Source: a virus. From it: a DNA stretch of 30,620 nt. Below are positions 1 through 30,620 of this stretch, piece after piece. The translations under genes were made by a program, and so were the position numbers. The notes beneath the pieces were generated by a model that saw only the letters and a list, made by a program, of their open reading frames with translations, had not been told where the DNA came from and did no database searches. How positions within the stretch are numbered: the first letter of the stretch is position 1; each line of letters begins with the position of its first letter. The DNA lies in IMG/VR virus record IMGVR_UViG_3300025141_008865, positions 1 through 30,620 of that record; one strand, 5' to 3'.

Positions 1-137
1 CAAAGGAGTGAAGACCATGAGCAATGACAAGGCAGCAATCCGAGACCTGGAGGACAGGCTGGCGGCGGCGCTCCGCATGATCAGCCAACTAAAGGCGCAG
101 GCCAAGTATCACGACGCATGCGCGATACCTGCCGCAC
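1..137. repeat. Left copy of terminal direct repeat
   Basis: Bases 12-137 are identical to 30495-30620, and bases 1-11 also match 30485-30495 apart from one extra A in the left copy (gtgaagacc here, gtgagacc on the right). This is either assembly overlap of a circular genome or real terminal redundancy. The repeat covers the RBS and first 40 codons of the first small gene. Confidence 0.95.
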
Positions 138-244
138 GCAAAGAGGGCGTCGGCGCCGCGCTCTGTGAAATATACACGCTGATAGCCGCAGGGCACACAG
201 CAAGCGATCTGCTACTAATGGACGATCTCTGCCGAGGCGTCTGA
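17..244 (+). CDS. Small phage protein of unknown function
   Basis: 75 aa, not recognised. The ATG at 17 is chosen because AAGGAG (3-8) lies at the right distance and because the same ATG is used in the right-hand copy at 30500. A GTG at 8 is in frame only because of the extra A in this copy, so it is unlikely to be the real start. The N-terminal half is charged and probably helical (AIRDLEDRLAAALRM) and could form a coiled coil. It follows the DpdA-like gene (ends 30476) across the contig junction by about 23 nt, so it belongs to rightward unit A. The AIRDLED segment is repeated in the next gene, at both DNA and protein level. Confidence 0.7.
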   Translation: MSNDKAAIRDLEDRLAAALRMISQLKAQAKYHDACAIPAARKEGVGAALCEIYTLIAAGHTASDLLLMDDLCRGV

Positions 245-273
245 GAACCGAAACCACTACAAGGAGTGAGACC

Positions 274-507
274 ATGAATAACCCCATCAGCACCAACGCC
301 ACCGACCTGCTCACCGAGTTCATCGGCGGATCAATTGAGCTGTTCGGCGCAAATCCCGACGATCTATCCGCAATCCGAGAACTGGAGGACCGCCGCCTGG
401 TTATCGCGACGGGGGCCGATCCAATCTACCTATCCCTGACCGCTGACGGGGCAGACCTCGTGGACGATATGAGGGCAGACATATTGGAAGGTCGGGTGAT
501 GCGATGA
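274..507 (+). CDS. Small acidic phage protein of unknown function
   Basis: 77 aa, acidic, not recognised. A clear AAGGAGTGA precedes the ATG at 274. The 3' end overlaps the helicase gene by ATGA (504-507), so translation is coupled. The gene looks mosaic: codons around 370-390 match the preceding gene at 20 of 21 bases (peptide AIRELED against AIRDLED), and 438-458 is identical in frame to 2752-2772 at the end of the methyltransferase gene (peptide TADGADL). Function is unknown. Small size, acidity and position are typical of early phage accessory proteins. Confidence 0.7.
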   Translation: MNNPISTNATDLLTEFIGGSIELFGANPDDLSAIRELEDRRLVIATGADPIYLSLTADGADLVDDMRADILEGRVMR

Positions 508-1871
508 ACTACGACGACTTCATATCAAGCAAGGCGACGGGGTGCGCACCCGTTGGATTTGATCCTCAATCAGAGAACAATCACCTGATGCATTTCCAGT
601 CTGACATCGTAACCTGGGCGACGAGGCGTGGCCGCGCTGCAATATTCGCGGACTGCGGCATGGGCAAGACAATCATGCAGTTATCATGGGCTGATAATGT
701 TGCAGCGCATACGGGCAAGGCGGTATTAATACTCGCGCCGCTTGCTGTCGCGCAACAGACAGTCGAAGAGGGCGTTAAGTTCGGGATTGCAGCGCGATAC
801 TTAAGGGCAGACGATGGCAACACGGGGATAGTTGTAACTAACTACGAGATGATGGACCATTTTGAGCTGTCAAGGTTCGGAGGCATCGTTTTGGATGAGT
901 CATCAATCCTGAAGTCAAAGACAGGCAAAACCCGGACGGCCATCATTGCGGCTTTTCAGGACACGCCCTACAGGCTCGCATGTACTGCGACTCCGGCACC
1001 CAACGATCACATAGAGCTGGGTAACCACGCCGCATTTCTCGGCATCATGTCGCCAGCCGAGATGCTGGCGACGTATTTTGTGCATGATGGCGGATCAACT
1101 CAAAACTGGCGACTTAAGGGCCACGCTCGCGGCGACTTCTGGCGGTGGGTTTGCTCGTGGGCCATTATGATTCAGAAGCCATCTGACATTGGGCACTCCG
1201 ACGAAGGATTCTCGCTGCCGCCTTTGGTGGTCGATCAGATTACAGTTAACTCCGATGCGACACCGGGATACCTCTTTTCAATGGTTGCTGAGTCTATGGG
1301 CGACCGGATCACGGCCAGGCGGGAATCTATCCCGCAGCGAGTTAGGGCATGTGCGGATGTCGTCAACTCGACATCCGGCCAGTGGATAGTTTGGTGTGGA
1401 CTCAATGACGAGTCCAAGCAGCTCTCCGACTCGATTAATGGAGCGGTTTCAATTAGCGGATCAGACCCGACAGACCTCAAAGAATCACGCATGGCTGGAT
1501 TCAGTCGTGGGGATTTCCGAGTGCTTGTGACAAAGCCAAAGATATGCGGGTTCGGCATGAACTGGCAGCACTGCTCCAACGTCGCATTCGTCGGCTTGTC
1601 CGATTCTTGGGAATCATACTATCAGGCTGTGCGCAGGTGCTGGCGATTCGGCCAACAGTCATCCGTAAACGTCAAGATTATAACGGCGTCAACTGAGGGT
1701 GCCGTTGTAGCAAATATCCAATCGAAAGAGGCCGCTGCCAAGGCGATGGTTGATGGCATGTTGTCTGAAATGCTCGACATTACACGCGAGAATATCGGCG
1801 GATCGTCTCGATCATTTATCAATTATAACCCATCACTTACAATGGAGGTGCCAGCATGGTTGACGTCTTAG
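504..1871 (+). CDS. SNF2-like superfamily 2 helicase
   Basis: 455 aa superfamily 2 DNA helicase/translocase, expected to couple ATP hydrolysis to movement on DNA. Visible motifs: Walker A DCGMGKT (50-56), motif II DESS (131-134, in place of DEAH), motif III TATPAPN (161-167), motif V-like GFGMNWQ (349-355) and motif VI QAVRRCWRFGQ (374-384). Both RecA-like lobes are therefore present and intact. The start ATG overlaps the preceding stop (ATGA), and the end overlaps the methyltransferase gene by 16 nt, so the two are translationally coupled. Phages often place this helicase type beside a DNA methyltransferase. P1 DarB carries both activities in one antirestriction protein. No nuclease motif is seen in this protein or its neighbours, so a role in modification or counter-defence is inferred rather than shown. 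Confidence 0.9.
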   Translation: MNYDDFISSKATGCAPVGFDPQSENNHLMHFQSDIVTWATRRGRAAIFADCGMGKTIMQLSWADNVAAHTGKAVLILAPLAVAQQTVEEGVKFGIAARYLRADDGNTGIVVTNYEMMDHFELSRFGGIVLDESSILKSKTGKTRTAIIAAFQDTPYRLACTATPAPNDHIELGNHAAFLGIMSPAEMLATYFVHDGGSTQNWRLKGHARGDFWRWVCSWAIMIQKPSDIGHSDEGFSLPPLVVDQITVNSDATPGYLFSMVAESMGDRITARRESIPQRVRACADVVNSTSGQWIVWCGLNDESKQLSDSINGAVSISGSDPTDLKESRMAGFSRGDFRVLVTKPKICGFGMNWQHCSNVAFVGLSDSWESYYQAVRRCWRFGQQSSVNVKIITASTEGAVVANIQSKEAAAKAMVDGMLSEMLDITRENIGGSSRSFINYNPSLTMEVPAWLTS

Positions 1872-2800
1872 ATCAGCATCATGGGAAAAGGTTCTCGATA
1901 TACAACGGCGATTGCGTCGATGTTTTGCGCGGCATTCCGAGCGACTCGGTGCATTATTCGATCTTTTCTCCGCCGTTTGCAAGCCTCTATACATACTCAG
2001 CAAGCGACCGTGACATGGGGAACGTGGTAGACGCTGACGAGTTCGCAGACCACTTCATGTTTCTCGTGGCGGAGTTGGCGCGGGTGATGATGCCAGGGCG
2101 GCTGGTTTCTTTCCACTGTATGAATCTACCGAGCAGCAAGGCCCGAGACGGCTTTATTGGGATCAAGGACTTTAGAGGCCAGCTCATAAGGTCGTTCGAG
2201 CGGTCTGGATTTATTTATCATTCAGAGGTTTGCATTTGGAAAGATCCTGTAACCGCCATGCAGAGGACTAAGGCTCTCGGGCTTCTTCACAAAACGATCA
2301 GAAAGGATTCGTGCATGGCTCGGCAAGGGATCGCTGATTATGTAGTAACGATGAGGAAGCCAGGAGAAAACCCCGAGCCATGCCCCAACACGCACGAATC
2401 ATTCCCTGTCAAAATGTGGCAGCAATATGCATCGCCAATTTGGACAGACATCAATCCTTCGGATACGCTTCAACGAATGAGCGCGAGAGATGAAAACGAC
2501 GAAAGACACATCTGCCCTCTTCAGCTTGAGGTTATCCGCAGGTGCGTTCGACTGTGGACGAAAGAGGGCGACGCAGTGCTGTCTCCGTTTGCCGGGATTG
2601 GGAGCGAGGGCCATGTATCTGTCGAGATGGGCAGGCGATTCGTTGGCATTGAATTGAAGCCGAGTTATTACCAACAAGCGACAAAAAACCTAATCAACGC
2701 AGAGGACGGCGTGGATCAAGGCTCGCTGTTTGGAATCACCAACGAGCCGCCGACCGCTGACGGGGCAGACCTACAGGACGAGATCAGAGGCGCAGAATGA
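1856..2800 (+). CDS. DNA methyltransferase, N4-cytosine or N6-adenine type
   Basis: 314 aa SAM-dependent DNA amino-methyltransferase. Catalytic motif IV is SPPF (38-41), N-terminal to the SAM-binding motif I FAGIGS (245-250) and the acidic GIEL (264-267). This order is that of the beta class. SPP[YF] favours N4-cytosine over N6-adenine, but this is not decisive. The segment just before motif I (ICPLQLEVIRRCVRLW) is the usual lead-in helix. The start follows GGAGGTG with good spacing. No restriction endonuclease is adjacent, so it is a solitary methylase, likely protecting phage DNA or acting with the overlapping helicase. The last residues (TADGADL region) duplicate, in frame, part of the gene at 274-507, which suggests recombination at its 3' end. 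Confidence 0.9.
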   Translation: MVDVLDQHHGKRFSIYNGDCVDVLRGIPSDSVHYSIFSPPFASLYTYSASDRDMGNVVDADEFADHFMFLVAELARVMMPGRLVSFHCMNLPSSKARDGFIGIKDFRGQLIRSFERSGFIYHSEVCIWKDPVTAMQRTKALGLLHKTIRKDSCMARQGIADYVVTMRKPGENPEPCPNTHESFPVKMWQQYASPIWTDINPSDTLQRMSARDENDERHICPLQLEVIRRCVRLWTKEGDAVLSPFAGIGSEGHVSVEMGRRFVGIELKPSYYQQATKNLINAEDGVDQGSLFGITNEPPTADGADLQDEIRGAE

Positions 2801-2982
2801 GGCAGCTCTACTCACCATCAGGAGCCGCCGAGGTCGCAGGATGCAGCCGCCAGGCTATCGCCAAGGCTATCAAGTCCGGCAAGCTCGCAGCCGCGCCGGT
2901 CTTCGGCGCTGGGCATTGTGTCAGCTCGTGGGTGATCACGTCCGACGTCCTCGCCGCGTGGATGCGCCAGAGGAGACAATGA
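2797..2982 (+). CDS. Small HTH DNA-binding protein, excisionase/MerR-like
   Basis: 61 aa. It opens with a winged-HTH pattern of the excisionase/MerR type: YSPSGAAEVAGCSRQAIAKAIKSGKL (residues about 4-29), then a short wing and a final helix (VLAAWMRQRRQ). It probably binds DNA as a regulator or architectural factor. There is no integrase in the genome, so an excisionase role is not supported by context. The ATG overlaps the methyltransferase stop (ATGA). It is the last clear gene of rightward unit A before the terminator at 3065-3107. Confidence 0.75.
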   Translation: MRQLYSPSGAAEVAGCSRQAIAKAIKSGKLAAAPVFGAGHCVSSWVITSDVLAAWMRQRRQ

Positions 2983-3026
2983 AAACGGCTCGGACGCCGA
3001 CCAAAGCGCCCGAGCCCAAGGAGTGA
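2979..3026 (+). CDS. Possible 15-codon leader-like peptide
   Basis: The ATG overlaps the previous stop (ATGA) and encodes a 15-aa basic, proline-rich peptide ending in AAGGAGTGA. That ending is the SD cassette used by real genes in this genome, so the stretch may be a decayed gene junction rather than a coding gene. A further 10-codon frame (3043-3075) runs into the terminator. Confidence 0.2.
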   Translation: MKTARTPTKAPEPKE

Positions 3027-3064
3027 CAGACGCCAGCAGGCGAATGACAACGCCCCCACCTTAT

Positions 3065-3107
3065 CCCATTCTCTGAGTTATCCACACTCAGGGAGTGGGT
3101 TTTTTTT
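3065..3107 (+). terminator. Rho-independent terminator of rightward unit A
   Basis: A 14-bp stem (3065-3078 with 3086-3099; all pairs Watson-Crick except two G-U) has a 7-nt loop TATCCAC and is followed directly by eight T residues (3100-3107). It is the strongest terminator in the window and ends the unit that contains the helicase and methyltransferase. Confidence 0.92.
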
Positions 3108-3135
3108 GAGACAATCCGCTGCCGTGATCTACAAT
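3106..3135 (+). promoter_or_regulatory. Sigma-70-like promoter for zinc-finger/MuF genes
   Basis: TTGAGA (3106-3111), an 18-nt spacer and TACAAT (3130-3135). The -35 box uses the last two T residues of the preceding terminator. The predicted +1 falls at about 3142, the ATG of the next gene, so the transcript would be leaderless. Confidence 0.7.
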
Positions 3136-3141
3136 GCATTC

Positions 3142-3294
3142 ATGGATGCGCCATGCATAAGATGCGGAGAGAGAGCGACGGACGAGTGCCCTCGATGTCG
3201 CGGCTTAGTCTGCCTCTGGTGTCTCGCGCCGCACGTCGAGACCTGCAACACGCCAAGACCATCGAAGGAGGGGTCCAGGAATGCCGACAGGTGA
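3142..3294 (+). CDS. Zinc-finger miniprotein (HIT/B-box-like)
   Basis: 50 aa containing one compact zinc-binding module: Cys at 5, 8, 16, 19, 24, 27 and 35 and His at 31. The spacing CxxC-x7-CxxC-x4-CxxC-x3-H-x3-C resembles HIT or B-box cross-brace fingers that bind two zinc ions. ATG 3142 is chosen because it lies 6 nt after a -10 box (leaderless). No Shine-Dalgarno precedes it, and a TTG at 3106 would lie within the promoter. The 3' end overlaps the MuF-like gene by 14 nt and carries that gene's AAGGAGG site, so the two are coupled. A protein-protein or nucleic-acid adaptor role is inferred. Such a partner beside a head protein is unusual. Confidence 0.65.
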   Translation: MDAPCIRCGERATDECPRCRGLVCLWCLAPHVETCNTPRPSKEGSRNADR

Positions 3295-4396
3295 TATTCC
3301 AGAGGTGGAAGCAGAAATAGCAGCCATGAGCTATCCGCTCGCCAGCCATTACCGAGCCGCCTCTCGCGATGCCCTCGAAGAGATGCAGCAGGAGCTCGAG
3401 GAGCACGAGGTCTCAAACGACAAGGCCAAGGTGGCCGCCGTTGTCCTTCTCCTCCTCCTCCTCATGCGGCGCCGCGTAACCCAGCGGATGAGCCGACGGA
3501 GACAATCGGCAGCCACCGCGTCAGCTCGGCGCCTCATACTGGGAGGCGCTCTGTCCACCGGGAGCGTGGGGCGCCTGAGAGCTCGAGGCCGAACCATCGA
3601 CCGCGCAGCGAGGAGAGCCGGCAGAGAACTCGCCCAGATGTCAGCCCTCAGGGTCCAGGCCGACAGGATCTCAGCGAAGGCCGAGGCTCTGCTCACCGAG
3701 TTCCTGACCACCGAGACGGCGAGACGCTCACCGCTGGATCGGATCATTACAGAGCGAGGCATCGCGGAGAAGGAGCGAGAGCTGGAGCGACTCAGGGATC
3801 GAGAGCGGCGAGAAGGCACTCGCAAGAGCTCCGCAGCCGTCAAAAGGCAAGAGAAGGAGCTTAGAGTATTCCAGACGAAGCACACAGTGGGCGGCCTTAT
3901 AGACGGCTCTCACGGCTCGATGGACAAGGCAGAATGGCGGGCTCGGCTGGAACAAGCGCTACTCTCCCGAAATGGGACACTATCACGAATGGTCACAGAC
4001 GCTTGGGCTTATCGGCTCTGGAACATGGGCGCATACCTCGCGGCCAAGTCCACGCGGGTCGAGGTTCTGATAGCTCGCAACCCGAAGGACGAGCGCACCA
4101 CGAAGTTCTGCAATTGGGTCCATGGCAAGATTATCACCGTGAAGCGGGTAGAGCGGCAGCTCGACTCATTCCAGACCGGCCTCCAGGCTGGCGACAGGGA
4201 CAAGGCGCTCGGCGCGTGGCCGTTCATCGACCAAAGCACCAAGGCGCTGAACGCGGAAAGGCAGAGCATAGGCCGGGGCCGGGGCAGCCGGGCATCGCTG
4301 CAGGAGGTGTTCCGCAGGTTTTTCGCTAAGGTCGGACTGCCGCCGTACCACTTCAGGTGCAGGACGATAGCCGTGCCTCGCACCTTCGAGGAATAA
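3281..4396 (+). CDS. Minor head protein, Mu F / SPP1 gp7-like
   Basis: 371 aa. The C-terminal third has the family signature: FCNWVHGK (276-283, the usual C-x-x-x-x-G-K) followed about 75 residues later by PPYHFRCRT (354-362, the usual PPxHxxCRC). These proteins attach to the portal, enter the procapsid in a few copies and may leave with the DNA. The N-terminal part is Arg/Lys-rich and helical, with an odd purely aliphatic run VAAVVLLLLLLM (51-62). AAGGAGG precedes the ATG. The gene is on the strand opposite to all other virion genes and far from the portal gene (19820-21322), which it normally follows. Its stop overlaps the terminator of the converging late unit. Confidence 0.8.
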   Translation: MPTGDIPEVEAEIAAMSYPLASHYRAASRDALEEMQQELEEHEVSNDKAKVAAVVLLLLLLMRRRVTQRMSRRRQSAATASARRLILGGALSTGSVGRLRARGRTIDRAARRAGRELAQMSALRVQADRISAKAEALLTEFLTTETARRSPLDRIITERGIAEKERELERLRDRERREGTRKSSAAVKRQEKELRVFQTKHTVGGLIDGSHGSMDKAEWRARLEQALLSRNGTLSRMVTDAWAYRLWNMGAYLAAKSTRVEVLIARNPKDERTTKFCNWVHGKIITVKRVERQLDSFQTGLQAGDRDKALGAWPFIDQSTKALNAERQSIGRGRGSRASLQEVFRRFFAKVGLPPYHFRCRTIAVPRTFEE

Positions 4397-4428
4397 AAAC
4401 GGAACGGCCCCAGATGTGAGGCCGCCCC
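4395..4428 (-). terminator. Terminator of the leftward late unit
   Basis: On the minus strand a 9-bp stem (4428-4420 with 4409-4401, two G-U pairs) with a 10-nt loop is followed by one G and five T residues (4399-4395). It overlaps the stop codon of the converging MuF-like gene. The plus strand has no T-run after the hairpin. Confidence 0.75.
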
Positions 4429-4475
4429 GCCCGGCGCAAGACACGGCGAACCACCGTACCCCCATGCTCGCGCCA

Positions 4476-4709
4476 TTACTGAGCCGGAGTAGGCGCAAGC
4501 GCTCCGATGATTCTGGAGGACGCTAGCAACATCCCCACAATGGCCTTTCGCTGACCTGAAGCCACCACCCGAAGCCCGAGCTGGTCGCACAGCGGTCGGA
4601 CCTCTTCCTCCGGTAGCTCTGCTACAGCCGCGATCACCTGGAGCTCATCGACCTTTGCCACATCGAGAGCCGCGCCGCCAGTGTTGACTATTTCCGACCA
4701 ATCCCTCAC
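4476..4709 (-). CDS. Small protein of unknown function, last late gene
   Basis: 77 aa, not recognised. It starts with GTG overlapping the holin stop (GTGA, 4709-4706), so expression depends on coupling; the upstream SD is weak. It has no signal peptide or strong membrane segment and is mostly helical (VDELQVIAAVAELPEEEVRPLCDQLGLRVV). The pattern resembles a small three-helix SAP-like fold, with the final LG-x-R-V-x-x-x-G-x-R-K-A-I-V segment, but this is only a suggestion. Its place at the end of the lysis cluster allows a lysis-related or unrelated late role. Confidence 0.6.
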   Translation of the reverse strand: MRDWSEIVNTGGAALDVAKVDELQVIAAVAELPEEEVRPLCDQLGLRVVASGQRKAIVGMLLASSRIIGALAPTPAQ

Positions 4710-4894
4710 GGCGTGGACTTCTTTGCCATGCCTCGCGACACCGCATAGCCAGCCGACGCCAGAGCCGCAGCCGCGAGGCCGAGCCCCTTCGACCAGATCG
4801 ACGCATCAGCAAACACACCCGATGTCATCAATAGGCCAACAATCGCCGCCGCCGCACTGAGCCAGAACTCGCTAGTTTTGATTCCACTTTTCAA
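4706..4894 (-). CDS. Holin, two transmembrane segments
   Basis: 62 aa. Two hydrophobic helices, roughly residues 10-27 (FWLSAAAAIVGLLMTSGVF) and 36-51 (GLGLAAAALASAGYAVSR), are joined by a short polar loop and followed by the basic tail GMAKKSTP. This fits a small class II-type holin that makes membrane lesions at the end of infection. It starts with TTG at 4894, preceded by GGAGGAAG at good spacing and overlapping the upstream stop as TTGA. Neighbours are a membrane-anchored protein and a coiled-coil membrane protein, together forming a lysis cassette. No endolysin is recognisable beside it. Confidence 0.75.
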   Translation of the reverse strand: MKSGIKTSEFWLSAAAAIVGLLMTSGVFADASIWSKGLGLAAAALASAGYAVSRGMAKKSTP

Positions 4895-5235
4895 CGCTCT
4901 TCCTCCAGGTTACGCGCTGCCGGGGGGGCGGGGATAATCATCCAGCCTTCCGGAAGCGCTACTCTATTCATCGACCGAACAAGCTGGCCGCCCTTGCGGA
5001 CGTATACGCGGGCCTCTACCGGCTCCGCCAGCCTTAACACCGAGTACGGCACGCCGTCGACATCAACTGTCGCCGGCACCAGGACCACCTCGGTTTTTCC
5101 TATCGCGGCGCAACTGCCGCCCAATCCAATCACGCTCACGAGGAGTAGCAGGCTCCACATCGTGCGCCGTCGTGTCCGCTTTGAAACACGATAGAAAGAA
5201 ATCCAGAACCGCTCTAACAATGCTCGCAAACACAT
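4891..5235 (-). CDS. Membrane-anchored protein, possible spanin-like
   Basis: 114 aa. A basic N-terminus (residues 1-25, ending KRTRRRT) precedes one hydrophobic segment WSLLLLVSVIGLGGSCAAI (27-45), then a soluble beta-rich domain (46-105). This is the topology of an N-in anchored or secreted periplasmic protein. The GGSC at the end of the hydrophobic part is a poor lipobox, so lipidation is doubtful. ATG 5235 is chosen because GAGGAGG precedes it. An internal ATG at 5160 would give a neat signal peptide but has no SD. Between a coiled-coil membrane protein and a holin, a lysis role (spanin or antiholin) is plausible but unproven. Confidence 0.55.
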   Translation of the reverse strand: MCLRALLERFWISFYRVSKRTRRRTMWSLLLLVSVIGLGGSCAAIGKTEVVLVPATVDVDGVPYSVLRLAEPVEARVYVRKGGQLVRSMNRVALPEGWMIIPAPPAARNLEEER

Positions 5236-5457
5236 CTAGTCCTCCTCAAACCAGTCGTCATAACCGTCGCCGTCATCATCTGCTTCGTACTCCTCACCCG
5301 CTGGCAAGTCGGCCACCGTTAGGCTCATCGTAGCCTCCTCGACAGTCAATAGCCGTCTCTCCGCGCTTGACACACGCTCAAGCGCCTCGGTCACGCTGTG
5401 CCTGCTCCGAGTGGAACCGCCGCGAATCCATCGAATGATTGCAGAAATAACGCCCAT
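5236..5457 (-). CDS. Small protein with acidic tail, unknown
   Basis: 73 aa, not recognised. The N-terminus (MGVISAIIRWIRGG) is a short amphipathic or hydrophobic helix. The middle is a charged helix (residues about 20-45) and the C-terminus is extremely acidic (EYEADDDGDGYDDWFEED). Start ATG 5457 with a GAGAGG site upstream; it abuts the next gene, whose ATG follows the TAG stop directly. Its membrane-facing N-terminus and position suggest a lysis-cassette or membrane-associated accessory protein. Confidence 0.6.
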   Translation of the reverse strand: MGVISAIIRWIRGGSTRSRHSVTEALERVSSAERRLLTVEEATMSLTVADLPAGEEYEADDDGDGYDDWFEED

Positions 5458-5469
5458 GGCTAACCTCTC

Positions 5470-5715
5470 TCAATTCAGACGGTCCATTATAAACTGTATC
5501 GCAAAGGTGGCGCCAGCAGCCATCAGGCCGGCATATGCAAGTACGCGGGTCTTGAAGTCGCGAAGCTCCCCGAGCACCTTGGAGATGTCGGCCAGGTCGG
5601 ACCTAACCTCCCCCATGGCTCTTTGGCTCTCATCCTTCAGAGCATCCAGGGCCTTGCTCAGGTTCTTTATTTCGGCTCGAGTAAATCCCCTGAATTCTCC
5701 GTCATCAAGTCCCAC
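5470..5715 (-). CDS. XhlA-like coiled-coil membrane protein
   Basis: 81 aa. A long charged coiled coil (residues about 12-54: ALDALKDESQRAMGEVRSDL and onward) is followed by a single C-terminal membrane helix (VLAYAGLMAAGATFAIQFIM, 58-77) and a short tail. This is the architecture of XhlA-type haemolysin/holin-associated proteins that help phage lysis. GTG start at 5715 with AAGGAGG upstream. It sits two genes before the anchored protein and the holin. The assignment rests on architecture only. Confidence 0.6.
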   Translation of the reverse strand: MGLDDGEFRGFTRAEIKNLSKALDALKDESQRAMGEVRSDLADISKVLGELRDFKTRVLAYAGLMAAGATFAIQFIMDRLN

Positions 5716-5716
5716 G

Positions 5717-5923
5717 CTATTCCTCCTTCACCGTGCCAAGTAGAGTTCCGTCGCCCATAATCGCCAGTGCTATCGTGTACAGGTCCACATCCAGAGCGTG
5801 GACGACCCCGGTAGCCTCCACTCGTGCCACTAGCTCCCCGCTCTCGTCGTCTACCCAGATCGAATAAGAGGCACCACGCTTGAGCTCGTTGTATCCGTTG
5901 CTCGTCATTTCCTCGCGTGTCAT
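5717..5923 (-). CDS. Small protein of unknown function after tail tip gene
   Basis: 68 aa, not recognised. The ATG at 5923 overlaps the stop of the giant tail gene (ATGA), so it is coupled to it. Predicted mainly beta (SYSIWVDDESGELVARVEAT), without membrane segments. It ends one base before the GTG of the XhlA-like gene and carries that gene's SD. It may be a small tail-associated protein or chaperone. Confidence 0.6.
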   Translation of the reverse strand: MTREEMTSNGYNELKRGASYSIWVDDESGELVARVEATGVVHALDVDLYTIALAIMGDGTLLGTVKEE

Positions 5924-8900
5924 GCTTTGGCCCTCGTGCCTATCAGGCGAATCCCTATAAACTGGACGGTGCCATCATATGTGTCTGTCTCGCCAGTGCT
6001 ATCTCTCCAGATGACGCCCTTGACGAAATCCCCCACCGCCAGCGTTGAGGCGCCGAACAGGGTGCCGAGGTCATCGACTACCATGTCACCTGACGAGTAC
6101 GCGGTGATCACTTTCTCGCCTGTTATACCGAAGAGGGTGCCGCCCGAGGTGGTCGCCTCATTATCAGCCACGGCCCGAGCGTCGATTCCCATGTATGCTA
6201 CATCACCGTCGTCTGGCGCACCGCTGAGTCTATAGTACGCCTTCGCTGTTACGACGGCTCCTACATCGAGGTCTCCAGGCACGGCGAGGTTGAAGGCCAT
6301 TCCCCGCTTCTGGCTGGATGTAAAATTATATATGGCTGTGTAGCCGTCATAGTCTGACGAGCTCGATATTCCTGGGTTAGCCGCTGCGAGCGTCCCGCTG
6401 CCTCCGTCGATGACGGTGGAGCCGTGCAGGGATAGCCACATCTCCCAAACGAGGTTTGGTATCGCGTCCACCTTCACCTTGTCGGCGGCGGTGAGGGCAC
6501 CCGCCAGGGATGTAGTCGCCGCCACCACCTGAGCACCGGCGGCGCTTGCCGCTACACCTGCCACCGTGGAGCTTATCGTACCTTCATCAAGTTGGAGCTC
6601 TCCGCCTACGATTTCCAGCCCGCCGTTAGAGACGAGGTCGGCGGTAGTGATTACGCCCGACAAGCCGGTAACGCCTGAGAAGTTCCAGGTGCCCTTAGCG
6701 TTGTGGGTAGCCTCTTCTGCGCCCACGCTTATCACTGGCGACCCACTCGAGGAGCCGAGGACGTTGCCCGTTAGCGCCGCCGCCGTCAGCGTCCCGCCTT
6801 CAGCGACAAACCAATTGCCGGCGGAGTCCTTGAACGGCTTCCCTCCATCGGAGAAGGCTTCGGCGTCTAGTGTCGGGAGCAGGACTGGCCGAATCATCCC
6901 CGTGGAGCCGCTTGGTGGTATGTTCTCCGTCATTGCAGCGGACAGGGTGATGGTGGTGGCCGTGTGAGTTGCAACGGTGTACTTTGGACGCGCCTCGCTC
7001 CCGCCGTCCGGCGAGAAGGACACATGACCTCCGTTATATCTGGCGTCCGCGTGGATGGGGAACGCAAGCTGCAGGACCGTCGTGGTGCTGCCGGTGGTTA
7101 GCTGTATAACCTGCCCACCCACTGGCACCGCCAGGGAGCCGCCAAGGACTCCGGCCTGGAGGAGTTCGTCGGCCCTTTCTGCTGAATACTGGGGTAGTGT
7201 GGCGATCTCTGGGCCGTTGGAGTCGTCCAGCGTCGCGGTGGATCCGGCGCCGGGATCACTGAGCGAGACATGGGCGCCGCCCGGGACACTGACACCGACC
7301 ACGCCGCCTGTATAGAGCTCCTCGACCAGATACGGAGGGTGGAAGCCGATGGAGCCGGTGACGCTCAGAGGGTTAACGGTGTGCGGTCCTTTGACACCGA
7401 TAGAGACCTGCACACCGCCCACCGCCGCATCCTTCAGCGGTGTGACCGCGACACGAGCAGAGACCGACATGGGGCCGTGGCTGACATCGCAGCCCTGAAC
7501 GGTGGCTGGCGCTGGTGGCTTCGGCCTTGAGGCCAAGCACTTGAGATTCGCCTCCAGGTGCTTCTGCTTGTCCTTTATGCTCTTGAGCTCCGCCGTCTCA
7601 GACACGAAGCGCTTCTCGAATAGCTCCTGCCCGAGATCATCCCCGAACCCTCGCGAGTCGAATGACAATGAGGTCGCACCGCTTCGGAAGTCGAACCGGA
7701 GCGAGGAGCAAAGGCCCCAGAATCGCCGCTGCTCCGTCACCTGTCCAGTGGCGAAGCCCGTGGCGCCACCGCCGAAGGCGACCCGGAAGCCGAGGTCTGA
7801 GAGGCCGAGCCACCTGGTCACGCCTCGGAGGTTGAGTTCGCCGGTGTAGTGCGGCTGTGAAACCTTGCGCCAGATCGAGGCCGCGACGAGGCTGAACTGG
7901 TCGTCTTGGCTCTCGTGCTCGTAGCTGTCGGTGGTGAGGACGAGCTCTTCGGCGTGTTTGTAATACAGGTTCGCGAGGCCAGCGTAACCGGCGCCTGGCA
8001 CCCTCGCCTTATGCACCTCGTTCGTAAACTTCTTCACGTTCATCGTGAACTCACGCGGAGGCGGTGGCGACGGTGGGAGCTGGGCGCATATCTCCTCCCA
8101 TGTCGGAGGCGGTGGAGGCTTCGGTATAACCCACGCCCTCGGCACCCCACCATTGAGCGGGTCTGCCGGGTTCAGGTTATGGTAATCGACCTGCTCCTGA
8201 AACGTGCGCGGCGCCGTCGTCGTCTGGTCGGCTGGTATGGCTTGCTGGCTCATCGTCAGGCCGGCATATCCGCCGCCGCCCGTGCCTGCCTGGAGGCTTG
8301 GATGGTTCATCGACGAGCACATGCCCGGTTGTATGTCGTCCGCATCATTAGACGCAGAGGTGCTCTCGATGCGCCACACGCGACCAACGGCCCATCGTAG
8401 GTTAGGGTTTCGGGGCTTGTGGATCTCGCTGGAGCTCATCTGGAACTTATCCGGCGCCCCGTCGTTTACCTCGTCCTGCAAGCTGGGGATGGTGGCGGTT
8501 ATGTCTCTGTCGAGGTCGATCCGATAACGCCTGATGGTGTTTGCGGGTCCGTCCATCCAGCCAGCTCGGGCGAAGAAGTCGATAATAGCCGACACGTTCG
8601 CGCTCTCAATGTCCGTGGCGGCGCCCGCTTGAGTCAGGACATGGAAAGCCGTTCCTGTCCACTCGCTGGCGCCGGTGCTCTCGTTCTGGATGTCGTGATC
8701 ATCCTCATAGGCGCTGTGCGCCTCAGAGAAATAGATCCGTGTGAATTCGTTGGGCGCCGATCCTATGGTCTCTATCTCGTCGATGGCGATGCCGTTGCCG
8801 TCCTGTCCTCTGTCGGTTCGGCGCTCTGCGTGGGCGGTGTGCTCATAGTTTGCCAGGTATGCAGGGTCGTAGCCCGCGACAATCTGCGCCAATATGCGAG

Positions 8901-10263
8901 AGCCTGACGGCCCGCCTCCCACCGTTTGCTTGACGCTCTTTTCCTCATACTTGGCACGGCGTCCGACGATGGAGACGGCGCTATAGACCCCTTGTAGGTC
9001 AACGGAGAGCGAATGGTCGCGGGTGTCGCCCTCCAAGTCAACGGTCAGGAGTGGAGGCCGAGCGTGTTCGGAATACATCGGCAGGATGAAGTCGCCGGCG
9101 ACATAGCTGAATCCCACCGGCGCCGTTAGCTCGAGCGACTGAGACCCGCCGAGAACGACGGCTGTGACGTTCGCCACCTCGGTTTGAAATAGGTCGGTGG
9201 CACTCATCAGGCGCACCGTGGAGCCGGCGCCCGAGATGGCAAACATAGAGGCGTCGTCGAGATACCACTTGAGCTTATCCACCACCACGCTATTGATTGT
9301 GGCCTTGTCGCCATCAGATAGGAGGTCATGGCGCACCGGTCGGATGTGCCACACGCGAGTCCGTGGGTCTACGACCAGATCATGGTCTGGAACGTGCGAC
9401 CGGATCAGGCCGCGCACGATGTCGCCGAAGCCAGTGTTCTCGAATACCGTCTTCGGTGGGATGTCAGTAAAGGCCGCGATCTCGTCGGCGTCGAATAGAT
9501 CGTCTGACGCACCGGCGATTATGCCCCGGTCATAGAGGTCGCTCTGGTAGTGAACTTGCAGGTAGTCCAGGATCTGGGCCAGGGTCATCTGGGCTGCCGC
9601 TGGGTTTAGCGGCTGTCCGTAGCGGTAGCGGGTTGCCGCCGCCGCCGCCGTGTCGCGGTTCTTGATTGCCACGAACCAGTCCGGGTCAGTCGGCTCGTCC
9701 ACGTTGAATATCAACCACGGGATGGTCAGCCCCTCGGATACGTCCTGCATGCCCTTTATCTTGTTGGCGTATCGGATGGGGTCGATGCAGCGGACCTGGA
9801 ACACCCGCTGCCCTCGGTCGTTCTCAACGCGGCGCACGTCGTCAATGTATCCGTAGAATAGCTTGATCTGAGATGAGGCCGTCTGGCTGGCGCTGTGCCA
9901 GCTCGCCCACGCCCCGCCGACCGGGAGCGCCGCGCCCACTTCGGCAGAGAATTCAACGCGGTCGGCAGGTGATAGGCCGAGGCTGTTGTAATTCGTGAAG
10001 TCCTGAACCTCGAAGGTGAACTCTTTACCGTTGCCGTCAGCGGTGAGGCTGTCGAGCTCGAAGGTCATCCGCTCCATGCCTCCGGCCTTGATGCCGCCCC
10101 AACTGTAGTTATGGCCGGAGAGGAATGCGTTGTCGATCTTCAGAGTGGCATCAGAATCAGCAGCGGCATCGTCCTGGATGACGGTAACGGCGGTGGTGAC
10201 GGAGCTCCAGATTTTGATCTTTTTCTGCTTGAGTTCCTCGATGGCGTGAGAGTCTGCGCCCAT
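5920..10263 (-). CDS. Tail tip / fibre protein, likely receptor-binding
   Basis: 1447 aa, the largest gene. The N-terminal ~700 residues look like a baseplate hub/tail-tip region (beta-rich, follows the distal tail gene). A proline-rich hinge lies at about 707-740 (PKPPPPPTWEEICAQLPPSP). The C-terminal half is low in charge and rich in Gly, Ser, Thr and Val, with fibre-like shaft sequence (about 1130-1290) and a distal globular domain of about 150 residues. It probably combines the roles of tail tip (lambda J-like) and host-recognition fibre. The ATG overlaps the previous stop (TAATG). No endolysin-type catalytic motif was seen in it. It is the only candidate receptor-binding protein in the genome. 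Confidence 0.8.
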   Translation of the reverse strand: MGADSHAIEELKQKKIKIWSSVTTAVTVIQDDAAADSDATLKIDNAFLSGHNYSWGGIKAGGMERMTFELDSLTADGNGKEFTFEVQDFTNYNSLGLSPADRVEFSAEVGAALPVGGAWASWHSASQTASSQIKLFYGYIDDVRRVENDRGQRVFQVRCIDPIRYANKIKGMQDVSEGLTIPWLIFNVDEPTDPDWFVAIKNRDTAAAAATRYRYGQPLNPAAAQMTLAQILDYLQVHYQSDLYDRGIIAGASDDLFDADEIAAFTDIPPKTVFENTGFGDIVRGLIRSHVPDHDLVVDPRTRVWHIRPVRHDLLSDGDKATINSVVVDKLKWYLDDASMFAISGAGSTVRLMSATDLFQTEVANVTAVVLGGSQSLELTAPVGFSYVAGDFILPMYSEHARPPLLTVDLEGDTRDHSLSVDLQGVYSAVSIVGRRAKYEEKSVKQTVGGGPSGSRILAQIVAGYDPAYLANYEHTAHAERRTDRGQDGNGIAIDEIETIGSAPNEFTRIYFSEAHSAYEDDHDIQNESTGASEWTGTAFHVLTQAGAATDIESANVSAIIDFFARAGWMDGPANTIRRYRIDLDRDITATIPSLQDEVNDGAPDKFQMSSSEIHKPRNPNLRWAVGRVWRIESTSASNDADDIQPGMCSSMNHPSLQAGTGGGGYAGLTMSQQAIPADQTTTAPRTFQEQVDYHNLNPADPLNGGVPRAWVIPKPPPPPTWEEICAQLPPSPPPPREFTMNVKKFTNEVHKARVPGAGYAGLANLYYKHAEELVLTTDSYEHESQDDQFSLVAASIWRKVSQPHYTGELNLRGVTRWLGLSDLGFRVAFGGGATGFATGQVTEQRRFWGLCSSLRFDFRSGATSLSFDSRGFGDDLGQELFEKRFVSETAELKSIKDKQKHLEANLKCLASRPKPPAPATVQGCDVSHGPMSVSARVAVTPLKDAAVGGVQVSIGVKGPHTVNPLSVTGSIGFHPPYLVEELYTGGVVGVSVPGGAHVSLSDPGAGSTATLDDSNGPEIATLPQYSAERADELLQAGVLGGSLAVPVGGQVIQLTTGSTTTVLQLAFPIHADARYNGGHVSFSPDGGSEARPKYTVATHTATTITLSAAMTENIPPSGSTGMIRPVLLPTLDAEAFSDGGKPFKDSAGNWFVAEGGTLTAAALTGNVLGSSSGSPVISVGAEEATHNAKGTWNFSGVTGLSGVITTADLVSNGGLEIVGGELQLDEGTISSTVAGVAASAAGAQVVAATTSLAGALTAADKVKVDAIPNLVWEMWLSLHGSTVIDGGSGTLAAANPGISSSSDYDGYTAIYNFTSSQKRGMAFNLAVPGDLDVGAVVTAKAYYRLSGAPDDGDVAYMGIDARAVADNEATTSGGTLFGITGEKVITAYSSGDMVVDDLGTLFGASTLAVGDFVKGVIWRDSTGETDTYDGTVQFIGIRLIGTRAKA

Positions 10264-10997
10264 TACAAGTCCCCATTGATTGGGTCAAGGGTGCCGCCCC
10301 ACCTAAGCTCGATCTCCTTCAGGAAGTCCTTAGGCGCTGGTCCGCTGCCGTCGAGTTCGGGCTCAGATAGCAGCGCCACCTCTGGCATGTGCCAGTCCAG
10401 GCGGTACATCTTCGTCCCGTTGTCCTTGGCGTAGGCGATGGCATCGACCTCTATCTGGCTCGTGCTGACTGCTGTGATCTTCGCAACCTCCCAGTCGAAG
10501 GTCGTGGCGCTGTCCTCGTCGATGAAGAGAAGATACTGCCCCACGCTCCACCCGTAGGCGGCGGTGGATATGTCAACGGCGGTCGTGAACTGCTCAGACG
10601 TGCCGACTTCGACCCCAGACGCATCGCCAACGGCGGCGAGATCCTTCTCTGAGTGGGTCGTGCCATTGGCATCGCGGACGAAGCATAGCGGCCCCATCTG
10701 GCTGTGGCCGGTGGTCGGCGAGATGATCGTGGCGAGCGAGGTGGCGAAGGTTCTAATGCGATCCCAGAAGGCGCTCGCCGTCTCTGCGCCGTTATATCCT
10801 CGCTTAAATGCGATCTGTGTGGACACCTCCCACCAGGCGCTACCACCTCGAGCGTATCCGTGCGCCTTCGCAGCCCCCACGCTGGTCTGAAACTCTGGCG
10901 GCGTGTGGTGCAGGAGGATCATGGGCCGCTTTTGCATAAAGTCACCCAGCCGGAGATCCTTAAAGAATAGCTGGTAGTGTGTCTCTGGGTTTGGCAT
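10263..10997 (-). CDS. Distal tail / minor tail protein
   Basis: 244 aa, between the tape measure and tail-tip genes, the place of the distal tail (Dit-like) or minor tail protein in siphoviruses. No family is recognised with certainty. The sequence is beta-rich with many aromatic residues (HYQLFFKDLRLGDF at the start, FDWEVAKITAV near 167-177). Both ends overlap neighbours by TAATG junctions, so expression is stoichiometrically tied to the tail operon. Assignment is mainly by position. Confidence 0.65.
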   Translation of the reverse strand: MPNPETHYQLFFKDLRLGDFMQKRPMILLHHTPPEFQTSVGAAKAHGYARGGSAWWEVSTQIAFKRGYNGAETASAFWDRIRTFATSLATIISPTTGHSQMGPLCFVRDANGTTHSEKDLAAVGDASGVEVGTSEQFTTAVDISTAAYGWSVGQYLLFIDEDSATTFDWEVAKITAVSTSQIEVDAIAYAKDNGTKMYRLDWHMPEVALLSEPELDGSGPAPKDFLKEIELRWGGTLDPINGDL

Positions 10998-13738
10998 TAG
11001 GCCGTCTTCCTCGCTTCGCGTCTGACCTGTTCAAGCTGGCGCTGTAGTGCCTTAAGCTCCGCCTTCAGTTTGTTGATGTCCTGCGCCTCTTTCTCCAAGA
11101 TGTCCAGCACCTGCTTCTCCAAGTCGGCGGTCTTCTCGCCAAGGGCAAGCCGCTCCTCTTGGGCTGCCTTCTGAGCTGCGACCGCCTCCTGCCTCGTGGC
11201 TTCCAATTCTGTCTGCTTCGCATTTCCCTCCGTAACTATGGCCGCGATCTCCTTCTGGAGGTCAATGATGGCGGTGGTGCCTTGCGGGTTGACTACGTTT
11301 GCCATCATATCGCGAAGGCCCGGCACGCCAGCCTCCAGGAGACTGCCAGCCCGCTCCATGCCTTGAGCGCCGAAACCCTGGAAGCCGCCGCCCCCGCCGA
11401 ATGAGGCAGACCCGAGGAATTGCCGCTCTTGCGCCTTCTGGGCTCTGCGCTGTTCGCGCTGCGCCCTGCGCTGTAGTGATCGGCCTCTGGTCGTCGTCGC
11501 GGTCTGGCCTCCTGTCAGGAAGGATCGGACGGACTTGTCGAGGTCTTGGGCCGCTTTCTCCTTCGCGGCCTGTAGCGCCTCACCTGTTGCGGCCATCGCG
11601 TCAGAGATCGCCTTGCCAGCTTCGGCCACGTCGTTCTTGAGGTCAGCGAACACCTTTGGGAATCCACGGATCTCGTCCGCGATGTCGTTGAGGAGGTCGG
11701 CCATGCCTGTCCCAGAGGCGCCCACCTTGGCGCCTGACACGTTCGATAGGCCAGCCCTGAGCGCATCTCCTACCTTCTCACGCTTATCGGTCTCCTTCGT
11801 CAGAGCTCGGATGCTCTCCTTGATGACCTTCTCTTGATCCTTGAGCGCCTTCGTCGCCGCCTTTGCTGCGTCGGCTTCGGCCTTCTTGAGTTTTGCGGTA
11901 AATGCGGCGCCCTTCGCGGCTTGGTCTGCGAGCTCCCTCTCTAGATTTGCCTGGCGCTCGAGCTGCGACCCGCCCGCCCCGGTGGCCGTAATGCCGCCCG
12001 CCGATGGGCCGCCCTTCACCCTGCCGGTGGTGGCCGCTTGGGTGTTGAGCTCTGTGGCCTTCCTGTTCGCCTCTATCGCTCGCCGCAGTAATATTATCTT
12101 ATCGTCTGAGATGCGGTTCTGGACAAATCTTTGCTCTTCTCTGGATTCCCTGATACCTGCCCTGTCTCGTCTAAACTCGCGTTTTCTGAGATCACCTTGT
12201 CCGGGTTGTCCTGGTGGGCCAAGGAACTCCAGCAGGGCCGGGAATATCTTACCCCCTGACTCGACCGCGTGGGAGACGAAAACGTCCCACTGTTCCATTA
12301 AGACGCTCCCCATATTGAAGGCGAGAGAGTCGAAACGGATGCTTAGAATCTTAAACGCATCAGCAGACGGGTTTGTCATCGCTTCCCAAAACGCCCCCCC
12401 TGCATTGGTGAGCGATTTCCTGAGCTCCGTATTCTTGCCGACGAGGAAGTCCAGAACAGAACCAGCCCCGCCCTTCAGAGCATCAAACCCACCCTTTACG
12501 GCGCTCATGATCTCGTCCGCAGAGAAGCCCTTGATAAACTCAGCCCACCGACCAGCGACCTCTGTGAGCGCGGGCAGGAACTTCTCTCCGACCTCTGCCG
12601 AGACGTTCGAGAATGCGGCCCCAAGCTGGCCCATCCTGTCAACCGCGAGTAACTGCTCCTCGCCCATTCCAGCCATTTTTTCGCGGATCGCCTGAAACGC
12701 GGCGCCCTGAAACGCCAGCTTTTTCTCACTGTCCGTCAGCTCGTCGGTCGTTCGCCCTATGGCTTTCGCGTATGATTCATTCGCGGCCTCAATTTTGATA
12801 ATCAAACCGAGGTTATCGAGGATGAGGCGAGACTGGCGCCCGATGCCTATGGCGAGATCGTCGAAACCCTCTGAGGCGGTGCGGCCCATGACCTTCCCGA
12901 GCCGACGCCCCGCGGTTATTAAAAACTGGAGCTGTTTTGTCGTATCTGCTGAACCCAGCAACATAGCCTTATTAGACTGGGCCATGAGGTCGAGGTCTGA
13001 AACAGTGCCCCGCGCAGCCGACCTCAGATCCTTCAAGACCTCGGCCTGATCCCCGAGCCCCTTGGACGCTGTGAGCGACCCGAAGCCCTCGGCCAGTGGC
13101 TGCTTCTTCACGGCCAGCCGGAGAGCGTTGCCGAAGGCCGCAGCCGATACGGTCAGGGCCGCCGTCAGCCCGACCTTGATTATCCTAAATACCGCCTTAA
13201 AAGCGGTGGTAAATATCTTGGTGATGATAGAGGCGAGGCCAGAGAGCGCCTTGGCCGCGATGCCTGCGATGCCCGAGAATGCCTTTACAGCGCCCGCCGT
13301 GATCGACGAGCCAACAGACGTTGTAATGGCCGCCGGATTGATCGACGGCGCGGTCGGCAGAGCTGGTGGCCCGACACGACCACCGCCACCTCCGCGAGGA
13401 GTCCTGACCGCCGCTGCCGCCTTGGCGACTCCCTGGGTCTCCTTGCGTAGTCGAGCCATGGCCTGGGTCGTTCGCTGGACGGATTGCGTGGAGGCGTTGT
13501 AGTGCGCCGGGATAGTCTTCGCAACAGCCGCCACGCGCATAGTCGCCTGAGCGTTGGCGCCCATCGCTTTGTTCAACGTGAGGACAGCCTGAGTGGCCGT
13601 CTGGAAATGAGACGCGAGGGTTTTGGAGATCTGAGCGAATCGAGCCGTAGACCGCTCTGCTGCGGCGATCATCTTGGTCATGCGCTCGAAGGCTTTATTG
13701 GCGCTCGATGCGTTCGCTTTAATCGTCAGCGTTGCCAC
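10997..13738 (-). CDS. Tail tape measure protein
   Basis: 913 aa, sets tail length and leaves the tail during DNA ejection. It shows a long helical Ala/Lys/Gln-rich composition, a hydrophobic central region (about 150-215: AGIAAKALSGLASIITKIF and following) as in other tape measures, and coiled coils at about 600-660 and 850-910. It follows the frameshifting chaperone pair, as expected. GTG start at 13738 with GGAGG about 10 nt upstream. By the usual rule of about 0.15 nm per residue the tail would be roughly 135 nm. This is an estimate from family behaviour, not a measurement. Confidence 0.88.
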   Translation of the reverse strand: MATLTIKANASSANKAFERMTKMIAAAERSTARFAQISKTLASHFQTATQAVLTLNKAMGANAQATMRVAAVAKTIPAHYNASTQSVQRTTQAMARLRKETQGVAKAAAAVRTPRGGGGGRVGPPALPTAPSINPAAITTSVGSSITAGAVKAFSGIAGIAAKALSGLASIITKIFTTAFKAVFRIIKVGLTAALTVSAAAFGNALRLAVKKQPLAEGFGSLTASKGLGDQAEVLKDLRSAARGTVSDLDLMAQSNKAMLLGSADTTKQLQFLITAGRRLGKVMGRTASEGFDDLAIGIGRQSRLILDNLGLIIKIEAANESYAKAIGRTTDELTDSEKKLAFQGAAFQAIREKMAGMGEEQLLAVDRMGQLGAAFSNVSAEVGEKFLPALTEVAGRWAEFIKGFSADEIMSAVKGGFDALKGGAGSVLDFLVGKNTELRKSLTNAGGAFWEAMTNPSADAFKILSIRFDSLAFNMGSVLMEQWDVFVSHAVESGGKIFPALLEFLGPPGQPGQGDLRKREFRRDRAGIRESREEQRFVQNRISDDKIILLRRAIEANRKATELNTQAATTGRVKGGPSAGGITATGAGGSQLERQANLERELADQAAKGAAFTAKLKKAEADAAKAATKALKDQEKVIKESIRALTKETDKREKVGDALRAGLSNVSGAKVGASGTGMADLLNDIADEIRGFPKVFADLKNDVAEAGKAISDAMAATGEALQAAKEKAAQDLDKSVRSFLTGGQTATTTRGRSLQRRAQREQRRAQKAQERQFLGSASFGGGGGFQGFGAQGMERAGSLLEAGVPGLRDMMANVVNPQGTTAIIDLQKEIAAIVTEGNAKQTELEATRQEAVAAQKAAQEERLALGEKTADLEKQVLDILEKEAQDINKLKAELKALQRQLEQVRREARKTA

Positions 13739-13741
13739 AGT

Positions 13742-14122
13742 CTACCGTCCTCCAAAAGCGCCCATCGTGCCCGCTTGCATCTCGCATAGACCCTTGAAGG
13801 TCTCGTATCCGAGCCTCGCCATGGTGACATCTGCCACCACTGCCGCACCGACTGCCCTGCTCAGGATGGCCGGCAAGTCCTCGACCCGCTGCCCGTCCAT
13901 CGTTCGACCGTTGCGAGAGGCGTAGACGGCTTCGACCGCCGCCTCCAGGTGCTTCTCCTCCGCTGGCTCGTTTATTCCTGCCAGTTCTTGCCCAAGGATG
14001 AGCTCCTGCACCGCTCGCGTTACTCGTTTCCCTCCGCCCCTACGTCCTGTCGGAACATCATAATGCCGCTCACCAGGCGATTCAGATTCTTCTCTGAGAC
14101 GTTGCCGCTCCACTCCTTCCAT
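13742..14122 (-). CDS. Tail assembly chaperone, GT extension frame
   Basis: The open frame starts at 14122, but the protein is most likely made by -1 frameshifting from the upstream gene at 14026. The real T segment is then codons 14026-13742 (94 aa: RVTRAVQELILGQ and onward), fused to 158 residues of the upstream protein for about 252 aa. The part before 14026 overlaps the upstream gene and reads as frame shadow (ERHYDVPTGRRGGGK). It lies directly before the tape measure, the position of lambda gpGT. The fusion binds the tape measure and recruits tail tube subunits. Confidence 0.75.
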   Translation of the reverse strand: MEGVERQRLREESESPGERHYDVPTGRRGGGKRVTRAVQELILGQELAGINEPAEEKHLEAAVEAVYASRNGRTMDGQRVEDLPAILSRAVGAAVVADVTMARLGYETFKGLCEMQAGTMGAFGGR

Positions 14123-14499
14123 GCCTTCATGGGCGCACCCTTGGGCGGTGGGTCGGCGTTGAAGATCGGGGCGTGTTTGCCCTCCACCGCCTTTATGTGA
14201 TGCTTGCAGAACGCTGCATAGGTGTCCAGCGTGTTCTCAGCCTTGACTATGCGCTGGAGCTCGGTGCTCTCCCTCATGGTGCAGTCCTCGAGCAGGACAG
14301 CCACGCCCTCCTCGCGGTCGTCGAAGGAGACGGCTGCGTCTGTGAAGCTGGCGTAGCTGTACCAGTCCGGCGCCTCTGCCTTCACGTCGTCGAGGTCTGG
14401 CACCTGCACGTCTGCGCCCTTCTTGCCTGCGAGCTTCTTGAGCTCCTCTGCCGCTGCGTGGAGCTCGTCAAGCTTTGCATCTTCAACTGTGGTTAGCAT
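14020..14499 (-). CDS. Tail assembly chaperone (gpG-like)
   Basis: 159 aa, acidic and helical, between the tail tube and tape measure genes. Such proteins coat the tape measure during tail assembly. The last codons contain the slippery heptamer G GGA AAC (14032-14026), three codons before the end counting GGA, AAC and GAG, then TAA. A -1 slip enters the downstream frame and makes a longer GT product, as with the lambda G/T site GGGAAAG. ATG 14499 has a weak GAGGAC site upstream. The identity rests on position plus the frameshift site rather than on sequence similarity. Confidence 0.8.
   Translation of the reverse strand: MLTTVEDAKLDELHAAAEELKKLAGKKGADVQVPDLDDVKAEAPDWYSYASFTDAAVSFDDREEGVAVLLEDCTMRESTELQRIVKAENTLDTYAAFCKHHIKAVEGKHAPIFNADPPPKGAPMKAWKEWSGNVSEKNLNRLVSGIMMFRQDVGAEGNE
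14026..14032 (-). promoter_or_regulatory. -1 programmed frameshift site GGGAAAC
   Basis: In the frame of the upstream chaperone the heptamer reads G GGA AAC, the canonical X XXY YYZ form. Slipping one base back leaves GGG AAA paired and continues CGA GTA ACG in the frame that ends at 13742. The zero-frame stop TAA lies one codon downstream. Confidence 0.85.
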
Positions 14500-14525
14500 A
14501 TGGTGGTCCTCGGCGGCTGTGGTGG

Positions 14526-14560
14526 TTAAGAAGGAGAGAGCGACCGCCAGCGCCCTCTCC
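14526..14560 (-). terminator. Hairpin after the tail tube gene, likely weak terminator
   Basis: A 10-bp stem (14560-14551 with 14542-14533, one G-U) with an 8-nt loop is followed by TTCTTAA. The T-run is poor, so it would stop only part of transcription or protect the 3' end of the abundant tail tube mRNA. Confidence 0.5.
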
Positions 14561-14572
14561 TGCTGTTACCTA

Positions 14573-15802
14573 TTAGACGTGTGCGTTGCTGTGGTCGTAG
14601 GTGTGCGCCTCCATGATGGAGGTGGAGCCCGACAAGAGCGCCGCCTCATAGGTCAGCGTGACCACGCGCTTGTTTCCGTCCCGCGTGATGGCCGAGCTGC
14701 CTCGGTAGTCGATGCGGTCGAAGATAAGCGCCTGCGCCATATTTCGGATTGTCAGCGGGCCGCCTGATCCACCGTTGAGAGTGACGCGGGCGTCGAACCC
14801 ATTCAGAGCGGAGGTATCGACCTCGAAGGACGTGTCAGCCACAACTCCACCAATCGGCAGGCACACAAAGCCGGTGGTCGGGTGCTCTATCGTCACCACG
14901 TCCCCATTTACGAGGCCCTCCGTGTCATCGACGAGGATGGTTTGCGCCGCCAGCTCGCCGGATGTAACGGTAGATGTGGAGGTGACAGAGAACGCCTTGG
15001 GATGGGTGAAGACGACCCGCAGCTTGCCCTTTGGCGGCTCCTCGTTCTCGTCGAGCTGGAGATATTCCTCCTCGTTGAGGGCCATGGTGATCTCGAACTG
15101 TGCAGACGCTTCGCCTGGCGTGTGGATGGTCCAGACCTTGTCGAGCTCCACGTTGGAATCGTTGTCTTGGAACTCCTCGACGGCTCCCTGGTTGGAGTAC
15201 GTCACGCTGAGGCGCCGCACATCGGTAACGTGGCCGCCATAGGCACCGCCCGCTGCATCCGGCACAAAGTCGATCTTAACGCCGGTGCTCGAGTAGGGCA
15301 GCACGTCGGAAAAGTCCAAGGTGGGGACAGACTCGCCGGTGGGTATGTTCTGCTTGCGGTTGATCCAGCCGCCGAAGTCCACCTCTATCGGAGCTCCTGC
15401 CCCGGTGCGGTCTATCTGGAAGCTGAAGGAGTCGAAGATACAGCCGTAACGGCGCTGTCCCTTGACCTTCGACGCGCCGAGCTTCGTGCCCCACCAGCTT
15501 TCGATGGTCAGGAATCCTTGATCCCCGCTCGCGTTTCTGTCCACGACGTTGTCCAGGAGCAGGTTAGCCACGTTCGGATATAGGTAGCTCCTGAATGACT
15601 TGCTCTCCCCGTTGCGGCTGCCTACGGAGGAGTAGAGCACCCCTTCGTTGCCGTGGTCGGTGTCCAGTGTCTCCAGAGACAGATCGGCATTCATGCCGTC
15701 CCCGTCCGCTGGTACCGCGATGTCAGTCAGGGACGACGCCACCGTCGTCCTGTCAGATTGTGAACCGACGCGTACGCTTAGGTCTTTTGCTCTTACACCC
15801 AT
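14573..15802 (-). CDS. Major tail (tube) protein
   Basis: 409 aa, beta-rich, downstream of the tail terminator-like gene and upstream of the chaperone pair, which is the standard place of the tail tube subunit. GTAGGAGG lies before ATG 15802. The protein is longer than typical tube proteins. The part around 265-360 (TSTSTVTSGELAAQTILVDD and following) could be an inserted domain exposed on the tail surface. A hairpin follows the stop codon, as often seen for very abundant virion proteins. The assignment is from context and composition. Confidence 0.75.
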   Translation of the reverse strand: MGVRAKDLSVRVGSQSDRTTVASSLTDIAVPADGDGMNADLSLETLDTDHGNEGVLYSSVGSRNGESKSFRSYLYPNVANLLLDNVVDRNASGDQGFLTIESWWGTKLGASKVKGQRRYGCIFDSFSFQIDRTGAGAPIEVDFGGWINRKQNIPTGESVPTLDFSDVLPYSSTGVKIDFVPDAAGGAYGGHVTDVRRLSVTYSNQGAVEEFQDNDSNVELDKVWTIHTPGEASAQFEITMALNEEEYLQLDENEEPPKGKLRVVFTHPKAFSVTSTSTVTSGELAAQTILVDDTEGLVNGDVVTIEHPTTGFVCLPIGGVVADTSFEVDTSALNGFDARVTLNGGSGGPLTIRNMAQALIFDRIDYRGSSAITRDGNKRVVTLTYEAALLSGSTSIMEAHTYDHSNAHV

Positions 15803-15812
15803 AACTATCCTC

Positions 15813-16343
15813 CTACGTTGTGTTAGCTGGTAGCGTCCTGGAGACCTCCAGCGTTAGCTTAAACTGCCCGTCCCAGTACAGGACGTCTCTGGGGTTCGCG
15901 CCTGAGCGCACCGGGTCCATGCCCAGCACTTCCCAGGCAAGACCATCAATAGCGCCGCCGCTGCCTGTCCCGAGGTTGGTATCGAGTGAATGGCGCGAGA
16001 GAATGACGTCCGAGAGGGTCATCAGTGCGGCGGCGCAATCGATGGAAGAATTCGCGGCATGGAAGGTGGTGTTATCATAGACTACCCCGCCCTCCATCTC
16101 TATATGGATGATCTCCTCGTCCGGCGTTGTATCTGTCTCGAGCGGGTTCGGCGTTATGCTCTCGACGTACATGGCCGGAAGGTCTGCGGCCTCCAGAGAG
16201 CCATCCTCTCGAACCGGGAGCACGTTGCCGTCGTAGCCTTTGAATACCGCAAGGCCGAGGCCGGTGAAGTCCGTCTTGCCCTCGAGATAGGTCCAGAATG
16301 CGGCCATAGCATTTGTGAGGAGGGATGCGTTTGCGGTTGGCAT
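15813..16343 (-). CDS. Tail terminator-like protein
   Basis: 176 aa immediately before the tail tube gene, the usual place of the tail terminator (lambda gpU-like), which caps the finished tube. The start (MPTANASLLTNAMAAFWTYLEG) fits the N-terminal helix of this group and the rest is mixed alpha/beta (IIHIEMEGGVVYDN). ATG 16343 directly follows the upstream TAG and has AGGGGG before it. No diagnostic motif, so this is inference from gene order. Confidence 0.6.
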   Translation of the reverse strand: MPTANASLLTNAMAAFWTYLEGKTDFTGLGLAVFKGYDGNVLPVREDGSLEAADLPAMYVESITPNPLETDTTPDEEIIHIEMEGGVVYDNTTFHAANSSIDCAAALMTLSDVILSRHSLDTNLGTGSGGAIDGLAWEVLGMDPVRSGANPRDVLYWDGQFKLTLEVSRTLPANTT

Positions 16344-16808
16344 CTATCCCCCTACCTTGCCGCGTGTGCGCTTTGGGTTTTTCTTAAGGTTTAGAGCCTT
16401 CTGGAACCAACGGTCCAGGATCCCGTCTATATACTTGTCCAGCGCCTTCGTATCCCAGTAATTGGTCGCCAGGCGCTTCAGCTTGTGGCTTATCTTCATC
16501 ACCCGCGCTCGGATGCTCACCAGCCCCTTCTTGTGATATGTGTGGGCAAGTGTGTTGCCCGTCCACACCATGCGCGGCCCTGACGCTCTGGCGCCATGCT
16601 TTGGCGCCTTCTTGTAATAGCCCCACCGATTGCGCCGAGCTCTCTGCGTGGATCTCGCCAGTCCCATCCCGTTATCTATGCCACGATTCAGGAAGTAGTC
16701 CTTTTGCTCTGGCCCCAAATCGAGAGCCCTAAAGAATGCCTCAAATCGGAGCTCTGCCCTCATCCTTACAGCCAGCCGCCGGAACTCTACAACGTCGTAG
16801 GCGATCAC
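16344..16808 (-). CDS. Head-tail joining / tail completion protein candidate
   Basis: 154 aa, strongly basic at the C-terminus (KNPKRTRGKVGG) and mostly helical. It lies between a connector-like gene and the tail terminator-like gene, where HK97 gp10-type tail completion proteins occur. A GTG at 16808 is preferred because it overlaps the upstream stop as GTGA and has GGAG at about 11 nt. A TTG at 16817 is in frame, but GGAG lies too close to it. Function by position only. Confidence 0.6.
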   Translation of the reverse strand: MIAYDVVEFRRLAVRMRAELRFEAFFRALDLGPEQKDYFLNRGIDNGMGLARSTQRARRNRWGYYKKAPKHGARASGPRMVWTGNTLAHTYHKKGLVSIRARVMKISHKLKRLATNYWDTKALDKYIDGILDRWFQKALNLKKNPKRTRGKVGG

Positions 16809-17221
16809 GTTATCCAAAGCTCCACAGACCGATTGCCGCCGAGGCTGTCGGCTGCTCCGTCCTTCGTCTGCACCTGCCCGTTCACCTTGGGGCCGCCGTC
16901 GTCGATGACACGCTGGGCGAGTTCGTTGGCCTCCCTTTTGAGGCGTAGCACGAGGTGGTTCTCCTCTGTCTGCGGGTTCCCGGTGGCGTGTACCTTGTCG
17001 AGATAGTCAGCCGTGGCGAATTGTAGCCATATACGGTTGATGGAGCTCGGGCCGGACGCGCTCCAGGTGGAGCGGTTCCAATCGCTGAAAAGGTCATCGA
17101 TCTCGTCGTCCGCATATGCTGCGGACTGAGCGGAGGTCTCCGCGTCGATAGCCGTCTGGCGAACCAGCCAGCCCTCACCCACCTTCAAGGTGCCGTATTG
17201 TCCTGCCGCCTCAGTTGCCAT
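16805..17221 (-). CDS. Head-tail connector candidate
   Basis: 138 aa, not recognised by motif. It is helical with many Ala and acidic residues (SAAYADDEIDDLFSDWNRS near 33-51), the general character of small connector or adaptor proteins that dock under the portal. TAATG junction with the upstream lectin-like gene and GTGA junction with the downstream gene. Assignment from location between capsid and tail genes. Confidence 0.55.
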   Translation of the reverse strand: MATEAAGQYGTLKVGEGWLVRQTAIDAETSAQSAAYADDEIDDLFSDWNRSTWSASGPSSINRIWLQFATADYLDKVHATGNPQTEENHLVLRLKREANELAQRVIDDGGPKVNGQVQTKDGAADSLGGNRSVELWIT

Positions 17222-17487
17222 TATGTTTTCTCATGCGCCACCCATTCGAGGGTAACGTCTCCGTCTGGAAGTCCTGAACCGCTGACCGCGACAGAGAAGC
17301 CGGTGGTGGCCTCGCTGCTGACGGTCAAGGTCGCAGACTCATCCCCGAGGTGATGGACCACGAACACCTCCGGCGCCTGTGTAAACGTCTTCTGAAAGGT
17401 GACAGCAGCCGCTCCAGCCGACCCGCTCGATAGCGTGACGACCTTGGTGCCGGTTTCGATTTGTGAGCCTTTAGTCGTCCATGGCAT
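17221..17487 (-). CDS. H-type lectin-like beta-sandwich protein
   Basis: 88 aa. The pattern VTFQKTFTQAPEVFVV (29-44), then TTGFSVAVSGSG (61-72) and a final VTLEWVAHE (78-86), resembles the six-stranded H-type lectin fold (F-x-K-x-F-x-x-x-P-x-V ... TTGF-x-V ... W-[IV]-A). That fold binds sugars in eukaryotic lectins and occurs in phage fibres. Here the whole gene is just this domain and lies among head genes, so a capsid decoration or connector subunit is likely. TAATG junctions at both ends. Similarity is by eye and moderate. Confidence 0.5.
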   Translation of the reverse strand: MPWTTKGSQIETGTKVVTLSSGSAGAAAVTFQKTFTQAPEVFVVHHLGDESATLTVSSEATTGFSVAVSGSGLPDGDVTLEWVAHEKT

Positions 17488-17879
17488 TACACGAGCTCCT
17501 CGTCTGTGATGGCGTCGAGGTCGCTGACCTCTGCATACTCGATAGAGGGCAGCTCTATCGGCGGCTGTGAGTCGGATACCAGTGCAGGGATGCCCGTGTA
17601 CTCGAGCTTTGAAGAGGGCGGCAGCGGCGCTATAGCACCCTTGGTAATGTGTCCAGCGTGGCAGAAAAGCTCCGCATGGTTCCGGGGCATGATGTGGGTT
17701 GTGTTCAAGGCGTACCAGGTGACGCGCCCATGTCGGACGCCATTGTAGTCACAGAATACCCGGACGGCGGTGCCTGGATTCACGTTGAACTTGGAAACAG
17801 GCATAAGGTAGACCTGCACCTTGTCCGCTTTTGGCTTCGTTGTCGTCTTCTTCTTTTTCGCTGTCTTCTTGGTGGGCAT
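17487..17879 (-). CDS. Capsid-adjacent protein with Lys-rich N-terminus
   Basis: 130 aa. Residues 1-18 are almost only Lys and Thr (MPTKKTAKKKKTTTKPKA), followed by a beta-rich region (21-100) and an acidic C-terminus (DLDAITDEELV). It is the first gene after the major capsid gene. A head completion or decoration protein is possible, with the basic tail touching DNA or the capsid. ATG 17879 has only a weak GAGAAG site, so it may depend on the upstream message. Family not recognised. Confidence 0.6.
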   Translation of the reverse strand: MPTKKTAKKKKTTTKPKADKVQVYLMPVSKFNVNPGTAVRVFCDYNGVRHGRVTWYALNTTHIMPRNHAELFCHAGHITKGAIAPLPPSSKLEYTGIPALVSDSQPPIELPSIEYAEVSDLDAITDEELV

Positions 17880-17911
17880 GGTCTTCTCTCGGTGGTGGTT
17901 CGTTGAAGGTC

Positions 17912-17939
17912 GGCGGGAAGGCCGCGAAGCCCTCCCGCC
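17912..17939 (-). other. Strong hairpin after the major capsid gene
   Basis: A 12-bp stem (17939-17928 with 17923-17912, two G-U) closed by a 4-nt loop lies 13 nt past the capsid stop. There is no T-run, so it is more likely an mRNA-stabilising or processing element than a terminator. Confidence 0.75.
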
Positions 17940-17952
17940 TTATCGTTCTCTA

Positions 17953-18960
17953 TTAGGTGTTGTCGCCAAAGGTGGAGGCGGTGTGGATGATCTGCACAGC
18001 CGCGTCCGTCAGGATGGCCGCAGCGTGTTCGGCTGTCCATCCCAAGGAGCCGCGACGGCCCAGCGGGTTCCCATGGCTGGCGGTGCCAGCAGGCACGGCC
18101 CAAATCTGAGCGGGACGGCCAGCGAGATCGACCACGCCGAACGCATCAGCGCCGAAGCACTGGACGCTGTATACATCTGTTCCGGCACCGCCGCCCGTGT
18201 CTGCGGCGAACACACCGGCAGAGCCAGCATTCAGCCAGCGAAGGCGTCCGGTCTTGCCAGCTTCGCCTGGCAGGATGCCGTTGCCCTGGACGTATGTAGA
18301 GACATCATCCCAGAGCACGGTGGAGGCGTTCTTGCGGAGGTCATTGATGACGTGGGCATGAGCGACCGCGATATATGCGGGCTCGCCTGGAAGCGTTCCG
18401 ACGCCGCCGGTGGGCAGCAGGAAGTCCGTGACCGGCTCCACGTCGGCCTCCTCGAAGCTGTTTACAACCGTGTCAATGTCGGCCTTTGCGATCACATCCG
18501 AGGAGCCGATATTGGCGTCTGCTGCGACGCCTCCAACTCTGTAGATGTTTGATGATGCGTTGAGCACGTCACGAGTGGCGGCGTCAAGGTCGCGAGCTGC
18601 ACGGCGAGCCATGCGAGCGACCAGGGTGTCCAGCACGGGGTCAGGCGTCGCGGTGTCGAAGTAGCTCGACATCCTGAAGAACTTGCCGTAATCCGCCAGC
18701 GTGGCGGTGACGGCGGAGGTGGTGAGGGTGCCAGCGGTGCCGTCGTCGGCTTCCGCGAGGGTCTCACCCGCTCCTATGTTTGTCATGGTGGGCCATGAGA
18801 TGATGCGACCCTCTCGCGCTGGGATGGTGTCAGCAACGCCGAATGCGTTGAAGATCAGCTTCGGGTTGAGCTCCTCGATGAAACGACGGACATAGTATGT
18901 CCTCAGTTGCCCTGTGAGTTGATTTTCTCCCGCCGCTGCGGTGATAACATTCGTGGCCAT
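17953..18960 (-). CDS. Major capsid protein, N4-gp56-like / HK97 fold
   Basis: 335 aa. The N-terminal half matches the N4-gp56 capsid family by pattern: LRTYYVRRFIEELNPKLIF (19-37), then IPAREGRIISWPTM (46-59), an acidic ETLAEADDG, ATLADYGKFFRMSSYFD (85-101) and LDAATRDVLNASSNI (123-137). The C-terminal half is beta-rich and ends with a segment expected in the A domain. It forms the icosahedral shell around the scaffold encoded just upstream. AAAAGGAG lies 10 nt before ATG 18960, but part of this SD is inside a 10-bp hairpin. A second hairpin follows the stop. Confidence 0.85.
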   Translation of the reverse strand: MATNVITAAAGENQLTGQLRTYYVRRFIEELNPKLIFNAFGVADTIPAREGRIISWPTMTNIGAGETLAEADDGTAGTLTTSAVTATLADYGKFFRMSSYFDTATPDPVLDTLVARMARRAARDLDAATRDVLNASSNIYRVGGVAADANIGSSDVIAKADIDTVVNSFEEADVEPVTDFLLPTGGVGTLPGEPAYIAVAHAHVINDLRKNASTVLWDDVSTYVQGNGILPGEAGKTGRLRWLNAGSAGVFAADTGGGAGTDVYSVQCFGADAFGVVDLAGRPAQIWAVPAGTASHGNPLGRRGSLGWTAEHAAAILTDAAVQIIHTASTFGDNT

Positions 18961-18962
18961 GA

Positions 18963-18994
18963 GAGGCGCTCCTTTTCAAAATGGGGAGCGCCTC
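18963..18994 (-). promoter_or_regulatory. Leader hairpin overlapping the capsid SD
   Basis: A perfect 10-bp stem (18994-18985 with 18972-18963) has a 12-nt loop. Its 3' arm contains the GGAG of the capsid gene's Shine-Dalgarno and ends two bases before the ATG at 18960. It could tune translation or protect the 5' end of a processed capsid message. Confidence 0.75.
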
Positions 18995-19008
18995 GCCAAA
19001 CATTTGGC
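18995..19008. repeat. 14-bp palindrome between scaffold and capsid genes
   Basis: GCCAAA-CA-TTTGGC is a near-perfect inverted repeat directly after the scaffold stop and stacked on the capsid leader hairpin. It could be an operator or an RNA-processing stem. Confidence 0.6.
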
Positions 19009-19794
19009 TTATCTCACGCGGCCCCGGTTCCAGAGTTTTTGATGCTTCGCTCGGAGCTTCGCGAAGTCCGCGTCTGTCATGCTAGCCACCTCCTCCTGAG
19101 TGAGCTCCTCGAACTCGCTCGGGCCTTGTGTCTGGCTTGCAGTCGCTTCCCCAGCTTTGCCGCCGCCACCCTGACGGGATGACGCCTTGCGGAACATCGG
19201 TGAATTGCTTTCCGTCTGAATCGCTTCCTCGATAGGCACCTGCGTCTCTCCGTCGTCGAAGTAGACCCGCCCACTATCTGGGTCGAGCACAGCGCCCTGA
19301 CGGATTAACCGCTCGATGATGCCACGGGCTCCAGGTGCGAGGGTTGACTGGTCGAGCGAATCGAGCCCGTCGGCAATGGTGGACTTTATTGTCGCCGCTG
19401 CCGCCTTCTGCTCTATCGCTGCCAGACGCTTCTCTGCCGCTGCGGCTCGCTTCTCAGCGCCGGTTAGCTGCTTGCCATCTTGGTTACGATCCTCCGCGCC
19501 CTCATCGACCTCCTGCTGGCCCTTGTACTTGCCAAGGCCCAGCCGTCGGTTAACTTGTTCGCGATGATTCCTCGTGTCATCCATCGCCCTCTGTACAGGC
19601 GCGAGGCGCTCATTCAGGAGGCGGTCGATGTCTTGAAGGGTTAGGGGTGTTGCTCCGTCCCCCACGGGTGCCGCGTTCTGATCTTGGCCGCCGCCAGTAC
19701 CGAGGTTCCCCTCGGCGTCATCGCCAGGACCGAATGGTCGCGGAAGCCTCCGCGACAATTGGGCAGCGAGTTCGTCGTCGATGTCAGTATACAT
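19009..19794 (-). CDS. Capsid scaffold protein
   Basis: 261 aa between portal and major capsid, the usual place of the scaffold. The composition fits: acidic and disordered N-terminus, long Ala/Lys/Glu helix (about 100-135, GAEKRAAAAEKRLAAIEQKA) likely forming a coiled coil, a Gly/Gln linker, and a C-terminal helix with a basic end (ADFAKLRAKHQKLWNRGRVR) that would bind the capsid subunit. ATG 19794 is chosen because AGGAGA precedes it and it lies after the portal stop. The frame stays open upstream, but there it overlaps the portal gene. No protease motif (Ser/His pair) was seen. Confidence 0.8.
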   Translation of the reverse strand: MYTDIDDELAAQLSRRLPRPFGPGDDAEGNLGTGGGQDQNAAPVGDGATPLTLQDIDRLLNERLAPVQRAMDDTRNHREQVNRRLGLGKYKGQQEVDEGAEDRNQDGKQLTGAEKRAAAAEKRLAAIEQKAAAATIKSTIADGLDSLDQSTLAPGARGIIERLIRQGAVLDPDSGRVYFDDGETQVPIEEAIQTESNSPMFRKASSRQGGGGKAGEATASQTQGPSEFEELTQEEVASMTDADFAKLRAKHQKLWNRGRVR

Positions 19795-19819
19795 GGTTCG
19801 GTGGTCTCCTAAAATAATT

Positions 19820-21322
19820 CTAAACGTCATTTGGTTCGATGGATGGCGCGGCAGCGATCTCGTCCCGAATCTTGGCCCTGACCTCCTGCGGAGCATCGGC
19901 CACGAGGCGCATGGATAGGTTCGTCTGCATCTCCGCGTGGAAGGTGTCCGAGTCGATGGACGGGGCAATGGAATTGTAGACGCGGGCCAAACCCTCCAGC
20001 TCGAACACCTCGAAGGTGTTGAAGAATTGGGCGTGATTCGCGCCGAGCTCCCTCATGGTGCGGTCCTCCAGAATCATCTCCGCGAGGTCCATGAGTCGGG
20101 TCGCTGCCATCTCGAGGCGCCGGGTGTGTGCGAGGATGTGCCGCTTTTCGGTTTGGGAGAATCTCGTCTGCTGCGCTACACCGCTCTCGCCCCTCCGAGT
20201 CGTGCCTGAGCTCGTAAAGGACGGATTGCTGCCGGTCTGAGCGATGGCCTCATGGGTGAACTTCTCCGCAGCCTTGTCTCTCGCGTCGAATGGGAGCGAC
20301 GGCTGGGGTATGTACTTCATCTCCTCGTCAGGCTCCAACCGTACGACATTGCCGCCGATGTAAATGGAGCTCACATCTCGGTCGGAGCTCAATGCCAGGA
20401 TTGGATTTGCATGGGTGTTCCTGATCTGGCTACCCCACGAATCCTCGAGGAGCTTCGCCACGTCGGCACGAGAGGCGCCCTTTATAAAGCTCTCTCCCTG
20501 CATCTTCTGCCGGAAGCGCCCATAGATCGGGACGACTGGCAGAACGCCGAGGCCGTGCTCGATCATGCCCCTATGGGTCAGCACCTCATCCTCATCTGCT
20601 GCGCCGGTGTCCGGGTCGATGGGCCGCTCGTATACGTTGATCGCCACTCGGTCGAACACCCGCCACCGCTCGACGAGGAGCCGCGCCGCCGTCGGGCTCT
20701 CCTGCCTGGCGACCGTCTGGCGCACGGCCACCCATGCGATGCCGCCACGGTCGTCGAATCCCCACGCCGGCACATCCTCCACCTTGAGCGACTCCACGAC
20801 GGGGCGCCGGAGGTCCAGTATCATCTCGTCCATTTCCGTTAGCACCTCGACGCCATCGGGCGCCGCTGGCTTGGTGATGACAGCGAACGCCGCGCCCATC
20901 CAGTTAGCCTCCCCAGAGAGCTCCTCCACCCAATCCCGGAGGCTTGTACCCTCTCCGTCGATGTCATCGACCCATGAGACGACGCTATCGGCCTCGCTTC
21001 TGAAGTTGGGCTCGGCTGCAAACACGGCTCCAACAAGGCGCTCCACCGCTGTATTGCTGCCGCCGAGGAAATAGCTGTTACGGATGCGGTGCTCGTACAG
21101 GTTGTCGAGCTCGTAGGGGAATTGCGGCAGATACTTCTTGAGGTCTTCGGGTCGCTCCATGCCGTCCTGAATGGCTCGATAGCGCAGCCAGCGGTTGTCC
21201 TTCATCTGCGCCGCATACCATGGGTGCGGGTGCTCAAACGGCATCCGTCGCCCTGCTTCGAGTGTACCGGGCAGGCTGACCGGCTGGCCTTTGCTTCGCT
21301 CTGTTTCTGTCGTGTGGGCCAT
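19820..21322 (-). CDS. Portal protein
   Basis: 500 aa, between TerL and scaffold. It resembles the portal group with N-terminal HPHPWYAAQMKDNRWLRYRAI (31-51) and a central wing/stem region; the segment around 285-360 (RADVAKLLEDSWGSQIRNTH and onward) fits the clip/stem and QQTRFSQTEKRHI (391-403) the crown-proximal helices. Portals form the dodecameric ring through which DNA enters and leaves. TAGGAGA precedes ATG 21322, 9 nt after the TerL stop. The minor head protein that usually follows is missing here and found instead at 3281-4396. Confidence 0.85.
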   Translation of the reverse strand: MAHTTETERSKGQPVSLPGTLEAGRRMPFEHPHPWYAAQMKDNRWLRYRAIQDGMERPEDLKKYLPQFPYELDNLYEHRIRNSYFLGGSNTAVERLVGAVFAAEPNFRSEADSVVSWVDDIDGEGTSLRDWVEELSGEANWMGAAFAVITKPAAPDGVEVLTEMDEMILDLRRPVVESLKVEDVPAWGFDDRGGIAWVAVRQTVARQESPTAARLLVERWRVFDRVAINVYERPIDPDTGAADEDEVLTHRGMIEHGLGVLPVVPIYGRFRQKMQGESFIKGASRADVAKLLEDSWGSQIRNTHANPILALSSDRDVSSIYIGGNVVRLEPDEEMKYIPQPSLPFDARDKAAEKFTHEAIAQTGSNPSFTSSGTTRRGESGVAQQTRFSQTEKRHILAHTRRLEMAATRLMDLAEMILEDRTMRELGANHAQFFNTFEVFELEGLARVYNSIAPSIDSDTFHAEMQTNLSMRLVADAPQEVRAKIRDEIAAAPSIEPNDV

Positions 21323-21331
21323 CGCTGTCTC

Positions 21332-22621
21332 CTATCTGGCGGCGAGTGTTGCCGCGTCCTTATTTGCTGCCTTGAGTCTATCGAGTCGAGCTCTCAGCGG
21401 ATGCTCGTGGACGATGTAATAGCCGAGGGCATCGCTGATATGGGTAAGGTGTGGCGTATCGGCCTCCTTGCGTGGGCGCCGGCTGCCGTCCTTGTGCGGT
21501 AGAACCTGCTCAAAGTCGGCCACCAGATGCTTGCAGATAGGCGAGACCAGAAGGCGTATTTTGCCGGTGTGGGATCGTAGGCGCCCATTGACTGAATTGA
21601 TGCGGTCAACGATGGGGTAGGTTTTGCGTGGGACGCGTATGCGCCTGGTGACTCGCTCCCTCCACATCTCGTAATCCGTGGTCCCACTCCTGGTGTCTCG
21701 TGCGTGTCCGGCAGGGTCGCCGTAGACCTGCACATCCACGGCGTTAGGATACTTGGCGAGGAAGCGGTCTATAACGCCCACAGTGCCGTCTCCATCGTCG
21801 TTCCAGATCTCATCCACCACGACGGTCGTGCCTCTTCTCTCCTGAATGAGGGCCGCCACGCAGGGCGAGACATTGAAGTCCAGCGCGACGATTAGCGGTA
21901 GGCTCGGCTTGTATGCGGCGGCCTCTCGGATGTGTACTTTACGATCCCAAGCGTGGTAAAGCGTCTCCGAGCTAGCGACGAACTCACCGAGGAGCTCCTG
22001 CTTGACGGCCCTGGTGTCGTAGCTGTCCTCGAGCGAGACGGCGTAGTCGTCTGGGAGTGTGGGGTTGTCCGTCGTCTTGGCCCTGAAGATGGCATAATCG
22101 GTCTGGTTTGGGCGGTCTGGTCCGAATCGGTCATAGATCCAGTTGAGGCCGTTGGGCGTGGTCGTGATAAAGATAGTGGACTGTATGCCCCTCTGGCGCC
22201 CCGCTCGGCCCTGAACAACGGCGAACGCTTTGGCGCTCATATCCCTCGCCTCGTCTAACCAGGCCCACGCGAACTCCGTGCCTCGGACCTTCTCCAGCGC
22301 CGTCCTGTCCAGAGATCGACAGAGGATGGTGGAGCCATTGGCGAGACAGAAACGAGCCTTGCCGGCTTCCCATCTGTACGTTACCTCCATCTGCTGGAGC
22401 GCCTCGGTTAGCGCCGGTATCACCACGTCCTCGAGCTGCCGGTACGAGTTGGAGGCAGCGAGGCCGAGGCGCCCCTTGAGCTTGAGAGCGTATGCGATGG
22501 CCTTGCGGGCGCCTATCCACGTCTTGCCATATCCGAGGCCGGTGATGAGTGCCTGGTATTTCGCGGTGCATGTGAGAAAATCATACTGGACGGGCAGGAG
22601 TGGGATCGGTATGGCTACCAC
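21332..22621 (-). CDS. terL: Terminase large subunit
   Basis: 429 aa packaging motor. ATPase domain: Walker A GLGYGKT (28-34), Walker B WAWLDEA (119-125) with catalytic Glu, coupling motif TTTPNG (153-158). Nuclease domain of RNase H fold: first Asp in ALDFN (246-250), second in GDPAG (301-305), third in HISDALGYY (about 396-404). All key residues are present, so packaging and cleavage should both work. The GTG start directly follows the TerS stop, with GGAGGAG upstream. It converts ATP energy into DNA packaging through the portal encoded next. Confidence 0.95.
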   Translation of the reverse strand: MVAIPIPLLPVQYDFLTCTAKYQALITGLGYGKTWIGARKAIAYALKLKGRLGLAASNSYRQLEDVVIPALTEALQQMEVTYRWEAGKARFCLANGSTILCRSLDRTALEKVRGTEFAWAWLDEARDMSAKAFAVVQGRAGRQRGIQSTIFITTTPNGLNWIYDRFGPDRPNQTDYAIFRAKTTDNPTLPDDYAVSLEDSYDTRAVKQELLGEFVASSETLYHAWDRKVHIREAAAYKPSLPLIVALDFNVSPCVAALIQERRGTTVVVDEIWNDDGDGTVGVIDRFLAKYPNAVDVQVYGDPAGHARDTRSGTTDYEMWRERVTRRIRVPRKTYPIVDRINSVNGRLRSHTGKIRLLVSPICKHLVADFEQVLPHKDGSRRPRKEADTPHLTHISDALGYYIVHEHPLRARLDRLKAANKDAATLAAR

Positions 22622-23161
22622 TTACTCCTCCCCCTTGCTCTCTGCTGCCTTCTTGGCGGCGTCAGGGTCCGGGAAAAACTGCACCTCGTGGCTGTCCTGC
22701 TGCTGGGCAGCGGCCACGGCGAGGGCGTCATGGCTTGGCCGATTGTACATCTCAGGCTTGCGGGATGAGAGCATAAAGGTCGCGAGCTGTGGGGCGAACA
22801 TCGTCCTCGTGCCGCATTGCTCGCCTTGGAAGTAGACCTCCTGCTGCCATCCGTCCTTCGCCTTCTGGAATACGGAGAGCTCGAGGTCTTCGGTGGCGCC
22901 GAGCTGGGCATCGTCCCAAAGGTTAGCGAAGGCTTGCACCTTCTCGCGGCGGTCGTAGGCGGTGCGCCTTCCGATGCCAGCGGCCTCGGCTGCATGTGTA
23001 ACGGTGCCGTATGTGCGGAGGCCAGATAGGAACCGAGGCACCCATTTCGGCTCCTTAGCCTTGGCTGTGCGCTTTGTGCGGTGTTTGGGTGCGGTCTTCT
23101 TCTTGCCGGCCTTGCGCTTCGTGGCCTTCTTCGTTGGTGCTTTCCTCTTTTCAGGGGCCAG
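22622..23161 (-). CDS. terS: Terminase small subunit
   Basis: DNA-recognition subunit that selects the packaging site. HTH region: WVPRFLSGLRTYGTVTHAAEAAGIGRRTAYDRRE; then a central helical part and an acidic end. Two starts are possible. A GTG at 23041 (139 aa) has AAGGAG at 9 nt. A CTG at 23161 (179 aa) has AGGAGG at about 7 nt and adds 40 residues, nearly half of them Lys or Arg. The long form is preferred because this basic arm looks coding and keeps the Trp that precedes the HTH; the CTG would be a rare start. Direct and inverted repeats lie just upstream. Confidence 0.8.
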   Translation of the reverse strand: MAPEKRKAPTKKATKRKAGKKKTAPKHRTKRTAKAKEPKWVPRFLSGLRTYGTVTHAAEAAGIGRRTAYDRREKVQAFANLWDDAQLGATEDLELSVFQKAKDGWQQEVYFQGEQCGTRTMFAPQLATFMLSSRKPEMYNRPSHDALAVAAAQQQDSHEVQFFPDPDAAKKAAESKGEE

Positions 23162-23183
23162 CTCATCGCCTCCTCTGTCGAGT

Positions 23184-23273
23184 TGTCAACCTGTCAACCT
23201 GTCAAGTCTGGGTACATCGTCGGCCTCCGTGATCAATGCCTGTCTCTTCACACCTGTGAAGTCCTGTGAAGTC
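23184..23273. repeat. Repeat cluster upstream of terS, candidate pac/cos
   Basis: TGTCAA occurs three times with exact 8-nt spacing (23184, 23192, 23200). CTGTGAAGTC occurs twice in tandem (23254-23263, 23264-23273), and CTTCACA-CC-TGTGAAG is a perfect inverted repeat (23246-23261). All are in the 113-nt gap before terS, where terminase binding sites are common. The minus strand reads TTGACA three times, but no -10 box follows. Confidence 0.65.
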
Positions 23274-23274
23274 G

Positions 23275-23973
23275 CTATCGCCTCCGCGTCAGCGTGTGAA
23301 ATCCCGCCTGTATTCGGTGGTGCCTCCAGCCAGCCGGCGCCGCCATCTCGAAGTTAGCCCTGGCTTGGCCTTGGTTGTTCATGTATCGCAACAGCACATG
23401 CCAGCGGGGAACGTCATCAAATAGCACAATAAGATCCATCCCGCCGCCGGTAAGAAACCTGGTCCACTCCTCGAAGCCTGAGGACGTCATCTCCTCCCCA
23501 GTGATAACGCAGGAGCTCTCAGCCGCTCGGCAGAGCAGGAGGCGATCTGGCAGAGATGGAGCGCCCACCAGGAGGACGTTGCCCGACATCCTCGGGCATG
23601 TACGAACCCACTCCGCGAATTCTGAGGCGCAATCCTCGGGGAATTGCAGCCAGATGGCGGGCGTGTCGAGGCGCTCAGGTACAAAGGTCGCTGGGTCAAA
23701 CGACGGTAAGTATATGTCGGCCTCTCGTTCCCAGACTACAGCGTGCCCTATGGCCGCGTCAGGGTCGCCGTGGATACCTACGACCTGCTGTTCTGATAGA
23801 TCGGCCATGCGCTCGGTGATCTCCAGGGACCGACCCTCTGTCGCGAGCCAGTCGCGGAGGGCCAGAACCCAGTCGACAGACGCCGCAAAGTCCGGCACGC
23901 CGTCGCATATGTTCCCCGTTATATAGGCGACACATCCGGCGAGGCATTGCTGATTGTCCGCCGTCTCGCTCAT
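23275..23973 (-). CDS. Unknown protein with degenerate P-loop-like pattern
   Basis: 232 aa, not recognised. Residues 131-150 (GNVLLVGAPSLPDRLLLCRA) resemble a hydrophobic strand plus Walker A position, but the GKT is absent. About 45 residues later DLIVLFDDVP (180-189) looks like Walker B. This could be a degenerate DnaA/RuvB-like ATPase fold with no ATP binding. The N-terminal half has several Cys (10, 14, 23) and acidic stretches. ATG 23973 overlaps the previous stop (ATGA). It lies between early replication genes and packaging genes and may act in either. Confidence 0.6.
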   Translation of the reverse strand: MSETADNQQCLAGCVAYITGNICDGVPDFAASVDWVLALRDWLATEGRSLEITERMADLSEQQVVGIHGDPDAAIGHAVVWEREADIYLPSFDPATFVPERLDTPAIWLQFPEDCASEFAEWVRTCPRMSGNVLLVGAPSLPDRLLLCRAAESSCVITGEEMTSSGFEEWTRFLTGGGMDLIVLFDDVPRWHVLLRYMNNQGQARANFEMAAPAGWRHHRIQAGFHTLTRRR

Positions 23974-24215
23974 TCTGGGAATACGTCCATAGCGGCGTCC
24001 ATGATGTAATCGCAGATCATAGCCGCCTCTGATCTGGTCATGATGGGATAGACGACCTTAAGGTCGTTGGTTTGGAAGGTGAACGCCAGGCGCACATACG
24101 AGAGCGCCAGCCCATCATCGGACAGCTCAGGCGCCCACGTCTCGACCTTGAATCGAGAGCACTGGACGACCTGCTCGTCTGTGGCTTCGGTTATTTCTTC
24201 TTGCTTCTTTGACAT
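23970..24215 (-). CDS. Small protein of unknown function
   Basis: 81 aa. ATG 24215 is chosen because it overlaps the nuclease stop (TGATG); the frame upstream of it only shadows the nuclease gene. It has a charged N-terminus, a beta segment (LSYVRLAFTFQTNDLKVVYP) and a C-terminal helix with the pattern RSEAAMICDYIMDAAMDVF. No motif recognised. Co-translated with the PD-(D/E)XK nuclease, so it may assist in DNA metabolism. Confidence 0.6.
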   Translation of the reverse strand: MSKKQEEITEATDEQVVQCSRFKVETWAPELSDDGLALSYVRLAFTFQTNDLKVVYPIMTRSEAAMICDYIMDAAMDVFPE

Positions 24216-24598
24216 CAGAACGGCACCACGCCGTCGTCCTCTTTCTCGCACAGTGTGGAGAGGTCCATATCCACGATCCTCGGCACCCATCGGACGGCCT
24301 TGCCGCCCCGCTTAACCTTGAGCTTGCGCCAGCCCCAGACTTCGATGCGGCAGCCTGGCGTCTCGAGCCATGGCCTCGCGTTCTCGTGTGAGGCTATCTT
24401 ATCGACTCTGCTCACGACGTTCGAGCCGCTGGTGGCTTGCACCGCAAGGATACCACGCCGAGGGCAGACGGCTAAAATATCGATAAAGCCATAGAGGTCT
24501 TGTCGGATCATGGCGTGTGGGTTCCACCTCTCGACGACGGCGACCAGAGGCCAACCCTCTTTGCGTAGGCGCTGGAGTGTGCGCTGGGTCGGGCTCAT
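24215..24598 (-). CDS. PD-(D/E)XK nuclease, Holliday-junction resolvase-like
   Basis: 127 aa. The core is DLYGFIDILAV (34-44; Asp40 the likely metal ligand) followed by GILAVQATSGSN (49-60), the strand that normally carries (E/Q)xK. Here it is Q-A-T, as in a group of small phage nucleases related to VRR-NUC and Holliday-junction resolvases, where Gln replaces Glu. The C-terminal WGWRKLKVKRGGK (88-100) is also typical of the group. It may resolve branched DNA made by RecT-type recombination or replication before packaging. ATG 24598 overlaps the upstream stop (ATGA). The missing Lys makes activity uncertain. Confidence 0.7.
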   Translation of the reverse strand: MSPTQRTLQRLRKEGWPLVAVVERWNPHAMIRQDLYGFIDILAVCPRRGILAVQATSGSNVVSRVDKIASHENARPWLETPGCRIEVWGWRKLKVKRGGKAVRWVPRIVDMDLSTLCEKEDDGVVPF

Positions 24599-24801
24599 TC
24601 AAACCCCCTCAACGTCAGAGAAGCACCCACAGCCGCCCCAGCTCCCTGAGAATCTGAAACGCGAGCCTCGTCCTCCTCTATGCCGTCTCTCTCGACAAGG
24701 ATCTGTATACACTTCTCGACGGAGTAGACCACGAGGTCGGGCTGGCCGCACCTCCGCCCTATGCCGATGATCGCATCATCGAGTCCGTTAGCAAATAGCA
24801 T
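24595..24801 (-). CDS. Conserved small phage protein, unknown function
   Basis: 68 aa. The pattern LDDAIIGIGRRCGQPDLVVYSVEKCIQIL followed by RDGIEEDEA recalls a widespread small phage protein usually next to replication genes, with the (L/F)-x-(D/E)-A-(L/I)-x-G-x-G and YD-x-x-K-C-I-x-I-L elements. Its function is not established to my knowledge. It has TAATG coupling to the loader-like gene upstream and ATGA coupling to the nuclease downstream. Confidence 0.65.
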   Translation of the reverse strand: MLFANGLDDAIIGIGRRCGQPDLVVYSVEKCIQILVERDGIEEDEARVSDSQGAGAAVGASLTLRGFE

Positions 24802-25172
24802 TATTTATTGCCGCCTATCCCGCCGCATATCTCGCGCAGCTCCTGGAGCGCCTCAGCGGCGTATTCTGCGTCCGCAGCTTCATGGTCTGATTCGATACGC
24901 GCTATCTGCTGCATTTTTTGCTCGTCGCGCTTCTCTGCAGCGATTCGACGATACCATTTCTCCACCACCGCGGTGCTGGGGAACTCCTCATTCGAGCACA
25001 CGGCCCGCGCTGCCTCAAGGAGCGTTTCCGGGTTCCGGTCCCCCAGGACCTCCAGCCACACCCTGAGCACATCGGGCTTCGAGAATTTAGCCCCTGAGGT
25101 GGGGAACGCTCCTGCTAGCAATCTGAGGACGCCCGCCATCGCCATCGTCCGCGCTTCGCTGTCGTTGTTCAT
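24801..25172 (-). CDS. Helicase-loader-like protein (SPP1 G39P type)
   Basis: 123 aa. The N-terminal helical domain LLAGAFPTSGAKFSKPDVLRVW (18-39), then LEVLGDRNPETLLEAARAVC and FPSTAVVEKWYRRI, matches the pattern of phage helicase-loading proteins of the G39P/gp41 type, whose N-domain binds DnaB-type helicase. A charged C-terminal helix follows. AAGGAG lies at good spacing before ATG 25172. The gene overlaps the end of the initiator gene by 86 nt. Since the phage has no DnaB-type helicase, it would load the host one at the phage origin. Confidence 0.65.
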   Translation of the reverse strand: MNNDSEARTMAMAGVLRLLAGAFPTSGAKFSKPDVLRVWLEVLGDRNPETLLEAARAVCSNEEFPSTAVVEKWYRRIAAEKRDEQKMQQIARIESDHEAADAEYAAEALQELREICGGIGGNK

Positions 25173-26013
25173 CTATCACGCTCCTTGCGTTTTGCATTAT
25201 AGCATCGCCAACGTCATTCGCTGTGATGCCTCCTGCCGTGGTTGAATATGTGTTTTCCCTTATCTTGTCCCAATTGGCCGCCTGGACGATCCAGAGGAAG
25301 GAGGCCCGCCAGCCGCGGTCATTATTGCCAAGGAGGAAGGGGGAGCCTTTGACGGTTTGGAATACCTGCCTCCACTCCTCAATGTCTGGGGTGGCCCGCC
25401 ACCGTGCCATCACGTTCCGCCGGGCGGAGGCGGGCACCCCACAGCGTAGAGCTGGGAGGGGTGGAACGAGGATCTCAAGGTAGGCGGCGGCAATTGCCTC
25501 CATGGGTGGCGGTGCTTGCTTGGCGGGGGTGGCGGCTTTGGGGAGAGCCACAAGGGCGGCCCCGCCGTCTGTATTCTCTTCTCTCTTCTCCTCTCCTCTT
25601 ATCTCCTCTTCTCTCCCACGGGGTTTGGCTGGGCCGCTCCCAGCATTTTGCTGGGTTGCCCCCAGCTTTTCGCTGGGCGTGTCCGTGTGGGTTGCCCAGC
25701 CCATAGCCACGGCACGTTCCAGCATGGCCGACAAGGTGGTTTCGCTGTAACGGGTAACGGCGGCGATGCTCCTGAGCGTGTGGGGCCGCCCGTTGCTACG
25801 GCTGAGGGTGCCCCGCTCTGAGCCACGGACGGCAAGCTCAAGCACCGCGACCCACGCCCCGAAATGAGCTTCGCCATCCTCATGCTCTGTCAGCATCTCT
25901 ATATAACCTGAGCTGGCAAGGTCACAGGGGAGGCGCACCCAAGGCATTGATTTCAGGCGCTTGCTTTCGGCGGTTTCATATACTTGGGCCCAGTTAGCAA
26001 TGGCCCAAGTCAT
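25087..26013 (-). CDS. Replication initiator (lambda O / replisome organiser-like)
   Basis: 308 aa. The N-terminal ~115 residues form a winged-helix domain (MPWVRLPCDLASSGYIEML, 24-42, and LRSIAAVTRYSETTLSAMLERAV, 80-102) as in phage replisome organisers. Next comes a low-complexity charged linker (about 110-165), then a C-terminal domain with WRQVFQTVKGSPFLLGN, RGWRASFLWIV and KIRENTY (about 215-260), typical of the helicase-loader-interacting end. The linker DNA holds an ordered array of inverted 6-mers and a pyrimidine tract, a candidate origin, as in lambda O. ATG 26013 overlaps the upstream HTH stop (ATGA). The downstream gene is the likely loader. Confidence 0.75.
   Translation of the reverse strand: MTWAIANWAQVYETAESKRLKSMPWVRLPCDLASSGYIEMLTEHEDGEAHFGAWVAVLELAVRGSERGTLSRSNGRPHTLRSIAAVTRYSETTLSAMLERAVAMGWATHTDTPSEKLGATQQNAGSGPAKPRGREEEIRGEEKREENTDGGAALVALPKAATPAKQAPPPMEAIAAAYLEILVPPLPALRCGVPASARRNVMARWRATPDIEEWRQVFQTVKGSPFLLGNNDRGWRASFLWIVQAANWDKIRENTYSTTAGGITANDVGDAIMQNARSVIDEQRQRSADDGDGGRPQIASRSVPHLRG
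25574..25617. repeat. Polypyrimidine tract inside the initiator gene
   Basis: 44 nt of C and T on the plus strand with a single interruption (A at 25601). On the coding strand it is a GA-rich run encoding an Arg/Glu linker. It sits 11 nt from the inverted 6-mer array and may be part of the replication origin. Confidence 0.7.
25628..25700. other. Candidate replication origin: 11-bp lattice of inverted 6-mers
   Basis: GCTGGG and its complement CCCAGC alternate at 25628, 25639, 25650, 25661 and 25672, each separated by exactly 5 nt, so the period is 11 bp, about one helical turn. A further CCCAGC is at 25695. All lie inside the initiator gene, where phage origins often occur. Confidence 0.65.
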
Positions 26014-26225
26014 AGGTCAACCTGGGCGGGCGAAGGCAGGCCGGCGAGATATGCGTCCAGATCCTCCACGACCGCGAACACCTTGCCAGAGGGGGTCGCC
26101 TTGATGACGCCAGCATAGTCGCCAGCATTGACCGACCGCTTGAGGGTTCGGCATTCAACGCACAGATAGCGGGCAATGGCTCGCCAGCCGTGCAGCATTC
26201 TCGGATTGTCATTTTGGTTATTCAT
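26010..26225 (-). CDS. HTH DNA-binding protein, first leftward gene
   Basis: 71 aa. A helix-turn-helix lies at residues about 10-40 (MLHGWRAIARYLCVECRTLKRSV), followed by a beta hairpin (GKVFAVVEDLDAYLAG), the layout of small MerR/excisionase-like or phage regulator domains. ATG 26225 is chosen because TATGAT ends 6 nt before it, so the mRNA would start at the ATG. The upstream in-frame codons overlap the promoter. It is likely a regulator of the divergent promoters between 26225 and 26352, or a replication accessory protein. ATGA coupling to the initiator. Confidence 0.7.
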   Translation of the reverse strand: MNNQNDNPRMLHGWRAIARYLCVECRTLKRSVNAGDYAGVIKATPSGKVFAVVEDLDAYLAGLPSPAQVDL

Positions 26226-26231
26226 AGCGCT

Positions 26232-26259
26232 ATCATACACAGATCGACGCCCCACGCAA
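26232..26259 (-). promoter_or_regulatory. Leftward promoter with leaderless start
   Basis: Minus-strand TTGCGT (26259-26254), a 16-nt spacer and TATGAT (26237-26232). The expected +1 is at the ATG (26225) of the HTH gene. GTTGCGT is repeated 23 bp upstream (26283-26277), a possible operator half. This is the only clear promoter seen for the long leftward unit. Confidence 0.6.
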
Positions 26260-26285
26260 CTATACGGCGCTTTTCTACGCAACAC

Positions 26286-26314
26286 TGGTCATTGTCCTGC
26301 CGTCGTGGTAGCAT
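26286..26314 (+). promoter_or_regulatory. Possible extended -10 promoter for recombination genes
   Basis: TGgTAGCAT (26306-26314) has an extended -10 form with a poor -35 (TGGTCA, 26286-26291, 17-nt spacer). It is 38 nt before the ATG at 26352 and divergent from the leftward promoter. Confidence 0.35.
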
Positions 26315-26351
26315 CTCCGTGTAATTAGTGGCAACCAACAAGGAGACGACC

Positions 26352-26738
26352 ATGACAAACGCAACCAAAACCGACCGCCTCTGGGAGGTAATGCCCGAAG
26401 AGGTCTCGCGACTCAGGCCCCTATTCGACAATATCGCGCAGGCCGTTTTTGAGCTGGCGCAGTACGAAGAGGAGGAGGGCGTGATAACAGCCGAGGAAAT
26501 ATCGAAGCAGTTCGGAGACCTCGTCCCCAGAGATCGGCGCGAGCAAGTGCACGCCTCTGTCGTCGCCGTGGCGGTCGGGCTTTACGTCTTCGACGACGGC
26601 TCTGTCTACTCGCTCGATGAGATGTATTGGTCAGACCTATCGCTTTGCCGCGATCATTGCGAGAAGGGCGGCGAGGACGAGCGCGGCTATCCGCTTCCCG
26701 ACGGATGGGATGAGGATGACGAGGAGGAGTGCTACTAA
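26352..26738 (+). CDS. Acidic protein of unknown function
   Basis: 128 aa, very acidic, especially at the C-terminus (WDEDDEEECY). The start at ATG 26352 is set by AAGGAGA at 26340. A GTG at 26328 is in frame but has no SD. The N-terminal helix (LWEVMPEEVSRLRPLFDNIAQ) and the middle (ITAEEISKQFGDLV) suggest a small winged-helix-like fold. The stop overlaps the exonuclease start (TAATG). Acidic proteins beside exonuclease/annealase pairs sometimes inhibit host nucleases (lambda Gam role), but no similarity supports that here. Confidence 0.65.
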   Translation: MTNATKTDRLWEVMPEEVSRLRPLFDNIAQAVFELAQYEEEEGVITAEEISKQFGDLVPRDRREQVHASVVAVAVGLYVFDDGSVYSLDEMYWSDLSLCRDHCEKGGEDERGYPLPDGWDEDDEEECY

Positions 26739-27682
26739 TGCCGCTAACACAACACCAATTAAAGCAACGCCTGACAGGACTCGGCGGATCTGACATCGGC
26801 TCCGTGCTGGGTCTCAATTCCTACCGAGGAGCTCACGACGTTTGGGCGGAGAAGCGAGGGCTGATCGCGCCCGCCGACCTGTCAGATAACCCCTTTATTC
26901 AATTCGGGAACGTCATGGAGCCGGTGTTGCTCGAACACTACAAGGAGGCGACGGGCGCCTCTGTGATGGCTGGAGAGGGGACCATATCGCACCCGGAACG
27001 CCCGTGGCACCTCGCCTCGGTGGATGGCCTGGTAGGTCCGACAGGCCGACCTGACGGCGTTCTGGAGGCAAAAACCGCGAGCTGGCGGATGAAAGATCAA
27101 TGGGGCGAAGCCGGCACAGACCAGGTGCCAGAGTCATACCTGGTTCAATGCGCCTGGTACATGGCGGCGCTCGATTTGCCGTGGTGCGATCTCGTCGCAC
27201 TGGTCGATAGATCATTCTCTATCTATCACATAGAGCGCAACCCAGAGCTGGAGTCGGCTATCGTCGAAGCTGGTGAGAGGTTCTGGCTCGATCACGTCGA
27301 GGCGGGCGTCCCGCCAGAGACAGACGGCTCGGACGGTTGCCGAGAGGTTCTCTCCGCTCTGCACCCAGCCACCACCGACAAGGTGCTGGTAGCCACGCCA
27401 GAGGTGGAGGCGCTGTGCGTCCGGCTTCGTGATATCAAGTTGACCCAGAAGGAGCAGAAGGCCGAGGAGGCGGCCATCAAGAACGCGCTCGCGGAGTTTG
27501 TCGGCAGCAACAAAGGTATCGAGGCGAGCTGTGGCAAAGTCACATGGACGAAGGCGAGCCAACGCCAGACGGTACAGTGGAAGGCGTTAGCCGAATCCCT
27601 TAACATACCAGCGGAAGATATCGAACGATTCACCAGGACCAGCCCGATAGCGCGAAGCATCAGGCCTTACTTTAAGGAGTAG
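26738..27682 (+). CDS. YqaJ-like phage exonuclease
   Basis: 314 aa, lambda-exonuclease-type 5'-3' double-strand exonuclease of the YqaJ family. Motifs: GLGGSDIGSVLGLNSYR (14-30), FGNVMEPVLLEHY (56-68; Glu61), SVDGLV (94-99; Asp96) and VLEAKT (108-113; Glu110 and Lys112), which together make the metal site. The C-terminal extension (about 215-314) is helical. ATG 26738 overlaps the upstream stop (TAATG), with GGAGGAG before it. It resects DNA ends to leave 3' single strands for the RecT protein encoded next. Confidence 0.9.
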   Translation: MPLTQHQLKQRLTGLGGSDIGSVLGLNSYRGAHDVWAEKRGLIAPADLSDNPFIQFGNVMEPVLLEHYKEATGASVMAGEGTISHPERPWHLASVDGLVGPTGRPDGVLEAKTASWRMKDQWGEAGTDQVPESYLVQCAWYMAALDLPWCDLVALVDRSFSIYHIERNPELESAIVEAGERFWLDHVEAGVPPETDGSDGCREVLSALHPATTDKVLVATPEVEALCVRLRDIKLTQKEQKAEEAAIKNALAEFVGSNKGIEASCGKVTWTKASQRQTVQWKALAESLNIPAEDIERFTRTSPIARSIRPYFKE

Positions 27683-27686
27683 ACAG

Positions 27687-28580
27687 ATGACAAACCAAAA
27701 CCACGTACAAACGTACGGCCAGAGGATCGCGAGCTTCAAGGACTTGCTTGAGAAGGCAGCGCCGAAGCTGGCGGAGATCCTGCCAGCCCACATCAGCCCC
27801 GAGCGGATGTGCAAGGTCGCCTTGATCGCCGCCAACCAAAACCCGCAGCTCCTGGAGTGCACCCCAGCATCGATAGTCTCGGCCATGATGACGGCGGCAT
27901 CCCTGGGGCTTGAGCCAGATGGCACCATGGGCTCGGCTTATCTCGTCCCCTATCGAACGCGGTGCCAGCTCATCATCGGCTATCGCGGACTCATAGACCT
28001 CGCCAGGCGAAGCGGTCATATTTCCAAGATCGAAGCCCACGCTGTCTATGAGGGGGACGAATTCGCCTACGAGCACGGACTCCATCCAGACCTCACTCAC
28101 AAGCCGACACTGGGAGAGCGGGGCGAGATCGTCGCATTCTATGCCCTCGCGGTCCTGTCGGATGGCGCAAGTCAGTTTGTCGTCTTGTCCAAGGCAGACG
28201 TTGACAAGGTGCGAGGCGGCTCGGCTGCTGGTGGTAGTGGACCATGGGGGAATTTCTACTCAGAGATGGGGAAGAAGACAGCCGCGAGAAATCTTTGCAA
28301 GTATCTCCCATTTTCTGCCACGCTGAATAAAGCCATGAGCCTCGACGTGTGCGCCGAGTCGGGGCAGATAACACAAGCCGAGTTTGACATCCTCGACGAC
28401 GACGACGCCCCAGAGGATGTCCAAGCGGCGCCCAAGTCCAAGAGCTCTGCAATCGCTGCGAAGCTGGGAGCGAAGAAGAAGGCGCCCGAGCCGCAGGACG
28501 ACGACGCGGCGATGCTTGCCGACCTCGGTGACCCTGTCGCAGGCGCGGCCATGATCGATGAGGAGGGGATACCATTTTAA
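27687..28580 (+). CDS. recT: RecT-family single-strand annealing protein
   Basis: 297 aa. Family pattern: ERMCKVALIAANQNPQLLEC (49-68), then SIVSAMMTAASLGLEPDG and YLVPYRTRCQLIIGYRGLI (about 91-110), then AARNLCKYLP near 200. The C-terminal ~70 residues are an acidic, disordered tail with a conserved-looking tip (EEGIPF) that could recruit single-strand DNA-binding protein. It anneals the single strands made by the YqaJ exonuclease. AAGGAGTAGAC lies before ATG 27687, 4 nt after the exonuclease stop. A terminator hairpin lies about 160 nt downstream. Confidence 0.92.
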   Translation: MTNQNHVQTYGQRIASFKDLLEKAAPKLAEILPAHISPERMCKVALIAANQNPQLLECTPASIVSAMMTAASLGLEPDGTMGSAYLVPYRTRCQLIIGYRGLIDLARRSGHISKIEAHAVYEGDEFAYEHGLHPDLTHKPTLGERGEIVAFYALAVLSDGASQFVVLSKADVDKVRGGSAAGGSGPWGNFYSEMGKKTAARNLCKYLPFSATLNKAMSLDVCAESGQITQAEFDILDDDDAPEDVQAAPKSKSSAIAAKLGAKKKAPEPQDDDAAMLADLGDPVAGAAMIDEEGIPF

Positions 28581-28684
28581 CCCAAGCCATCACCGCACTG
28601 ATTTTTGCCGTCCCGTTTCTGCTGCTGCTGCTGCCAGCCCTGCTGGGGTGCAAGCCCGACCGATACGGCGAAGATAATACATGA
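28574..28684 (+). CDS. Tentative lipobox mini-ORF without canonical start
   Basis: A frame opening just before the recT stop encodes about 36 residues: a hydrophobic run (IFAVPFLLLLLPALLGC) with a good lipobox LLGC and a polar tail KPDRYGEDNT. It looks like a small lipoprotein, but the only start candidates are ATT at 28574 (GGAGGGG at 28563-28568) or CTG. Its stop overlaps an ATG (28681) of a 47-codon basic frame that runs through the terminator and is probably not real. Confidence 0.25.
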   Translation: MLTQAITALIFAVPFLLLLLPALLGCKPDRYGEDNT

Positions 28685-28738
28685 CCACCACAAGCGCTGA
28701 CAACACTCGTCTCCATCCCGTTACACTTTGTCAGCGCC

Positions 28739-28790
28739 GGAGCCGCTGCCGTCCCCACCACTACTGGCGGCGGCTCCACTTTTCTCTCCT
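28739..28790 (+). terminator. Terminator of the exonuclease/RecT unit
   Basis: A 12-bp stem (28739-28750 with 28766-28777, one G-U) has a 15-nt loop and is followed by ACTTTTCTCT. The 228 nt between recT and the next ATG otherwise hold only the tentative mini-ORF. Confidence 0.7.
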
Positions 28791-28808
28791 CAAAACCCAG
28801 CCCACCTC

Positions 28809-29060
28809 ATGCTCTCGACAGTGACGCGGCGACGCTCATCGTCCAGACCACCCCCCACCAATGACGCCGCCGCCGTCGTCTCTGAGGCGCTGTCTCTCCT
28901 CGACCACCAAGATCTCGCGCTGATCTGGCTGCTTCATCTGCACGAGGAGCCCTATACCCGCATAGAGCTCGCCGCAGCCCTGGGAGTCTCTGCCATGACG
29001 GTCGGAAACTGGGAGAAGGCGGCCCTGGTGCGACTCAGGCGGCACATCAGAGCCCGATAA
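28809..29060 (+). CDS. Sigma-region-4-like HTH regulator
   Basis: 83 aa from ATG 28809. The C-terminal half (LDHQDLALIWLLHLHEEPYT, then RIELAAALGVSAMTVGNWEKAALVRLRRHIRAR) has the layout of sigma-70 region 4 and of small phage late-gene or antitermination regulators: a helix that recognises RNA polymerase, then a helix-turn-helix. The N-terminus (about 30 residues) is Arg/Ser/Pro-rich and probably disordered. No SD precedes the ATG, and a TTG at 28728 would extend the frame by 27 residues through the terminator. It is a candidate activator of the leftward late unit. Confidence 0.6.
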   Translation: MLSTVTRRRSSSRPPPTNDAAAVVSEALSLLDHQDLALIWLLHLHEEPYTRIELAAALGVSAMTVGNWEKAALVRLRRHIRAR

Positions 29061-29120
29061 CCCCCACCAGGCGCCACAAAAAAAAAAGCCAAATAAATCC
29101 AACAAAATGAGCCTTTTTGC

Positions 29121-29149
29121 TGATTACTGGGTTGCATATCTGCTACAAT
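29121..29149 (+). promoter_or_regulatory. Extended -10 promoter of rightward unit A
   Basis: TGcTACAAT (29141-29149) is a near-consensus extended -10. The -35 region (TGATTA, 29121-29126, 17-nt spacer) is weak, as is common for extended -10 promoters. It lies 40 nt before the DpdA-like gene, in an AT-rich gap, and would drive the unit across the contig junction to the terminator at 3065-3107. Confidence 0.6.
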
Positions 29150-29189
29150 CTAACCGCGGGCAAGGGGCTCGCGAAGGAGTGACAGCAAA

Positions 29190-30476
29190 ATGACCACCAA
29201 CGAAACAACAAGAACCGCGACACGAACCACAGAGGCCACCGCCACCACCGGCGAGGCTGTGAGCTGCCTGGCACACGCTCAGGATCAGGTGATTCAGGTA
29301 AGAGGCAAGCAGGTCTCTCGCCAGAACGTCCTCGACTCCATCGCCGTCTGTGAGAGCGTTGGCAGGTTGGCCTTCCTCTCTGACAATGGATACGGGGATT
29401 CCACCCGCTACCATCTGCGCCATGACGGTCGCTCTTATCCGTCCAAGGCGATCCTTGGCGTAGCCGCGGGTCTGAGTCCTGCCGACTTCTTCGGCGGTGC
29501 AGCTCACACCGTCGCCCAGCTCGCTCGTCTCGGCTTCCACGTTCGCAACAGCGACACGGGCGAGATCGTAGACCCGAGCCTCGACGGACTGCGCCGCCGC
29601 TGTCTCTCCGAGGGCTTGGATGTCGGGACCACCGCGTGGCCCGAGTCGCCCGTCGCACCTGCCGCATATTTCGCATCAGGCTCCAACCGTGTCGGAGAGA
29701 TCCGAGGACTATCCAAGGCAGGAGCAGACGTAGGCGTCGCAGCGAACGAAATCTCCCCAGCCGCAGAGGCTGCCCTCGTCGAGCTCGCAGGGTCAGACGT
29801 TCAGGTGTTCGTCGATTCTGGCGCATTCTCAGAGGTGAGCTTCGGAGCCAATGGCGCCGAGATCGTCAAGCCCATTACCCCCGCTGGCTGGGAGCGAGTC
29901 CTCGCCCTCTACGCTCGCCTCGGTCGTGCGCTCGGCTCCCAGCTCTGGATCGTCGCACCCGATTGCGTCGGACATCAGGACATAACGCTGGAGCGCCTCG
30001 CCCTCTACGCCACAGACGTTAGAGCGCTTCACGCCTCCGGCGTTCACGTCCTCGTCCCCGTCCAAAAGGGCGAGCTCTCACAAGCCGCCTTCGCCGCGAA
30101 GATAGACGCCGCCCTCGGCTTCACGAGCTGGATACCCGCCATGCCCTGCAAGAAGGCAGCCACGACCGCCGCCGAGGTCGCGGACTTCCTGACGACCCGC
30201 AAGCCGGACCACGTTCACCTGCTCGGCTTGGGCATCCGCTCCCGCAAGCTCGAAGCCTACCTCGCACCATTCACCGACAGCCTCGCCTCTGTGTCCTTGG
30301 ATTCCTGCTGGATCACCGCCAACGTCGGCAGGACAAGCGGACCAAAGGGCGGCCCTCGCAAGCTGACAGCCGCCAGAGACATCGCCAAGAGCGTCACCGG
30401 ACTCGACGGCGGCGCCAAGGTTATCGAACTCGCAATATACACCTGCCTCGCAGGTTCAGGACTGACCGCAAAGTAA
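29190..30476 (+). CDS. ScoMcrA-head / DpdA-like transglycosylase fusion
   Basis: 428 aa, two domains. Residues about 41-120 (SRQNVLDSIAVCESVGRLAF, YHLRHDGRSYPSKAILGVA, PADFFGGAAHTVAQLARLGF) match by eye the ScoMcrA-like N-terminal head domain known from modification-dependent endonucleases. Residues about 155-428 resemble the tRNA-guanine transglycosylase fold of DpdA proteins, which exchange guanine in DNA for 7-deazaguanines: DSGAFS (209-214, like DSGGF), APDCVG (256-261), VPVQKGE (289-295), LLGLGIRS (344-351) and LDSCW (370-374, likely nucleophile Asp371). The CxC zinc site of true tRNA enzymes is not seen. AAGGAG precedes ATG 29190. No deazaguanine synthesis genes are present, so a host precursor would be needed. 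Confidence 0.75.
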   Translation: MTTNETTRTATRTTEATATTGEAVSCLAHAQDQVIQVRGKQVSRQNVLDSIAVCESVGRLAFLSDNGYGDSTRYHLRHDGRSYPSKAILGVAAGLSPADFFGGAAHTVAQLARLGFHVRNSDTGEIVDPSLDGLRRRCLSEGLDVGTTAWPESPVAPAAYFASGSNRVGEIRGLSKAGADVGVAANEISPAAEAALVELAGSDVQVFVDSGAFSEVSFGANGAEIVKPITPAGWERVLALYARLGRALGSQLWIVAPDCVGHQDITLERLALYATDVRALHASGVHVLVPVQKGELSQAAFAAKIDAALGFTSWIPAMPCKKAATTAAEVADFLTTRKPDHVHLLGLGIRSRKLEAYLAPFTDSLASVSLDSCWITANVGRTSGPKGGPRKLTAARDIAKSVTGLDGGAKVIELAIYTCLAGSGLTAK

Positions 30477-30484
30477 ACCGCAAC

Positions 30485-30620
30485 CAAAGGAGTGAGACCA
30501 TGAGCAATGACAAGGCAGCAATCCGAGACCTGGAGGACAGGCTGGCGGCGGCGCTCCGCATGATCAGCCAACTAAAGGCGCAGGCCAAGTATCACGACGC
30601 ATGCGCGATACCTGCCGCAC
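30485..30620. repeat. Right copy of terminal direct repeat
   Basis: Repeats bases 1-137 with one base missing. It includes the start (ATG 30500) and first 40 codons of the same small gene that is complete at 17-244. The SD here reads AAGGAGTGAGACC, identical in form to the one at 262-273, so this copy is probably the correct one. Confidence 0.95.

Follow-up and report, generated by a model that had tools for sequence, protein, structure and literature searches.

We examined what a domain known from a restriction enzyme may do when it is joined to a putative DNA-modifying enzyme, a question raised by one gene of a viral record of 30,620 nucleotides (IMG/VR record IMGVR_UViG_3300025141_008865; "the window" hereafter means this whole stretch). 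The gene (29190..30476, plus strand) is an open reading frame of 428 aa, whose exact start codon is uncertain because residues 1-26 are disordered in the structural model and not conserved. We distinguished two parts: a ScoMcrA-type head domain at residues 41-121 (29310..29552, plus strand), in which the motifs YPSKAILG and F(F/S)GG are conserved, and a DpdA/TGT-like (beta/alpha)8 barrel at about residues 156-404 (29655..30401, plus strand). The reading that we favor, and hold with reasonable confidence, is that of a host-dependent phage DNA-guanine transglycosylase of DpdA type with an added N-terminal ScoMcrA-type head that probably engages DNA.

The head was detected both in sequence and in fold. 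In a single-sequence search, residues 41-121 matched ScoMcrA (PDB entry 5zmm, E 1.4e-7), and 5zmm was the sole PDB chain matched by a ten-member head profile (E 9.8e-17). PADLOC assigned the same stretch to mREase_IV (type IV restriction enzyme, E 1e-8). All the top Foldseek matches of the head-only model (pLDDT 92) were to 5zmm (E 3e-5, TM 0.66), the next unrelated match having E 1.8, and the matching region in both sequence and fold was 5zmm residues ~5-97. The first-pass annotation, made from the DNA letters alone, had recognized this N-terminal part as a ScoMcrA-type head and had named the structural comparison of residues 41-120 with that head as a check; it was run and the match was found.

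In bacteria, we found the head in 14 of about 800 genomes (two phyla). It either stood alone or belonged to HNH, SRA-HNH-like or NOV_C (DUF3883) proteins, and in no case did it occur with the barrel. Since bacterial heads sit mostly in nucleases, the head could serve something apart from targeting. ScoMcrA-type heads joined to NOV_C (DUF3883) were observed both in bacteria and in a Vibrio phage, there together with DUF3427 (L125, L130 and L095), and L125 also had a PADLOC match to PDC-S36. One further candidate head locus (L123) was a weak match within a P-type ATPase-like protein and was discarded as chance.

For the barrel, searches of Pfam, NCBIfam and PHROG with the window protein gave no significant match, and the protein had no direct sequence match to DpdA or TGT; its link to them runs through profiles and predicted structure. 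Two barrel-family profiles (A2 and A3) searched against the PDB by sequence also recovered no TGT, therefore fold and profile-profile comparisons were needed. The AlphaFold2 model of the whole protein (pLDDT 87.4, pTM 0.82) contained eight barrel strands, and its best Foldseek match in the PDB was TGT 7a4x (E 2.7e-5), with low TM-scores of 0.36-0.40 for the full model. The DpdA of phage Mufasa8 was among its best viral structure matches. When the 61-member barrel family was compared with eight phage DpdA sequences by hhalign, the alignment had a probability of 95.7, E 8.8e-9 and a score of 66.9, against a maximum score of 17.3 over 40 column shuffles. With the single E. coli TGT sequence the DSGGF motif alone was aligned, and by profile phage DpdA was the nearer of the two. 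In addition, a plasmid relative of the barrel matched the PHROG of 9g DpdA (E 2.3e-6).

The motifs DSGAFS (residues 209-214), APDCVG (256-261), VPVQKGE (289-295) and LDSCW (370-374) were all present in the translated gene. In the 61-member alignment 18 positions were invariant (S163, G164, G182, F207, D209-F213, P257, D258, Q292, G294, P319, H343, L345, G346 and D371), and the model places the invariant residues at barrel strand ends. In particular, five residues, each invariant in 61/61 members and encoded on the plus strand, outline the predicted active site: Asp209 of DSGAF (29814..29816), equivalent to 9g DpdA Asp72 and located where strand 3 ends; Asp258 of APD (29961..29963), after strand 4 and equivalent to Asp114; Gln292 of VPVQKGE (30063..30065), after strand 5; His343 of HVHLLG (30216..30218), aligned with His196 of 9g, the DpdA-type histidine; and Asp371 of LDSCW (30300..30302), equivalent to Asp215, located where strand 8 ends and predicted to act as the nucleophile. 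Matched by motif order rather than by superposition, and in the numbering of the Zymomonas enzyme, we take Asp209 to correspond to TGT Asp102 and Asp258 to Asp156, a base-pocket Asp by analogy, while Gln292 and Asp371 presumably occupy the positions of Gln203 and Asp280.

The predicted fold combines a TIM barrel with a base-exchange Asp and a nucleophile Asp that lie where strands 3 and 8, respectively, end, as in the TGT/DpdA superfamily. No nuclease family was recognized in the barrel, and HNH, SRA and sulfur-binding domains were absent from the window protein. We assign the barrel to the DpdA type within the TGT superfamily, with activity on DNA as a prediction, because of the hhalign match to DpdA, the alignment with D72, D114, H196 and D215, and the absence of the CxCxxC zinc motif of tRNA TGT, which was found in 0/61 members. 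The earlier claims on this half of the protein were borne out as well: TGT/DpdA signatures in the remainder of the protein (all motifs present), a TGT barrel within residues 155-428 (7a4x as best PDB fold), no HNH nuclease (the rest of the protein being the barrel), and Asp209 and Asp371 as catalytic candidates (both invariant and aligned with 9g D72 and D215). That the protein is instead a tRNA-guanine transglycosylase acting on host or phage tRNA would fit with a tRNA enzyme being the best PDB fold match, but we regard it as highly improbable given the missing zinc motif, the closer profile relationship to phage DpdA, the fusion of relatives to DNA methyltransferase and Mom-like domains, and a window genome without tRNA genes.

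We then considered whether the pairing of head and barrel is real. A tblastn search with the window protein found nothing in phages and, in plasmids, the barrel part only. Barrel relatives were detected at 76 viral loci (query included), at 13 loci in genomes and in 53 plasmid records; the scan of genome contigs yielded those 13 barrel relatives, 0 of them with a head. Head-barrel fusions were found in the window (with L001 and L002 identical), L003, L004, L025, L026, L027, L117 and L118, while in L029 and L039 head and barrel were separate genes overlapping by four bases (ATGA). A search of the viral contigs with the head only found 11 head loci, and all 11 were paired with a barrel enzyme. 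The search for the fusion in other phages that had been suggested earlier thus returned both fusions and ATGA-split pairs in further viral contigs, and the recurrence of the pairing in several other phage genomes argues that it is real. An assembly artefact joining two genes was ruled out, as the same fusion occurred in independent contigs at about 46-65% identity. The fusion of L118 (5917-7413) lies in a 275-kb contig and carries two cysteine-rich zinc-ribbon-like inserts. We found no described protein with this pairing in a limited search of the open-access literature, consistent with what the first-pass annotation had stated, and the pairing is likely novel.

In the tree, the head-bearing members fell in one supported group of 12 (96/95), in which L028 and L030 lack the head; the simplest history is therefore a single gain of the head with losses. 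Those head-less members of the same clade are what might be expected if the head were merely a fold-stabilizing or oligomerization piece without a DNA role, the fusion adding nothing to site choice; it would also agree with the ScoMcrA head, which is small, flexible, located outside the dimer contacts and of unknown function there (PMC6224610). We think such a role quite unlikely, since both halves of the fusion are under purifying selection (dN/dS 0.2-0.4), the pairing is also kept as two overlapping genes, and other head carriers are mostly DNA enzymes. A head that engages DNA remains our preferred interpretation.

The window represents the whole circular genome of a tailed phage: contigs L001 and L002 continue past its end into its start, and a direct repeat of about 136 bp is present at both of its ends (right copy at 30485..30620, left copy at the window start). 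The plus strand carries in order a RecE/YqaJ-like exonuclease (26729-27682), the RecT annealing protein (27687..28580), a sigma-70 region 4-like HTH protein directly upstream of the fusion (28728..29060; PF04545 E 2.5e-4, below the Pfam cut-off), the fusion itself and, across the circular junction, two small open reading frames, an SNF2-type helicase (504..1871) and an N6/N4 DNA methyltransferase (1856..2800; PF01555 E 4e-16). Capsid, portal and terminase are encoded by the minus strand. No tRNA genes or Rfam RNAs were detected in this genome.

A DpdA-type enzyme that inserts preQ0 needs a source of that base. We searched 50 contigs for QueC and QueD and obtained one partial, weak match to QueC and none to QueD; both were absent from the complete window genome. 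Consequently, a 7-deazaguanine donor is an assumption on our part. Phages with a lone dpdA gene are known: the DNA of MED16 and 7-11 carries dADG, whereas Orion, with a lone dpdA and a host without preQ0 genes, has no dADG in its DNA (PMC8306585). A base supplied by the host is therefore plausible for the window enzyme.

The same shortage of preQ0 pathway genes would also suit a barrel that swaps or removes another base, for example a modified or damaged guanine (an eraser, glycosylase-like), with the head recognizing the mark that type IV enzymes attack. Such an activity would agree with the occurrence of the head elsewhere in modification-dependent and other nucleases, and with the L003 fusion being directly followed by a nucleoside 2-deoxyribosyltransferase-like gene (L003:9261-9653; PF05014 E 6e-6, just below the Pfam cut-off), another type of base-exchange enzyme. 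It seems doubtful to us, as the TGT/DpdA base-exchange residues are all kept and the partners of the barrel family, namely DUF6884/DpdC-type, Mom and C5-methyltransferase domains, are writers. Insertion of a 7-deazaguanine thus stays the activity that we favor.

Those partners belong to relatives of the window protein rather than to the window protein itself. DUF6884 and the barrel were found in the same open reading frame in three loci (L043:7139-11098, L047:9161-11269 and L049:7862-11239); DpdC is reported to have this Pfam domain (PMC11888242), which in turn has YaaA/DUF328 as a relative (PMC11701544). A single open reading frame of 1177 aa (L053:8564-12094) joined a DpdA-like barrel to a C5-cytosine methyltransferase and to a Mom-like stretch, the latter below the Pfam cut-off (Mom E 8.6e-5), which would unite three DNA-modification activities in a single phage protein. 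In L030 the barrel gene was close to a C5-methyltransferase and to a Mom gene with a clear match (E 4.9e-26). Across contigs, 9 of 16 had a C5-methyltransferase no more than 3 kb from the barrel, against 2.0 expected (0 of 20000 permutations); the permutation p value is too optimistic because contigs were treated as independent although some, L074 and L080 for example, appear to be related. In both L039 and L117, which are head-linked, a C5-methyltransferase gene adjoins. The C5-methyltransferase beside the head-barrel gene of L117 (4694-5917) has a SymE-like N-terminal domain (E 1.4e-8). ParB was considered as a barrel neighbor and dropped, being present in only 2 of 30 contigs.

Relatives of the barrel were also found inside ART-PolyVal and InPase phage polyvalent proteins and an LPD1 plasmid protein, with lengths up to several thousand residues; the DpdA-like barrel is apparently an undescribed component of polyvalent proteins. 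It occurred in giant phage frames of about 4100-8160 aa (L036, L058, L065, L074, L078, L080 and L094) and within an LPD1 polyvalent protein of 2206 aa on a Cupriavidus plasmid (L007:2838-9455), and further barrel genes were seen on Pseudomonas plasmids. In one relative (L050:9371-10723) an insert of ~85 residues, which may be an intein or an inserted domain, splits the barrel just before VDSGAF.

We infer DNA as the substrate, preQ0 as the donor and the role of the head. In the proposed mechanism, Asp371 would attack C1' of the target deoxyguanosine in phage DNA, while Asp209, Asp258 and Gln292 would line the pocket from which guanine departs. A 7-deazaguanine base, most likely preQ0 from the host, would then replace it, and the modified DNA would be poorly read by host restriction enzymes. 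The head would be a flexible module, most likely holding the catalytic barrel on DNA, where it may recognize sequence, a methyl mark or nothing specific. It might instead read the state of a DNA base or of the backbone, as a module borrowed from type IV restriction, and steer the exchange to or away from marked sites (e.g. those marked by the linked methyltransferases). We consider this reading function rather unlikely; if true, modification already present would govern where this phage DNA-modification enzyme acts. The links of the barrel family to methyltransferase, Mom and DpdC-type domains suggest stacked DNA modifications in phages without their own preQ0 pathway.

Among the closest known systems, phage DpdA (9g, Seuratvirus, mycobacteriophage) shares the barrel and the motif order (DSGAFS, D114, G, H196, D215), as recovered in the profile comparison, and its use in DNA modification was shown experimentally for 9g and CAjan (PMC6884629). 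The window protein differs from it by the extra head, by having no QueC or QueD alongside, by a Gln at the strand-5 position where 9g DpdA has His141, and by an identity of about 19-24% in the aligned part. DpdA2 of Vibrio phage nt-1 shares the TGT superfamily and a part in phage DNA modification but has no histidine at position 196 (PMC6884629), whereas the aligned His343 is invariant in the window family, which places it outside DpdA2. The singleton DpdA phages MED16, 7-11 and Orion resemble the window in having a dpdA-type gene without preQ0 genes (QueC and QueD in the window search), but their enzymes have no reported head domain and belong to a different sequence group. Polyvalent proteins contain relatives of the barrel, and the window protein, with two domains and 428 aa, is too small to be counted among them; a 2017 survey of these proteins (PMC5512222) mentions no TGT, DpdA or deazaguanine domain in its main text. 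The barrel family appears to form a DpdA subfamily that has not been described before; it occurs on plasmids as well as in large polyvalent proteins of phages and has links to C5-methyltransferase, Mom and DpdC-type domains. Finally, ScoMcrA, a type IV restriction enzyme of Streptomyces coelicolor, shares the head (5zmm residues 5-97) with the window protein, which lacks the SBD, SRA and HNH domains; ScoMcrA cuts modified DNA, while the window protein is predicted to modify DNA. An orphan restriction-enzyme domain is in this way tied to a DNA-modifying enzyme, and comparing this enzyme with and without its head offers a concrete route to the function of that domain.
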